From positions 6,963 to 70,962 of the forward strand of contig CAJNBV010000009.1 of NCBI GenBank assembly GCA_905221095.1: a stretch of DNA of 64,000 nt. The letters run 5' to 3'. Of this stretch, positions 1-64,000 are shown one piece after another. The notes beneath the pieces were generated by a model. That model saw only the letters and a list, made by a program, of their open reading frames with translations. It made no database searches and was not told the DNA's origin. This stretch comes from a bacterium. GTDB taxonomy: Bacteria > Bacillota > Bacilli > Lactobacillales > Streptococcaceae. How positions within the stretch are numbered: position 1 is the first letter of the stretch; every line of letters begins with the position of its first letter. A program made the translations under genes and the position numbers.

Positions 1-151
1 AATTTAGCTTTTCTCTAAAATAAATACCAAAGTCAGATTGTGAAAGGTAATAAATTTCTTTCGAAGTATAGACGACTTCTTTTTCTGTGCTAACGACTTT
101 TGAAATGGCCAAAAAACTCGGTAGCAACAAAATAATTAAGAATTTACGCAT
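1..151 (-). CDS. N-terminal part of an exported protein (SP_0010-like), cut by the window edge
   Basis: Only about 50 codons are inside the window. Read on the minus strand from ATG at 151, the protein starts MRKFLIILLLPSFLAISKVV, which is a short basic N-terminus followed by a hydrophobic stretch, so a signal peptide or membrane anchor. The ATG overlaps the end of the 40-residue gene upstream by 8 bp (ATGCGTAA), indicating translational coupling. In pneumococcal gene order this position holds a serine hydrolase/beta-lactamase-like secreted protein, followed by tilS. The catalytic part is outside the window, so the family is inferred from position only. Confidence 0.6.
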   Translation of the reverse strand, partial: MRKFLIILLLPSFLAISKVVSTEKEVVYTSKEIYYLSQSDFGIYFREKLN

Positions 152-266
152 TCTTCCTTTCCTTTTCTTCTTGTAAACGCAATAATTGATTTTTATCAGC
201 TAGCTCTTCCAGCTTTTCATCAGATAAACTCAAAAATTGCTCAATTACGTCTAATAAATTTTCCAT
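144..266 (-). CDS. 40-residue conserved hypothetical microprotein (SP_0009-like)
   Basis: A small minus-strand frame from ATG at 266 to TAA at 144. It begins MENLLDVIEQFLSLSDEKLE and ends KERKNA. It is strongly charged, leucine-rich and probably one amphipathic helix, with no cysteine and no membrane segment. It lies 4 bp after the divIC stop and overlaps the next exported gene by 8 bp, so it belongs to the rqcP-divIC transcript. The same tiny gene is known in pneumococcal genomes at this place. No function is known to me. Its tight packing in the operon is the main reason for calling it real. Confidence 0.7.
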   Translation of the reverse strand: MENLLDVIEQFLSLSDEKLEELADKNQLLRLQEEKERKNA

Positions 267-270
267 CTTA

Positions 271-639
271 TCACCTTTGAAGCAAGTCAGGAATCGTATA
301 AACTATTTCCCTAGACTTAGAATAATAGTACTTCGCTCGTGTATATTTGGCAGCATAATCCTCGTCTTTCAACTTTGTAGCAAATGCTGTCTCCTTATCC
401 TTTTCATCACTCAAAGTTTGATACTGAGTTTGCAAGTCTGCTAATTGCTGACGTCTTTGGAGTAATTGCTGATAGCTCTGCGCTAAATTAAAAGTTGGCA
501 AAATAAATAACAACATAATCAAAATCAATACCCACCCCATAAAACGATTCCGTTTTTGTCGTTCTTTCATCAGGTAGCGACGACGTTGATATTCATTTTG
601 GATAAAAGAATTGTTTAATTGTACAATATTCTTAGACAT
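271..639 (-). CDS. divIC: Septum formation initiator DivIC/FtsB family
   Basis: 122 residues with the classic DivIC layout: a basic cytoplasmic N-terminus (about 1-33, rich in Arg/Lys), one transmembrane helix (about 34-52, [16 protein letters not shown]), then an extracellular coiled coil with heptad leucines and glutamines (about 55-80). In Firmicutes DivIC pairs with FtsL and DivIB in the divisome. It follows rqcP with an 8-bp overlap and precedes the 40-residue gene by 4 bp, as in other streptococci. The assignment rests on architecture and context, since the family has low sequence conservation. Confidence 0.85.
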
Positions 640-898
640 TTTCTTCTACCCGTGTTTCACTGATAATTTCATACATGCCTGCTGCATCTTCTTTTTTCGT
701 ACTATCTTTCATCTCTAGTACTTTTACAAGTAGCAACTTATTGCCAAAGCGAATTTCAACTTGGTCATTAACTTTCAAATCCGTTGAACTTTTGGCCAAA
801 ATCCCATTCACCTTGATTCTGCCTTTATCTGCTACTTCCTTTGCTACTGTACGACGCTTGATAATTCGTGATACTTTTAAATATTTGTCTAATCTCAT
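632..898 (-). CDS. rqcP: S4-domain RNA-binding protein RqcP (YabO family)
   Basis: 88 residues that are almost entirely an S4 RNA-binding fold. The N-terminus [20 protein letters not shown] and the KGRIKVNG element are the S4 signature. Bacillus RqcP binds stalled 50S-peptidyl-tRNA complexes and works with RqcH in C-terminal alanine tailing. The protein is also related to heat-shock Hsp15. It sits between mfd and divIC, overlapping divIC by 8 bp and lying 57 bp after mfd, the usual Firmicutes arrangement. No unusual residue was noticed. Confidence 0.88.
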
Positions 899-955
899 CC
901 TTATTACCTCAACTTATTATTGTACCATTTTTATCTATTTTATAGAAGAAAAATA

Positions 956-3900
956 TCAAATGGCATTTTCTTCCTTCGACTCTTTTATCTCTAATAAACT
1001 TTCTCCAAAAATTATCAGACCTTCTAAAATTTCATAATCTTTCTTATTTCGGACATCAAATACGACTTCCATCAATCCTTTATTCTCAGCTATGGCTGCT
1101 TTTAAGTTCGTTGCGGATAAAGCTTTAAAATAATCTTGAGCCAAGAACAGTCGCTGAGTGACTTTTTCAAATTGAACTGTAATCTTGTTCTCTTTTCTTT
1201 CCACACGTTGAACAAAGACCTTGTCCAAATATGACTTGACCAAACCAATCTCTAAAAGATAGGCTACTACATCTGGGTATTCTCCAAAGCGATCCATCAA
1301 CTCTTCTTGTAACTCTTCATAATTGACACGGTTGTCAATTTGACGAATTTTCTTGTAAATTTCAATCTTATGTCGTTGATCAGAAATATAAGTATCAGGA
1401 AGATAAGCATCAATTTGTAAAATCAATTCGGCATTCCCTTTGGTTCTTGTGTTAGCATTCCCGTTTCGTTTAGCAATAGCTTCCTCTAGTAACTGCGAAT
1501 ACAATTCAAAACCAACAGAATCAATGAAACCAGACTGGGATTTTCCTAGGAGATTTCCTGCTCCACGAATTGAAAGATCTCGCATCGCAATCTTAAATCC
1601 TGAGCCCAATTCTGTAAATCCTTTGATTGCTTCTAATCTCTTCTCAGAGACTTCACTGATTGATTTTTCTGGACGATACATGAGATAAGCATAAGCAATC
1701 CGATTACTACGACCGACTCTTCCTCTTAATTGATACAAGGTTGACAAGCCCATATGGTCCGCATTTTCAATAAATAAAGTATTAGCATTTGGAATGTCCA
1801 CCCCTGTCTCAATAATGGTAGTCGTCACCAAGATATCGTATTGTCCCTCAATAAAGTCTAGTAGAGTATTTTCCAACTGGATTTCACTCATTTGTCCGTG
1901 AACATACCCAATCGAAGCCTCTGGAATTAACTCCTGTAATTCTGAAACCTTCTGGTCAATCGTGTCAACTTTATTGTAAAGATAGTAAACTTGACCTCCA
2001 CGCTCCATTTCACGCAAGACAGCATCACGAATGACACTATCATTCTTCTCCAATACATAGGTTTGAACAGGATAGCGATTTGTTGGAGGAGTTTCAATAA
2101 CAGATAAATCTCTTATTCCCAGCATAGACATATGAAGAGTACGAGGAATTGGTGTTGCTGTCAAGGTTAGGACATCCACTTGTTTTTTCAATTCTTTCAA
2201 GGTTTCCTTATGCTTGACACCAAATCGTTGTTCCTCATCAATAATCATCAAGCCCAAATCAGCAAATACAACATCTTTTGATAAAACACGATGTGTTCCA
2301 ATCAAAATATCAACTTGACCATTTTTTAATTTTTCAAGTATTTCAGTCTGCTCTTTTTTACTTCTAAAGCGACTCAACACATCAATATTAACAGCAAAAT
2401 TTTGGAATCGTTCCTTAAAATTCGTGTAGTGCTGTTGCGCTAAAACTGTCGTAGGAACTAGAACGACAACCTGTTTGTTATCATTGACAGCCTTAAAGGC
2501 TGCACGCATTGCAACTTCAGTCTTTCCAAAACCAACATCCCCAACTAAAAGTCGATCCATTGGTTGAGAATTCTGCATATCTCTCTTGATTTCCTCGATA
2601 CTACGAAGTTGATCATCGGTTTCAACATAAGGAAAAGAATCATCAAAAGCAACTTGCTCTTCATCATCAACTGAGAAAGTAAAGCCCTTCAACTGACTAC
2701 GCTCAGAATAGAGTTTGATTAAATCGTCTGCTATATCCTCTACCTGGTTCTTAACTTTTTGCTTGGCTTTTTTAAAATGACCATCATTTAATTTATTGAG
2801 TTTTGGAGCTTTCCCATCACTTGAAACATATTTAGACAGTAGATGAATCTGTTCTACTGGGATAGAAATTTGATCACCATTTTGGTATTGGACGCTGACA
2901 TAATCGCGGTGAATCCCTTTGATTTCAATTGTTTCAATCCCTAGATATTGACCAATCCCATGGATATGGTGAACAACGTAATCGCCTTTTTCAAGTTCAT
3001 TATAATCTTTTAATCGCTCCGCATTCGAAACATGTTGTCTTCGAAAACGGCGTTTCAATTTCTTTTGAAAAATCTCATGTTCAGTTATCAATAAAATCTT
3101 TTCATCTACAAAATGAAAACCATGTCTGAGATTACCCTCGATTAAGTTTACAGATTCTTTACAGATAATTGACTTATCTCTGGAATCCAATTTAATCTGA
3201 TACTCCTCTAAAACATCCTCCAATGTTTTACTTCCCATTGAATTGCTAGACTGCAGAATAATGGTGTAATTCATTTTTTTGTATCGTTCAATTTCTTCTT
3301 TTAGAAAAGAAAATTGATTGAAAAATTCCTGCATGGGATATTGATTAAATTGATAAATGTGATCAAACTTGAGATTTCCTAACCCCTTTTGCAGATTAGA
3401 AAAAAAGGTCACTGGACTTTGTTTTTTATAGATTTGCTCAGTATCAGCAAAATACTGCATCTCAGAAAATGCTTTACTATTCTGTAACTCTTCTGTAAAG
3501 TATTGCGCTAATTCTCTTTCAAAGACTTCATACTGATTCATCAATTTCTGATAATCATCAAAGAATATGGGCGTATCTTTTTTAATATAATCAAAGACAG
3601 TCCATGATTTCTCATAACACAAAGATAAAAATTTCCGAGAATCTGCATGCGTTTGTTTTTGATAAAAACTTGAAAGAATTTCTTCTAGGTAGGATTTCAG
3701 AATCGGCGATAGAGTTTTTGAAATTTGCTTTTCTAAAGCTGACTGACCTCGTTGATAATCCTTTTCTTTCAAAAGCATGTCGCTAGCTGGAAAGATGGTG
3801 AGTTCTGTCCGATTTTCTTTCGATAATTGTGTTTCGACTTCAAAAGTACGAATTCCATCTACTTCATCACCAAAAAACTCAATTCGGCAAGGTTCTAACT

Positions 3901-4459
3901 GGGATATTTCAAAAATATCTAAAATATCTCCTCGCAGACTAAATTCTCCTTGGGTCTGTACTTGAGTAACTTTTCGATAGCCAATTTCCTTTAACTGATG
4001 GATAAGCGCATGTTGGTCATATTCTTCTCCAACTGCAATTTTTACAATACTATCTTTAAATCCAGTTGGTGAAGGTAAAAACAATCGACTTGCTGCAATA
4101 TTACAAACTAAGATCCCTTTCTTAGATGGATCACTCAAAAAACGCAAGGCTTCAACCCGTGAAATGATTTTTTCTTGTGAAGACATCAAAAACTCAACCA
4201 TAGGGGAATCATCCACCAAAAATGGATAGACCAATTCCTCACCTAAGATAGAAATAAGATCACTAATAAGCCCTTCTGCTTCTCCATAAGTTGATGTCAA
4301 TAAAATAATCTTATCTTCTTTCTTTAAACTACTAGCGATTGCTAAAGCTTTTGTAGAAGTTGACAAACCTAAGATTAACTGTCTTTTTTTATCTGTTAAA
4401 TTTTGATGCCAGTTTTGGATCTGATCATTTTCTGAGAATAAATCTAATAAGGTCACCAT
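956..4459 (-). CDS. mfd: Transcription-repair coupling factor Mfd
   Basis: 1167 residues, the normal size of Mfd. It recognises RNA polymerase stalled at DNA lesions, removes it by forward translocation and recruits UvrA. Visible parts in order: UvrB-homology N-terminus, the RNA-polymerase-interacting domain containing GDYVVHHIHGIGQYLGIE, then a superfamily 2 translocase with Walker A GDVGFGKTE near residue 638, the DEEQRFG box near 740, TATPIPRTL (motif III) and QLRGRVGRS (motif VI), and the TRCF C-terminal domain. The start codon abuts the pth stop codon with no gap, so the two are translated from one message. Also called trcF in streptococci. Confidence 0.98.
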   Translation of the reverse strand: MVTLLDLFSENDQIQNWHQNLTDKKRQLILGLSTSTKALAIASSLKKEDKIILLTSTYGEAEGLISDLISILGEELVYPFLVDDSPMVEFLMSSQEKIISRVEALRFLSDPSKKGILVCNIAASRLFLPSPTGFKDSIVKIAVGEEYDQHALIHQLKEIGYRKVTQVQTQGEFSLRGDILDIFEISQLEPCRIEFFGDEVDGIRTFEVETQLSKENRTELTIFPASDMLLKEKDYQRGQSALEKQISKTLSPILKSYLEEILSSFYQKQTHADSRKFLSLCYEKSWTVFDYIKKDTPIFFDDYQKLMNQYEVFERELAQYFTEELQNSKAFSEMQYFADTEQIYKKQSPVTFFSNLQKGLGNLKFDHIYQFNQYPMQEFFNQFSFLKEEIERYKKMNYTIILQSSNSMGSKTLEDVLEEYQIKLDSRDKSIICKESVNLIEGNLRHGFHFVDEKILLITEHEIFQKKLKRRFRRQHVSNAERLKDYNELEKGDYVVHHIHGIGQYLGIETIEIKGIHRDYVSVQYQNGDQISIPVEQIHLLSKYVSSDGKAPKLNKLNDGHFKKAKQKVKNQVEDIADDLIKLYSERSQLKGFTFSVDDEEQVAFDDSFPYVETDDQLRSIEEIKRDMQNSQPMDRLLVGDVGFGKTEVAMRAAFKAVNDNKQVVVLVPTTVLAQQHYTNFKERFQNFAVNIDVLSRFRSKKEQTEILEKLKNGQVDILIGTHRVLSKDVVFADLGLMIIDEEQRFGVKHKETLKELKKQVDVLTLTATPIPRTLHMSMLGIRDLSVIETPPTNRYPVQTYVLEKNDSVIRDAVLREMERGGQVYYLYNKVDTIDQKVSELQELIPEASIGYVHGQMSEIQLENTLLDFIEGQYDILVTTTIIETGVDIPNANTLFIENADHMGLSTLYQLRGRVGRSNRIAYAYLMYRPEKSISEVSEKRLEAIKGFTELGSGFKIAMRDLSIRGAGNLLGKSQSGFIDSVGFELYSQLLEEAIAKRNGNANTRTKGNAELILQIDAYLPDTYISDQRHKIEIYKKIRQIDNRVNYEELQEELMDRFGEYPDVVAYLLEIGLVKSYLDKVFVQRVERKENKITVQFEKVTQRLFLAQDYFKALSATNLKAAIAENKGLMEVVFDVRNKKDYEILEGLIIFGESLLEIKESKEENAI

Positions 4460-5029
4460 TTATCCGTTATACCTCTGCATCGTTTTCTCAAAGTTTTTCT
4501 CTTGTAAATAATGTTTTACAGCATCGTCAACCTTGTCAATAGACTGTAAAATACCAATATAATCATTCTTGTCAAACTTACTCAAAACATGATTAACAAC
4601 TGACATGCCATTTTTAGGTCTTCCAATTCCAATCTTAACACGATTAAAGGCCTGGGTTCCAATATGTTGAATAATAGACTTGATACCATTATGACCACCT
4701 GCTGAGCCTTTTGCTCTTAAACGAATTTTCCCAACTTCCATATCAAGATCGTCGTAAATGATGAGTAAATCTTCAATATCCAAACCATAGTAAGTCAATA
4801 AAGCATGAACTGCTTTTCCACTTTCATTCATAAAGGTCGTTGGTTTGACAAGATAAATTTTTTCACCATTGAGGAAAAAAGATGCTAGATCAGCTTGAAA
4901 TATCTTATCGTGTGTAAAAGTGACATTCTGTTTCTTCGCTAGTTGGTCAATCAACATAAAACCAACATTGTGTTTTGTTTCAAAATATTTATCTCCTGGA
5001 TTTCCCAATCCTACAAGTAATTTGGTCAT
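4460..5029 (-). CDS. pth: Peptidyl-tRNA hydrolase
   Basis: 189 residues. It releases tRNA from peptidyl-tRNAs that drop off the ribosome, an essential recycling step. The N-terminus contains [19 protein letters not shown], giving the conserved Asn and the catalytic His of the KHNVG motif. MNESG and [12 protein letters not shown] supply the other conserved asparagines, and DDLD the conserved aspartate. The gene is followed directly by mfd. The upstream gap to ychF (about 70 bp) contains a hairpin, so pth-mfd-rqcP-divIC may have its own start of transcription. Confidence 0.98.
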
Positions 5030-5054
5030 TTATTTTTCCTTTCAAAAGCCAAAA

Positions 5055-5076
5055 GGGTTGGAATTTTTTTCCAACC
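5055..5076 (-). terminator. Hairpin after ychF
   Basis: GGTTGGAA and TTCCAACC form an 8-bp stem around five T/A bases. Read on the minus strand it is followed by CTTTTGGCTTTT, a broken U-rich tail. It lies just downstream of the ychF stop and before pth, so it is a likely intrinsic terminator or partial attenuator for ychF. Confidence 0.6.
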
Positions 5077-5100
5077 TAATTGACACTATTTATTAAATTT

Positions 5101-6216
5101 TTAGACATTAAAGCGGAATTCCATGATATCACCGTCTTGGACGATATATTCTTTACCTTCTTCACGCAAACGTCCAGCTTCTTTTACGGCCTTTTCAGAT
5201 CCATATTTCACCAAATCATCATATGACATGGTTACTGCACGAATAAAGCCTTTTTCAAAGTCTGAGTGGATAATACCAGCTGCTTGAGGAGCCTTCATAC
5301 CACGTTTGAAGGTCCAAGCGCGAACTTCTTTTTCACCAGCTGTGAAGTAAGTTCCAAGTCCAAGTAAGTGGTAAGCTGCGCGAGTCAACTTGTCAACGCC
5401 TGATTCTGTCAACCCAAGTGCTTCAAGAAACTCTTGCTTATCTTCATCATCTAACTCAGAAATTTCTTCCTCAGCACGCGCAGAAATAACAACTACTTCA
5501 GCATTTTCTGTTGCTGCAAATTCGCGAATTTGTTTGACATAGTCGATAGAATCTGGATCTGAAACTACATCCTCATCTACATTGGCAACATAAAGAACTG
5601 GTTTAGTTGTCAAAAGGAAGAGACCTTTGACAACTTTTTGTTCTTCATCTGTAAATTCGATGGTTCGAGCTGATTTTCCATCTTCAAGAACTGGTTTAAT
5701 CTTTTGAAGAACATTGAATTCTGCTACTGATTCTTTATCTTTTTGCGTACGTGCCATCTTTTCTACACGCGCATAGCGCTTATTGACTGATTCTAAGTCA
5801 GCAAGAATCAATTCCAGATTAATTGTATCAATATCTGCAAGTGGATCCACAAAGGCATCTTCACGTCCTTGCTCGCGCATCACATTTTCATCATCAAAAG
5901 CACGAACTACGTGAACAATCGCGTCTACTTCACGGATATTAGCCAAGAATTTATTCCCTAGCCCTTCTCCTTTTGAAGCTCCTTTTACAATCCCTGCAAT
6001 ATCTGTAAATTCAAATGTTGTTGGCACTGTCTTTTTAGGAGTGATCATTTCCGTTAGTTTTTGTAGGCGTTCATCTGGAACTTCCACCATTCCAACATTT
6101 GGATCAATAGTCGCAAATGGGTAGTTTGCTGCCTCTGCTCCTGCTTTTGTAATTGCATTAAAGAGTGTTGATTTACCAACGTTTGGCAAACCAACGATAC
6201 CTGCTGTTAAAGCCAT
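5101..6216 (-). CDS. ychF: YchF/OLA1-type nucleotide-binding protein (Obg family)
   Basis: 371 residues, full length. The G1 loop GLPNVGKST is at about residues 8-16 and the [20 protein letters not shown] segment is the G3/switch region. The expected guanine-specific NKxD motif is replaced by NVDE ([10 protein letters not shown]), the reason this family prefers ATP. A TGS domain closes the C-terminus. YchF associates with ribosomes and is linked to stress adaptation. It is monocistronic or leads weakly into pth through the hairpin downstream. The C-terminus (DIMEFRFNV) is typical. Confidence 0.97.
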
Positions 6217-6300
6217 ATTTTTTCATTCTCCGTTTTCATTTCAATCCCTAATATTATAACACAAAAAGGGAAAACTTGCTAACCCTCTAACTAAGGCTTA

Positions 6301-6495
6301 TTAGTCAATAATTTTATTCATTTTTCGATCAAAATCATATCGCCCCATCATGACAACATGCTCACAATTACTGCATTTTATTTTGATATCTGCTCCTACA
6401 CGTGTAATTTCCCAACGATTGGCCTTTTTACCTGTTGACTTGATGGTGCAAGCATGTGGTTTTTTCATTTCAACAAAATTTCCAACTTGATACAT
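6301..6495 (-). CDS. DUF951 family protein, 64 residues
   Basis: Starts at ATG 6495 (MYQVGNFVEMKKPHAC) after the ribosome binding site AAGGAGAG. A longer frame would reach into dnaN and lacks a binding site, so the short start is preferred. The protein has the DUF951 pattern: an MKKPHAC motif, then a CSNCEHVVM segment that could bind zinc together with the first cysteine, ending with the RYDFDRK element. It always lies between dnaN and ychF in streptococci. Function is unknown. The small size, basic charge and zinc-like cysteines suggest nucleic-acid binding, but that is inference. Confidence 0.9.
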   Translation of the reverse strand: MYQVGNFVEMKKPHACTIKSTGKKANRWEITRVGADIKIKCSNCEHVVMMGRYDFDRKMNKIID

Positions 6496-6527
6496 ACTAC
6501 TCTCCTTTTCTTTTTCGATTATATCAT

Positions 6528-6556
6528 AAAAGAGGCGAGCTATGCTCCACCTCTTT
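6528..6556 (-). terminator. Hairpin between dnaN and the DUF951 gene
   Basis: On the minus strand AAAGAGGTGGAGC and GCTCGCCTCTTT pair with one bulged base and a three-base loop, right after the dnaN stop codon. The following tail TATGATATAA is only weakly U-rich, so this may attenuate rather than end the dnaA-dnaN transcript. Confidence 0.6.
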
Positions 6557-6559
6557 AAC

Positions 6560-7696
6560 TTAATTTGTACGAACTGGGGTGATAAGCTGCATGAAGTCTT
6601 CATTAGTGTCTGCTGGCACAAGAGTAAATGGACGAACAGCTGAGATAAAACTAATAGTCACTTTTTCGCTATTTAAAGCTTTAAGAGAATCAATCAAGTA
6701 AGTTGGGTTGAAACTAATAGTCAAATCTTCACCAGTCACCTGATCAGTATCGATTTCTTCGTTTACTTTACCAACTTCTGGAGAATGAACATGGGCGCTA
6801 ACAATACCACCTTTAATTTCAAGCTTCACAGTACCATTTTGAGTCGCACTTGATAAAAGGCGAGCACGCTCCATTGACTGACGTAAGTTTACCACATCAA
6901 AAGTAATTGTAGTGTTAAAGTCTGTTGGAATCAAACGATCTGTATCAGGATAGTTTCCTTCTAACAAACGTGTGTAGAAGCTAATATTTTCGCTTCTAAA
7001 GAGGATTTGGTTATTGGCAAAGAAAATCTCTACAGTTTCTATATCATCTGTAAATACCGCTGAAAATTCGCGTAGAGAACGGCTAGGAATGACGACATCA
7101 AAATCATCACTATTTTTTTCAAGAGTCAATTTTTTCTGGCTTAGACGATGAGAGTCTGTTGCCACTGTTTTTAGCTCCTTATGCTGACTCAATACAAAAT
7201 GAACACCTGTTAAAATTGGACGACTTTCTTGTGTACTTGCAGCAAAAGCTGTTTCATTGATAATTTTCTTGAGTAATTTTGTTTCAAGAACTAAAGGAGT
7301 GCTTGCTGAAATTTCTTGGATTCGTGGATACTGTTCGCTATCTTTTCCTTTTAAGGTAATTTCTGATTTGCCACTGGTTAAAACAATCTGATTTTGCTCA
7401 ATTTCTTTAAAATCAAGAGTCACATCAGGTAGACTAGATACCACATTGATAAAGAAAGAAGCTTCAAGAAGGATCGAACCTAAAGAAGTAATTAATAGAC
7501 CAGCATCTTCATTTTTTTGAGAAATAAAATTTTCAATTGAAATTTGACCATTTGAACCAATTAAAGTAACACCTTCATTGGTCACGTCAATTTTGACAGT
7601 TGATAAAATAGGAATGGCATTTTTAGAACTAATAGCTCTTTTGGTTGTATTTAAGGCTTGTAGAAATAAATTTTTATTAATTGAAAAATGAATCAT
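6560..7696 (-). CDS. dnaN: DNA polymerase III beta subunit (sliding clamp)
   Basis: 378 residues, the standard length for the three-domain beta clamp. It begins MIHFSINKNLFLQALNTTKR, as in other streptococci, and ends LITPVRTN. The C-terminal segment that forms the clamp-binding pocket (PVRT) is intact. The clamp dimer encircles DNA and gives processivity to PolC/DnaE and binding to MutS, ligase and DnaA-regulatory proteins. It lies 158 bp after dnaA on the same strand. The gap contains DnaA boxes and no convincing terminator, so it is probably co-transcribed with dnaA. Confidence 0.99.
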   Translation of the reverse strand: MIHFSINKNLFLQALNTTKRAISSKNAIPILSTVKIDVTNEGVTLIGSNGQISIENFISQKNEDAGLLITSLGSILLEASFFINVVSSLPDVTLDFKEIEQNQIVLTSGKSEITLKGKDSEQYPRIQEISASTPLVLETKLLKKIINETAFAASTQESRPILTGVHFVLSQHKELKTVATDSHRLSQKKLTLEKNSDDFDVVIPSRSLREFSAVFTDDIETVEIFFANNQILFRSENISFYTRLLEGNYPDTDRLIPTDFNTTITFDVVNLRQSMERARLLSSATQNGTVKLEIKGGIVSAHVHSPEVGKVNEEIDTDQVTGEDLTISFNPTYLIDSLKALNSEKVTISFISAVRPFTLVPADTNEDFMQLITPVRTN

Positions 7697-7854
7697 GGAT
7701 TCTCCTTTATTTATTTTTAGTATTAGAAAGATAATAGTAATAATAGAGTCTGTGAAATCTGTGGAAAACAGACTTAAAGTAAGTTATATCAAGTTTTTTG
7801 GCTTGTTTAAAAAATGTGGATAAAAAAGATAAAAAAGTGAAAGTTATCCACAAG
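7697..7854. other. DnaA-box cluster between dnaA and dnaN (part of oriC)
   Basis: This AT-rich 158-bp gap carries DnaA boxes: a perfect TTATCCACA at 7844-7852, a perfect TGTGGATAA (same box, other strand) at 7815-7823 and a one-mismatch TGTGGAAAA at 7760-7768. With the cluster upstream of dnaA, this gives the split origin typical of Firmicutes. Which of the two regions unwinds cannot be decided by eye. Confidence 0.8.
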
Positions 7855-9219
7855 TTATTTGATTTTCTTTTTGATTGATTCGATTTCTAAACGTAAATTA
7901 TCGTCTTCATCAATCAAAGATTTAATTTTTGCATGGGCATGAATGACTGTTGTATGATCTTTTCCACCAAATTCCTTCCCAATTTTTGGAAGACTATTAT
8001 CTGTTAATTCTCTAGATAAATACATGGCTACTTGACGGGCCAAAACAATATTTTGAAGGCGTCTGCTTCCCTTCATTTCTTTGACACTAACACCATAGAA
8101 GTTCCCTACTTCAGTTTGGATTTTATCAATTGGGATGACGAGCATTTGGTTAACATCTTGTTTTCGAGCTCTAATAGCTTCTGCAGCGATATCGATACTG
8201 ATATCCTTAATCTTCTTCACTCTGGCGATTAAAGTGATGTCGTTGATGGCTCCTTCAAGTTCTCGAACGTTTGAATCAAATTGGCCAGCTAGGTATTCTA
8301 GGGTATCACTTTGGAAATTGTAGTCCAAATGTTCTGTTTTGCTTTGTAAAATGGCAATACGTGTCTCAAAGTCAGGTGGTGTGATGTTTTGCGTCAACCC
8401 CCAGCTAAAGCGCGTGACAAGTCTTTCTTCAAGGCCCTCTAAGTGTTTAGGACTACGATCACTAGTCAGAACGATTTGTTTTTGATTGCTATGAAGAACG
8501 TTGAAAGTATTGAAGAATTCTTCTTGAGTTGCAACTTTTTTTCCACTCAGCGATTGGATATCATCAATTAACAAGAGATCAAGGCTACGGTAAGTTTTTT
8601 TGAATTTTTCCATTTCACCTAGTCTCAGGTGTTCAAGAAAGTCATTAATAAAGCTTTCAGCAGGGATATATTTGACACGCGCATTCGGAATATTTTTTAG
8701 AATTTCATTTCCAATGGCGTTTAATAAGTGAGTCTTACCAAGCCCAGGTCCTCCATAGATAAAAAGAGGGTTATAGGTCAGAGCCAAATCTTCAGAGACA
8801 GCCAAAGCAGCTGATACAGCCCAAACATTTCCATCCCCTTGGATAAAATTATCAAAGGTATACTTCTCTTTTAATCCAGTATCCGAATAAGGAATAGATG
8901 CTAACTTTGGACTATAGTCATAAAGAGTTGAATTTGTAGCTTCTTCAACTTGTGAGATAGTCGTCGTGTCTTGAGGTTTTGTGAAAATATAGTGGGGAGT
9001 TATTTCAGCATCATAAATTTCAAATCCAGCAACTACAATAATATCTTTTAGTTGTTTTTCCCAGACCATTTCCATCTCAGATCGTGGTAAAAATATAGTG
9101 GCAACATTTTCCTCTACCTTGATGAGTTCAGCTTGAATAGCATAGAAATCATACATGGATCGAGTTAGTCTTTCTTGCGCAAATTCTAAAATACGATTCC
9201 AAAATTGTTTTTCTTTCAA
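7855..9219 (-). CDS. dnaA: Chromosomal replication initiator DnaA
   Basis: 454 residues. Domain I (about 1-80) includes the N-terminal KH-like fold. A short linker follows, then the AAA+ domain with Walker [12 protein letters not shown] near residues 155-165 and Walker B LLLIDDIQ near 215-222, and the C-terminal helix-turn-helix with the DnaA signature [12 protein letters not shown] near 420-431. It binds the 9-bp boxes on both sides of its own gene and opens oriC. The start is supported by the binding site GGAGGAG just upstream. A DnaA box overlaps the expected promoter, consistent with autoregulation. Confidence 0.99.
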
Positions 9220-9435
9220 TCCGTTCTCCTCCTTTACTACTTGTTTAAAAGTTTAATGCTAGACTTATTTTACCATAGATAGCAAGAATTTTCCACAAGC
9301 TGTGAAAAATAATCCACAATGTTATCAAATTTTATCCACAGGTTGGGGATAAAATTAAAAACTATTGATTTATTGAGCTTTTTATCGAAAAAAATAGTGG
9401 ATAACCTTGTGAGATAAAAAAATAAAAGAACAGCC
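9220..9435. other. oriC: DnaA-box cluster between dnaA and parB
   Basis: This 216-bp AT-rich region holds a dense set of DnaA boxes: TTTTCCACA 9289-9297, TAATCCACA 9310-9318, perfect TTATCCACA 9332-9340, and on the other strand TGGGGATAA 9344-9352 and AGTGGATAA 9396-9404. An A+T-only style stretch (about 9351-9395) is a candidate unwinding element. On the minus strand a TAAAAT -10 (plus 9267-9272) with TG extension lies before dnaA, with a DnaA box where the -35 should be. The gene order around it identifies the chromosomal origin. Confidence 0.9.
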
Positions 9436-9450
9436 TTATTTCAGGCTGTT
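9415..9450 (-). terminator. Terminator of parB, overlapping its stop codon
   Basis: On the minus strand AACAGCC and GGCTGTT form a 7-bp stem with an 8-base loop (plus 9429-9450), followed by CTTTTATTTTTTT. The stop codon of parB lies inside the loop. The element separates parB transcription from the oriC region. Confidence 0.85.
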
Positions 9451-10194
9451 GATAATTCTACTGTATTCTTCTTGATTTGAAAAAGAAATAATGATTTTTC
9501 CACTATCTTTTTTAGACAGTTTGATTTCTACATCTAATCCGAGTAGTTTTTTTAACTGTTCTTCTTCATTTTGTATGAAATGATCATTTTTTTGTAGTTT
9601 CTTTTGCTTTTTCTCTGTCAGAAGAGCTTCCAACTTCCTTACAGAGATGTCTTCTTCTATAATTCGTTGAAAGAAATAGTCTTGTTGTTCCTTATTTAAC
9701 CCAACTAGAGAACGCGCATGGGCTTGTGATAGTTTTCCAGTTTCTACTTCTGAGATAATCTGTTCTGGTAAGGAAAGCAAACGAATCGAGTTACTGATAT
9801 AAGGACGAGACTTCCCCATTTTATCTGCAATTTCAGCATGGGTAAATCCTTTCTCTACGAGAGATTCATAGGCGCGTGCTTCTTCTATTGGATTCAAATT
9901 TTCTCTCTGTAAATTTTCAATGATGGACTGGACCATCATCTCTTGGTCTGAAAGTTGTTTAACAACAGCTGGGATAGACTTTAGACCAGCTAAAAGTGAA
10001 GCACGATAGCGTCTCTCTCCTGCAAGGATTTCATAACCAATAACAGGAGATTGACGAACAATAATCGGTTGAATGACCCCATTTTCTTTGATAGACTGTG
10101 CTAGTTCATCTAGTTTTTCTCTATCAAATTCTTTTCGAGGTTGATAGGGATTTTTTTGTATATCCGTGATAGAAATCATTTTAAATTTTTCCAT
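9436..10194 (-). CDS. parB: Chromosome-partitioning protein ParB (Spo0J)
   Basis: 252 residues. The N-terminal ParB/Srx domain has the KNPYQPRKEF box and the arginine-rich CTP-binding motif LAGERRYRAS (GERR). The central helix-turn-helix (about 100-200) recognises parS. The C-terminus, rich in lysine, is the dimerisation region. ParB loads on parS by CTP switching and recruits SMC. No ParA/Soj gene accompanies it, the usual situation in Streptococcus. Two perfect parS sites occur in this window at 19769 and 30989. It lies 57 bp after htrA on the same strand and is probably partly co-transcribed with it. Confidence 0.97.
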   Translation of the reverse strand: MEKFKMISITDIQKNPYQPRKEFDREKLDELAQSIKENGVIQPIIVRQSPVIGYEILAGERRYRASLLAGLKSIPAVVKQLSDQEMMVQSIIENLQRENLNPIEEARAYESLVEKGFTHAEIADKMGKSRPYISNSIRLLSLPEQIISEVETGKLSQAHARSLVGLNKEQQDYFFQRIIEEDISVRKLEALLTEKKQKKLQKNDHFIQNEEEQLKKLLGLDVEIKLSKKDSGKIIISFSNQEEYSRIINSLK

Positions 10195-10251
10195 GATTCT
10201 ACACTAACACATCTTTTCTCTTATGTAAAGTTTTCTTTACATAGATGTCAA

Positions 10252-11496
<1,245 letters not shown>

Positions 11497-11516
11497 CACA
11501 AAAGTTTTTCACAGAT

Positions 11517-11546
11517 TGTGGATAACTTTCGAAAATCTGTGGTTTT
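11517..11546 (+). other. DnaA box between htrA and rlmH
   Basis: A perfect TGTGGATAA (11517-11525) and a degraded TGTGGTTTT (11538-11546) stand 2 kb from the main cluster, in the gap between divergent htrA and rlmH. They may be outlying origin elements or may link transcription here to DnaA. Confidence 0.55.
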
Positions 11547-11616
11547 CTCGGTTAAAATTAACCTTTTATTTTGTGAATAAGATGTGAAAAAATAGAGAAT
11601 ATGTTAGAATAGAGTC

Positions 11617-12096
11617 ATGAAAATTAAAGTTGTAACAGTTGGAAAACTGAAAGAAAAGTATTTAAAAGATGGTATTACAGAGTATTCAAAACGAATTTCT
11701 CGATTTGCTAAGCTTGAAATGATTGAGCTAGCAGATGAAAAAACACCAGATAAGGCCAGTGAGTCAGAAAATCAAAAGATTTTAGAAATAGAAGGTCAGA
11801 GAATTTTATCAAAAGTTGGTGACCGTGATTTCGTTATTGTGTTAGCCATTGAAGGGAAAACTTTCTCTTCAGAAGAATTTAGTAAGCAGTTAGAAGAAGC
11901 TTCTATAAAAGGATTTTCTACTCTTACCTTTATTATTGGAGGGAGTCTGGGGTTAGCTCAGGATGTAAAAAAGAGAGCTAATCTTTCTGTTAGTTTTGGC
12001 CGTTTAACCTTGCCCCATCAGTTAATGAGACTAGTTCTTGTTGAACAAATCTATCGCGCTTTTACGATTCAGCAGGGATCACCCTATCATAAATAG
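11617..12096 (+). CDS. rlmH: 23S rRNA pseudouridine(1915) N3-methyltransferase RlmH
   Basis: 159 residues, the full length of this SPOUT methyltransferase. It methylates pseudouridine 1915 in helix 69 of 23S rRNA using S-adenosylmethionine. The knot region FIIGGSLG (cofactor-binding glycine loop) is near residues 106-113 and the conserved C-terminus [19 protein letters not shown] is complete. It is the first plus-strand gene after the origin and stands between divergent htrA and the tRNA-Arg/comCDE block. This neighbourhood is constant in the mitis group. Confidence 0.97.
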
Positions 12097-12100
12097 AAAA

Positions 12101-12129
12101 TTGACTTTTAATTGAATTTTTGGTAGAAT
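12101..12129 (+). promoter_or_regulatory. Promoter of tRNA-Arg
   Basis: TTGACT (12101-12106), a 17-bp spacer and TAGAAT (12124-12129) preceded by TG form a strong sigma-70 type promoter. The tRNA begins 11 bp after the -10 hexamer. Confidence 0.75.
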
Positions 12130-12139
12130 GATTGTGTTA

Positions 12140-12213
12140 GGTCTCATAGCTCAGCTGGATAGAGCATTCGCCTTCTAAGCGAACGGTCGCAGGTTCGAAT
12201 CCTGCTGGGATCA
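12140..12213 (+). tRNA. tRNA-Arg (anticodon TCT)
   Basis: The 74-base cloverleaf closes well: acceptor GGTCTCA pairs with TGGGATC (two G-T pairs) and discriminator A. The anticodon stem TTCGC/GCGAA frames the loop CTTCTAA with anticodon TCT, which reads AGA. The T arm is GCAGG-TTCGAAT-CCTGC. No CCA is encoded. It lies directly upstream of comCDE, its constant position in this species group. Confidence 0.95.
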
Positions 12214-12226
12214 ATATAGTAGCAAA

Positions 12227-12250
12227 GCTGGGAATTTTCCCGGCTTTTTT
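12227..12250 (+). terminator. Terminator of tRNA-Arg
   Basis: GCTGGGAA and TTCCCGGC form a stem (one G-T pair) with a two-base loop, followed by TTTTTT. It isolates the tRNA from the comC promoter immediately downstream. Confidence 0.85.
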
Positions 12251-12261
12251 CTTAAAAAAGT

Positions 12262-12328
12262 ACACTTGGGGAGAAAAAAATGACAGTTGAGAGAATTTTA
12301 TCTAAAATGAAATTCCATTTTGTATAAT
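12262..12328 (+). promoter_or_regulatory. comCDE promoter with ComE direct repeat
   Basis: ACACTTGGG (12262-12270) and ACAGTTGAG (12283-12291) are separated by exactly 12 bp and match the ComE-binding imperfect direct repeat. A -10 hexamer TATAAT is at 12323-12328. Phosphorylated ComE bound here drives the autocatalytic induction of comCDE. Confidence 0.88.
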
Positions 12329-12330
12329 TG

Positions 12331-12354
12331 TTTTTGTAAGTTAGCTTACAAAAA
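12331..12354 (+). promoter_or_regulatory. Perfect hairpin at the 5' end of the comC leader
   Basis: TTTTTGTAAG and CTTACAAAAA form a perfect 10-bp stem with loop TTAG. It begins 3 bp after the -10 hexamer, so it would be at the very 5' end of the comC message, and it ends about 10 bp before the ribosome binding site TTTAGGAG. It lacks a T run, so it is not a terminator. Confidence 0.6.
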
Positions 12355-12376
12355 AAACATTTTAGGAGATTTTATT

Positions 12377-12502
12377 ATGAAAAACACAGTTAAATTGGAA
12401 CAGTTTGTCGCCTTGAAGGAAAAAGACTTGCAGGAGATTCAAGGTGGGGAAAGTAGAATTTCAGACCTCCTCCTTGATTTTCTTTTCCAACGAAAAAAGT
12501 AA
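12377..12502 (+). CDS. comC: Competence-stimulating peptide precursor ComC
   Basis: 41 residues from ATG 12377, preceded by TTTAGGAG. An in-frame start 57 bp earlier overlaps the promoter and is rejected. The 24-residue leader [24 protein letters not shown] ends in the double glycine cut by ComAB. The mature peptide is [17 protein letters not shown], 17 residues, with the acidic first residue, R3 and the C-terminal RKK typical of pneumococcal CSPs. It differs from CSP-1 (EMRLSKFFRDFILQRKK) and CSP-2 (EMRISRIILDFLFLRKK), being nearer CSP-2, so it is a different pherotype. Confidence 0.95.
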
Positions 12503-12522
12503 TGAAATAAGGAGAAAGAGTA

Positions 12523-13848
12523 ATGAATTTACTTGGATTTGGGACAGTTATTGGTCATTTTTTAATTATTAGTCACAGTTACCATTTAATTTGTAAAGGT
12601 CAAATAAATAGAAAAGAGCTATACGTTTTTGGTGCTTATACATTACTAGTAGAAGCAGTACTTGAACTTTCCTTTTATCTTCTAAATTTGGAAGGGTTAG
12701 GGACTGCAACATTTTTACTTCCTTTGGGCTTATATTCCTATTTTCGATGGATTAAACAGTATGAGAGGGATAGAGGACTATTTCTAAGTTTACTACTATC
12801 TCTTTTATATGAGAGCACTCATAACTTTCTGTCCGTAACTTTCTCCTCTATAACAGGAGACAATTTTGTTTTACAACATTATTACCCATTCTTTTTCGTT
12901 GTAACAGTGTTGACCTATTTTGTTGTCTTAAAAATCATTCATTATTTCCATTTGGAACTAACCTATTTTGACAAGGACTACCTTTATCCTTTCTTGAAAA
13001 AAGTATTTTTTGCTTTACTATTGCTACATATTGTATCTTTCGTTTCTGATATGGTAAGTACGATTAAACATTTGAATAGTTTTGGAAGTATTTTGTCATC
13101 TATTGTCTTTATTTCTCTCCTTTTGACCTTCTTTACAATGAATTCGCATAAAGAACAAATGGAGAAAGAGATTGCTTTGAAGCAGAAGAAATTTGAACAG
13201 AAACATTTACAGAATTACACAGATGAAATTGTTGGACTGTATAATGAAATCCGTGGTTTTAGACATGACTATGCTGGGATGCTTGTCAGCATGCAGATGG
13301 CAATTGACAGTGGTGATTTACAGGAAATTGACAGAGTTTACAATAAAGTTTTGGTCAAAGCTAATCATAAACTGCGTTCAGATAAGTATACTTACTTTGA
13401 TTTGAACAACATAGAGGATTCAGCTTTACGAAGTTTGGTTGCACAGTCCATTGTCTATGCTCGAAATAATGGTGTAGAGTTTACACTGGAAGTAAAAGAT
13501 ACGATTACCAAGCTCCCAATTGAACTATTGGATTTGGTTCGTATCATGAGTGTTTTATTGAACAATGCTGTCGAAGGATCAGCTGATAGCTATAAAAAGC
13601 AGATGGAAGTAGCAGTTATTAAGATGGAAACTGAAACAGTTATTGTGATTCAGAATTCATGTAAAATGACGATGACTCCTTCAGGAGATCTATTTGCCTT
13701 AGGATTCTCCACTAAGGGAAGAAATCGCGGAGTAGGATTAAATAATGTGAAAGAACTACTAGATAAGTACAACAATATTATTTTAGAAACAGAGATGGAA
13801 GGCAGTACATTTAGACAAATTATTAGATTTAAGAGGGAATTTGAATGA
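12523..13848 (+). CDS. comD: Competence sensor histidine kinase ComD
   Basis: 441 residues. The N-terminal half has about six or seven transmembrane helices (residues 1-210) that form the peptide receptor. The kinase half is of the HPK10 type: the phosphoacceptor region RGFRHDYAGML places the histidine at residue 248, followed by NNAVEG (N box) and GRNRGVGLNNVKELL (G box) near residue 400. It detects mature ComC outside the cell and phosphorylates ComE. It starts 20 bp after comC and overlaps comE by 4 bp (ATGA). The receptor half probably co-varies with the unusual peptide. Confidence 0.97.
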   Translation: MNLLGFGTVIGHFLIISHSYHLICKGQINRKELYVFGAYTLLVEAVLELSFYLLNLEGLGTATFLLPLGLYSYFRWIKQYERDRGLFLSLLLSLLYESTHNFLSVTFSSITGDNFVLQHYYPFFFVVTVLTYFVVLKIIHYFHLELTYFDKDYLYPFLKKVFFALLLLHIVSFVSDMVSTIKHLNSFGSILSSIVFISLLLTFFTMNSHKEQMEKEIALKQKKFEQKHLQNYTDEIVGLYNEIRGFRHDYAGMLVSMQMAIDSGDLQEIDRVYNKVLVKANHKLRSDKYTYFDLNNIEDSALRSLVAQSIVYARNNGVEFTLEVKDTITKLPIELLDLVRIMSVLLNNAVEGSADSYKKQMEVAVIKMETETVIVIQNSCKMTMTPSGDLFALGFSTKGRNRGVGLNNVKELLDKYNNIILETEMEGSTFRQIIRFKREFE

Positions 13849-14597
13849 AAGTTTTAATTTTAGAAGATGTTATTGAACATCAAGTGAGACTAGAGAGAAT
13901 ATTGGATGAAATTTCGAAAGAATCGAATATTCCAATATCATACAAGACAACGGGAAAAGTCCGTGAATTTGAAGAATACATTGAAAACGATGAAGTAAAT
14001 CAGCTTTATTTCCTAGATATTGATATTCATGGGATTGAGAAAAAGGGATTTGAAGTGGCTCAGCTCATTCGTCATTACAATCCTTATGCTATTATCGTCT
14101 TTATCACTAGTCGATCAGAGTTTGCGACTTTAACCTATAAATACCAGGTATCAGCCCTAGATTTTGTTGATAAGGATATCAATGATGAGATGTTCAAGAA
14201 GAGAATTGAGCAAAATATATTCTACACGAAGAGTATGTTACTTGAAAATGAAGATGTGGTGGATTATTTTGACTACAATTACAAGGGAAATGATTTAAAA
14301 ATCCCTTACCATGATATTTTGTATATTGAAACAACAGGTGTCTCTCATAAATTACGCATTATTGGTAAGAATTTTGCCAAAGAGTTTTACGGTACCATGA
14401 CAGATATTCAGGAAAAGGACAAACATACTCAACGATTTTATTCTCCTCATAAGTCATTTTTGGTAAATATAGGCAATATCAGAGAAATTGACCGAAAGAA
14501 TCTAGAAGTTGTTTTCTATGAAGACCATCGCTGTCCTATTTCAAGGTTAAAAATTAGAAAGTTAAAAGATATTTTAGAGAAAAAATCTCAAAAATGA
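13845..14597 (+). CDS. comE: Competence response regulator ComE
   Basis: 250 residues. The receiver domain (1-120) has the acceptor Asp58 in YFLDIDIHG and conserved Lys near 107. The C-terminal LytTR DNA-binding domain (about 140-245) contains ILYIETTGVSHKL and the FYSPHKSFLVNIGNI segment. Phosphorylated ComE binds direct repeats such as the one at 12262-12291 and activates comCDE, comAB and comX. The start overlaps the comD stop. The TGA stop is followed at once by the promoter of tRNA-Glu, with no terminator in between. Confidence 0.97.
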   Translation: MKVLILEDVIEHQVRLERILDEISKESNIPISYKTTGKVREFEEYIENDEVNQLYFLDIDIHGIEKKGFEVAQLIRHYNPYAIIVFITSRSEFATLTYKYQVSALDFVDKDINDEMFKKRIEQNIFYTKSMLLENEDVVDYFDYNYKGNDLKIPYHDILYIETTGVSHKLRIIGKNFAKEFYGTMTDIQEKDKHTQRFYSPHKSFLVNIGNIREIDRKNLEVVFYEDHRCPISRLKIRKLKDILEKKSQK

Positions 14598-14625
14598 TTG
14601 ACAATTAGTAAGAAATTGATATAAT
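14598..14625 (+). promoter_or_regulatory. Promoter of tRNA-Glu/tRNA-Asn
   Basis: Consensus TTGACA (14598-14603) begins right after the comE stop codon; a 16-bp spacer leads to TATAAT (14620-14625). The tRNA-Glu gene begins 24 bp later. Read-through from comCDE could also reach the tRNAs, as no terminator separates them. Confidence 0.85.
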
Positions 14626-14648
14626 GGTTATATCTGCTACAGATAGAA

Positions 14649-14720
14649 GGTCCGTTGGTCAAGGGGTTAAGACACCGCCTTTTCACGGCGGTAACACGGG
14701 TTCGAATCCCGTACGGACTA
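14649..14720 (+). tRNA. tRNA-Glu (anticodon TTC)
   Basis: 72 bases. Acceptor GGTCCGT pairs with ACGGACT (one G-T) and discriminator A. Anticodon stem CCGCC/GGCGG frames loop TTTTCAC with anticodon TTC. The T arm contains GGTTCGAATCC. The gene lacks an encoded CCA and is followed 5 bp later by tRNA-Asn. Confidence 0.95.
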
Positions 14721-14725
14721 TTTTA

Positions 14726-14799
14726 TCCGCCATAGCTCAGTTGGTAGTAGCGCATGACTGTTAATCATGATGTCGTAGGTTCGAGTCCTACTGGCGGAG
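14726..14799 (+). tRNA. tRNA-Asn (anticodon GTT)
   Basis: 74 bases. Acceptor TCCGCCA pairs perfectly with TGGCGGA, discriminator G. The anticodon stem CATGA/TCATG frames loop CTGTTAA with anticodon GTT. The T arm has GGTTCGAGTCC. Co-transcribed with tRNA-Glu, then a hairpin terminator. Confidence 0.95.
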
Positions 14800-14810
14800 T
14801 ATAGATAAAA

Positions 14811-14837
14811 GGGAACACAACTGTGTTCCTCTTTTTA
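14811..14837. terminator. Bidirectional terminator between tRNA-Asn and the tetR-like gene
   Basis: GGAACACA and TGTGTTCC form an 8-bp stem, with A-rich bases on the left and CTTTTTAT on the right. It can end both the tRNA transcript (plus) and the convergent regulator gene (minus), whose stop codon is 3 bp away. Confidence 0.8.
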
Positions 14838-14839
14838 TA

Positions 14840-15382
14840 TCAATTTGCATTACCAAGCATTTTCATAAGGAAGTCTGTTATTTCTTGAGGACTTTCTTTT
14901 TTTCCATGTGCAATCCAAGTTTGGCAGACACCAAAAAGTGCATGAGTTAGATAGATGCTACTATATTCTAATTCAGTGGTATTGAGATTTAGTTGCATAA
15001 ATTGCTTTTGTAAATCTGTACTGAGCATGATATGAAGTTTATTTCGTAAGAAATTTTGGATTTCTTTAGTCCCATTTTCAGAAAGAAGGGCAGCCAGAAG
15101 TGGTTCTGACTCTAGATATTCAAAGACTTCTAAAATAGCGTCTCTTTTGTGATGAGCATGTTTTTGAAAAATATATTCAAATGTATGGAATAGCTTACTT
15201 TGATAGTGCTCAATCATATCATACTTATCCTTATAGTGAGTATAGAAGCTGGAACGACTAATTCCGGCTTTTTCTGCTAACTTGACAGTAGAAATTTGAT
15301 CAAATGGCTGTTCCATCAGTAATTGTACCATAGCATTTTCAATAGTTCGCTTTGTTTTTAAGCGTTTGTTACTTTCTTGCAT
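14840..15382 (-). CDS. TetR/AcrR family transcriptional regulator
   Basis: 180 residues. The N-terminal helix-turn-helix (about 10-60) is clear: RTIENAMVQLLMEQPFDQIS, then KLAEKAGISRSSFYTHYKDK. The C-terminal ligand/dimer domain is variable. It is transcribed away from the YhgE/Pip-like gene; the shared 127-bp gap has palindromic candidate operators (TTAGAC-N5-GTCTAA). The likely role is repression of itself and the membrane protein gene. The ligand is not known. This regulator/YhgE pair is common in streptococci. Confidence 0.9.
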   Translation of the reverse strand: MQESNKRLKTKRTIENAMVQLLMEQPFDQISTVKLAEKAGISRSSFYTHYKDKYDMIEHYQSKLFHTFEYIFQKHAHHKRDAILEVFEYLESEPLLAALLSENGTKEIQNFLRNKLHIMLSTDLQKQFMQLNLNTTELEYSSIYLTHALFGVCQTWIAHGKKESPQEITDFLMKMLGNAN

Positions 15383-15402
15383 ATTTCCTCCTTGTAAACA
15401 AA

Positions 15403-15419
15403 TTAGACTATCTGTCTAA
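15403..15419. promoter_or_regulatory. Candidate operator of the TetR-like regulator
   Basis: TTAGAC and GTCTAA form an inverted repeat separated by 5 bp in the divergent gap. A related half-site, TTTAGACA followed by TGTTTAAA, is at about 15478-15497, just before the downstream start. Two such sites would allow control of both directions. This is inference from symmetry and position. Confidence 0.55.
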
Positions 15420-15509
15420 AAATGGATTTTTTATCTTGTAATTTAGATTTTTTAATGTATAATCTATTATATCAAAATTTTAGACAATATGTTTAAAAAA
15501 GGAGAAGAT

Positions 15510-18152
15510 ATGTTTAAAGAATGGAAAGCAATTTTTAAAAAACCAACCTTTATTATTGTCATGATAGGGATTTCTCTTATTCCAGCTCTGTACAATATCA
15601 TATTTTTGTCATCAATGTGGGATCCATATGGTCAATTGTCTGACTTACCTGTGGCAGTTGTCAATCATGATAAAGAGGCTTCCTATAATGGTAATATCAT
15701 GGCAATAGGAAAAGACATGGTGTCTAATTTAAAAGAAAATAAAACCTTAGATTTTCATTTTGTAGATGAAGAGGAAGGAAAGAAGGGATTGGAAGATGGC
15801 GATTACTATATGGTAGTGACTTTACCAAGTGATTTATCTGAAAAAGCAGCTTCGATTTTAACGGATCATCCAGAGCAAATGAAAATCGATTATCAGACTT
15901 CAAGTGGTCATAGTTTTATTGCTAGCAAGATGAGCGATTCTGCGATGACACAATTGAAGCAGAATGTTTCTACCAATGTAACCGAGACCTATACTAAAGC
16001 CTTATTTGATAAGATGGTCGAATTAAAGGATGGTATGAGTCAAGCAGCTTCTGGTAGTGAAAAATTAACTGATGGAGCGAATCAGTTAGTGACAGGAAGT
16101 CAAACATTGACTACTAACCTACACTCTTTAGCAGATTCAAGTTTAACATTTTCAAATGGAACGGAGCAGTTTACTAAAGGATTATCCTCTTATGTTTCTG
16201 GTGTTGAACAACTTCATCTTGGATTAGGGAATTTTAATAGTGGCTTAGTTACATATACTGGTGCAGTGAGTCAATTAGATAGCGGGCTAGGTCAATTAGC
16301 TTCTAAAAGTCCTGAATTAGTAGGGGGAATCACTCAGTTATATACTGGTGTAGAGGCCTATACTGGCGGTGTTTCTCAGCTCAATACTGGTCTTAATCAA
16401 TTTTCATCTGGTGTTAGTGCCTATACAAATGGAGTGGGAAATCTTGCAACAGGTGCGAATCAGTTATCTAGTCAATCAGCTACACTTCGAATGGGTGTGG
16501 AGCAATTAAGTGAAGGGATTCAACAACTTTCTAGTAAGTTAGATGCATCGTCTGGGCAAAAAGATCAAATTAATCAATTATCTTCTGGTCTGAGTCAGTT
16601 AAATCAAGCTATTCAAAATATTGATGTTGGAGATACAAAACAATTGTCTTCTGTTTTATCAAGTATAGTTTCTCTTTCTAATCAAATGTTAGCAAGTGCT
16701 CAGTCTGAAAAAGCAACTACATTAGCCAATATTCAATCAACAGCAGCTTATCAATCATTGACAAGTGAGCAACAAGCTGAGATAAGTGCTTCTGTATCTC
16801 AAAATTCGACTGATAGTATTCAATCGGCTCAGTCAATTATAGCTTCAGTACAAGGTTTACAGGGAAGTTTAGAAAACTTACAAAATCAATCTTCAAATCT
16901 TTCGACGTTAAAAAATCAAGCTAATCAAGTATTACCTATTGCTTCTACTTCTTTGACAGGATTGTCAAGTGGATTAACAGAAATGCAGGGAGCAGTGACG
17001 AGTAAATTAGTTCCTGCTAGTCAGTCGATTACATCAAGTGTAAAGGCATATACTACAGGTGTTGATAAAGTTTCTCAGGGCGCAAGTCAACTAAGTGAAA
17101 AGAATTCCACCTTGACAGGTAGTTTGGATCAACTAGTTTCAGGCTCAAATACCTTGACACAAAAATCTTCTAGCTTGACAGCAGGAGTTGGTCAATTAGT
17201 TGAAAAAACTCCAGAATTAGTATCTGGTATTGAAAAATTATCAACTGGCTCTAACCAATTGAATCAAAAGAGTCAAGAATTAATGGCAGGAGTTGATAAA
17301 TTACAATCAGGATCTGGTCAATTAGCAGACAAATCCAGTCAGTTACTTTCAGGTGCTTCTCAATTAGAGAATGGAGCTAATAAATTGGCAGATGGATCTG
17401 GGAAACTTGCAGAAGGTGGAACAAAGTTAACTGCTGGATTGGAAGATTTACAGGCAGGAGTTGCTTCTTTAGGACAAGGACTAGGTAATGCTAGTGATCA
17501 ACTCAAATCAGCATCAACAGAATCTAAAAATGCAGAGATTTTGTCAAATCCACTCAATCTTTCAAAAACAGACAATGATCAAGTTCCTGTAAATGGGATT
17601 GCTATGGCTCCTTATATGATATCAGTCGCTCTCTTTGTCGCTGCATTATCAACAAATATGATTTTTGCTAAATTACCTTCAGGTCGTCATCCTGAAACTC
17701 GCTGGGCTTGGTTCAAATCTCGCTTTGAGATAAATGGAGTTATAGCTGTTTTAGCCGCTTTCTTAGTCTATGGTGGCGTTCATCTTATTGGTCTAACAGC
17801 AAATCATGAAATGAGAACCTTGTTCTTAATTATTATCGCAAGCTTAACATTTATGTCTATGGTAACTGCATTAACAACATGGAATAGCCGTGTAGGAGCT
17901 TTCTTCTCTCTTATTTTGCTATTATTACAGTTAGCATCAAGTGCAGGTACCTATCCACTTGCTTTGACAAATAATTTCTTTAGAGCTATTAATCCTTGGT
18001 TACCAATGAGTTATTCGGTTTCTGGATTACGACAAACAATTTCTATGACAGGAAATATTCATCATCAAGTCATTTTCCTTGCTGTGATATTAGCCCTATT
18101 TACAGGTTTAGGTATGCTAGCCTATCAACCTAAAAAAATGGAAGAAGATTAA
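15510..18152 (+). CDS. YhgE/Pip family membrane protein with long helical ectodomain
   Basis: 880 residues from ATG 15510, chosen over the ATG at 15489 because AAAGGAGAAG lies 4 bp before it. Layout: one N-terminal membrane helix (about 14-34), a large external part, then about five C-terminal helices (residues 690-870). Residues 175-670 are made of short repeats of the type SG...QLxxGxxxL (for example LSSGVSAYTNGV, LADGSGKLAEG), giving an extended coil. The family includes the lactococcal phage infection protein and type VII secretion EsaA relatives. The function in streptococci is not established. Probably controlled by the adjacent TetR regulator. Confidence 0.88.
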   Translation: MFKEWKAIFKKPTFIIVMIGISLIPALYNIIFLSSMWDPYGQLSDLPVAVVNHDKEASYNGNIMAIGKDMVSNLKENKTLDFHFVDEEEGKKGLEDGDYYMVVTLPSDLSEKAASILTDHPEQMKIDYQTSSGHSFIASKMSDSAMTQLKQNVSTNVTETYTKALFDKMVELKDGMSQAASGSEKLTDGANQLVTGSQTLTTNLHSLADSSLTFSNGTEQFTKGLSSYVSGVEQLHLGLGNFNSGLVTYTGAVSQLDSGLGQLASKSPELVGGITQLYTGVEAYTGGVSQLNTGLNQFSSGVSAYTNGVGNLATGANQLSSQSATLRMGVEQLSEGIQQLSSKLDASSGQKDQINQLSSGLSQLNQAIQNIDVGDTKQLSSVLSSIVSLSNQMLASAQSEKATTLANIQSTAAYQSLTSEQQAEISASVSQNSTDSIQSAQSIIASVQGLQGSLENLQNQSSNLSTLKNQANQVLPIASTSLTGLSSGLTEMQGAVTSKLVPASQSITSSVKAYTTGVDKVSQGASQLSEKNSTLTGSLDQLVSGSNTLTQKSSSLTAGVGQLVEKTPELVSGIEKLSTGSNQLNQKSQELMAGVDKLQSGSGQLADKSSQLLSGASQLENGANKLADGSGKLAEGGTKLTAGLEDLQAGVASLGQGLGNASDQLKSASTESKNAEILSNPLNLSKTDNDQVPVNGIAMAPYMISVALFVAALSTNMIFAKLPSGRHPETRWAWFKSRFEINGVIAVLAAFLVYGGVHLIGLTANHEMRTLFLIIIASLTFMSMVTALTTWNSRVGAFFSLILLLLQLASSAGTYPLALTNNFFRAINPWLPMSYSVSGLRQTISMTGNIHHQVIFLAVILALFTGLGMLAYQPKKMEED

Positions 18153-18179
18153 AAAAATCGACCAACTGGTCGATTTTTT
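18152..18179. terminator. Bidirectional terminator between convergent genes
   Basis: AAAAAATCGACC and GGTCGATTTTTT form a perfect 12-bp stem with a 4-base loop. It serves both the YhgE/Pip-like gene (plus) and the YfhO-like gene (minus), whose stop codon overlaps its edge. Confidence 0.9.
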
Positions 18180-20721
18180 ATGTCTTAGATGACTTTCGTT
18201 TGTGATTATAGATTGCAAATAGTAAAAGAGAAGTAAAGGAACAGATTGCTCCAATAACAAAACCATTGGGAATAAAGGAAAGTGTAATCGTTCCTTTTCC
18301 CTCAGGAACGTCAACTTTCATAAAACCAGTTTGAGCTTGTTTAATTTCTATTTTCTTACCATCTTGGTAGGCAGACCAGCCTTTGTCATAAGGAATGGTG
18401 AAGAAAATGGACGTATCTTGTTTAACATCATATGTAGCAAAGACCTTGTTTTTAGAAGTTGATATTGTGACAGGTTGTTCTTTAATTTTTTGAATTGCCT
18501 TGGTGAAAGTTTTGGTATCTAAACGATAGAAGGTAGGAGATTCAAATGATACTTGTGAATTTCCAGGGAAACTAACATTAATATTGAAAGTTTTTTTCTC
18601 TTTTGTATAGCCTAGATTAAAGAAGGAGAAGACATTATCAGTTGTAAAAATTTTCTTTTCTCCATTTACAAGGATGTCAACCTTCTTTTGTTTATCATTA
18701 GAAAAGTGAAGGTTTGTGAAAGAAAGATAGACTTGACTGTTTTCTGGCACTTCAATTTGATATTGGATTGCTGCATCCTCATTTGAAGAACTTGTAACAC
18801 TAATCAAATCATCAGTATTCTCTGTTTTTTCATAAGGTATTGGAGAAAAATAATCAAAATTGACGTCAGCAAGTTGATTTAAAAACGAGGCTTGATTGTC
18901 CAAAGTGTGTTCATTGAACTTGACATCATTGTAAACAGATTGACTAGCAAAGGAAATCGGAAGAGAGTATTGATTTTCATATAGGGTAAGATTATCTTTT
19001 TGATAGATATCTTTAAAACCATACTTGTCAACAGGACTGTCTGAGATATTGTACTGGATCCCAAATAAACTATCAGCCAAAATACTATTATTTGCATAAC
19101 GGAGATTGAGATTGGTTCCAGAGGATTTAAAACCAAGTTTATCTAAAGTAGAGCTTGCTGAACGATTTCGAACAGATGAAAATTGAGAGATTCCATTGTA
19201 GTTGAATTTCATACTGTCATTCCCTGTCTGAGTTTGTAGTTTCTCAGTACGAGTAAATGAATTTCCAATATATGTTGAGAAAGATTCCATAGTTGGGATA
19301 TCTCTACTATATGCACTTCGAGAAGCAAATCCCCATTCCTTTGCAATTCCGTCCATTTGAGATGAAGCATTTAAACTTATTTCAACCATTATAAATAAAG
19401 AGATTAGAATGGCAAATAGATTTACAGAGATAAACTTTTTGATAAATGCAAGGAGTAAAAGCGAATAGACAACCAAAAATTCAAGAGTAAGCAGAATATT
19501 CAAATCTGTTAAAAAAGAATAATGCGATTTTAGATAGATGGTAGCTAAAAATCCTGTTACTATAAGAAAAAGCGAAACTAAAAAATTCCAGATTTTAATT
19601 TCTTTCAGACGATTTAAGACTTCCGCTGCTGTATAAATTAACAAGGTAGAGAAAATCCAAGCATAGCGATGTAAAAACATGTTTGGAGTATGCATGCCTT
19701 GCCAAAATAAATCAAGCGCTTCAATATAAAAGCTTGCAATTAGAAATGTAAAGAAGACTGCATAGATAAGTTTCACGTGAAACTTAATAGATTTCAGCGT
19801 AAAAAATAAAATAGTTAAAATAAAGGGAAGCAGTCCAACAAAAATCATTGGGATAGCTCCATACTTTGTTGTGTCAAAGGAACCAATGAATTGCTTAGCA
19901 AAGAGATCAAGATACCAGCTACTTTCAGTTTGAAACTTTGTAACTTCAGTTAATTTTTCCCCATGTATCTGTAAATCAAATAGAGTGGGAAGAGTCATAA
20001 TCAAACTAGCCATACCAGCTAAAACGGAGGTGATTATGAAATCAAGAAAAGATGATTTTCGAGTTTTAAAGTCCCAAGCAATTTGACAGATATACCAGAA
20101 AACAAGAAACAATGCTGTCATATAGCCAAAATAATAGTTTTGGATAAATAAGATTGACAAACTTGTAAAGTATAGTAGGAGTTTCTTTTCAGTTATAAGT
20201 AGATGTAAACCTGTTATAATTAAAGGGATTAAGATAAAAACGTCTAGCCAGGTTTTTATCTCTAGTTGACTAACGGTAAAGCTCATCAGAGCATAGGAAG
20301 TGGATAAGGCTAGTTTTAAAGATTTCGGAATATCTTTAAATAATTTATTTAAACTAAAGAAGGTTGACAGACCAATCAATCCAAATTTTAAGAGAGTTGT
20401 CAGATAGACAGCATCTGGCATATTTGTTAGATCAAAAAAGTAAACTAGAGGTGAAAGGAAACTTCCCAAGTAATAACTAGATAGGGCATAGAAATTTAAT
20501 CCGAGGCCACTTGTAAAAGTGTAAAACAGACTACCATTTCCATGTATGATATTTCGTAAAGTTACATCAAAAATAACGTATTGATGAAAGCCATCTCCTA
20601 ATAGAGGAGAGATGTTACTATTCCAGTAGATACCTTGAGATAGGTATACTCCTGCCATAATCAATACAGGAATGATGAAAGAAACAAAATAGGTCCAATA
20701 TGTTTTAAAAAATGATTTCAT
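18178..20721 (-). CDS. YfhO family integral membrane protein (GT-C-like fold)
   Basis: 847 residues. A dozen or so transmembrane helices occupy about residues 8-450 and a last helix lies near 820-840 before a KRKSSK tail; between them is a large extracellular domain (about 460-810). Early acidic pair near FDVTLRN and the multi-pass N-terminus resemble GT-C glycosyltransferases. Bacillus YfhO acts in glycosylation of lipoteichoic acid with CsbB, but that role here is inferred. The coding sequence contains a perfect parS site at 19769-19784. It is preceded by the ABC-F gene with a terminator in between. Confidence 0.88.
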   Translation of the reverse strand: MKSFFKTYWTYFVSFIIPVLIMAGVYLSQGIYWNSNISPLLGDGFHQYVIFDVTLRNIIHGNGSLFYTFTSGLGLNFYALSSYYLGSFLSPLVYFFDLTNMPDAVYLTTLLKFGLIGLSTFFSLNKLFKDIPKSLKLALSTSYALMSFTVSQLEIKTWLDVFILIPLIITGLHLLITEKKLLLYFTSLSILFIQNYYFGYMTALFLVFWYICQIAWDFKTRKSSFLDFIITSVLAGMASLIMTLPTLFDLQIHGEKLTEVTKFQTESSWYLDLFAKQFIGSFDTTKYGAIPMIFVGLLPFILTILFFTLKSIKFHVKLIYAVFFTFLIASFYIEALDLFWQGMHTPNMFLHRYAWIFSTLLIYTAAEVLNRLKEIKIWNFLVSLFLIVTGFLATIYLKSHYSFLTDLNILLTLEFLVVYSLLLLAFIKKFISVNLFAILISLFIMVEISLNASSQMDGIAKEWGFASRSAYSRDIPTMESFSTYIGNSFTRTEKLQTQTGNDSMKFNYNGISQFSSVRNRSASSTLDKLGFKSSGTNLNLRYANNSILADSLFGIQYNISDSPVDKYGFKDIYQKDNLTLYENQYSLPISFASQSVYNDVKFNEHTLDNQASFLNQLADVNFDYFSPIPYEKTENTDDLISVTSSSNEDAAIQYQIEVPENSQVYLSFTNLHFSNDKQKKVDILVNGEKKIFTTDNVFSFFNLGYTKEKKTFNINVSFPGNSQVSFESPTFYRLDTKTFTKAIQKIKEQPVTISTSKNKVFATYDVKQDTSIFFTIPYDKGWSAYQDGKKIEIKQAQTGFMKVDVPEGKGTITLSFIPNGFVIGAICSFTSLLLFAIYNHKRKSSKT
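19769..19784. other. parS site inside the yfhO-like gene
   Basis: AGTTTCACGTGAAACT is a perfect 16-bp palindrome with the exact parS core GTTTCACGTGAAAC. It is in coding sequence about 10 kb from oriC. ParB, encoded at 9436-10194, is expected to load here. Confidence 0.92.
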
Positions 20722-20741
20722 GTTACCTCGTAGAATGATAG

Positions 20742-20768
20742 AAAACTCAGCTGGTTAACCCAACTGAG
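20742..20768 (-). terminator. Terminator after the ABC-F gene
   Basis: On the minus strand AACTCAGTTGGG and CCAGCTGAGTT pair around TTAA (one mismatch), followed by TTCTATC with a short T run. It lies between the ABC-F stop (20783) and the YfhO-like start (20721). Confidence 0.7.
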
Positions 20769-20782
20769 TTTTGAAGTTTTAT

Positions 20783-22405
20783 TTAGTCTTTCCAAAGTTC
20801 TTTAACTTTTGCTTGTACTTCTGCATTTTCTAGGAATTCATCATAGGTTTCATCGATACGATCGATGACGCCATTTTTAGACAAGACAATGATATGGTTA
20901 GCCAAAGTTTGAATAAACTCGTGGTCATGACTGGCAAAGATGATTGATTCTTTAAAGTTTTTCAATCCATCATTCAAGCTTGAGATAGATTCCAAGTCCA
21001 AGTGATTGGTTGGATCATCGAGGACAAGCACATTTGATTTCAAGAGCATGAGTTTTGAAAGCATGACACGGACTTTTTCTCCCCCTGACAAGACGTTTAC
21101 AGGTTTGTTAACTTCATCTCCAGAGAAGAGCATACGGCCGAGGAAACCGCGTAGGAAAGTATTGTCATCTTCTTCTTTACTTGCAAATTGACGCAACCAG
21201 TCAAGAATTGATTCTCCCCCTGCGAAATCAGCTGAGTTATCTTTTGGCAGGTAAGATTGACTAGTTGTAACTCCCCACTTGACAGTTCCTTCATAGTCAA
21301 TATCTCCCATGATTGCACGAATTAATGCAGTCGTTTGGATATCATTTTGTCCAATAAGAGCTGTCTTATCACCTGGACGCAAGATAAAGCTGATATTATC
21401 TAAGATAGTTTCACCATCAATCTTTACAGTTAGATTTTCTACTATCAAGAGATCATTACCGATCTCACGTTCTGCTTTAAAGTTGATAAATGGATATTTA
21501 CGACTAGATGGCACAATCTCTTCTAATTCAATCTTATCAAGCATTTTCTTACGTGATGTTGCTTGTCTTGATTTAGAAGCATTGGCAGAGAAACGAGCAA
21601 CGAATTCTTGCAATTGCTTAATTTTTTCTTCTGCTTTGGCATTACGGTCGGCTAGCAATTTAGCAGCAAGCTCAGAAGATTCTTTCCAGAAGTCATAGTT
21701 TCCGACATAGAGTTTGATTTTTCCAAAATCAAGGTCGGCCATGTGGGTACATACTTTATTCAAGAAGTGGCGGTCATGAGATACTACGATAACTGTATTA
21801 TCAAAGTCAATCAAGAAGTCTTCTAGCCAAGTAATAGATTGGATATCCAAACCGTTAGTAGGCTCGTCCAAAAGAAGAACATCTGGTTTACCAAAAAGTG
21901 CTTTGGCGAGGAGAACCTTCACTTTCTCACCATTGGCCAATTCGCTCATATTTTGGTAGTGCAATTCTTCTGGAATGTTTAGGTTTTGAAGTAGTTGAGA
22001 GGCTTCACTTTCTGCTTCCCAGCCTCCAAGCTCGGCAAACTCTCCTTCAAGTTCGGCAGCACGCACGCCATCCTCATCTGAGAAATCTTCCTTCATGTAG
22101 ATAGCATCTTTTTCCTTCATGATGCTATAAAGTTTTTCATTTCCCATGATAACGACATCAATGGCACGTTCATCTTCATAGTCAAAGTGATTTTGACGGA
22201 GAACAGAGAGACGCTCATCTGGACCAAGAGAGATGTGACCAGTAGTAGGTTCGATATCTCCAGCTAAAATTTTTAAAAAGGTTGATTTTCCGGCACCATT
22301 AGCACCGATTAATCCATAGGTATTTCCTTCTGTAAATTTGATATTGACATCATCAAAAAGTTTGCGATCACTAAAACGTAGTGAAACATCAGATACTGTA
22401 AGCAA
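20783..22405 (-). CDS. ABC-F family ATPase (YbiT/YkpA type)
   Basis: 540 residues with two ATP-binding cassettes and no membrane segment. The first cassette has Walker A GANGAGKST (residues 34-42), a relaxed signature LANGEKVKV and Walker B LLLDEPTN. The second has signature LSGGEKVRVM and VLVLDDPTN, but its Walker A reads GQNDIQTT without the usual GKS/T lysine. A P-site tRNA interaction linker of charged residues (about 240-300) joins them. ABC-F proteins bind ribosomes and help stalled translation; resistance subfamilies look different. It is divergent from trpS, sharing a gap with an inverted repeat. Confidence 0.93.
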   Translation of the reverse strand: MLTVSDVSLRFSDRKLFDDVNIKFTEGNTYGLIGANGAGKSTFLKILAGDIEPTTGHISLGPDERLSVLRQNHFDYEDERAIDVVIMGNEKLYSIMKEKDAIYMKEDFSDEDGVRAAELEGEFAELGGWEAESEASQLLQNLNIPEELHYQNMSELANGEKVKVLLAKALFGKPDVLLLDEPTNGLDIQSITWLEDFLIDFDNTVIVVSHDRHFLNKVCTHMADLDFGKIKLYVGNYDFWKESSELAAKLLADRNAKAEEKIKQLQEFVARFSANASKSRQATSRKKMLDKIELEEIVPSSRKYPFINFKAEREIGNDLLIVENLTVKIDGETILDNISFILRPGDKTALIGQNDIQTTALIRAIMGDIDYEGTVKWGVTTSQSYLPKDNSADFAGGESILDWLRQFASKEEDDNTFLRGFLGRMLFSGDEVNKPVNVLSGGEKVRVMLSKLMLLKSNVLVLDDPTNHLDLESISSLNDGLKNFKESIIFASHDHEFIQTLANHIIVLSKNGVIDRIDETYDEFLENAEVQAKVKELWKD

Positions 22406-22478
22406 TGTTTTTCTCCTATATGTGTAATATATTTATTCTACTAGAAAATACGGAAATATTCAAATTTTTATCTGTCAA

Positions 22479-22517
22479 TTTTGTGTAAATTACATTTACA
22501 GTACACTTTACACAAAA
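22479..22517. promoter_or_regulatory. Nested inverted repeats between the ABC-F gene and trpS
   Basis: TTTTGTGTAAA (22479-22489) and TTTACACAAAA (22507-22517) are perfect 11-bp inverted copies 17 bp apart. A second inverted pair, TGTAAA-N5-TTTACA (22484-22500), is nested in the first. It has no T run after it, so an operator is more likely than a terminator. The regulator is not known to me. Confidence 0.6.
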
Positions 22518-22573
22518 CCGTGAATAGCAAGGTTGATTTATTTTGATAAATTGCGGTTATTTCATTAAAAAAA

Positions 22574-22582
22574 TGCTATAAT
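22574..22582 (+). promoter_or_regulatory. Extended -10 promoter of trpS
   Basis: TG-C-TATAAT (TATAAT at 22577-22582) lies 28 bp before the trpS start, with a poor -35. The RBS GAAGGAG (22597-22603) follows. No T-box leader is visible in the short untranslated region, which is about 20 bases. Confidence 0.75.
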
Positions 22583-22610
22583 TGAAGGGACTATATCGAA
22601 GGAGAATAAA

Positions 22611-23636
22611 ATGACTAAACCCATTATTTTAACAGGAGACCGTCCAACAGGAAAATTGCATATTGGACATTATGTTGGAAGTCTCAAAAATAGAGTTTTA
22701 TTACAGGAAGAGGATAAGTATGATATGTTTGTGTTCTTGGCTGACCAACAAGCCTTGACAGATCACGCCAAAGATCCTCAAACCATTGTAGAGTCTATTG
22801 GAAATGTGGCTTTGGATTACCTTGCAGTTGGATTGGACCCAAGTAAATCGACTATCTTTATTCAAAGCCAGATTCCAGAGCTGGCTGAACTATCTATGTA
22901 CTATATGAATCTGGTTTCATTAGCACGTTTGGAACGAAATCCCACAGTAAAAACAGAGATTGCTCAAAAAGGCTTTGGAGAAAGCATTCCGACAGGATTC
23001 TTGGTCTATCCAATCGCTCAAGCAGCTGACATCACTGCTTTCAAGGCTAATTATGTTCCTGTTGGGACAGATCAGAAACCAATGATTGAGCAAACCCGTG
23101 AGATTGTTCGTTCTTTTAACAATGCATATAACTGTGATGTCTTGGTAGAACCGGAAGGTATTTATCCAGAAAATGAGAGAGCAGGGCGTTTGCCTGGTTT
23201 AGATGGAAATGCTAAAATGTCTAAATCCCTCAATAACGGTATTTATTTAGCTGATGATGCGGATACTTTGCGTAAAAAAGTAATGAGTATGTATACAGAT
23301 CCAGATCATATTCGAGTGGAAGATCCAGGTAAGATTGAAGGAAATATGGTTTTCCATTATCTAGATGTTTTTGGTCGTCCAGAAGATGCTCAAGAAATTG
23401 CTGAAATGAAAGAACATTATCAACGAGGTGGTCTTGGTGATGTGAAGACCAAGCGTTATCTACTTGAAATATTAGAACGTGAACTGGGTCCTATTCGTGA
23501 GCGCCGTATCGAATTTGCTAAGGATATGGGAGAAGTGTATAATATGCTTCAAAAAGGTAGTGAAAGAGCGCGTGAAGTTGCAGGTCAAACCCTATCTGAG
23601 GTTAAAGGAGCAATGGGACTTCATTACTTTAACTAA
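22611..23636 (+). CDS. trpS: Tryptophanyl-tRNA synthetase
   Basis: 341 residues, class I synthetase. The HIGH motif is [11 protein letters not shown] near residue 18 and the KMSKS motif is [10 protein letters not shown] near residue 203. It charges tRNA-Trp. The binding site GAAGGAG precedes ATG at 22611. It is followed by a clear hairpin terminator and then guaB with its own promoter, so it is monocistronic. The leader is too short for the T-box that controls many synthetase genes in Firmicutes. Confidence 0.98.
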
Positions 23637-23650
23637 GTTTATTTTACAAG

Positions 23651-23688
23651 AAACTATCATTTCTATTTCGAAGAAAAGATAGTTTTTT
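23651..23688 (+). terminator. Terminator of trpS
   Basis: AAACTATC and GATAGTTT flank an inner TTTCT/AGAAA pairing; a TTTTTT run follows. It lies 15 bp after the trpS stop. Confidence 0.85.
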
Positions 23689-23705
23689 ATTTACCCCTGT
23701 AACAT

Positions 23706-25266
<1,561 letters not shown>

Positions 25267-25274
25267 AAGAAATA

Positions 25275-25306
25275 AAAAGAACTCCCGTGAAAACAGGAGT
25301 TCTTTT
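25275..25306. terminator. Bidirectional terminator between guaB and recF
   Basis: AAAAAGAACTCC and GGAGTTCTTTT form an 11-bp stem with an A run on one side and T run on the other, so it can end both convergent transcripts. Confidence 0.9.
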
Positions 25307-25321
25307 ACAATATTGTCAATT

Positions 25322-26413
25322 TTAGTTTACAGCAACTTTACCATCCTGAATAGTGAAGATACTTAGATTTTCTGGTAGATTTTGCAGATGGTCTAAGCTT
25401 GTTGTTGTGATAAAGGTTTGGATTGACTGAGAAATCGTTTCTAATAATTTTAACTGTCTAGTGTTGTCAAGCTCGCTCATAACATCGTCAAGCAATAATA
25501 TCGGGGATTCTGTAGTAATACTTTCCATTAGATCGATTTCTGCTAATTTTATAGACAGGACGAGACTACGATGTTGGCCTTGACTTCCAAAACTAGCATC
25601 CATTCCATTTATATAAAAAGAAATATCATCTCGATGAGGACCGACACCAGTGTTCTTTTTAAATAAATCTCTGGATCTACTTTTTTCTAAAGCAAATTTG
25701 AAAGATTCGGATAAGTTTTGTTTATCAGTTATCTTGACAGAAGATTGATAGGATATTGACAACTCTTCAATCTGATTAGAGAGCTCAAAATGTTTCTTAC
25801 GCCCAAATGATTCTAGTTTTTTTATGAAATCTAAGCGGTGATTCATTACACGACATCCATAATCAACTAGCTGATCATCCAATACTGAAAGGAAGGTTTC
25901 ATCTATTTTTTGAGCTGATTTTAGGTAAGTGTTTCTTTGTTTTAGGATGTGATTATAATTGGTTAAGTCAGATAAATAGATTGGCTTGATTTGTCCAAGT
26001 TCCATATCAATGAATTTCCGTCGAACCGAAGGTGCTCCTTTAATTAGTTGTAAATCTTCAGGAGCAAATAAAACAACATTCATGTGTCCTACATAATCTG
26101 AAAGGCGCGCCTGTTTTAAGTGATTAACTTTTGTCACACGGCCTTTTTGTGTTAGTTCGATTTCTAGGGGAATGGATCCAGTTTTTTTCTGAACAAGACC
26201 TGAAAGATGAAGTTGTTCCTCATCAAAATGAATGAGATTTTTATCTGTTCGAGTTCGATGACTACGCGTTAAGGCTAAAAAATAGATAGCCTCTAGCATG
26301 TTTGTTTTTCCTTGTGCATTACGTCCTAAAAAGACATTTAATTTAGGATTAAAGTCTATTTTCGTCTCTTTGTAGTTACGAAAAGTCTTGAGAGATAGGT
26401 TTTGTAGCCACAT
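25322..26413 (-). CDS. recF: DNA replication and repair protein RecF
   Basis: 363 residues, standard length. Walker [15 protein letters not shown] lies near residues 30-43; the ABC-like signature (FGSQGQHRS) and Walker [13 protein letters not shown] are near the C-terminus. RecF loads RecA at single-strand gaps with RecO and RecR. It follows the S4-domain gene yaaA by 2 bp on the minus strand, the pair usually found beside dnaN in other Firmicutes but moved some 18 kb from dnaN here, which is normal for this genus. Confidence 0.97.
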
Positions 26414-26415
26414 GA

Positions 26416-26784
26416 TTATCTACCAGGGAATCTCGGAGCTTGTTTGCTTTTAGGTGATGAAGCAGGTTTCGATTTGTCTCTTTTAAATCCCTTATTCATC
26501 TCTTTGACGAGTTTAGCGATTCGTTCTTTTTCAACTTTATCAGCTTGGTATTCATCTTGTTCTTCAGAAGTAGGTTGTGTCAACAAGATGTCAATGTCCA
26601 TGTCAGGGATGTCAACTTTATCGCCAATACGAAGTTTTTTACCGCGACGACTTTCTAATTCCCCATTAAAGTAAACAGAATGTTCAGAGAGAAATGATTT
26701 GATAGCTCCTCCGCTATGTGTAATTCCAAGTTCTTTGAGTAGTGCTTGGAGGGTAATAAATTCTTCAAATAATTTGTATTCCAT
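26416..26784 (-). CDS. yaaA: S4-domain protein YaaA
   Basis: 122 residues. The N-terminal 75 residues match the YaaA S4 fold ([20 protein letters not shown], then [19 protein letters not shown]). The C-terminal third is a lysine-rich, disordered tail ([19 protein letters not shown]). In Bacillus YaaA is linked to 50S assembly. It is translated just ahead of recF with a 2-bp gap. The tail is longer than in Bacillus YaaA (about 70 residues), a streptococcal feature as far as I recall. Confidence 0.9.
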
Positions 26785-26942
26785 AATTCACCTCAATCTT
26801 TGGTATTATACCATATTTTCCTAAAAATAGTGATAGAAACAGGAAGAAATGTAAGCGATTTTTATTTCAAAAGTGTTACAGGGAACAAGAAAATTTCAGG
26901 TTTTCGTGATATAATAGAAGTCTGTATATAAGGAGGTAAATC

Positions 26943-28193
26943 ATGGAGTTAGTGCGTGGAATTTCAACACATTTTATCCAATCAAAGAAGTTTAAAACGA
27001 ACAAAATTACCGTGCGTTTTACAGCTCCATTATCTCTTGATACGATTGCAGGTCGCATGTTGAGTGCGAGTATGCTAGAAACAGCTAACCAGATGTATCC
27101 TACTTCTCAAACTTTGAGAAGACACTTGGCCAGTCTATATGGTACAGATATGTCAACCAATTGTTTCAGAAGAGGGCAAAGTCACATTGTAGAATTGACA
27201 TTTACTTATGTTCGTGATGAGTTTTTAAGTAGGAAAAATGTGCTAACTTCACAGGTTTTGGAACTAGTAAAAGAAACTCTTTTTTCACCCGTTGTAGTTG
27301 ATAATGGGTTTGATTCGGCCTTATTTGAAATTGAGAGAAAGCAATTGCTAGCAAGTTTAGCAGCTGATATGGATGATTCTTTTTATTTTGCACATAAAGA
27401 ATTAGATAAATTATTTTTTCATGATGAACGTCTCCAATTGGAATATAGTGATTTACGAAATCGTATTTTAGCTGAAACTCCACAAAGTTCTTATTCTTGT
27501 TTACAAGAATTTTTGGCTAATGATCGAATAGATTTCTTTTTCCTGGGTGATTTTAATGAGGTTGAAATTCAAAATGTATTAGAATCATTTGGTTTTAAAG
27601 ATCGAGAAGGTAATGTAAAGATTCAGTATTGTCAACCTTATTCCAATATCCTTCAGGAAGGAATGGTTAGGAAAAATGTGGGACAGTCTATTTTAGAGTT
27701 GGGCTATCATTGTTCTGCTGAATATGGTGATGAGCAACATTTATCCATGATTGTAATGAATGGTTTACTGGGTGGATTTGCTCATTCTAAGCTCTTTACA
27801 AATGTCCGTGAAAATGCTGGATTAGCTTATACCATTTCAAGTCAGCTTGATTTATTTAGTGGATTTTTAAGGATGTATGCTGGTATTGATCGAGAAAATC
27901 GGAATCAGGCTCGAAAAATGATGAATAATCAACTGCTTGATTTAAAAAAAGGTTATTTTACAGATCTTGAGTTAGAGCAGACCAAGGAAATGATTCATCG
28001 GTCTTTGTTGCTTTCTCAAGATAATCAAGGTTCATTGATTGAACGTGCTTATCAAAATGCCTTACTTGGAAAATCTTCAGCAGACTTTAAAAGTTGGATT
28101 GAAAAGCTTGAGCAAATTGACAAAGATGCTATTTGTAGAGCAGCTAATAATGTGAAGCTACAAGCAATTTACTTTATGGAAGGAATAGAATGA
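26943..28193 (+). CDS. M16 family peptidase-like protein, YmfF type (probably inactive)
   Basis: 416 residues with the M16/insulinase fold, but no HxxEH zinc motif is visible where the active subunit has it. It is therefore the structural partner of the next gene, as in mitochondrial-processing-peptidase pairs and Bacillus YmfF/YmfH. It overlaps the next gene by 4 bp (ATGA). Preceded by TATAAGGAGG binding site. The substrate in streptococci is not known to me. Two duplicated halves are visible, with conserved GLLGGFAHSKLFTNVRENAGLAY in the second. Confidence 0.9.
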   Translation: MELVRGISTHFIQSKKFKTNKITVRFTAPLSLDTIAGRMLSASMLETANQMYPTSQTLRRHLASLYGTDMSTNCFRRGQSHIVELTFTYVRDEFLSRKNVLTSQVLELVKETLFSPVVVDNGFDSALFEIERKQLLASLAADMDDSFYFAHKELDKLFFHDERLQLEYSDLRNRILAETPQSSYSCLQEFLANDRIDFFFLGDFNEVEIQNVLESFGFKDREGNVKIQYCQPYSNILQEGMVRKNVGQSILELGYHCSAEYGDEQHLSMIVMNGLLGGFAHSKLFTNVRENAGLAYTISSQLDLFSGFLRMYAGIDRENRNQARKMMNNQLLDLKKGYFTDLELEQTKEMIHRSLLLSQDNQGSLIERAYQNALLGKSSADFKSWIEKLEQIDKDAICRAANNVKLQAIYFMEGIE

Positions 28194-29473
28194 CAAAGGT
28201 TGTTTTTGAAGAAAAATACTATCCAGCTGTAAAAGAAATGGTTTATCGAACTCGTTTGACAAACGGATTGACAGTAGCTCTTCTACCTAAAAAGGAATTT
28301 AAAGAGGTTTACGGGAGTGTCACTGTACAGTTTGGCTCGGTAGATACGCTTGTTACAGGAGTTGACAGAGGTGTAAAACAATATCCTGCAGGAATTGCTC
28401 ATTTTCTTGAACATAAATTATTTGAGAGAGAAGATTCTAGCGATTTGATGTCGGCTTTTACGAGTCTAGGTGCAGACAGTAATGCCTTTACAAGCTTTAC
28501 AAAAACAAACTATCTTTTTTCATCGACGGATTATCTCTTAGAGAATTTAGATTTACTTGATGAATTGGTAACATCAGCGCATTTTACTGAAGATTCCATT
28601 TTAAGAGAGCAGGATATTATCCAGCAGGAACGAGAAATGTACCAAGATGATCCAGATTCGTGTTTATTCTTTTCAACCTTAGCGAATTTGTATCCTGGTA
28701 CACCTTTAGCAACGGATATAGTTGGAAGTGAGGAGTCCATTTCCCAAATCAATCTAACTAATTTGCAAGAAAATTTTACAAGATTTTACAAACCTGTAAA
28801 TATGTCTCTGTTTTTAGTTGGTAATTTTGATGTGGAGCGAGTACAGGACTATTTTGAAAGCAAAGAACTGAAAGATTCAGATCTTCAGGAAGTAGCAAGA
28901 GAAAAATTGCTTTTACAAGATGTAAAGCCAACAGATAGTATGAGAATGGAAGTATCTTCTCCCAAACTAGCGATTGGAGTTAGAGGTAATCGAGAAGTTG
29001 CTGAGGGGGATTGCTATCGACATCATATTTTATTAAAATTATTGTTTGCAATGATGTTTGGTTGGACTTCAGATCGTTTTCAAAAATTATATGAATCAGG
29101 TAAAATAGATGCTTCCTTATCTCTTGAAATTGAAGTAACAAGTCGTTTTCATTTTGTTATGTTGACAATGGATACGAAAGAGCCAGTTGCTTTATCTCAT
29201 CAGTTTAGGAAGGTCATTCGTAATTTTACAAAGGATTTGGATATTACAGAGGATCATTTAGATATTATCAAAAGAGAGATGTTTGGGGAATTTTTCAGTA
29301 GCATGAACTCTCTTGAATTTATTGCAACACAATATGATGCTTTTGAAAATGGTGAGACAATTTTTGATTTGCCAAAGATTTTACAGGAAATTACTTTAGA
29401 GGATGTCTTTGAAGCAGGACATCACTTAATAGATGAAGGGGATATAGTTGATTTTACAATATTCCCATCGTAG
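28190..29473 (+). CDS. M16 family metallopeptidase, YmfH type
   Basis: 427 residues. The inverted zinc motif HxxEH is present as AHFLEHKLFE near residue 68-73, with the distal glutamate in the following helix region (QQEREMYQDDPD). This is the catalytic partner of the preceding YmfF-like protein. It is followed by rodZ and pgsA, a conserved envelope-linked neighbourhood in Firmicutes. Bacillus relatives act on small peptides, but a substrate here is unproven. Confidence 0.93.
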   Translation: MTKVVFEEKYYPAVKEMVYRTRLTNGLTVALLPKKEFKEVYGSVTVQFGSVDTLVTGVDRGVKQYPAGIAHFLEHKLFEREDSSDLMSAFTSLGADSNAFTSFTKTNYLFSSTDYLLENLDLLDELVTSAHFTEDSILREQDIIQQEREMYQDDPDSCLFFSTLANLYPGTPLATDIVGSEESISQINLTNLQENFTRFYKPVNMSLFLVGNFDVERVQDYFESKELKDSDLQEVAREKLLLQDVKPTDSMRMEVSSPKLAIGVRGNREVAEGDCYRHHILLKLLFAMMFGWTSDRFQKLYESGKIDASLSLEIEVTSRFHFVMLTMDTKEPVALSHQFRKVIRNFTKDLDITEDHLDIIKREMFGEFFSSMNSLEFIATQYDAFENGETIFDLPKILQEITLEDVFEAGHHLIDEGDIVDFTIFPS

Positions 29474-29514
29474 TAACCTATCATAATAGACACTAGAAAG
29501 AAGGGATGACAAGT

Positions 29515-30357
29515 ATGAGGAAAAAAACAATTGGTGAGGTTTTACGATTAGCTAGAATCAATCAGGGATTGAGTTTAGATGAATTGCAGAAAAAGACAGA
29601 CATCCAGTTAGATATGTTGGAAGCAATGGAAGCAGACGATTTCGATCAACTTCCAAGTCCTTTTTACACACGCTCTTTCTTGAGAAAATATGCATGGGCT
29701 GTTGAGTTAGATGACCAAATTGTTTTGGATGCTTATGATTCTGGGAGTATGATTACTTATGAGGAAGTAGATGTTGATGAAGATGAGTTGACAGGGCGCA
29801 GACGTTCAAGTAAGAAAAATAAGAAAAAAACATCATTTTTACCTTTATTTTATTTTATCCTTTTTGCCTTATCGATTTTAATTTTTGTGACCTATTATGT
29901 TTGGAACTATATTCAAACTCAACCAGAGGGGTCTTCTCTTTCTAATTACAGTGTGGTTCAATCAACAAGTTCAATAAGTTCAACTAGCTCTGTTCCCCAC
30001 TCTTCAAGTAGTAGTTTATCTAGCAGTTCTTCCAGTGCAGAACCATCTATAACGGTATCGGGTGAAGGAAATCGAGTAGAAGTTGCTTATAAAACGAGCA
30101 AGGAAACTGCAAAATTGCAATTGGCAGTTTCAGATGTTACAAGTTGGGTTAGTATTTCAGAAAGTGATCTTGAGGGTGGTGTGACTTTATCACCGGATAA
30201 TAAAAGTGCGGAAACAAGCGTTTCAACTAAAAATCCTGTGACCATTACTTTAGGTGTTGTCAAAGGTGTTGCCTTAACAGTAGACAATCAGACTGTTGAT
30301 TTATCGAAATTAACAGCGCAGACTGGACAAATCACTGTAACCTTTACTAAAAATTAA
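29515..30357 (+). CDS. rodZ: Cell-shape protein RodZ
   Basis: 280 residues from ATG 29515. An ATG 9 bp earlier would leave only about 1 bp after the ribosome binding site AAGAAGGG, so the later start is used. N-terminal helix-turn-helix (about 5-70, IGEVLRLARINQGLSLDELQ), a basic juxtamembrane stretch (RRRSSKKNKKK), one membrane helix (about 112-135), a serine-rich spacer and a C-terminal beta domain (DUF4115). RodZ links the elongasome to the cytoplasm. The downstream genes include mreC and mreD, although MreB itself is absent in streptococci. Confidence 0.92.
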   Translation: MRKKTIGEVLRLARINQGLSLDELQKKTDIQLDMLEAMEADDFDQLPSPFYTRSFLRKYAWAVELDDQIVLDAYDSGSMITYEEVDVDEDELTGRRRSSKKNKKKTSFLPLFYFILFALSILIFVTYYVWNYIQTQPEGSSLSNYSVVQSTSSISSTSSVPHSSSSSLSSSSSSAEPSITVSGEGNRVEVAYKTSKETAKLQLAVSDVTSWVSISESDLEGGVTLSPDNKSAETSVSTKNPVTITLGVVKGVALTVDNQTVDLSKLTAQTGQITVTFTKN

Positions 30358-30367
30358 GGAAAAACGA

Positions 30368-30913
30368 ATGAAAAAAGAACAAATTCCAAATATCTTAACA
30401 ATAGGTCGAATTCTCTTTATACCTATTTTTATCTTTATTTTAACAGTAGGAAATTCGATAGAGAGTCATATAGTAGCAGCTATTATCTTTGCGATTGCCA
30501 GTATTACAGACTATTTAGATGGATATTTAGCTCGTAAATGGAATGTGGTCAGTAATTTTGGTAAATTTGCAGATCCTATGGCGGATAAGCTACTAGTTAT
30601 GTCGGCTTTTATTATGCTGATTGAGTTAGGAATGGCTCCGGCTTGGATTGTTGCAGTGATTATCTGTCGTGAGTTGGCTGTGACAGGTTTAAGGCTTTTA
30701 CTGGTTGAAACTGGAGGAACAGTTTTAGCAGCAGCAATGCCTGGGAAAATTAAAACTTTCAGTCAGATGTTTGCGATTATTTTCTTGCTATTACATTGGA
30801 CTTTGATTGGTCAAGTTCTACTTTATGTAGCCTTGTTTTTCACTATCTACTCTGGCTATGACTATTTCAAGGGTAGTGCCTATGTATTTAAAGGGACATT
30901 TGGTTCGAAATGA
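30368..30913 (+). CDS. pgsA: Phosphatidylglycerophosphate synthase
   Basis: 181 residues with about four or five membrane helices. The CDP-alcohol phosphotransferase motif is complete: DGYLAR, eight residues, then GKFADPMAD. It makes phosphatidylglycerol phosphate from CDP-diacylglycerol and glycerol-3-phosphate. It overlaps ecfA1 by 4 bp (ATGA). The operon rodZ-pgsA-ecfA1-ecfA2-ecfT is tightly packed and conserved. Confidence 0.97.
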   Translation: MKKEQIPNILTIGRILFIPIFIFILTVGNSIESHIVAAIIFAIASITDYLDGYLARKWNVVSNFGKFADPMADKLLVMSAFIMLIELGMAPAWIVAVIICRELAVTGLRLLLVETGGTVLAAAMPGKIKTFSQMFAIIFLLLHWTLIGQVLLYVALFFTIYSGYDYFKGSAYVFKGTFGSK

Positions 30914-31737
30914 AATCAATAATTGATGTACAAAATCTTTCTTTTCGCTATAAAGAAAATCAGAAATACTACGATGTGAAGGATATTACGTTTCACGTGA
31001 AACGTGGAGAATGGCTTTCGATTGTAGGGCACAATGGTAGTGGTAAATCAACGACTGTACGATTAATTGATGGCTTACTGGAAGCAGAATCTGGAGAGAT
31101 TGTAATCGATGGCCAACGGCTGACTGAGGAAAATGTTTGGAACATACGTCGTCAAATCGGTATGGTTTTTCAAAATCCAGACAATCAATTTGTTGGAGCG
31201 ACTGTTGAAGATGACGTTGCCTTTGGTTTGGAAAATCAGGGACTTTCTCGTCAAGAAATGAAAAAGAGAGTGGAGGAAGCTCTGGATTTGGTTGGCATGT
31301 TGGACTTTAAAAAGAGAGAGCCAGCGCGTTTATCGGGTGGCCAAAAGCAACGTGTGGCTATTGCAGGTGTTGTAGCCCTAAGACCAGCTATTTTAATCCT
31401 AGATGAAGCAACGAGTATGTTGGATCCTGAGGGTCGTAGAGAACTTATTGAGACAGTAAAAGGAATTCGAAAAGACTATGATATGACGGTCATTTCCATT
31501 ACACATGATTTGGAAGAAGTTGCCATGAGTGATCGTGTATTGGTCATGAAAAAAGGGTCAATTGAATCAACTAGTAGTCCAAGAGAGCTTTTCTCTCGAA
31601 ATGATTTAGATCAAATTGGATTAGACGATCCTTTTGCCAATCAATTAAAAAATTCTTTGAGCCAGAATGGCTATGATTTGCCTGGAAATTATTTGACAGA
31701 AAGTGAGCTAGAGGATAAGCTATGGGAATTGCTCTAG
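30910..31737 (+). CDS. ecfA1: ECF transporter ATPase EcfA1
   Basis: 275 residues. Walker [10 protein letters not shown] near residue 38-46, signature LSGGQKQR, Walker [14 protein letters not shown] and the D-loop are present. With EcfA2 and EcfT it powers uptake by many vitamin-specific S components. It overlaps ecfA2 by 16 bp. The stretch coding for residues 27-32 contains a perfect parS site. The Q-loop and catalytic glutamate (DEAT) are normal. Confidence 0.96.
30989..31004. other. parS site inside ecfA1
   Basis: CGTTTCACGTGAAACG is a perfect 16-bp palindrome with the exact core GTTTCACGTGAAAC. It encodes part of the FHVKR segment of EcfA1. It lies about 22 kb from oriC on the same side as comCDE. 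Confidence 0.93.
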
Positions 31738-32561
31738 AAAATGTGAGTTTTACATATCAAGAAGGGACTCCTTTAGCTTCAATAGCTTTGTCGGATGTTT
31801 CTTTGACGATTGAAGATGGTTCTTATACGGCCTTAATTGGGCACACAGGTAGCGGTAAATCAACTATTTTACAACTATTAAATGGGTTATTGGTGCCAAG
31901 TCAAGGAACTGTGCGAGTTTTTGATACCTTAATCACTTCGACTTCTAAAAACAAGGATATTCGTCAAATTAGAAAACAGGTTGGCTTGGTATTTCAGTTT
32001 GCTGAAAATCAGATTTTTGAAGAAACGGTTTTGAAAGACGTTGCTTTTGGACCGCAAAATTTTGGAGTTTCTGAAGAAGATGCGGAGCAGATTGCGCGTG
32101 AAAAACTGGCTCTGGTTGGAATTGATGAATCACTTTTTGATCGTAGCCCGTTTGAGTTGTCAGGTGGACAAATGAGACGTGTCGCCATTGCAGGCATACT
32201 TGCCATGAAGCCAGCAATATTAGTCTTAGATGAGCCCACGGCAGGTCTAGATCCCCTGGGGAGAAAAGAGTTGATGACCCTGTTCAAAAAACTTCACCAG
32301 TCAGGGATGACCATTGTCTTAGTAACGCATTTGATGGATGATGTTGCTGAATATGCGAATCAAGTCTATGTGATGGAAAAGGGACGTTTAGTGAAGGGTG
32401 GCAAACCAAGTGATGTCTTTCAAGATGTTGTTTTTATGGAAGAAGTGCAGTTGGGAGTACCTAAGATTACAGCTTTTTGTAAACGATTGGTTGATAGAGG
32501 CGTGTCATTTAAACGATTACCGATTAAGATAGAGGAGTTCAAGGAGTCGCTAAATGGATAG
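31722..32561 (+). CDS. ecfA2: ECF transporter ATPase EcfA2
   Basis: 279 residues. Walker [10 protein letters not shown], signature LSGGQMRR and Walker [13 protein letters not shown] are all present. It forms the asymmetric ATPase pair with EcfA1. Start ATG at 31722 overlaps ecfA1, end overlaps ecfT by 8 bp. The general transporter supports vitamin S components coded elsewhere in the genome. Confidence 0.96.
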
Positions 32562-33348
32562 TATGATTTTGGGGCGTTATATCCCAGGGGATTCGATTGT
32601 TCACCGGTTGGACCCACGTAGCAAATTGCTGGCTATGATGCTACTGATTTTGATCGTTTTTTGGGCTAATAATCCTTTGACGAATCTGATTCTTTTTATA
32701 GCAACAGGGATATTTATTGCCTTGTCAGGAGTATCTCTTTCATTTTTTATTCAGGGCTTGAAGTCTATGTTTTTCTTGATTGCCTTCACAACTATTTTTC
32801 AACTGTTTTTCATTTCTAGTGGGAATGTTTTATTTGAGTTTTCGTTTGTGAGAATCACGGATTATGCTTTGCAACAAGCCGGAATTATTTTTTGTCGCTT
32901 TGTATTAATTATTTTCTTTTCAACTTTGTTAACCTTAACGACTATGCCATTAAGTTTGGCATCAGCTGTTGAAGCTTTGTTAGCGCCTTTAAAACGTGTG
33001 AAAGTTCCAGTTCATGAAATTGGATTGATGCTGTCCATGAGTCTACGTTTTGTCCCAACCTTGATGGATGATACGACGCGGATTATGAATGCACAGAAAG
33101 CGCGTGGAGTGGATTTTGGTGAAGGAAGCATTGTTCAAAAAGTAAAGGCGATGATTCCCATTTTGATTCCTCTTTTTGCGACAAGTTTAAAACGTGCGGA
33201 TTCCTTGGCTATCGCCATGGAAGCGCGTGGTTATCAGGGTGGAAAAGGTAGAAGTCAATACCGACAATTGAAATGGACGCGAAAGGATACGCTGACCATT
33301 CTTGTTATTCTTGTACTTGGTTGTTGCTTATTTTTCTTAAAATCTTAG
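32554..33348 (+). CDS. ecfT: ECF transporter transmembrane protein EcfT
   Basis: 264 residues with about five or six membrane helices. Two short Ala-Arg-Gly motifs, AQKARGVD and MEARGY, are the coupling helices that contact EcfA1/A2. It closes the ecf operon. A weak inverted repeat (GTTAC/GTAAC followed by a T run at about 33373-33390) follows, and then mreC. Confidence 0.95.
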
Positions 33349-33407
33349 TAGCTTTCAGGAATTTATAAAAAAGTTACTGTAACAGTTTTTGATATAAAGG
33401 TAGGGAT

Positions 33408-34226
33408 ATGAACCGTTTTAAAAAATCAAAATATGTCATTATTGTTTTTGTCACTGTTCTGCTTGTGTCAGCTCTCTTAGCGACGACTTATTCAAGCGCA
33501 ATTGTGACGAAATTAGGAGATGGAATCTCATTGGTTGATAGGGTTGTGCAAAAACCTTTTCAGTGGTTTGATTCTGTCAAATCAGATTTGGCTCATTTGA
33601 CAAGAACATATAATGAAAATGAAAGTTTGAAGAAACAGATTTACCAGTTAGAAGTTAAATCAAATGAGGCGGAAAGTTTAAAGACAGAAAATGAGCAACT
33701 GCGCCAATTGCTTGATATGAAGTCTAAATTGCAAGCCACAAAGACTTTGGCAGCAGATGTTATTATGCGTTCTCCGGTATCTTGGAAGCAGGAATTGACC
33801 TTAGATGTAGGTAAATCAAAAGGGGCTTCTGAGAACATGTTAGCTATTGCAAATGGTGGTTTGATTGGGAGCGTTTCAAAAGTAGAGGAGAACTCTACTA
33901 TGGTTAACCTTCTGACAAATACGGAAAATGCTGATAAGATTTCTGTTAAAATTCAACACGGCACTACTACAATTTATGGAATTATTGTTGGCTACGACAA
34001 GGAAAATGAAGTTCTTAAAATCAGTCAATTAAATAGCAATAGCGATATTAGTGCAGGCGATAAGGTGACAACGGGTGGATTAGGAAACTTTAACGTTGCG
34101 GATATTCCTGTTGGTGAAGTGGTTGCCACAACGCATAGTACGGACTATTTGACACGAGAAGTAACTGTTAAGTTGAGTGCAGATACTCATAATGTAGATG
34201 TGATAGAATTAGTGGGGAATTCATAA
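33408..34226 (+). CDS. mreC: Rod-shape/peripheral growth protein MreC
   Basis: 272 residues. One N-terminal membrane helix (about 9-29), a coiled coil (about 60-105) and the two-barrel MreC domain. MreC and MreD organise peripheral peptidoglycan synthesis with RodA and PBP2b in streptococci. A binding site AGGTAGGG precedes the ATG. The stop overlaps the mreD start by one base. Confidence 0.95.
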   Translation: MNRFKKSKYVIIVFVTVLLVSALLATTYSSAIVTKLGDGISLVDRVVQKPFQWFDSVKSDLAHLTRTYNENESLKKQIYQLEVKSNEAESLKTENEQLRQLLDMKSKLQATKTLAADVIMRSPVSWKQELTLDVGKSKGASENMLAIANGGLIGSVSKVEENSTMVNLLTNTENADKISVKIQHGTTTIYGIIVGYDKENEVLKISQLNSNSDISAGDKVTTGGLGNFNVADIPVGEVVATTHSTDYLTREVTVKLSADTHNVDVIELVGNS

Positions 34227-34720
34227 TGAGACAGTTGAAGCGAGTTGGAGTGTTTTTATTGCTTCCTTTCTTTGTTCTAATTGATGCCCATATTAGCCAG
34301 CTTCTGGGCTCATTTTTCCCCCATGTACATTTGGCTAGTCATTTTCTTTTTCTATTTCTCTTATTTGAGACGATAGAAGTATCAGAGTATCTCTACCTAG
34401 TCTATTGTTTTGTGATAGGTTTGGTTTACGATGTTTACTTTTTCCATCTAATAGGGATTGCAACTCTCTTATTTATCTTATTGGGAGCGTTTCTTCATAA
34501 ATTGAATAGTGTTATTTTGTTGAATCGTTGGACAAGAATCTTGGCTATGATTGTTATGAGTTTTCTATTTGATATGGGAGCTTATCTCTTTGCATTAGTG
34601 GTAGGTTTAACTGTAGATAGTCTGCCGATTTTTATCGTTTATAGCCTAGTACCATCCATGATTTTAAATCTTGTGTGGATGCTTATTTTTCAGTTTATTT
34701 TTGAAAAATATTATCTATGA
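34226..34720 (+). CDS. mreD: Rod-shape protein MreD
   Basis: 164 residues, five or so transmembrane helices, consistent with the family. It pairs with MreC. The gene is followed by a terminator that overlaps the WalR box of pcsB, then by pcsB. Confidence 0.93.
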   Translation: MRQLKRVGVFLLLPFFVLIDAHISQLLGSFFPHVHLASHFLFLFLLFETIEVSEYLYLVYCFVIGLVYDVYFFHLIGIATLLFILLGAFLHKLNSVILLNRWTRILAMIVMSFLFDMGAYLFALVVGLTVDSLPIFIVYSLVPSMILNLVWMLIFQFIFEKYYL

Positions 34721-34734
34721 GAAAGAAACAAAAA

Positions 34735-34778
34735 TGTAACAAAGGCGTAATATTCATTAGGCCTTTTTTTGGTATACT
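34735..34778 (+). promoter_or_regulatory. pcsB promoter with WalR (VicR) box
   Basis: TGTAAC-AAAGG-CGTAAT (34735-34751) matches the WalR consensus of two TGTAAY half sites five bases apart, with one mismatch. TATACT (34773-34778) is the -10; the -35 position is poor, as expected for an activated promoter. The essential pneumococcal WalRK system is known to control pcsB. Confidence 0.8.
34741..34770 (+). terminator. Terminator of mreC-mreD, overlapping the WalR box
   Basis: AAAGGC-G-TAAT and ATTA-G-GCCTTT pair with one mismatch and a loop ATTC, then TTTTTTT. Its left arm shares 11 bases with the WalR box. Confidence 0.75.
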
Positions 34779-34814
34779 AGTATTGTCTTTAAAAGAAGGA
34801 GTATCTACGTAATT

Positions 34815-35993
34815 ATGAAGAAAAAAATCTTAGCGTCACTTTTATTAAGTACAGTAATGGTTTCTCAAGTAGCTGTTTTAACAACTGCGCATGCAGAAAC
34901 GACTGATGACAAAATTGCTGCTCAAGATAATAAAATTAGTAACTTAACAGCACAACAACAAGAAGCCCAAAAACAAGTTGACCAAATTCAGGAGCAAGTA
35001 TCAGCTATCCAAGCTGAGCAATCTAACTTGCAAGCTGAAAATGATAGATTACAAGCAGAATCCAAAAAACTTGAGAGTGAGATTACAGAACTTTCTAAAA
35101 ACATTGTATCTCGCAATGATTCTTTGGAAAAACAAGCTCGCAGTGCTCAAACAAATGGAGCGGCAACTAGCTACATCAATACAATTGTAAACTCAAAATC
35201 AATTACAGAAGCTATTTCACGTGTTGCAGCAATGAGTGAAATCGTATCTGCTAACAACAAAATGTTGGAACAACAAAAAGCAGATAAAAAAGCAATTTCT
35301 GAGAAGCAAGTGGCAAACAATGACGCAATTAATACAGTTATTGCAAATCAACAGAAATTGTCTGATGATGCACAAGCTCTAACAACGAAACAAGCTGAGT
35401 TGAAAGCTGCAGAATTAAATCTTGCTGCTGAAAAAGCGACAGCAGAAGATGAAAAAGCAAGTTTGCTAGAGAAAAAAGCAGAAGCAGAAGCGGCAGCAAA
35501 AGCAGCAGCAGCGGCAGAGACAGCTTATAAAGAAAAACAAGCTAGCCAACAACAATCAGTACTTGCTTCAGCAAACACTAACTTAACAGCTCAAGTGCAA
35601 GCAGTATCTGAATCTGCGGCAGCACCTGTCCGTGCAAAAGTTCGTCCAACATACAGTACAAATGCTTCAAGTTATCCAATTGGAGAATGTACATGGGGAG
35701 TTAAAACATTAGCACCTTGGGCTGGAGACTATTGGGGTAATGGAGCACAGTGGGCTACAAGTGCAGCTGCTGCAGGATTCCGTACAGGTTCAACACCTCA
35801 AGTTGGTGCGATTGCATGTTGGAACGATGGTGGATATGGACACGTAGCGGTAGTTACAGCTGTTTCATCATCAACAAGTATTCAAGTATCAGAATCAAAT
35901 TATGCAGGTAATCGTACAATTGGAAATCACCGTGGATGGTTCAATCCAACAACAACTTCTGAAGGTTTTGTTACATATATTTACGCAGATTAA
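34815..35993 (+). CDS. pcsB: Peptidoglycan hydrolase PcsB
   Basis: 392 residues. Signal peptide of about 27 residues ending in AHA before ETTDD. A long coiled coil (about 33-235) with leucine heptads, an alanine-rich linker ([15 protein letters not shown]), then a C-terminal CHAP domain. The catalytic cysteine is in [15 protein letters not shown] and the histidine in [11 protein letters not shown]. It splits daughter cells and is activated by FtsEX. Essential in pneumococcus and controlled by WalRK, matching the operator upstream. Codon use is that of a highly expressed gene. Confidence 0.97.
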
Positions 35994-35998
35994 TTTAC

Positions 35999-36028
35999 AG
36001 AGGGACTCGAATAGAGCCCTCTTTTTTA
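35999..36028 (+). terminator. Terminator of pcsB
   Basis: AGAGGGaCTC and GAGcCCTCT form a stem around AATA, followed by TTTTTT. It lies 6 bp past the pcsB stop. Confidence 0.85.
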
Positions 36029-36073
36029 TGTTTTACCGTGACAATCCCTATTAAAAAATTATATCAAAATAGC

Positions 36074-36102
36074 TTGAAAATATTGGAAAAGTATGGTAAA
36101 AT
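36074..36102 (+). promoter_or_regulatory. rpsB promoter and 110-base leader
   Basis: TTGAAA (36074-36079), 17-bp spacer and TGG-TAAAAT (36097-36102). The expected start of transcription is about 110 bases before the rpsB ATG, a long leader that could fold into an S2-binding autoregulatory structure. Confidence 0.7.
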
Positions 36103-36218
36103 GAAACTTGTCGTGTGAACGATAATACTCATTCTTGATGAATTGTGAGACAGTTGCCCTTGGGTCGTTTTGCGAGTTGAAGTCAAGAAGAGGAAAAAAA
36201 CAAAAAGGAGAAATACTC

Positions 36219-36998
36219 ATGGCAGTAATTTCAATGAAACAACTTCTTGAGGCTGGTGTACACTTTGGTCACCAAACTCGTCGCTGGAACCCTAAGATGG
36301 CTAAGTACATCTTCACTGAGCGTAACGGAATCCACGTTATCGACTTGCAACAAACTGTAAAATACGCTGACCAAGCATACGACTTCATGCGTGATGCAGC
36401 AGCTAACGATGCAGTTGTATTGTTTGTTGGTACTAAGAAACAAGCAGCTGATGCAGTTGCTGAAGAAGCAGTACGTTCAGGTCAATACTTCATCAACCAC
36501 CGTTGGTTGGGTGGAACTCTTACAAACTGGGGAACAATCCAAAAACGTATCGCTCGTTTGAAAGAAATCAAACGTATGGAAGAAGATGGAACTTTCGAAG
36601 TTCTTCCTAAGAAAGAAGTTGCACTTCTTAACAAACAACGTGCACGTCTTGAAAAATTCTTGGGTGGTATCGAAGATATGCCTCGTATTCCAGATGTGAT
36701 GTACGTAGTTGACCCACATAAAGAGCAAATCGCTGTTAAAGAAGCTAAAAAATTGGGAATCCCAGTTGTAGCGATGGTTGATACAAACACTGATCCAGAT
36801 GATATCGATGTAATCATCCCAGCTAACGATGACGCTATCCGCGCTGTTAAATTGATTACAGCTAAATTGGCTGACGCTATCATCGAAGGACGTCAAGGTG
36901 AAGATGCAGCAGCAGTTGAAGCAGAATTTGCAGCTTCAGAAACTCAAGCAGATTCAATTGAAGAAATCGTTGAAGTTGTAGAAGGCGACAACGCTTAA
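36219..36998 (+). CDS. rpsB: 30S ribosomal protein S2
   Basis: 259 residues from ATG 36219 ([19 protein letters not shown]), preceded by AAAAAGGAG. An in-frame ATG 84 bp earlier lies in the leader and is rejected. Standard S2 sequence with the acidic C-terminus of streptococci. It joins the 30S subunit late, near S1. Followed by tsf through a hairpin, the universal rpsB-tsf pair. Confidence 0.99.
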
Positions 36999-37020
36999 TT
37001 CATATAAATAGTAATTACCT

Positions 37021-37055
37021 AGGAGGGCGGGGCTTAGCCCGGCTCTCCTATTTTT
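37021..37055 (+). terminator. Partial terminator between rpsB and tsf
   Basis: AGGAG-GC-GGGC and GCCC-GC-CTCCT pair with small mismatches around TTA, then ATTTTT. It lies between two genes that must both be expressed, so it is likely an attenuator that sets their ratio. Confidence 0.8.
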
Positions 37056-37076
37056 AAAAAATATAGGAGAATCAAA

Positions 37077-38117
37077 ATGGCAGAAATTACAGCTAAACTT
37101 GTAAAAGAGTTGCGTGAAAAATCTGGTGCCGGAGTTATGGACGCTAAAAAAGCGCTTGTAGAAACAGACGGTGACATCGAAAAAGCGATTGAATTGCTTC
37201 GTGAAAAAGGTATGGCTAAGGCAGCTAAGAAAGCTGACCGTGTTGCTGCAGAAGGTTTGACTGGTGTTTATGTTAACGGTAATGTTGCAGCAGTTATTGA
37301 AGTAAACGCTGAAACTGACTTCGTTGCAAAAAACGCTCAATTCGTTGAATTGGTAAATACTACAGCTAAAGTTATTGCTGAAGGAAAACCTGCTAACAAT
37401 GAAGAAGCTCTTGCTTTGACAATGCCTTCAGGTGAAACACTTGAAGCTGCATACGTATCTGCAACAGCAACTATCGGAGAAAAAATCTCATTCCGTCGTT
37501 TTGCATTGATTGAAAAAACAGATGCACAACACTTTGGTGCTTACCAACATAACGGTGGACGTATCGGTGTTATTTCAGTTGTTGAAGGTGGAGACGAAGC
37601 ACTTGCTAAACAATTGTCAATGCACATCGCAGCGATGAAACCAACAGTTCTTTCTTACAAAGAATTGGATGAGCAATTCGTTAAAGATGAGTTGGCACAA
37701 TTGAACCACGTTATCGACCAAGACAACGAAAGCCGTGCAATGGTTAACAAACCAGCCCTTCCACACTTGAAGTATGGATCAAAAGCTCAATTGACTGATG
37801 AAGTGATTGCTCAAGCTGAAGCTGACATCAAAGCTGAGTTGGCTGCAGAAGGCAAACCAGAAAAAATCTGGGACAAAATCATCCCAGGTAAAATGGATCG
37901 CTTCATGCTTGACAACACTAAAGTTGACCAAGCATACACACTTCTTGCACAAGTTTACATCATGGATGATAGCAAGACAGTTGAAGCATACCTTGAATCA
38001 GTTAACGCTTCAGTAGTTGAGTTCGCTCGCTTTGAAGTTGGTGAAGGTATCGAGAAAGCTGCAAACGACTTTGAAGCTGAAGTTGCAGCTACAATGGCAG
38101 CAGCCTTGAATAACTAA
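37077..38117 (+). CDS. tsf: Elongation factor Ts
   Basis: 346 residues. N-terminal UBA-like region [20 protein letters not shown], then the core that exchanges GDP on EF-Tu (contains TDFVAKN, the conserved TDFV loop). The length matches streptococcal Ts, which carries an extended insert (about 200-280). Highly expressed codon pattern. Perfect terminator follows. Confidence 0.99.
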
Positions 38118-38123
38118 TCATAG

Positions 38124-38150
38124 AAAGGAAGCAAATTTGCTTCCTTTTTT
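38124..38150 (+). terminator. Terminator of tsf
   Basis: AAAGGAAGCAAATTTGCTTCCTTTTTT is a perfect palindromic stem with a T run. Confidence 0.95.
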
Positions 38151-38213
38151 GTATAGGGATTAGATTTCTCCTGAAATTGTTTTTTACCTAGCATCACTCA
38201 ATTAGAAATAGTT

Positions 38214-38367
38214 AATACTCTTCGAAAATCTCTTCAAACCACGTCAGCGTCGCCTTATCGTAGGTATATGTTACTGACTTCGTCAGTTCTATCTGCAACC
38301 TCAAAACAGTGTTTTGAGCAGCCTGCGGCTAGCTTCCTAGTTTGCTCTTTGATTTTCATTGAGTATA
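38214..38367. repeat. BOX element, A-B-C form
   Basis: About 154 bp, bordered by ATACTC and GAGTAT. The left module contains CGTCAGCGTCGCCTT, the complement of the known BOX-A core; the middle has TTACTGACTTCGTCAG (boxB stem) and the right has AGCCTGCGGCTAGCTTCC (boxC). The length equals 59+45+50, the sizes of boxA, boxB and boxC. These elements are scattered in pneumococcus and close relatives. It sits between the tsf and cysK terminators. Confidence 0.93.
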
Positions 38368-38371
38368 AAAC

Positions 38372-38392
38372 AAAAAGCCCTATAATAAGGGC
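38372..38392 (-). terminator. Terminator of cysK
   Basis: On the minus strand GCCCTTATTATAGGGC (stem GCCCT/AGGGC) is followed by TTTTTG. It is 17 bp past the cysK stop and touches the BOX element. Confidence 0.85.
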
Positions 38393-38409
38393 CAATTGTA
38401 TTTAGGAGA

Positions 38410-39336
38410 CTAAACTTCAAATTCATAGAGTGCTGTAGATAGATAACGTTCGCCGTTATCTGGTGCTAGAGCAAGGACTTTTTTACCTGTACCTAATTTT
38501 TTGGCAACCTCGATGGCTCCGTAGATAGCTGCAGCTGAAGAAATCCCTACAAGGAAGCCTTCTTTTCCGCCAATTTCACGGCCGAGTGCGAGAGCGTTGT
38601 CTGATGTTACACGAACGATACCATCATAAGCCTTTGTATCCAGTGTATCAGGAATAAATCCAGCTGAGATACCTTGAATTTTGTGAGGACCAGGTTTTTC
38701 ACCAGATAGAATAGCAGATTCGTCTGCTTCCACTGCATAAACTTTAATACCTGAATTTGCTGTTTTGAGTGCATGAGAAACACCAGAAATTGTTCCACCG
38801 GTACCAACTCCAGCAACAAAGGCATCTAATTCATCTTTACCGAAAGCAGCTAGTATCTCAGCTCCTGTTGTTCTTTCGTGTACTTCTGGATTAGCTGGAT
38901 TGTCAAACTGAAGAGGAAGGAAACCATCACGTTCAGCAGCGATTTCTTGGGCTTTTGCGATAGCACCTTTCATTCCTTCGCTACCAGGAGTGAGGACGAG
39001 TTCGGCACCATAGGCTTGGATAATCTTACGTCGTTCAACACTCATAGTTTCAGGCATAACGATAACAACTTTATACCCTTTAGCAGCTCCTACCCATGAA
39101 AGTCCAATACCAGTATTTCCACTTGTTGCTTCAACAATAGTAGCACCCGGTTTTAGAATACCGTCTTGTTCAGCTTTTTCAATCATGCTAAGAGCAATAC
39201 GATCTTTTACAGAAGAACCAGGATTAAATGCTTCAAGCTTTACATAGACGTCCGCAGCACCTTCTGGTACAATGTTGTTGAGTTTAACAATCGGAGTTTG
39301 ACCGATTAGTTCAGTAATGTTGTTATAAATAGACAT
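38410..39336 (-). CDS. cysK: Cysteine synthase (O-acetylserine sulfhydrylase)
   Basis: 308 residues, PLP enzyme of fold type II. The PLP lysine is in [10 protein letters not shown] near residue 42 and the phosphate loop TSGNTG near residue 70. It makes cysteine from O-acetylserine and sulfide. The gene is alone, transcribed toward tsf. A -10 like TATACT is on the minus strand at about 39367-39372. A CysM-type cannot be excluded from sequence alone. Confidence 0.95.
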
Positions 39337-39408
39337 ATGAATACCTCTTTGTATAAGATATCTCTAGTATAACGCTATCTATACCATTTGTAAAATATAG
39401 AAATCCTA

Positions 39409-39432
39409 TCGAAGTGATAGGATTTTTTTATA
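39409..39432. terminator. Hairpin upstream of cysK
   Basis: AAATCCTATC and GATAGGATTT form a 10-bp stem around GAAGT, with a T run on the plus side and only a weaker tail on the minus side. It lies between the cysK promoter and the end of the YigZ-like gene, so it may end that minus-strand transcript. The remaining bases up to 39621 show no gene that I can support. Confidence 0.6.
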
Positions 39433-39621
39433 TCATAGGTCTAAGCCATTAATTTTCAAGTGATTGTGATAAGCTAATTCTAGTAAATAGGTGTAAAGAA
39501 GAAAGTTATCCGTTTTCTTTTTGAATTGCTTCATTTTCTAGTAGGTCTTGTCAAACATCTTTTTATTTTGTTAATTGAAGTAGCGGTGAAAATGTTAGTG
39601 AAACACTGTATTATCCATTGT

Positions 39622-40257
39622 TTACACTAAGTTTACAGGAATTTCAACTTCGCGTAAATCTTGGTCAGTTAAAGTGACTTTTCCATTAAAAAACTCTACA
39701 AGTGCAGCTTTAATAGTTTCTTTTTCTTCTTTATCAACATAAATCATCGTATCGACTTGATCTGTAAAATTTGTATCTAGCTCCATGAGATTATGTTCTT
39801 TAAGGAAGTTACTGTACTCTTGGTACTGAGCGTAGGACATTTGAATAGCAATTCCAGCCTGTTCCTTTATTTCAATGATGCCAATTTCTTTGACAGCTAA
39901 GGCCACACTGCCGGCGTAAGCACGAATCAATCCTCCAGCGCCTAGTTTAATACCACCAAAGTAGCGTGTCACGACCACACAGACATTGGTGAGGCTGTGA
40001 TTTTCTAGTACCCCAAGCATGGGAACGCCAGCAGTACCACTAGGCTCACCATCATCACTTGTACGTTTGATTTCACTACGTTCTCCAATAATAAATGCAG
40101 AGCAATTATGTGTCGCTTTGTAGTGTTCTTTTTTGATGGCAGTAATGAAGTCACGAGCCTCTTCTTCGCTATAAACACGCTTGGCATGACAGATAAAGCG
40201 GGATTTTTTGATTTCTTCTTGGACTTGACCGTCTTCTTTAATTGTTCTAAATTCCAT
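39622..40257 (-). CDS. YigZ/IMPACT family protein
   Basis: 211 residues. N-terminal UPF0029 domain with the TSDDGEPSGTAGVPML signature and RYFGGIKLGAGGLIRAYAG, then a ferredoxin-like C-terminal part. Bacterial members are conserved, and eukaryotic IMPACT regulates Gcn2, but the bacterial role is not clear. It is divergent from comFA, with 56 bp between the starts, the usual place in streptococci. Confidence 0.93.
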   Translation of the reverse strand: MEFRTIKEDGQVQEEIKKSRFICHAKRVYSEEEARDFITAIKKEHYKATHNCSAFIIGERSEIKRTSDDGEPSGTAGVPMLGVLENHSLTNVCVVVTRYFGGIKLGAGGLIRAYAGSVALAVKEIGIIEIKEQAGIAIQMSYAQYQEYSNFLKEHNLMELDTNFTDQVDTMIYVDKEEKETIKAALVEFFNGKVTLTDQDLREVEIPVNLV

Positions 40258-40298
40258 GATTTAATTGTACTAAAAAATCATCTAAAGCGCTAGGTTTT

Positions 40299-40306
40299 TA
40301 CGAATA
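40299..40306 (+). promoter_or_regulatory. SigX (ComX) cin-box before comFA
   Basis: TACGAATA matches the competence sigma factor box exactly. It stands only 7 bp before the comFA ATG. Confidence 0.92.
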
Positions 40307-40313
40307 AAGAAGT

Positions 40314-41612
40314 ATGAAAGTAAATCCAAATTATCTCGGTCGTTTGTTTACTGAGAATGAATTAACTAAAGAGGAACGTCAGTTGGCGGAGAAACTTCCA
40401 GCAATGAGAAAGGAGAAGGGGAAACTTTTCTGTCAACGTTGTGATAGTACTATTCTGGAAGAATGGTATTTGCCCATCGGTGCTTACTATTGTCGAGAGT
40501 GCTTGCTGATGAAGCGAGTCAGGAGTGACCAAGCTTTATACTATTTTCCGCAGGAGGATTTTCCTAAACAGGATGTTCTTAAATGGCGTAGTCAATTAAC
40601 TCCTTTTCAAGAGAAGGTGTCAGAGGGACTGATTCAAGCAGTAGATGAGCAAGAACCAACCTTGGTTCATGCGGTAACAGGAGCAGGAAAGACAGAAATG
40701 ATTTATCAAGTTGTGGCTAAGGTGATTAATAGGGGTGGTGCAGTTTGTTTGGCCAGTCCTCGCATAGATGTTTGTTTGGAGCTGTACAAGCGCCTGCAAG
40801 ATGATTTTGCTTGCGAGATAGCTCTTCTACATGGAGAATCAGAACCGTACTTCCGAACCCCATTAGTTGTTGCGACGACCCATCAGTTATTGAAGTTTTA
40901 TCAAGCATTTGATTTACTGATAGTGGATGAAGTAGATGCCTTTCCTTATGTTGACAATCCAACGCTTTACCATGCTGTCAAGAATAGTGTAAAGGAGAAT
41001 GGGCTGAGAATCTTTTTAACAGCGACTTCGACAGATGAGTTAGATAGGAAGGTTCGTTTAGGGGAACTAAAAAGATTGAGTTTGCCTAGACGATTCCATG
41101 GGAATCCATTGATTATTCCTAAGCCAGTTTGGTTATCGGATTTTAATCGCTATTTGGATAAAAATCGTTTGTCACCAAAGTTAAAGACTTATATTGAGAA
41201 ACAGAGAAAGACAGCTTATCCTTTACTCATTTTTGCATCAGAAATTAAAAAAGGGGAGCAGCTAAAAGAAATCTTACAGGAGCAATTTCCAAATGAGAAA
41301 ATTGGCTTTGTGTCTTCTGTAACAGAAGATCGATTAGAGCAAGTACAAGCTTTTCGAGATGGAGAATTGACAATACTGATTAGTACGACGATATTGGAAC
41401 GTGGAGTTACCTTCCCTTGTGTGGATGTTTTTGTAGTAGAGGCCAATCATCGTTTGTTTACCAAGTCTAGTTTGATTCAGATTGGTGGCCGAGTTGGACG
41501 AAGCATGGATAGACCGACAGGAGATTTGCTTTTCTTTCATGACGGATTAAATGATTCAATCAAGAAGGCAATTAAGGAAATTCAGCAGATGAACAAGGAG
41601 GCAGGCTTATGA
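40314..41612 (+). CDS. comFA: Competence helicase ComFA
   Basis: 432 residues. N-terminal four-cysteine zinc site (CQRC...YYCREC), then a superfamily 2 helicase: Walker A AVTGAGKTEM, DEVD box (LIVDEVDAFP), TATS motif and QIGGRVGRS (motif VI). It pulls single-stranded DNA through ComEC with ComFC. A cin-box sits 7 bp upstream, so the start implies a near-leaderless message; the next in-frame ATG is at codon 31 and would remove the first conserved part, so it is not favoured. It overlaps comFC by 4 bp. Confidence 0.96.
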   Translation: MKVNPNYLGRLFTENELTKEERQLAEKLPAMRKEKGKLFCQRCDSTILEEWYLPIGAYYCRECLLMKRVRSDQALYYFPQEDFPKQDVLKWRSQLTPFQEKVSEGLIQAVDEQEPTLVHAVTGAGKTEMIYQVVAKVINRGGAVCLASPRIDVCLELYKRLQDDFACEIALLHGESEPYFRTPLVVATTHQLLKFYQAFDLLIVDEVDAFPYVDNPTLYHAVKNSVKENGLRIFLTATSTDELDRKVRLGELKRLSLPRRFHGNPLIIPKPVWLSDFNRYLDKNRLSPKLKTYIEKQRKTAYPLLIFASEIKKGEQLKEILQEQFPNEKIGFVSSVTEDRLEQVQAFRDGELTILISTTILERGVTFPCVDVFVVEANHRLFTKSSLIQIGGRVGRSMDRPTGDLLFFHDGLNDSIKKAIKEIQQMNKEAGL

Positions 41613-42271
41613 AGTGTTTGCTATGTGGGCATACAATGAAGACTGTCTTAACTTTTAGTAGTCTCTTACTTCTGAAGAATGGTGACTCTTGTCTTTGTTC
41701 AGACTGTGACTCTACTTTTGAGAGAATTGGAGAAAAGAACTGTCCAAATTGTATGAAAACAGGTTTGTCAACAAAGTGTCAAGATTGTCAATTTTGGTGT
41801 AAAGAAGGAGTTGAGGTCAATCATAGAGCGATTTTTACTTACAATCAAGCTATGAAAGATTTTTTCAGTCGGTATAAGTTTGATGGGGACTTCCTTTTAA
41901 GAAAAGTTTTTTCTTCATTTTTAAGTGAGGAGTTGAAAAAGTACAAAGAGTATCAATTTGTAGTCATTCCCCTAAGTCCTGAAAGATTGCTTGACAGAGG
42001 ATTTAATCAGGTTGAAGGTTTAGTTGAAGCAGCAGGTTTCAAGTATCTGGATTTATTAGAGAAAAGAGAAGAGAGAGCTAGTTCTTCTAAAAGTCGCTCA
42101 GAACGTCTGGCGACAGAACTTCCGTTCTTTATTAAAAGTGGAGTCAGCATTCCTAAGAAAATCCTACTTATAGATGATATTTATACTACAGGAACAACTA
42201 TAAATCGTGTGAAGAAACTGCTGGCAGAAGCTGGTGCTGAGGATGTAAAAACTTTTTCCCTTGTAAGATGA
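41609..42271 (+). CDS. comFC: Competence protein ComFC
   Basis: 220 residues. N-terminal zinc fingers (CLLCGH, CLCSDC, CPNC, CQDC) and a C-terminal phosphoribosyltransferase-type fold with the PRPP loop ILLIDDIYTTGTT. Works with ComFA and DprA in DNA uptake. It overlaps comFA (ATGA) and is therefore part of the late competence regulon. The gap of 79 bp to hpf contains the hpf promoter. Confidence 0.95.
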   Translation: MKCLLCGHTMKTVLTFSSLLLLKNGDSCLCSDCDSTFERIGEKNCPNCMKTGLSTKCQDCQFWCKEGVEVNHRAIFTYNQAMKDFFSRYKFDGDFLLRKVFSSFLSEELKKYKEYQFVVIPLSPERLLDRGFNQVEGLVEAAGFKYLDLLEKREERASSSKSRSERLATELPFFIKSGVSIPKKILLIDDIYTTGTTINRVKKLLAEAGAEDVKTFSLVR

Positions 42272-42280
42272 GGAAAAAAT

Positions 42281-42309
42281 TTGCAAAAATAAAATGAAAG
42301 CGTTATAAT
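42281..42309 (+). promoter_or_regulatory. hpf promoter with overlapping cre-like site
   Basis: TTGCAA (42281-42286), 17-bp spacer and TATAAT (42304-42309). The sequence ATGAAAGCGTTATAAT (42294-42309) matches the CcpA cre consensus WTGNAARCGNWWWCAW at all but one base and covers the -10 box. Confidence 0.65.
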
Positions 42310-42350
42310 GAAATCAGAAAAACAAAAATGTTTAGAAAGAAGGTACTCAT

Positions 42351-42899
42351 ATGATTAAATATAGTATCCGTGGTGAAAACCTAGAAGTAACAGAAGCAAT
42401 TCGTGATTATGTAGTTTCTAAACTCGAAAAGATCGAAAAGTATTTTCAAGCTGAACAAGAGTTGGATGCTCGAGTTAACTTGAAGGTGTATCGTGAAAAA
42501 ACTGCTAAAGTGGAAGTAACGATTCCGCTTGGCTCTATTACTCTTCGTGCAGAAGATGTGTCTCAAGATATGTATGGTTCAATTGACCTTGTAACCGATA
42601 AAATTGAACGTCAGATTCGTAAAAATAAAACAAAAATCGAGCGTAAAAATAAAAATAAGGTGGCAACTAGTCAATTATTTACAGATGCTTTGGTGGAAGA
42701 TCCAAATGTTGTCCAGTCTAGAGTTGTTCGTTCAAAACAAATTGATTTAAAACCAATGGATTTGGAAGAAGCTATTCTACAGATGGATTTGTTGGGACAT
42801 GATTTCTTTATCTATGTGGATGTTGAAGATCAAACAACCAATGTGATTTATCGTCGTGAGGATGGCGAGATTGGCTTGTTAGAAGTTAAAGAATCTTAA
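42351..42899 (+). CDS. hpf: Ribosome hibernation promoting factor, long form
   Basis: 182 residues. The N-terminal domain (about 1-100) binds the 30S decoding region; the C-terminal domain (about 120-182, containing KPMDLEEAILQMDLLGHDFF) dimerises to form 100S ribosomes. This is the long HPF used by Firmicutes in place of RMF plus short HPF. It has its own promoter and is followed by a strong terminator. Confidence 0.96.
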   Translation: MIKYSIRGENLEVTEAIRDYVVSKLEKIEKYFQAEQELDARVNLKVYREKTAKVEVTIPLGSITLRAEDVSQDMYGSIDLVTDKIERQIRKNKTKIERKNKNKVATSQLFTDALVEDPNVVQSRVVRSKQIDLKPMDLEEAILQMDLLGHDFFIYVDVEDQTTNVIYRREDGEIGLLEVKES

Positions 42900-42912
42900 T
42901 TTCAATATGTGT

Positions 42913-42948
42913 AAAGGTAGGTTTACTGAGTTGTAAACCTCCTTTTTC
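42913..42948 (+). terminator. Terminator of hpf
   Basis: AAAGG-AGGTTTAC and GTAAACCT-CCTTTTT pair around TGAGTT, with the T run on the right. Confidence 0.85.
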
Positions 42949-43006
42949 TTATAGTTTGTAGAATTACTGATTACACTTTTAAAAAGTCGCTTTTTGGTGG
43001 TTATTA

Positions 43007-43015
43007 TGGTATAAT
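43007..43015 (+). promoter_or_regulatory. Extended -10 promoter of gdpP
   Basis: TG-G-TATAAT (TATAAT 43010-43015). An ATG overlaps this box, which proves that the first ATG of the frame is not the translation start. Confidence 0.75.
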
Positions 43016-43034
43016 GGGTGCCAAGAGGTTTGGA

Positions 43035-45008
43035 ATGAAAAAATTTTATGTAAGTCCTATTTTCCCCTTAATATTAGGAATAGTGGCGTTCGGAGTGCTA
43101 TCTGTGCAACTTGTTTTTGTAACGAATACACTGGTAACGCTATTTCTTTTGCTACTTATTTTGGGTTCATATATTTTATTGTTCATCCATCAGAGAGACT
43201 ACTACTCAAGGAGTGAAGTAGAACAAATCCAGTATGTAAACCATCAAGCTGAAGAAAGTTTGACAACCTTGTTAGAACAGATGCCTGTTGGAGTTATTAA
43301 ATTAGACTTGTCGTCAGGTGAAGTTGAATGGTTTAATCCTTATGCTGAATTGATTTTGACTAATGAAGTGGGCGAGATTGATGTGGCATTAATTCAAACA
43401 ATTATAAAGGCTTCTGTAGGGAATCCAGGTTCTTATGCCACCTTGGGTGAAACCCGTTATTCGGTTCATATGGACAAGGTATCTGGAGTTCTTTACTTCT
43501 TTGATGTGTCTGGAGAATACGAAGCGACTGTTGAGTTAGTGACGAGTCGGCCTGTGATTGGAATCGTTTCTGTTGACAACTACGATGATTTAGAAGATGA
43601 AACATCCGAGTCTGATATCAGTCATATCAATAGTTTTGTAGCCAATTTTGTTTCAGAATTTGCTGGTAAACATGCCATGTTCTCCCGTCGAGTAAGTATG
43701 GATCGTTTTTATCTGTTTACGGACTATACGGTGCTTGAGGGTTTGATGAATGATAAATTTTCTGTTATTGATGCTTTCAGAGAAGAGTCAAAACAGAGAC
43801 AGTTGCCTTTGACCTTGAGTATGGGATTTTCTTATGGTGATGGAAATCATGATGAAATTGGGAAAGTTGCATTGCTCAACTTGAACTTGGCTGAAGTGCG
43901 TGGTGGCGACCAGGTGGTTGTCAAGGAGAATGATGAAACGAAAAATCCCGTTTATTTTGGTGGTGGATCTGCGGCGTCAATCAAACGTACAAGGACACGT
44001 ACGCGCGCTATGATGACGGCTATTTCAGATAAAATTCGAAGTGTGGATCAGGTTTTTGTAGTTGGTCACAAAAATCTAGATATGGATGCTTTGGGCTCTG
44101 CTGTAGGTATGCAGTTGTTTGCTAGTAATGTGACTGAAAATAGCTATGCTCTTTATGATGAAGATCAAATGTCACCGGATATTGAACGAGCTGTTTCATT
44201 CTTAGAAAAAGAAGGAGTTACGAAGTTGTTGTCTGTTAAGGAGGCAATGGGCTTGGTGACTAATCGTTCTTTGTTGATACTTGTAGACCATTCAAAGACA
44301 GCTTTAACTTTATCAAAAGATTTTTATGATTTGTTTACACAGACCATCGTTATTGACCACCACAGAAGGGATCAGGATTTTCCTGATAATGCAGTTATCA
44401 CTTATATCGAAAGTGGTGCAAGCAGTGCCAGTGAGTTGGTAACGGAATTGATTCAGTTCCAAAATTCTAAGAAAAATCGTTTGAGTCGTATGCAAGCCAG
44501 TGTTTTAATGGCTGGTATGATGCTGGATACTAAAAATTTCACCTCCCGAGTGACTAGTCGGACATTTGATGTTGCTAGCTATCTCAGAACGCGCGGAAGT
44601 GATAGTATTGCTATCCAAGAAATCGCTGCGACAGATTTTGAAGAATATCGTGAGGTCAATGAACTGATTTTACAGGGGCGTAAATTAGGTTCAGATGTAT
44701 TGATAGCAGAGGCTACGGACTCGAAATGCTATGATACAGTTGTTATTAGTAAGGCAGCAGATGCCATGTTAGCCATGTCAGGTATTGAAGCGAGTTTTGT
44801 TCTTGCGAAGAATACACAAGGATTTATCTCTATCTCAGCTCGAAGTCGTAGTAAAATGAATGTACAACGGATTATGGAAGAGCTGGGAGGTGGCGGCCAC
44901 TTTAATTTGGCAGCAGCTCAAATTAAGGATTTAACCTTGTCAGAAGCAGGTGAAAAACTGACAGAAATTGTATTAAATGAAATAAAGGAAAAGGAGAAAG
45001 AAGAATGA
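43035..45008 (+). CDS. gdpP: Cyclic di-AMP phosphodiesterase GdpP (Pde1)
   Basis: 657 residues from ATG 43035 ([10 protein letters not shown]). The ATG 21 bp earlier lies within the promoter -10. Two membrane helices (about 8-55), a PAS domain, a degenerate GGDEF domain, then the DHH (IDHHRRDQ) and DHHA1 domains ([12 protein letters not shown]). It breaks c-di-AMP to pApA and sets potassium balance and beta-lactam tolerance. It overlaps rplI by 4 bp. Confidence 0.96.
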
Positions 45009-45457
45009 AAGTAATCTTTTTAGCAGATGTTAAAGGAAAAGGTAAAAAAGGCGAAATTAAGGAAGTACCAACAGGGTATGCGCAAAACTTTCTTATCAAA
45101 AAGAATCTAGCCAAAGAAGCGACTGCTCAAGCGGTAGGTGAACTACGTGGTAAACAAAAATCTGAAGAAAAAGCTCATGCTGAGATGATTGCAGAAGCAA
45201 AAGCAATTAAAGCACAACTTGAAGCAGAGGAAACTGTTGTAGAATTTGTTGAAAAAGTTGGTCCAGATGGTCGTACCTTTGGTTCTATTACCAATAAGAA
45301 AATTGCAGAAGAATTGCAAAAGCAATTTGGAATTAAGATTGATAAACGTCATATCCAAGTACAAGCTCCGATTCGAGCAGTTGGTTTGATTGATGTACCA
45401 GTGAAAATCTATCAAGATATCACAAGTGTGATCAATCTTCGTGTGAAAGAAGGATAA
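45005..45457 (+). CDS. rplI: 50S ribosomal protein L9
   Basis: 150 residues. N-terminal globular half with the L9 signature [16 protein letters not shown], then a long connecting helix and C-terminal domain. The gene is part of the gdpP-rplI-dnaB cluster conserved in Firmicutes. Confidence 0.98.
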
Positions 45458-45500
45458 ATTTACACCTTCTTGACAAGATTGTAAAAGGAAGGGAAGTCTG

Positions 45501-46853
45501 ATGGCAGAAGTAGAAGAGTTACGAGTACAACCTCAAGATATTTTGGCTGAGCAATCCGTTTTGGGGGCTATCTTTATTGATGAGAGTAAGCTTGTTTTTG
45601 TGCGAGAATACATTGAGTCTCGCGACTTTTTTAAGTATGCCCATCGATTGATTTTCCAAGCCATGGTTGATTTATCCGATCGTGGCGATGCTATAGATGC
45701 AACAACGGTTCGTACCATTCTTGATAATCAAGGGGATTTACAGAATATTGGTGGCTTGTCTTACTTGGTTGAGATTGTCAATTCTGTGCCAACTTCTGCC
45801 AATGCGGAGTACTATGCTAAAATTGTTGCAGAAAAGGCTATGCTTCGGCGTTTAATCGCTAAGTTGACAGAGTCTGTCAACCAAGCTTACGAGGCTTCGC
45901 AACCAGCTGATGAAATCATTGCTCAGGCAGAAAAAGGGCTGATTGATGTCAGTGAAAATGCAAATCGAAGTGGATTTAAGAACATTCGAGATGTGTTGAA
46001 CGTCAACTTTGGAAATCTGGAATCTCGCTCGCAACAAACGACCGATATTACTGGTATTGCGACAGGTTATCGTGATTTGGATCATATGACGACTGGTCTG
46101 CACGAGGAGGAGTTGATTATTCTAGCAGCTCGTCCGGCGGTTGGTAAGACAGCCTTTGCCTTGAATATTGCTCAGAATATTGGAACCAAGTTGGACAAAA
46201 CGGTTGCTATCTTTTCGCTCGAAATGGGTGCAGAGAGTCTAGTAGACCGTATGCTTGCGGCAGAAGGGTTGGTGGAGTCGCATTCTATTCGTACGGGTCA
46301 ATTGACCGATGAGGAATGGCAAAAGTATACCATTGCCCAAGGTAATTTGGCTAATGCAAGTATCTATATCGATGATACACCAGGGATTCGGATTACAGAG
46401 ATTCGATCACGTTCACGTAAACTGGCTCAAGAAACTGGAAATCTTGGTTTGATTTTGATAGACTACCTTCAATTGATCACGGGAACTGGTCGAGAAAACC
46501 GCCAACAAGAAGTTTCAGAAATTTCACGTCAGTTGAAAATTTTAGCTAAGGAACTGAAGGTTCCTGTAATTGCTCTAAGTCAGCTTTCTCGTGGTGTAGA
46601 ACAACGTCAGGACAAGAGACCAGTCTTGTCTGATATTCGTGAATCTGGGTCTATTGAGCAGGACGCTGATATCGTAGCCTTTCTTTATCGCGACGATTAC
46701 TATGAGCGTGGTGGTGAAGAAGAGGAAGGTATACCAAATAATAAGGTAGAAGTTATTATTGAGAAAAACCGTAGTGGAGCTCGTGGAACGGTGGAATTAA
46801 TTTTCCAAAAAGAATACAATAAATTTTCAAGTATCTCAAAAAGGGAGGCATAA
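45501..46853 (+). CDS. dnaB: Replicative DNA helicase DnaB
   Basis: 450 residues. N-terminal domain (about 1-150), linker and RecA-like C-terminal domain with Walker A ARPAVGKTAFAL near residue 210 and Walker B LILIDYLQL near 320. It unwinds DNA ahead of the replisome. In Bacillus the gene is called dnaC, and that name is also used for streptococci. Not the initiator DnaB of Bacillus. Confidence 0.97.
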   Translation: MAEVEELRVQPQDILAEQSVLGAIFIDESKLVFVREYIESRDFFKYAHRLIFQAMVDLSDRGDAIDATTVRTILDNQGDLQNIGGLSYLVEIVNSVPTSANAEYYAKIVAEKAMLRRLIAKLTESVNQAYEASQPADEIIAQAEKGLIDVSENANRSGFKNIRDVLNVNFGNLESRSQQTTDITGIATGYRDLDHMTTGLHEEELIILAARPAVGKTAFALNIAQNIGTKLDKTVAIFSLEMGAESLVDRMLAAEGLVESHSIRTGQLTDEEWQKYTIAQGNLANASIYIDDTPGIRITEIRSRSRKLAQETGNLGLILIDYLQLITGTGRENRQQEVSEISRQLKILAKELKVPVIALSQLSRGVEQRQDKRPVLSDIRESGSIEQDADIVAFLYRDDYYERGGEEEEGIPNNKVEVIIEKNRSGARGTVELIFQKEYNKFSSISKREA

Positions 46854-46854
46854 A

Positions 46855-47121
46855 ATGACAGATGCATTTACAGATGTAGCCAAGATGAAAAAAATTAAAG
46901 AAGAAATCAAGGCGCATGAGGGTCATGTAATTGAAATGACTTTGGAAAATGGACGTAAGCGCCAAAAAAATAGATTGGGTAAGCTAATTGAAGTTTATCC
47001 ATCCCTATTTATCGTGGAATTTGGGAACGTTGAAGGAGATAAGCAAGCTAATGTTTATGTTGAGTCCTTTACTTACTCAGATATCCTTACGGAAAAGAAT
47101 TTGATTCATTATCTGGACTAA
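46855..47121 (+). CDS. veg: Veg family protein
   Basis: 88 residues, matching the Veg/DUF1021 family: VAKMKKIKEEIKAHEGHVIEM, then the GRKRQKNRLGKL element. In Bacillus Veg stimulates biofilm gene expression; the role in streptococci is not proven. It starts 1 bp after the dnaB stop region. A perfect palindromic terminator ends the transcript. Confidence 0.9.
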   Translation: MTDAFTDVAKMKKIKEEIKAHEGHVIEMTLENGRKRQKNRLGKLIEVYPSLFIVEFGNVEGDKQANVYVESFTYSDILTEKNLIHYLD

Positions 47122-47150
47122 AGTGAGAAATTTTCTCACTTTTTCTTTTT
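47120..47150 (+). terminator. Terminator of the gdpP-rplI-dnaB-veg transcript
   Basis: AAGTGAGAAA followed by TTTTCTCACTT is a perfect stem with TTTTCTTTTT after it. Confidence 0.92.
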
Positions 47151-47152
47151 TC

Positions 47153-47160
47153 TTCGAATA
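47153..47160 (+). promoter_or_regulatory. Candidate cin-box of cbpD
   Basis: TTCGAATA differs at one base from the SigX box TACGAATA. It is the only cin-like element between veg and cbpD, and cbpD is a late competence gene in pneumococcus. It is 155 bp from the start codon, with a BOX element in between. Confidence 0.6.
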
Positions 47161-47186
47161 GTTTAAGTGAAGGCAATCTTCGATTT

Positions 47187-47292
47187 ATACTCTTCGAAAA
47201 TCAAATTCAAACCACGTCAGCTTCGCCTTGCCATACTCAAGTATAGCCTGCGCCTAGCTTCCTAGTTTGATCTTTAATTTTCATTGAGTACT
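47187..47292. repeat. BOX element, short A-C form, in the cbpD leader
   Basis: About 105 bp, starting ATACTCTTCG and ending CATTGAGTA. It has the A module (ACCACGTCAGCTTCGCCTTGCC) and a C module (GCCTGCGCCTAGCTTCC), but no B module. It lies between the candidate cin-box and the cbpD ribosome binding site, and so would be transcribed in the untranslated leader. Confidence 0.88.
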
Positions 47293-47314
47293 ATATTATT
47301 TTCAAGGAGGAAGA

Positions 47315-48430
47315 ATGAAAATTTCACCATTTACAGTAACAGAGACAGGGTTTTCTTTTAGAAAATCAGTTAAAAAGGTTGTTCCTTTTTTAGTAGTAGG
47401 ATTGATCCTAGCAGCGGGTGATAGTGTATATGCCTATTCTGGAGGGAACGGGTCGATTGCGCGAGGGGATGATTATCCTATTCATTATAAAAATGGCAGC
47501 CAGGAGATTGATAAGTGGCGCATGTATTCTCGTCAATGTACTTCTTTTGCAGCTTTTCGCTTAAGTGGTGTAAATGGTTTTGAGATTCCAGCTGCTTATG
47601 GAAATGCGAATGAATGGGGGCATCGTGCTCGTCGTGAAGGTTATCGTGTCGATAATACACCGACGATTGGTTCCATTGCTTGGTCTACTGCAGGAACGTA
47701 TGGTCACGTTGCCTGGGTTTCGAATGTAATGGGGGATAATATAGAAATTGAGGAATACAACTATGGTTATACAGGATCCTATAATAAACGAATTATAAAA
47801 GCCAATACGATGACAGGATTTATTCATTTTAAAGATTTGGATGGGGGTAATGTAGTAAGTAGTGGCAAAGTATTCGATAGTCAACCGTTGTTTTCGACAG
47901 GAGGAACACATTATTTTAAGAATAAGGCAGCTATAAAAAATAAACCTTTAGTTAGTGCAACTTCAATTGCATATTATTCTCCAGGTGAGAGTGTTCATTA
48001 TGATCAGGTACTTGAAAAAGATGGGTACAAGTGGTTGAGTTATATATCTTATAGTGGAAGTCGTCGTTATATTCAGTTAGAGGAGGTTGCGTCATCGCAG
48101 AATCAAACAGAAGGTAGTTCCAATGATTTTCTGACTGTTGGTTGGAAAAAAATAAATGGTAGTTGGTATCATTTTAAATCAAATGGATCTAAATCAACGG
48201 GATGGCTGAAGGATGGTTCAAGTTGGTATTATTTGAAATCATCTGGTGAAATGCAGACAGGATGGTTAAAGGAAAATGGCTCTTGGTATTATCTGGATAG
48301 TTCAGGGGCAATGAAAACAGGTTGGTATCAAGTCTCAGGTAAGTGGTATTATTCCTACTCTTCAGGCGTCTTAGCTGTCAATACGACGGTGGATGGCTAC
48401 AGAGTAAACAGTGATGGAGTACGAGTATAG
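47315..48430 (+). CDS. cbpD: Choline-binding murein hydrolase CbpD (competence fratricin)
   Basis: 371 residues. Signal peptide of about 40 residues (cut after DSVYA). A CHAP domain follows with cysteine in SRQCTSFAAF and histidine in GTYGHVAWV. One SH3b-like region (about 200-265) and four choline-binding repeats (GWKKINGSWYHF, GWLKDGSSWYYL, GWLKENGSWYYL, GWYQVSGKWYYS) end the protein with the VDGYRVNSDG tail. In pneumococcus this fratricin lyses non-competent neighbours and carries two SH3b domains, so this form seems shorter. Ribosome binding site AAGGAGG. Confidence 0.94.
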   Translation: MKISPFTVTETGFSFRKSVKKVVPFLVVGLILAAGDSVYAYSGGNGSIARGDDYPIHYKNGSQEIDKWRMYSRQCTSFAAFRLSGVNGFEIPAAYGNANEWGHRARREGYRVDNTPTIGSIAWSTAGTYGHVAWVSNVMGDNIEIEEYNYGYTGSYNKRIIKANTMTGFIHFKDLDGGNVVSSGKVFDSQPLFSTGGTHYFKNKAAIKNKPLVSATSIAYYSPGESVHYDQVLEKDGYKWLSYISYSGSRRYIQLEEVASSQNQTEGSSNDFLTVGWKKINGSWYHFKSNGSKSTGWLKDGSSWYYLKSSGEMQTGWLKENGSWYYLDSSGAMKTGWYQVSGKWYYSYSSGVLAVNTTVDGYRVNSDGVRV

Positions 48431-48436
48431 AAAATT

Positions 48437-48462
48437 GGGGCAGGAAAAATTTCCTGCTCTTT
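48437..48462 (+). terminator. Terminator of cbpD
   Basis: GGCAGGAAA and TTTCCTGCT form a stem followed by CTTTT, 7 bp past the cbpD stop. Confidence 0.85.
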
Positions 48463-48522
48463 TCTGTAAGCAGTTTCCTTGACTTTTTTTTTGTTTTGCG
48501 CTATCATATGTCCATATAATAT

Positions 48523-48608
<86 letters not shown>

Positions 48609-48620
48609 GTCTAATTCTGC

Positions 48621-48655
48621 ACCTTTTCCATATATGGTAAAGGTTTTTCTTTTTG
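48621..48655 (+). terminator. Riboswitch expression-platform terminator
   Basis: ACCTTTtCCATATATGGtAAAGGT is a near-perfect hairpin followed by TTTTCTTTTT. The CCATATA sequence can alternatively pair with the ATATATGG region just upstream of the aptamer (about 48512-48526), giving an antiterminator. Confidence 0.85.
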
Positions 48656-48684
48656 TCAAAGGAAAACGAGAAGAGGAGGTTGTT

Positions 48685-48975
48685 ATGAAAGCAAGCATTG
48701 CCTTGCAAGTTTTACCCCTATCACAGGGGATTGATCGGATAGCTGTTATCGATCAGGTCATTGCTTATCTGCAAGCTCAAGAAGTGACCATGGTGGTGAC
48801 ACCATTTGAAACGGTCTTGGAAGGGGAGTTTGATGAGCTCATGCGCATTCTTAAAGAATCGCTAGAAGTGGCAGGGCGTGAGGCAGATAATGTCTTTGCC
48901 AATGTCAAAATAAATGTAGGAGAGATTTTAAGTATTGATGAGAAACTTGAAAAGTATACTGAGACGACACATTAG
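48685..48975 (+). CDS. Thiamine-binding protein, MTH1187/YkoF-like
   Basis: 96 residues from ATG 48685 (MKASIALQVLPLSQG), preceded by AAGAGGAGG. An upstream in-frame ATG lies in the terminator and is rejected. The fold family (DUF77) binds thiamine or precursors. It opens the riboswitch-controlled operon. Its end overlaps the permease start. Confidence 0.9.
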   Translation: MKASIALQVLPLSQGIDRIAVIDQVIAYLQAQEVTMVVTPFETVLEGEFDELMRILKESLEVAGREADNVFANVKINVGEILSIDEKLEKYTETTH

Positions 48976-49696
48976 TCTATTGGGTTTTCTAGGAGTCTTG
49001 TCAATCTGGCAGTTAGCAGGTTTTCTTAAACTTCTCCCCAAGTTTATCCTGCCGACACCTCTTGAAATTCTCCAGGCCTTTGTTCGTGACAGAGAATTTC
49101 TCTGGCACCATAGCTGGGCTACCTTGAGAGTGGCTTTACTGGGGTTGGTTCTAGGAGTCTTGATTGCCTGTCTCATGGCTGTGCTTATGGACAGTTTGAC
49201 TTGGCTCAATGACTTGATTTACCCTATGATGGTGGTTGTGCAGACCATTCCGACTATTGCCATAGCTCCTATCTTGGTCTTGTGGCTAGGTTATGGGATT
49301 TTGCCCAAGATTGTCTTGATTATCCTGACGACAACCTTTCCTATCATCGTCAGCATTTTGGACGGTTTTAGGCATTGTGACAAGGATATGCTGACCCTGT
49401 TTAGTCTGATGCGTGCCAAGCCTTGGCAAATCCTGTGGCATTTTAAAATTCCAGTCAGCCTGCCTTACTTTTATGCAGGTCTGAGGGTCAGTGTTTCCTA
49501 CGCCTTTATCACAACAGTGGTATCTGAGTGGTTGGGAGGCTTTGAAGGACTAGGTGTCTACATGATTCAGTCCAAGAAACTGTTTCAGTATGATACCATG
49601 TTTGCTATTATTATTTTGGTATCGATTATTAGCCTTCTTGGTATGAAATTGGTCGATATTAGTGAAAAATATGTGATTAAATGGAAACGTTCGTAG
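48938..49696 (+). CDS. thiX: ABC transporter permease, thiamine-precursor type
   Basis: 252 residues, six membrane helices, with the EAA loop (DMLTLFSLMRAKPWQILWHFKIP). ATG 48938 is preferred to TTG 48935. It overlaps the previous gene by about 38 bp. With the following binding protein and ATPase it forms a ThiXYZ-type importer of pyrimidine precursor of thiamine. The precise substrate is inferred from the riboswitch and the family. Confidence 0.9.
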   Translation: MRNLKSILRRHISLLGFLGVLSIWQLAGFLKLLPKFILPTPLEILQAFVRDREFLWHHSWATLRVALLGLVLGVLIACLMAVLMDSLTWLNDLIYPMMVVVQTIPTIAIAPILVLWLGYGILPKIVLIILTTTFPIIVSILDGFRHCDKDMLTLFSLMRAKPWQILWHFKIPVSLPYFYAGLRVSVSYAFITTVVSEWLGGFEGLGVYMIQSKKLFQYDTMFAIIILVSIISLLGMKLVDISEKYVIKWKRS

Positions 49697-49733
49697 AATA
49701 AGGATGTTTCAAAAAAGAAAAGAGGAAATCAAA

Positions 49734-50741
49734 ATGAAAAAAACATGGAAAGTGTTTTTAACGATTGTGACAGCTCTTGTAGCTGTTGTGCTTGTGGCCT
49801 GTGGTCAAGGAACTGCTTCTAAGGATAATAAAGAAGCAGAACTCAAGAAAATTGACTTTATCCTAGACTGGACACCAAATACCAACCACACAGGGCTTTA
49901 TGTTGCCAAGGAAAAAGGTTATTTCAAAGAAGCTGGAGTGGATGTTGATTTGAAATTGCCACCAGAAGAAAGTTCTTCTGACTTGGTTATCAATGGTAAG
50001 GCACCATTTGCAGTGTATTTCCAAGACTACATGGCTAAAAAATTGGAAAAAGGGGCAGGAATTACTGCCGTTGCAGCTATCGTAGAGCACAATACATCAG
50101 GAATTATCTCTCGTAAATCTGACAATGTAGCTAGTCCAAAAGACTTGGTTGGTAAGAAATACGGAACTTGGAATGACCCAACTGAACTTGCTATGTTGAA
50201 AACCTTAGTAGAATCTCAAGGTGGAGACTTTGAGAAGGTTGAAAAAGTACCAAATAACGACTCAAACTCAATCACACCGATTGCCAATGGCGTTTTTGAC
50301 ACTGCTTGGATCTACTACGGTTGGGATGGTATCCTTGCTAAATCTCAAGGTGTTGATGCTAACTTCATGTATTTGAAAGACTATGTCAAGGAGTTTGACT
50401 ACTACTCACCAGTTATCATCGCAAACAACGACTATCTGAAAGACAACAAGGAAGAAGCTCGTAAAGTCATCCAAGCTATCAAAAAAGGCTACCAATACGC
50501 TATGGAACACCCAGAAGAAGCTGCAGATATCTTGATTAAGAATGCACCTGAACTTCAGGAAAAACGTGACTTTGTCATCGAATCTCAAAAATACTTGTCA
50601 AAAGAATACGCAAGCGACAAGGAAAAATGGGGTCAATTTGATGCAGCTCGCTGGAATGCCTTCTACAAATGGGATAAAGAAAATGGTATCCTTAAAGAAG
50701 ACTTGACAGACAAAGGCTTCACTAACGAATTTGTAAAATAA
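49734..50741 (+). CDS. thiY: Substrate-binding lipoprotein, NMT1/THI5 family
   Basis: 335 residues from ATG 49734 (MKKTWKVFLTI), with GAGGAAATC binding site; the start 30 bp earlier lacks one. Signal peptide with lipobox LVAC (cysteine near 23). NMT1/THI5-like motifs: DWTPNTNHTGLYVAKEKGYF. It captures the thiamine-precursor pyrimidine outside the membrane. TAATG links its stop with the ATPase start. Confidence 0.93.
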   Translation: MKKTWKVFLTIVTALVAVVLVACGQGTASKDNKEAELKKIDFILDWTPNTNHTGLYVAKEKGYFKEAGVDVDLKLPPEESSSDLVINGKAPFAVYFQDYMAKKLEKGAGITAVAAIVEHNTSGIISRKSDNVASPKDLVGKKYGTWNDPTELAMLKTLVESQGGDFEKVEKVPNNDSNSITPIANGVFDTAWIYYGWDGILAKSQGVDANFMYLKDYVKEFDYYSPVIIANNDYLKDNKEEARKVIQAIKKGYQYAMEHPEEAADILIKNAPELQEKRDFVIESQKYLSKEYASDKEKWGQFDAARWNAFYKWDKENGILKEDLTDKGFTNEFVK

Positions 50742-51469
50742 TGACAGAAATTAGACTAGAACACGTCAGTTATGCCTATGGTGAGGAGAGGATTTTAGAG
50801 GATATCAACCTACAGGTGACTTCAGGTGAAGTGGTTTCTATCTTAGGTCCAAGTGGTGTTGGAAAAACCACCCTCTTTAACCTAATCGCTGGGATTTTAG
50901 AAGTTCAGTCAGGGCGAATTGTCCTTGACGGCGAGGAAAATCCTAAGGGGCGCGTGAGTTATATGTTGCAAAAGGATTTGCTCTTGGAGCACAAGACGGT
51001 GCTTGGCAATATCATCCTGCCCCTCTTGATTCAAAAAGTGGATAAGGCAGAAGCTATTGCCCGCGCGGATGACATTCTTGCGACCTTCCAGTTGACAGCT
51101 GTAAGAGATAAATACCCTCATGAACTCAGTGGCGGGATGCGCCAGCGTGTAGCCTTGCTTCGAACTTACCTTTTCGGGCACAAGCTCTTTCTCTTAGACG
51201 AGGCCTTTAGTGCCTTAGATGAGATGACAAAGATGGAACTCCACGCTTGGTACCTTGAGATCCACAAACAGTTGCAGCTGACGACCCTGATTATCACGCA
51301 TAGTATCGAAGAGGCCCTCAATCTCAGCGACCGCGTCTATATCTTGAAAAATCGCCCCGGGCAGATTGTTTCAGAAATTAAACTAGATTGGTCGGGAGAT
51401 GAGGACAAGGAAGTCCAAAAGATTGCCTATAAACGTCAGATATTGGCAGAATTAGGCTTAGATAAGTAG
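50741..51469 (+). CDS. thiZ: ABC transporter ATPase, thiamine-precursor type
   Basis: 242 residues. Walker A GPSGVGKTT near residues 34-42, signature LSGGMRQR, Walker B LFLLDEAFSALD and H-loop ITHS. It is the ATPase of the preceding importer and closes the operon. Its start overlaps the previous stop by one base. Confidence 0.93.
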   Translation: MTEIRLEHVSYAYGEERILEDINLQVTSGEVVSILGPSGVGKTTLFNLIAGILEVQSGRIVLDGEENPKGRVSYMLQKDLLLEHKTVLGNIILPLLIQKVDKAEAIARADDILATFQLTAVRDKYPHELSGGMRQRVALLRTYLFGHKLFLLDEAFSALDEMTKMELHAWYLEIHKQLQLTTLIITHSIEEALNLSDRVYILKNRPGQIVSEIKLDWSGDEDKEVQKIAYKRQILAELGLDK

Positions 51470-51538
51470 AAAAATAGGGAGTTGGTGAAGATTATCCTTT
51501 ACAGCGCCCTTTTTCTTTTAAAAATGAGAAAATTTCGG

Positions 51539-51561
51539 TATAATAGTCAAAGATAGTCAAG
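51539..51561 (+). promoter_or_regulatory. ctsR promoter -10 and CtsR operator
   Basis: TATAAT (51539-51544) is followed without a gap by AGTCAAA-GAT-AGTCAAG (51545-51561), a match to the CtsR heptad direct repeat RGTCAAA-NAN-RGTCAAA with one mismatch. CtsR bound there would block the polymerase. Confidence 0.87.
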
Positions 51562-51584
51562 GTTTAGAGAGAGGTGGGTTTGTA

Positions 51585-52043
51585 ATGAGATTTAAAAATA
51601 CATCGGATCATATTGAGGCCTACATCAAGGCGATTTTAGATCAATCTGGTATCGTGGAGTTGCAACGGAGTCAGCTGGCAGATACTTTCCAGGTTGTTCC
51701 TAGTCAGATTAACTACGTGATCAAGACACGCTTTACGGAAAGTAGAGGCTATTTGGTTGAAAGTAAGCGTGGTGGTGGAGGCTACATTCGTATAGGACGG
51801 ATTGAGTTTTCTAGTCATCATGAAATGCTCCGCGATTTGCTTTACTCAATTGGTGAGCGAGTCAGTCAAGAAATTTATGAAGATATTCTGCAGCTTTTGG
51901 TTGAGCAGGAATTGATGACCAAGCAGGAGATGAATTTGCTGGTGGCAGTAGCTTTGGATCGCGTTCTAGGAGAAGAAGCTCCAGTCCTTCGAGCTAATAT
52001 GCTACGACAGGTCATACAAGAGGTAGATAGAAAAGGGAAGTAA
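51585..52043 (+). CDS. ctsR: Class III heat-shock repressor CtsR
   Basis: 152 residues. Winged helix with the conserved glycine-rich thermosensor wing KRGGGGYIRI (near residue 62-71) and helix KTRFTESRGYLVESKR. It represses clp genes and its own operon through the box at 51545. It is followed 1 bp later by clpC. Confidence 0.97.
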   Translation: MRFKNTSDHIEAYIKAILDQSGIVELQRSQLADTFQVVPSQINYVIKTRFTESRGYLVESKRGGGGYIRIGRIEFSSHHEMLRDLLYSIGERVSQEIYEDILQLLVEQELMTKQEMNLLVAVALDRVLGEEAPVLRANMLRQVIQEVDRKGK

Positions 52044-52044
52044 G

Positions 52045-54477
52045 ATGAACTATTCAAAAGCATTGAATGAATGTATCGAAAGTGCCTACATGGTTGCTGG
52101 CCATTTCGGAGCTCGTTACCTAGAGTCTTGGCACTTGTTGATTGCCATGTCCAATCATAGTTATAGTGTGGCAGGGGCGACATTAAACGATTATCCATAT
52201 GAGATAGACCGTTTAGAAGAAGTCGCTTTGGAACTGACTGAAACGGACTATAGCCAGGATGAAACCTTTACGGAGTTGCCGTTTTCTCATCGTTTGCAGA
52301 TTCTCTTTGATGAAGCAGAATATGTAGCGTCAGTGGTCCATGCAAAGGTGCTAGGGACGGAGCACGTCCTCTATGCGATTTTGCATGATGGAAATGCCTT
52401 GGCAACTCGTATCTTGGAGAGGGCCGGTTTTTCTTATGAAGACAAGAAAGATCAGGTCAAGATTGCAGCCCTACGTCGAAATCTAGAAGAACGAGCAGGC
52501 TGGACTCGTGAAGATCTCAAGGCTTTACGCCAACGTCATCGTACAGTAGCTGATAAGCAAAATTCTATGGCCAATATGATGGGCATGCCCCAGACTCCTA
52601 GTGGTGGTCTCGAGGACTATACGCATGATTTGACAGAGCAAGCGCATTCTGGCAAGTTAGAACCAGTCATCGGTCGGGATAAGGAAATCTCGCGTATGAT
52701 TCAAATCTTGAGTCGAAAGACCAAGAATAATCCTGTCTTGGTTGGGGATGCTGGTGTCGGAAAAACCGCTCTGGCGCTTGGTCTTGCCCAGCGTATTGCT
52801 AGTGGTGACGTGCCTGCGGAAATGGCCAAGATGCGCGTGTTAGAGCTTGATTTGATGAATGTCGTTGCAGGGACACGCTTCCGTGGTGACTTTGAAGAGC
52901 GCATGAACAATATCATCAAGGATATTGAGGAAGATGGACAAGTCATCCTCTTTATCGATGAACTCCACACTATCATGGGTTCTGGTAGTGGGATTGACTC
53001 GACTCTGGATGCGGCCAATATCTTGAAGCCAGCCTTGGCGCGTGGCACCTTGAGAACGGTTGGTGCGACCACTCAGGAAGAATACCAAAAACACATCGAA
53101 AAAGATGCGGCCCTTTCTCGTCGTTTCGCCAAAGTGACGATTGAAGAGCCAAGCGTGGCCGACAGTATGACTATTTTGCAAGGTTTGAAGGCGACTTATG
53201 AGAAACATCATCGTGTGCAAATCACAGATGAAGCGGTTGAAACAGCTGTCAAGATGGCCCATCGTTACTTAACCAGTCGTCATTTGCCAGACTCTGCAAT
53301 CGACCTCTTAGATGAGGCGGCAGCAACAGTACAAAATAAGGCTAAGCATGTAAAAGCAGACGATTCTGGCTTAAGTCCAGCTGACAAGGCCTTGATGGAT
53401 GGTAAGTGGAAACAGGCAGCCCAGCTAATCGCAAAAGAAGAGGAAGTCCCAGTCTACAAAGACTTGGTGACAGAGTCTGATATTTTGACCACCTTGAGTC
53501 GTTTGTCAGGAATTCCAGTCCAAAAACTGACTCAAACGGATGCTAAAAAATACCTGAATTTGGAAGCTGAACTGCACAAACGTGTCATCGGTCAAGATCA
53601 AGCTGTTTCAAGCATTAGTCGTGCCATTCGCCGCAACCAGTCAGGAATTCGCAGTCACAAGCGTCCGATTGGTTCCTTTATGTTCCTAGGACCCACAGGT
53701 GTCGGGAAGACCGAATTGGCCAAGGCTTTGGCAGAAGTCCTCTTTGATGACGAATCTGCTCTTATTCGCTTTGATATGAGTGAGTATATGGAGAAATTCG
53801 CAGCTAGCCGTCTCAATGGAGCTCCTCCGGGCTATGTGGGGTATGAAGAAGGTGGGGAGTTGACCGAGAAGGTTCGCAACAAACCATACTCTGTTCTCCT
53901 CTTTGACGAGGTAGAGAAGGCCCATCCAGACATCTTTAATGTTCTCTTGCAGGTCTTGGATGATGGTGTCTTGACCGATAGCAAGGGCCGCAAGGTCGAC
54001 TTTTCAAATACCATTATCATCATGACGTCAAACCTTGGTGCGACAGCCCTTCGTGATGATAAGACTGTTGGTTTTGGAGCTAAGGACATTCGTTTTGACC
54101 AGGAAAATATGGAAAAACGCATGTTTGAAGAGTTGAAAAAGGCTTATAGACCTGAGTTTATCAACCGTATTGATGAAAAGGTGGTCTTCCATAGCTTGTC
54201 TAGCGACCATATGCAGGAAGTGGTGAAGATTATGGTTAAACCTTTAGTAGCAAGTTTGGCTGAAAAAGGTATTGACTTGAAATTACAAGCTTCCGCACTG
54301 AAATTGCTGGCAAATCAAGGATATGATCCAGAGATGGGAGCTCGTCCACTTCGCAGAACTCTGCAAACAGAAGTGGAAGACAAGTTGGCAGAACTTCTTC
54401 TCAAGGGAGAATTAGTGGCAGGCAGCACACTTAAGATTGGTGTTAAAGCAGGCCAGTTAAAATTTGATATTGTATAA
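52045..54477 (+). CDS. clpC: ATP-dependent unfoldase ClpC
   Basis: 810 residues. N-domain (1-145), then AAA+ domain 1 with Walker [12 protein letters not shown] near residue 233, a middle domain (about 400-460, short, as ClpC/ClpE) and AAA+ domain 2 with [11 protein letters not shown] near 552. The ClpP-binding loop is in the second domain. Partner of ClpP in protein quality control and competence shut-off. Two-gene operon with ctsR. Confidence 0.98.
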
Positions 54478-54482
54478 AAAAC

Positions 54483-54508
54483 GAGGTCGGGACAAAGTTC
54501 CTGACCTC
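54483..54508. terminator. Bidirectional terminator between clpC and the small membrane protein
   Basis: GAGGTCGGGA and TCCTGACCTC form a 10-bp stem with one G-T pair; a T run follows on the plus side and an A-rich side gives GTTTTTT for the minus side. Confidence 0.85.
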
Positions 54509-54549
54509 TTTATGTACCATCATGAGATGTTTTTGTGTTGTGACTATTT

Positions 54550-54780
54550 TTATGAATGGCTATCTTTCTTAGAATTGCTCAACATGTGAGTAAAGAAGTC
54601 TTTGTATCGATACTTGAGATAGCTCTCATGTAAAAATAACAAGGCGATATAGACAATCAAAAAGATTGTAGTCAGATAGAAGACGTCAAATGCAGTTAGC
54701 GCATAGTAAGTGGCTGATTGATAAGAGCCAATAGCTCCCAAAATCAACCAAGGAAGATACTTGTAATACTTATTTAGCAT
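54550..54780 (-). CDS. Small two-helix membrane protein, function unknown
   Basis: 76 residues, with helix one about 10-28 (LPWLILGAIGSYQSATYYAL) and helix two about 32-50, then a charged tail. A perfect ribosome binding site AGGAGGTG precedes the ATG by 6 bp, which supports the gene. It is transcribed toward clpC and ends near the shared terminator. I do not recognise the family. Confidence 0.75.
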   Translation of the reverse strand: MLNKYYKYLPWLILGAIGSYQSATYYALTAFDVFYLTTIFLIVYIALLFLHESYLKYRYKDFFTHMLSNSKKDSHS

Positions 54781-54950
54781 AAGAGTCCACCTCCTATATT
54801 CTATTTCAATGTTATTATATTCCTTTGAACTTAAAGTTGCAAACGATTACAAAAAATTAAAAATTTTTAATAGGAAAATCTTCTGTTTTTCTGTTTTATT
54901 ACAAAAATATTTCTTAATGTTTCAAAAAACGTTACAAAGGAGTAGAAAAA

Positions 54951-55649
54951 ATGAAAAAGAAAACCTATGTTAAATTAATGGCAGCAACTGTATTGGCTTC
55001 TACCTTGCTACTGGGAGCTTGTGGAAATAAAAAGGAAACAACTCAAGCAAGCAGTTCTGTTAAGACAAGCCAATCATCAAGCTCTAAAGCAGCTTATTCT
55101 AGCAAAGAAAGTAAGACTCAGAAGTCCTCAAGTTCAGCTTCATCTGAAAAGTCCAAGACATCTACTGACCAGTCTGTAGCAACTGCGACACCATCAGAAG
55201 CAACACCTGCACCAGAGCAAAGACAAGGTCAAGAGGTGTCTAACCAACAGGCGGCTAGTCAACAAACTCCTGCTCAAGTTCCTTCAACTAAACAGGCACC
55301 TCAATCCAAGTCTAACCAATCAAGCTATGACTCAACAACTGACCGAAAACTTCAAGACAAGCAAGCAGAGCAAAATAAACGCTACAAGGGTGTTTTAACC
55401 ATGGTAGACGGTGATTTCTCAGCTGCATCGGGCAATTGGAAGGGAGCAAATGGTGAAACCATTACAGTTTCATCAGGAGGTCAATTTACAGTAGAATCTG
55501 CTGATGGAAAGAAAGAAAACTACTCTATCAGAGGTTATTCTTATACTCTTGATGATGGCAAGTATAATGCTAAAATCGGTGGAGGAAAAGTCATCCAAAT
55601 TACAACAGGAGCGGATGGCAAGGTTTCCAGTGTTGCTTTGAGTCAATAA
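54951..55649 (+). CDS. Lipoprotein with serine-rich linker and C-terminal beta domain
   Basis: 232 residues. Signal peptide with lipobox LGAC (Cys 24). Residues 30-125 are low-complexity (Ser, Lys, Gln, Pro, Ala). The C-terminal domain (about 145-232), with FSAASGNWKGANGETITV and DGKYNAKIGGG, looks like the DUF6287-type domain of streptococcal lipoproteins, a tentative match. It replaces the place near clpC where pneumococci have other genes. AAAGGAG binding site. Confidence 0.8.
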   Translation: MKKKTYVKLMAATVLASTLLLGACGNKKETTQASSSVKTSQSSSSKAAYSSKESKTQKSSSSASSEKSKTSTDQSVATATPSEATPAPEQRQGQEVSNQQAASQQTPAQVPSTKQAPQSKSNQSSYDSTTDRKLQDKQAEQNKRYKGVLTMVDGDFSAASGNWKGANGETITVSSGGQFTVESADGKKENYSIRGYSYTLDDGKYNAKIGGGKVIQITTGADGKVSSVALSQ

Positions 55650-55684
55650 TAGCTCTCGGTATTTGAATTTTTACAATAAAAGAA

Positions 55685-55722
55685 AATCCGTCAGCTCAAA
55701 TAAGAGTTGACGGATTATTTTA
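55685..55722. terminator. Bidirectional terminator between the lipoprotein and isochorismatase-like genes
   Basis: AATCCGTCAGCTC and GAGTTGACGGATT form a 13-bp stem (one mismatch) around AAATAA. T runs on both sides are short, but the position between convergent genes fits. Confidence 0.8.
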
Positions 55723-55725
55723 TAC

Positions 55726-56271
55726 TTATACTTGGGTTAAAAATTCTTCTGTAGTAAGAATTTGAGCAAATTCATCCTGTAGAGAAAGGAGATTAATTTC
55801 ATGGATAGTTTCAGGAGAGATGGCCTGACCATTTTTGTTAGACAGGGTAAAACTGGCAGTAGCATCTGCTAGTAAAGTGACTTCAAAACCAAGATTTGCT
55901 GCCATTCGTGTCGTAGTAGACACACAATGAGGCAGAGTCAGACCAGCAACGACTAAATGACAAATCTGATTTTTTCGTAAATATGTTTCAAGATTTGTTC
56001 CAATAAAGGCGCTATTAACCGTTTTTTGAAAGACAGGTTCGGAAGCAACTGGTTCAAATCCACTTTTAAACTCCTGATTTTGTTTGTTATGAAATTGCGA
56101 CTGGGGATTGTCAGATATGTGTTGAACATGTAAGACTGGAAGAGCGTGTTTACGAAAGTATCCCAGTACCCTCAATGCTTGATGTTCAGCTTGAGGATTG
56201 TTTCGTTCTCCCCAAATAGGTCTATCAAATGCTTTTTGCATATCGATAATCAGTAGAGCAGTACGAACCAT
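55726..56271 (-). CDS. Isochorismatase family cysteine hydrolase
   Basis: 181 residues from ATG 56271 (MVRTALLIIDMQKAF), 1 bp after the dus stop; an earlier in-frame ATG lies within dus and is not preferred. The fold has the Asp of LLIIDMQ, the Lys near residue 90 (VFQKTVNSAF) and the Cys in TLPHCVSTT near 130, so the catalytic triad is complete. Substrate unknown; relatives include nicotinamidase and N-carbamoylsarcosine hydrolase. Translationally coupled to dus. Confidence 0.9.
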   Translation of the reverse strand: MVRTALLIIDMQKAFDRPIWGERNNPQAEHQALRVLGYFRKHALPVLHVQHISDNPQSQFHNKQNQEFKSGFEPVASEPVFQKTVNSAFIGTNLETYLRKNQICHLVVAGLTLPHCVSTTTRMAANLGFEVTLLADATASFTLSNKNGQAISPETIHEINLLSLQDEFAQILTTEEFLTQV

Positions 56272-56272
56272 T

Positions 56273-57253
56273 TTAAGCCTTATCCAATTGTAAGAGAGCT
56301 TCAATCTCTGCTAGGGTGCTAGCTTGTGAAATAGCTCCACGAAGTTTGGCAGCGCCAGATGTTCCACGGAGGTAGTGAGGAGCGAGGCCACGGAATTCAC
56401 GAACTGCGACATTTTCCCCTTTGAGGTTAATCAAGCGTTTCAAGTGCTCGTAGGCGATTTTCATCTTATCTTCAAAGGTCAAATCAGGGAGGATTTCTCC
56501 TGTTTCAAAGTAGTGGTTGATTTGGTTGAAGAGGTAGGGATTTCCCATGGCAGCGCGGCCAATCATGACTGCGTCAGCACCGACTTCTTCGATACGCTGT
56601 TTGGCTTCTTGAACTGTACGGATGTCACCGTTGGCGATGAATGGAATTTTTGTGAGTGCTTGAGCGACCTTGTGAAGGGTCTCAAGGTCTGCGTGGCCAG
56701 TATACATTTGCTTACGGGTGCGGCCATGCATGGCGAGGGCAGAAACACCTGCAGCTTCAGCAGCGAGGGCATTTTCTACTGCCAGAGATGGATCAGCCCA
56801 GCCTGTGCGCATTTTGACAGTAAGTGGAATATCAAGGACAGATTGGACCTTGTTGATGATAGAGTAAATCTTATCTGGATCCTTGAGCCACATAGCGCCA
56901 GCTTCGTTCTTCACGATTTTATTAACTGGGCAGCCCATGTTGATATCCACGATATCGGTTTTGGTATTTTCTTGGATGAATTCTGCTGCGCGTGCTAGGC
57001 TGTCTTCATCGCTACCAAAGAGTTGGATAGAGACTGGGTTTTCGCCTTCATCGATATGAAGCATATGCAGGGTTTTTTCGTTGTTGTATTGGATTCCCTT
57101 GTCAGAGACCATTTCCATGACAACGAGCCCAGCTCCGAGCTCTTTTGCGATAGTACGAAAGGCTGAGTTGGTGACACCAGCCATGGGTGCTAGAACGGTA
57201 CGATTGGGAATCTCAACATTGCCAATCATAAAGGGTGTATTAAGATTTGTCAC
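56273..57253 (-). CDS. dus: tRNA-dihydrouridine synthase (DusB type)
   Basis: 326 residues from GTG 57253 ([13 protein letters not shown]). GTG is chosen over an ATG 30 bp earlier because GGAGG lies 10 bp before it. The start overlaps the hslO end by 14 bp. The flavoprotein barrel has [13 protein letters not shown], catalytic Cys in [11 protein letters not shown] and FMN-binding [10 protein letters not shown]. It reduces uridine to dihydrouridine in the tRNA D-loop. Part of an hslO-dus-hydrolase operon. Confidence 0.95.
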
Positions 57254-58112
57254 GAATGAGTTCCTCCAGGTCGTTTTCATCAAAGTTGTAAGTAGTTTGG
57301 CAGAATTGACAAGTGATTTCTGCCCCGTGGTCTTCCTCTTTCATTTCCTGTAAGTCTGAGCTTGGAAGACTGGCAAGAGCGTTCATAAAGCGTTCATGGC
57401 TACAGTCACATTGGAAACGGATTTCTTCTTCAGAGAGACGCTTGTAGGCCTCGTCACCGTAGATAGCTTTGAGAAGGGCTTCGATATGGTCGTCGCTTTC
57501 CAGAAGGGTTGAGATAGCTGGCATTGCTTGGATGCGTTTTTCAAAGCGAGCAATCTCCTCTTCCTTGGCTCCTGGCAAGACTTGGACTAGGAAACCACCT
57601 GCAACCTTGACCTTGTCTTCCTCGTCCAAAAGGACATTGAGACCGACTGCTGAAGGCGTTTGTTGGCTTTCAGTCAGGTAAAAGGCAAGGTCTTCACCGA
57701 TTTCTCCAGAGATGAGGGGAGTCATAGAGTTGTAAGGATTTCCAGTGCCGTAGTCTGTGATAACAAGGAATTGACCATTTCCAACAAAAGGTCCGACTAG
57801 GACTTCACCAGTTGCAGTCTTTTTGATGTCAACACCGGGATTTTGAACGTAGCCTTTGACATTCCCCCTGGTATTAGCGACGGTGATGATAGCACCTAGA
57901 GAGCTAGATCCCAGCACTTTAACTGTTAGTTTGGTATTTCCTTTTTCATTAGCTGCGAGAATCTGGCTAGCGATAAGAGTTCGACCAAGCGCTACAGTTG
58001 AGCTAGCTTGGGTTTGGTGTTTTTCTTGAGCAGTGCGGACGGTTTCTGTGCTATCAAGGACAAAAGCACGAAAGGCTCCGCTTTCTGATATAGTTTTAAT
58101 AATTTTATCCAT
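57240..58112 (-). CDS. hslO: Redox chaperone Hsp33
   Basis: 290 residues from ATG 58112 ([17 protein letters not shown]). The frame goes further upstream, but that part lacks a binding site and the family start. C-terminal redox zinc site CDCSH...CQFC gives the four cysteines. It is a chaperone activated by oxidants such as hypochlorite. First gene of the hslO-dus-hydrolase operon. Confidence 0.97.
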
Positions 58113-58276
58113 AGCTACTATTTTAGCATAAAAATGCCCAAAGGGGGAGCCGTGTGTTTGCTGATTTTCAGGATAATGGACCGGGAATTTAGCAGGGAAA
58201 TAAAAAGAGAAACAGATTATTTCAGCATTTGTAAGATTTATGCTATGCTTAAGGTAGAACATGAAAGGGGTAACAA

Positions 58277-59716
58277 ATGTATTTAGGAGATTTTATGGAA
58301 AAGGCTGAATCTGGCCAATTTTCAATCCTTTCCTTTCTCTTACAAGAGTCTGAGACAACCGTCAAGGCTGTAATGGAGGAAACAGGATTTTCAAAAGCAA
58401 CCCTAACCAAATATGTCACCCTGCTCAATGACAAGGCTTTGGACAGTGGTTTAGAGCTGAACATCTCCTTAGAAGATGAAAATCTGAGTCTGTCAATCGG
58501 TGCAGCTACCAAGGGGAGAGATATCCGTAGCCTGTTTTTGGAGAATGCTGTTAAATATCAGATTCTTGTTTATCTTCTTTACCACCAACAGTTTTTGGCC
58601 CATCAGCTGGCTCAAGAATTGATGATTAGTGAGGCTACGCTTGGTCGCCACTTAGCTAGTCTAAATCAGATTTTGTCAGAATTTGACTTATCCATCCAAA
58701 ATGGACGGTGGCGAGGTCCAGAACATCAAATTCGCTATTTCTATTTCTGTCTTTTCCGCAAGGTTTGGTCCAGTCAGGAGTGGGAAGGTCACATGCAGAA
58801 ACCAGAGAGAAAACAGGAGATTGCTACTTTAGAAGAAATCTGCGGTGCAAGTTTGTCTTCGGGTCAGAAATTGGACCTGGTTCTCTGGGCTCACATCAGT
58901 CAACAACGTCTCCGGGTCAATGCCTGTCAGTTTCAAGTCATAGAAGAAAAAATGCGAGGGTATTTTGACAATATTTTCTACCTTCGTTTGCTTAGAAAGG
59001 CTCCGTCCTTTTTTGCTGGGCAACACCTTCCTCTAGGAACTGAGGATGGTGAGATGATGATATTCTTCTCTTTTCTTCTATCTCATCGCATTCTTCCTCT
59101 TCATACTATGGAGTATATCCTTGGTTTTGGAGGGCAGTTGGCAGATTTACTGACGCAATTGATACAAGAAATGAAGAAGGAGGAGTTGCTGGGTGATTAT
59201 ACAGAGGACCATGTCACCTATGAACTTAGTCAGCTTTGTGCTCAAATCTACCTATACAAGGGTTATATTTTACAGGATCACTACAGATACCAGACAGAGA
59301 ATCGTCATCCTTATTTGCTGATGGAACATGATTTTAAAGAGACAGCAGAAGAGATTTTTCATGCTCTACCCGCCTTTCAGCAGGGGACGGATTTGGATAA
59401 GAAAATTCTCTGGGAATGGCTCCAGTTGATAGAATATATGGCTGAAAATGGTGGTCAGCATATGCGAATTGGTCTGGATTTGACATCTGGTTTTCTTGTT
59501 TTTTCAAGGATGGCAGCCATTTTGAAACGGTATTTGGAATACAACCGTTTTATTACCATTGAAGCCTATGATTGTACTCGGCATTATGATTTGCTGGTTA
59601 CCAATAACCCGATTCATAAGAAGGAACAGACACCAGTCTATTATTTAAAAAATGATTTGGACATGGAAGATTTGGAGATGATTAGAAAGCAGCTCTATCA
59701 GACACCATATAAATAG
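58277..59716 (+). CDS. Mga/RofA-like transcriptional regulator
   Basis: 479 residues. Two N-terminal helix-turn-helix regions (about 15-50, [23 protein letters not shown], and 90-125, [18 protein letters not shown]), then PRD-like and a C-terminal EIIB-like part. The size and layout fit the Mga/AtxA class. In pneumococci a similar gene lies beside hslO and the glycerol genes. In this window the gene is followed not by glpK but by an accessory nuclease and a surface gene, so it might control either; that is inference. Confidence 0.85.
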
Positions 59717-59961
59717 ACTACAATACCATATAAGAGATGCTAATTACCTTTCATTGATAGAAGTCGCTTGTTTCATTGATTCAGCGTGAATTTAATAGAT
59801 GAGATTGATTTGTATCACTGTTATAAAATATTAGGCACTTCTCGATAAAGTGTCGCTGATTGAAAAATTGGCAATTATAGGCATCAATCGTTGTTCATTT
59901 TCTCCTTTCTTTTCCGAATAAATAGATAGAGCCAGAGAATCTAGTAAACCTAGATTTAAAA
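59717..59961. other. 245-bp gap before the Rpn-family gene
   Basis: No gene is supported here. The sequence is AT-rich, with scattered stops in all frames, and could be the remnant of a lost gene. The promoter of the next gene is at its end: TGC-TATAAT with TATAAT at about 59971-59976 and AAGGAGAAG after it. Confidence 0.5.
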
Positions 59962-59988
59962 ATGTGCTATAATGAAAGGAGAAGAAAT

Positions 59989-60876
59989 ATGACTGTACGT
60001 CATCCGGGCATCAGCCCGACCAACGATTTGGTTGCTAAGAAAATTTTTAGCAATCCAGAAATCACTTGTCAATTTATTCGCGATATGTTGGACTTGCCAG
60101 CCAAAAATGTAACCATTTTGGAGGGAAGTAATATTCATGTTTTGCCTTCCCTACCGTACTCGGCGCAGGATTTCTATACCAGTATAGACGTTTTAGCTGA
60201 ACTAGATAATGGAACTCAAGTTATCATTGAGATTCAGGTGCATCATCAGAATTTTTTCATCAATCGTTTGTGGGCTTACCTGTGTAGTCAGGTCAATCAA
60301 AATCTAGAAAAAATTCGCCAGCAAGAAGGGAACACTCATCAGAGTTACAAGCATATCGCACCTGTTTACGCTATCGCAATTGTGGATAGTAATTATTTCT
60401 CAGATGACTTAGCTTTTCACAGTTTTAGCATGTGCGAGGATACGACAGGTGAGGTTTTAACCATCACAAACAATGGACAAGAAAACCATCTAGTCAAGAT
60501 GGCGTTCTTGGAACTAAAGAAATACAGAGAAACCAGCAAAGATAAGGTTCGCAAGCCTTGGTTGGAGTTTTTTGGGAATAAACCTTTTACCCAAGAACCC
60601 GAGCGAGCCATCAGTCAGGCGGACCAACTGCTGGACTATAAAAGCTGGTCCGAGGAGGACAGGAAAATGTTTAGTCAACTACGTATGCGCGAAGAACAGG
60701 CATTGTTGGCACAGGACTATGCCTTGGAAACTGCTAGGGCGGAAGGTATCGAACAAGGTCTAGAACGTGGGAAAATTTTTACCTTTCTAGATTTAGTACG
60801 CCAACATGTTCTAACTTCCGAATTTGCGAGTGAGCAATTGGGTATGTCAGTCGCTGAGTTTGAGGCGCTGTTGTAA
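59989..60876 (+). CDS. Rpn family PD-(D/E)XK nuclease/putative transposase
   Basis: 295 residues from ATG 59989 (MTVRHPGISPTNDLVAKKIF); the ATG at 59962 overlaps the promoter and is rejected. The nuclease core is DVLAELDNGTQVIIEIQVHHQ (near residues 65-86), with Asp and E-I-Q as the PD-(D/E)XK elements. The family (RpnA-C) promotes RecA-independent recombination in E. coli and some members act in phage defence. C-terminal coil of charged repeats ends with LGMSVAEFEALL. Own promoter and strong terminator, so it is a self-contained cassette. Confidence 0.88.
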   Translation: MTVRHPGISPTNDLVAKKIFSNPEITCQFIRDMLDLPAKNVTILEGSNIHVLPSLPYSAQDFYTSIDVLAELDNGTQVIIEIQVHHQNFFINRLWAYLCSQVNQNLEKIRQQEGNTHQSYKHIAPVYAIAIVDSNYFSDDLAFHSFSMCEDTTGEVLTITNNGQENHLVKMAFLELKKYRETSKDKVRKPWLEFFGNKPFTQEPERAISQADQLLDYKSWSEEDRKMFSQLRMREEQALLAQDYALETARAEGIEQGLERGKIFTFLDLVRQHVLTSEFASEQLGMSVAEFEALL

Positions 60877-60891
60877 TTAATTAAAAAAATG

Positions 60892-60932
60892 ACAGATTTT
60901 TCCTTCATACAAAAGGAGAAATCTGTTTTTTT
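60892..60932 (+). terminator. Terminator of the Rpn-family gene
   Basis: ACAGATTTtTCCTT and AAGGAgAAATCTGT pair around CATACAA, followed by a seven-T run. It is 15 bp past the stop. Confidence 0.92.
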
Positions 60933-60996
60933 ACAATGGTTAGCCACAGTCTAGAAAATGAATTTTCCCTTTTATAATCCTCTAGCATACCATCCA

Positions 60997-61087
60997 GGGA
61001 GCAGGCGATATGCTCTTCCAAAACACGTCAACCGCGCGATAGGCTTGCGCCTATCCTTAGTAAGAAAAATACAAAGCTCCGCTCCCA
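60997..61087. other. GC-richer block with hairpin upstream of the surface gene
   Basis: The block is bounded by GGGAGC (60998-61003) and GCTCCC (61081-61086), inverted copies. Inside is a perfect 7-bp hairpin GATAGGC-TTGC-GCCTATC (61038-61055). The sequence AACACGTCAACCGCG inside loosely recalls a BOX-A core. It is less AT-rich than its surroundings. It could be a decayed repeat element; the identity is open. Confidence 0.5.
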
Positions 61088-61220
61088 TTATTCAAAAAAT
61101 AGAATCTTAATATTAAAAATGTAAGGAGAAAAAGAAATTTTCAAAACAATTTTCATAAAAACTTTGATAAAACAAATAAAATTACGAACAAAAACGTAAC
61201 AAAAGTTTAATATGAAACGC

Positions 61221-61250
61221 TTGACAAGGATTTAGGGGGGGGGGTATAAT
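61221..61250 (+). promoter_or_regulatory. Surface-protein promoter with ten-G spacer
   Basis: TTGACA (61221-61226) and TATAAT (61245-61250), both exact consensus, are 18 bp apart. Ten of the 18 spacer bases are a G run (61235-61244). Transcription should begin about 61257. The message reads to the start at 61305 with AGAGGTG (61293-61299) as binding site. Length change of the G run would change promoter strength. Confidence 0.9.
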
Positions 61251-61304
61251 TACGGTAAGAGTGTTCTACATTATGCACTACAAATATAAAAAAGAGGTGT
61301 CCAA

Positions 61305-64000
61305 ATGGATAAGAAAAGAATGATATTGGCGAGCTTAGCAAGTGCGGCAGTCTTAGGAGCAGGTTTTACTACGGTTCAACCGTTAGTTGTAAAAGCTGAC
61401 GAAAATGCTGCTAAACCAGCAACGCCAAAAGTGATTCAAGATGCTGAAGCTGATGCTAAGAAGGCTGAAGAAAAAGTTACTGAAGCTCAAGCAAAAGTAG
61501 AAGCTAAAACAACAGATGCAACTGCTGCTGCGGCTAAACTAGAAGCAGAGAAAAAAGAAGATGCTGATGCTAAAGCAGCAAAAGCAGAAGCTGAAGCAGC
61601 TAAAACTAAAGCTGACGAAGCTAAGAAAACTGCTGACGGTGAATTAACTGTAGCTAAAGAAGCAGCTAAACAAGCAGACGCTAAAGCTAAAGAAGAAGCT
61701 AAAAAAGCAGAAGATAAAGCTAAGGAAGATGCTGCTAAAAAAGAAGCTCTTAAAGGTGCTTTAGAAGATCTTGAAAAAAATGCAGAAGCTGCAATCAATG
61801 CTAATAATAAAATTTTAGACAAAGATAAAGCTATCAAGGAAGTTAAAGATTTTATTGGGAAAGAAGCTATATTAGCTGCAATTGAAGCTGGAGATATAAC
61901 AGTAGATGATGCTATTAGTAATTTACCTAATGAAGAAGATGGAAAAGCTGATGAAGCTTTGAAAAAAGAAGATAAAGCCAACAAAGGTAATAAAGATTAC
62001 AAAAAATTTGAAAATCCTACAAACGGACAAAAGGATGATCTTTCTACTACTAATCCTGAACTAAAATCTCAACTTGATGAAGCTGAAAAAGCTGATGCTG
62101 CTCGTCCAAAATCAGAAAAACTTCAAGACAAAGCAGATCAAATAGAAGATCAACTTGATAATGTAGAAAAACAATATGACGAAGCTAAGAAAGTTTCTGA
62201 TGAAAAAGCTGCTGTTTTAGTCAAAAAAGAAAAAGCTCTTAAAGAAGCTAAAGAAGCTGCTGATATTGCAGAAAAATACAACCTTAAAGATGAAATTGTT
62301 AAACCATTAAAAAATGTTGTAACAGAAATCGAAAAAGATCGTGACGAAGCTAATTCTGAATTTGACAAAGCTAATGAAGTTACTGTAGATTATGCAGAAC
62401 AAGGTAAAGAATTAGAAGCAGAATACAATGATACTGTTGCTGCTGTGAAAGCTGCTAAGGAAGAAGAAGCTAAGAATCCTAAACCAGCAGAAAAACCTGT
62501 TGAAAAACCAAAAGTAAAAACAGAAGCTGAAAAAGCTGCAGAAGCAAAAGCCGAAGCTGATAAAAAAGTAGCAGCTGCAGAAGCTAAAGTCGCAGAAGCT
62601 GATGCAAAGGTTAACGAAACAACTAAAGCTCTTGAGGAAGCTACAACTAAAGCTACTAAAGAAGAAGCGGATGTTCAACCTGCTGAAGATGCAAAAACTG
62701 CAGCAGACAAAGCTAAAGCTGAAGCAGAAGATGAATTAGCTAAAGCTAAAGAAGCAGCAGTAACAGCTAAAGCTAAAGTTGAAGAGCTTAAAAAAGATGA
62801 AGCAGATAGTTTGGCTGGTCTTAAATATGCTTTAGAAAAAATGGAAGCTGATGCTATCGAAAAAATCAACAAAGACGATAAAATCACTGACAAAGATGCA
62901 GCTATTGACAAAGCTAAAGCTGCAATCGGTAAAGAAGATCTATTAAAAGCTATCGAAAATGGTGAAATTTCAGCTTCTGAAGCTGCCAGAGATTTAGATG
63001 ATCAAGCTGCAACTGCTGAAGCTAATAAAAACCAAGATCCTCAAGCTGATAACATTGGAGCAACAACTCCAACTATCAAAGATGGAGCTAAAGTTTCTGA
63101 AGCAGATAAAAAAGCATTTGCTGAAGCAGACAAGAAAGCAGTAGATGAAGAAGCTGCTCGCCCAGCATCAGAAAAAATTCAAGATAGAGTAGATCAATTA
63201 CTAAAAGAAATCAACTACTTAACAGCAATCGCTGATAAAGATAAAGCTGCAGCTGAAGTTCTGTTAGAAAAATTCAATCACGCTAAAGAAGTATTACTAG
63301 AAGCTGGACAAGCTGAAAGAGCAGCAGAAGAAGCTAATTCTAATCCTGAAGTTCTTGAAGCATTGAAGAAAGTTGTTTATAATCTAGAACTGGATCGTGA
63401 CACTGCGAAACAAGAACTAGCTAAAATTCTAGTGCCATTGGAAGCTTACACAGAACAAATCAACAAGCTAACTGACGAGTACAATCAAACTCTTAAAGAT
63501 CTAGAAGCAGCTAAAGCAGCAGAGAAGAAAGTAGATGCTTTAAAAGTAGAAATTAAAGATTTAGAAGCAGAGCTTGCTAAAGACAAAGACAATGAGGAAA
63601 TTAGCGATAAATTAAATGCAATGCGTTCTGCATTAGCAAGAGCTGAAAAAGATCTTAAAGAAAATCCGAATGCATTAGTATATGCAGTTTTACTTCCAAA
63701 AGTAGATGCTCTGCCAACTGCATCACAAGCGTTAAAAGCAGAAATTAACAAGCTTAAAGAAGAAAAAGAAAAAACAACTGATGATAGCCAAAAAGCTGAA
63801 TTAGAGAAAGAAATTAAAGAAAAAGAAGCTCTTTTAGCAGAAGTTGAAAAAGCTGAAGCAACACCAGCACCAGGTAGTGAAACACCAGCACCAGGCACTG
63901 AAACACCAGCACCAAATAAACCAGCTGAAGAAACACCAGCACCAAATAAACCAGCTGAAGAAACACCAGCACCAAATAAACCAGCTGAAGAAACACCAGC
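61305..64000 (+). CDS. Large helical surface protein, PspA/PspC-like, 5' 898 codons (runs off the window)
   Basis: ATG 61305 after AGAGGTG; no stop before the window end. Signal peptide [23 protein letters not shown], ending at about VKA (residue 31), similar to PspA rather than to YSIRK proteins such as CbpA. The mature part is nearly all Ala, Lys, Glu and Asp in coiled-coil form. Two related units of about 235 residues (149-385 and 503-739) each contain a GKE(A/D)(I/L)L element and an AARPxSEKxQD motif, the latter 352 residues apart. A proline-rich TPAP repeat begins at about 850. Anchor type (choline-binding or LPXTG) is outside the window. Family by general features; exact homologue not recognised. 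Confidence 0.9.
63900..64000 (+). repeat. 30-bp tandem repeats encoding [10 protein letters not shown]
   Basis: Three identical 30-bp units (63900-63929, 63930-63959, 63960-63989) and the start of a fourth. Each encodes [10 protein letters not shown]. Just before, two 21-bp variants encode TPAPGSE and TPAPGTE. Such proline repeats span the cell wall in streptococcal surface proteins and change copy number between strains. The array goes on beyond the window. Confidence 0.95.

Follow-up and report, generated by a model that had tools for sequence, protein, structure and literature searches.

A poly-G tract in the promoter spacer of a streptococcal surface-protein gene: a probable slippage-driven switch with many relatives

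Does a run of ten G residues between the two boxes of a streptococcal promoter serve to switch the surface-protein gene behind it? The run lies within a stretch of 64,000 bases, which was analysed at its full length and is referred to here as the window. The -35 hexamer TTGACA (61221..61226, + strand) and the -10 hexamer TATAAT (61245..61250, +) are separated by an 18-base spacer (61227..61244, +) that consists of AGGATTTA and then the G tract (61235..61244, +), the presumed slippage site, which abuts the -10 box and the length of which varies in homologous promoters. The sequence-only reading that drew attention to the site had described perfect boxes and an 18-bp spacer with ten G, all of which is confirmed at 61221-61250. 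This is the only site in 60800-61400 to match the promoter pattern at 12 of 12 positions, among three promoter-like sites where 1.7 are expected by shuffling, and it is followed by a ribosome-binding-like site GAGGTG (61294..61299, +). Both boxes are recognisable and the homopolymer lies wholly between them, as in the spacer-tract promoters of the porA and tp0126 type. The run had also been called an extreme feature, which holds in that it is the sole G or C run of at least eight bases in the window, but the run alone is just moderately unlikely, because its three overlapping G8/C8 matches (shuffle mean 0.21) were equalled in 3 of 100 shuffles of the window. What is non-random about the tract is its placement beside the -10 box.

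We consider it very likely that the site, a sigma-70-type promoter with a slippage-prone poly-G spacer, is an expression switch of the surface-protein gene, because in relatives this promoter recurs with tracts that are not all of one length; we infer the cause by slippage, the reversibility within a clone and the dependence of expression on length. Strand slippage during replication would add G residues to the tract or remove them, the number of G would set the distance between the -35 and -10 boxes and through it the transcription of the gene, and a clone would come to be a mix of cells producing different amounts of the surface protein. Change of the G number by slippage appears supported by the comparison described below and by the precedent of the C8 tract in the Streptococcus pyogenes mga gene, while the setting of transcription by spacer length is suggested by precedent, namely that of tp0126, porA and fetA. 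Since its spacer is 18 bases long, the window promoter probably works or is at an intermediate level.

The gene behind the promoter (61305..64000, +) begins with an ATG at 61305 and remains open for 898 amino acids to the end of the window, which cuts its 3′ end. The encoded protein has a signal-peptide-like start, as judged by eye and by a crude rule, a charged Ala/Glu/Lys-rich body and a proline-rich stretch. No Pfam family was found for it, and the NCBIfam models gave a weak match to HpsJ and a partial match to PspA, and nothing else. A protein search returned at least 251 homologues at E 1e-20 or better; among the best 120 of these, P0001 is 86% identical over 99% of the query. Both P0001 and P0039 end in LPNTG, and P0061, with 45% identity, bears the source name SIALI-17 repeat-containing surface protein. 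The exposed surface product that had been proposed thus agrees with the signal-like start and with the predicted LPNTG anchor of P0001. The proposal of a PspA-like product fits the first 93 residues, where the PspA model (NF033930) scores 35.2 bits over residues 1-93 only against a curated cut-off of 850, the gene being 3′-truncated by the window; it does not fit the remainder, as the close homologues are LPXTG-anchored. C-terminal choline-binding repeats are a feature of PspA; the window stops short of the corresponding part of the gene. Because the homologues end in LPNTG and the PspA match is partial, the gene product is most likely a sortase-anchored surface protein rather than a PspA.

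Upstream of the promoter, a terminator-like hairpin found by sequence scan (60891..60927, +) separates the promoter from an Rpn-family nuclease/transposase-like gene (59962..60876, +), and a regulator gene of the AcpB/EbpR/MafR type lies two genes upstream of the surface gene (58277-59716), both genes having been identified by profile searches. The regulator adjoins hslO, and in the window the Rpn-family gene and then the surface gene come next. The Rpn-family gene is absent here in six relatives that are readable across the place, and the pairing of regulator and hslO is kept in six relatives (L274, L276-L280) that have no surface gene there. Since the regulator in these relatives is followed instead by a gene that we take, from its start, to be glycerol kinase-like, both the Rpn-family gene and the surface gene look like insertions beside the regulator. 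In the species genome G149 one contig ends with the regulator and the start of an Rpn-family gene, and a different contig has the surface gene next to the end of an Rpn-family gene, a layout consistent with the order in the window, though not proof of it. Identity of the locus with that of pneumococcal pspC was ruled out by its neighbourhood, a MafR-type regulator beside hslO.

The AcpB/EbpR/MafR family includes regulators of surface genes, and the presence of such a gene at this distance raises the alternative that the tract varies, yet transcription is set mainly by a regulator of this kind, slippage being of minor effect. We regard this as unlikely: the regulator is not dedicated to the surface gene, because the six relatives keep it beside hslO without that gene, and the promoter boxes are both perfect already, even if in Treponema pallidum the tprL gene is described as having a poly-G length without clear relation to expression (PMC7864442).

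A search of 284 Streptococcus species genomes with a 231-base query reaching from the promoter to the signal peptide gave matches in 33, many of which span the signal peptide only or the promoter only. In eleven species genomes besides the window the promoter aligned across the tract together with a related gene start, and the tracts number eight G in three, nine in six, ten in one and twelve in one. The -10 box is TATAAT in G149 (G8, spacer 16) and in G274 (G12), and TATACT in G182 (G10), G199, G142, G294, G298, G200 and the C3 locus of G260 (all G9), and G259 and G261 (both G8). The flanks are close in all of these promoters except that of G274, where the sequence further upstream differs. 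The spacer measures 18 bases in the window, 16 in the closest homologous promoter and 17-20 in ten others. An invariant ten-G tract had been named beforehand as the observation that would speak against switching; in this comparison, which is between species and not within one, the homologues span 8 to 12 G.

Similarity to the window-encoded protein extends along most of its length in just two genomes, at 76% across 751 aligned residues in G149 and at 67% across 743 in G182, and the other nine genes behind homologous promoters match it mainly at the start or in part. The G274 gene (L180) scores 216 bits with the PspA model, under the cut-off of 850, and because this gene, nearer to PspA, follows a homologous G12 promoter, a comparable case does exist in the PspA-like family, for which the sequence-only reading knew of none. 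Similar promoter cores with G11 precede different sequence in G154 and G082, similarity to the window is limited to the promoter in G269 and G150, and in G001 and G032 genes related over their start have another promoter, without the tract. A relatives search with a 621-base query (59 genomes) reached the gene and none of the homologous promoters. G260 contains a further homologous promoter (L301) in which substitutions interrupt the G tract and the -10 box is TAGAAT; its spacer is still 18 bases long, and it is possibly a naturally fixed form of the promoter.

Tract lengths were further compared in 40 promoter pairs, not independent of one another, within eight groups having the same 5′ arm, and the G number is unequal in 28 of them. 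Nine pairs, from one group that shares the promoter core alone, have no alignable flanks, and eight of these are unequal; among pairs with alignable flanks the proportion is 20/31, while for A/T runs of five bases or longer in these flanks 8 of 104 comparisons are unequal (8/108 before the nine pairs were dropped). Two pairs from different species genomes differ in the tract with zero substitutions in about 371 flanking bases (371 and 372 for the two pairs), namely L247 and L248 with G9 and G8, and L164 and L170 with G10 and G8. Some of the tract-length differences could be homopolymer assembly errors. Tract length is thus polymorphic between species among related genomes with conserved flanks, as in the known spacer-tract promoters.

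Such differences might also accompany a fixed tuning element, in which the tract serves to fix an uncommon spacer geometry or as a regulator site, its length drifting slowly and neutrally between species. Counting the window, 41 Streptococcus sites have a perfect -35 box; these centre on spacers of 18-20 and cluster within 17-20 with no even scatter (13:1, 15:3, 16:1, 17:7, 18:6, 19:12, 20:8, 21:2, 22:1), and the homologous tracts mostly have 8-10 G, most differing by one, as such an element would have it, but slow drift would hardly give two allele pairs that are unequal in the tract only over 371-372 bases. Moreover, the tract is retained while the flanking bases and the -10 type vary among promoter groups. 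We therefore hold a fixed element to be quite improbable and prefer the slippage-driven switch.

The pattern TTGACA-N-G7+-N-TATAAT occurs at 26 places in 24 of the 284 Streptococcus species genomes and is absent in its perfect form from the other 260, while the same pattern read backwards has 0 matches in the 284. As a test free of promoter-pattern bias, all G8 tracts with six A/T bases directly behind them were collected from these genomes, which gave 127 places in 77 of the genomes. The hexamer is TATAAT in 34 of the 127 and TAAAAT in 26, and the other 19 arrangements of the letters of TATAAT total 8. In the control, for which C8 tracts with six A/T bases behind them were taken (100 places in 62/284 genomes), TATAAT occurs 0 times, TAAAAT 11 times and TTAAAT 28 times. 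By Fisher's test with related genomes counted singly, the difference between G8 and C8 has p 3e-10 for TATAAT and a weak p = 0.07 for TAAAAT. Among 54 sites taken by the -10 hexamer alone (34/34 with TATAAT and 20/26 with TAAAAT), a perfect TTGACA stands at a spacer of 13-22 in 37. A chance homopolymer or a sequencing or assembly artefact is hardly credible, for although 3 in 100 shuffles reach the match count of the window, eleven further species genomes have a G tract in the corresponding position, and across the 284 genomes such tracts are biased in strand and position, the backwards pattern being without matches. The window site is, as far as these patterns tell, one of many such promoters and not an isolated oddity.

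A hexamer other than TATAAT or TAAAAT follows the tract at 67 sites, 24 of which were examined. At four of these (L191, L192, L193 and L196) the -10 box is shifted or a near match, and they were entered in the promoter table; L194 and L195, where the -10 box does not abut the tract, gave no table row. In the 20 remaining other-hexamer loci TTGACA was found at promoter distance from 0 of 21 G8 tracts, which rules out that all streptococcal poly-G tracts are promoter spacers. A second class of tracts of eight or more G (L281-L291, L294, L295) lies, as judged by eye, in the 3′ arm of a terminator-like hairpin that has a T run behind it. None of the eight other-hexamer loci tested, seven of them of this hairpin-arm class, was named by Rfam.

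With the window included, 59 Streptococcus sites were tabulated, related sites being counted singly, and an ORF lies behind 58 of them, with none at L176; the ORF choice and the signal-peptide rule are crude rules of our own and the LPXTG motif is a loose one (LPXTG-like, within the last 60 residues). The loose motif is present in 25 of 47 complete downstream products, one of which (FPLTG at L163) is probably a false match, compared with 7 of the 233 other ORFs of these loci, and a signal-like start in 37/58 against 78/233. A Pfam search with the 58 proteins, cut at 700 residues, found YSIRK signals in 9; SpaA pilin-type domains are present in 8, and 6 have Gram-positive anchors. The capsule gene cpsA stands behind G9 with a spacer of 18 at L177 (G232), above the NCBIfam cut-off, a Cps4B-like gene just under its cut-off lies 374 bases behind a G8 site at L159 (G066), and galE follows a poly-G site at L188. 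By these predictions, sortase-anchored and secreted proteins are over-represented among the products of the genes behind poly-G sites, and pilus and capsule genes are included.

Two further gene groups share promoter-like cores. PhoH-like genes of three species (L165, L185, L200) have a common core with G9, G9 and G13, in which the -35 box is not TTGACA and the gene start is about 270 bases downstream. In four species (L204, L211, L212, L213) a core common to these loci, with a -10 box TAAAAT and G10, G10, G11 and G8, precedes an unnamed protein of 277 amino acids in three and of 173 in L211; the L204 protein has no Pfam match and no NCBIfam match.

A cross-phylum scan for TTGACA-N-G7-TATAAT in one genome per species gave at least 119 stretches (loci L038-L156), two of which are Streptococcus genomes counted before. 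Among the matches listed, the hosts are mostly uncultured Clostridia and Bacilli, with Saccharibacteria, Spirochaetes, Streptobacillus, Helicobacter and others. The 126 sites among these matches have spacers of 13:1, 14:2, 15:15, 16:20, 17:7, 18:30, 19:36, 20:11 and 21:4, with maxima at 16 and at 18-19 on either side of a trough at 17 (7/126); the most frequent tract has nine G (60/126). As to the trough, assemblies may often have captured a weaker state, or else the optimal distance may be moved by a spacer rich in G. Of the 117 sites that have an ORF, 85 are followed by a signal-like start, compared with 186 among the 566 other ORFs, again among the matches listed. In IMG/VR only two contigs (L260, L261) have the pattern, and the ORFs behind them have hydrophobic N termini.

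We think it fairly likely that poly-G spacer promoters form a widespread uncatalogued class, which would comprise the genus-wide Streptococcus set in front of surface adhesins, pili and capsule genes as well as TTGACA-N-G9-TATAAT in front of exported proteins in Clostridia, Bacilli, Saccharibacteria and Spirochaetes; slippage in promoter spacers would thus be a common way for Gram-positive and gut bacteria to vary their surface, rather than chiefly a speciality of Neisseria. For specialists, the surprise would lie in how broad the class is. If switching is confirmed, variation between the cells of a clone would have to be reckoned with for a number of sortase-anchored proteins, for some pili and for the operon of at least one capsule, with a bearing on adhesion studies and on the interpretation of single-genome surveys, and the G count in a read would be a simple genetic marker of the state of a streptococcal surface protein. 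With the recurrence in other phyla, the frequency of spacer slippage could be tested in existing deep-read metagenomes.

A literature search by titles and abstract openings found no published account of poly-G spacer promoters in Streptococcus; repeats of group B streptococci were reportedly treated by Janulczyk (2010), and porA by van der Ende (1995). Promoters with a spacer tract are an established kind in Neisseria and Treponema, while the streptococcal repeat and inversion switches found in print are of other sorts. In S. pyogenes, one-base changes in a T tract between the divergent genes R28 and Spy1337 are reported to alter the R28 transcript (PMC7098570). This tract and that of the group B bca gene resemble the window site as homopolymers upstream of a repetitive LPXTG protein (PMC7098570), and differ in being T tracts in a regulatory region, whereas the window has a G tract inside the spacer. 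Slippage at the 8-C tract of S. pyogenes mga, described as shown to switch the M protein (PMC10330708), is likewise a case of a G/C homopolymer in a Streptococcus with a surface protein affected, but the tract lies in the coding region of the activator and acts by frameshift. The pil1 pilus of S. gallolyticus also shows repeat-length variation of a streptococcal surface structure, there by GCAGA pentamers in a leader peptide that act through attenuation (PMC3894217), and for S. zooepidemicus an invertible promoter is described (PMC2654543). Outside the genus, G-tract slippage is reported to control sortase-dependent pili in Bifidobacterium breve (PMC9187656), which is similar in tract and type of product, although the tracts studied lie in coding sequence; the same authors also mention G tracts in promoter spacers, at that point without detail (PMC9187656).

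The closest likeness is to the spacer-tract promoters themselves. In T. pallidum, the tp0126 promoter likewise has its poly-G within the spacer, and transcription is reported to be best at 17 bases (PMC7864442); this is a spirochaete in which expression was measured, whereas the window site is known from its sequence. The sequence-only reading predicted that nine G, hence a spacer of 17, would make the window promoter stronger, yet the Streptococcus sites centre on 18-20, which hints that the optimum may be longer where the spacer is rich in G. The Neisseria parallels drawn by the sequence-only reading stand in part. That to nadA fails, since its tract is far upstream and alters the spacing of a repressor (PMC2791445), and on opc the papers disagree, the tract being placed in the spacer by one account (PMC2791445) and over the -35 box by another (PMC7864442). 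The parallels to porA and fetA hold: their homopolymers lie wholly within the -35/-10 spacer of a surface-protein promoter, as in the window (PMC2791445), with the difference that they serve Gram-negative outer-membrane proteins and the window promoter a Gram-positive LPXTG-type protein.
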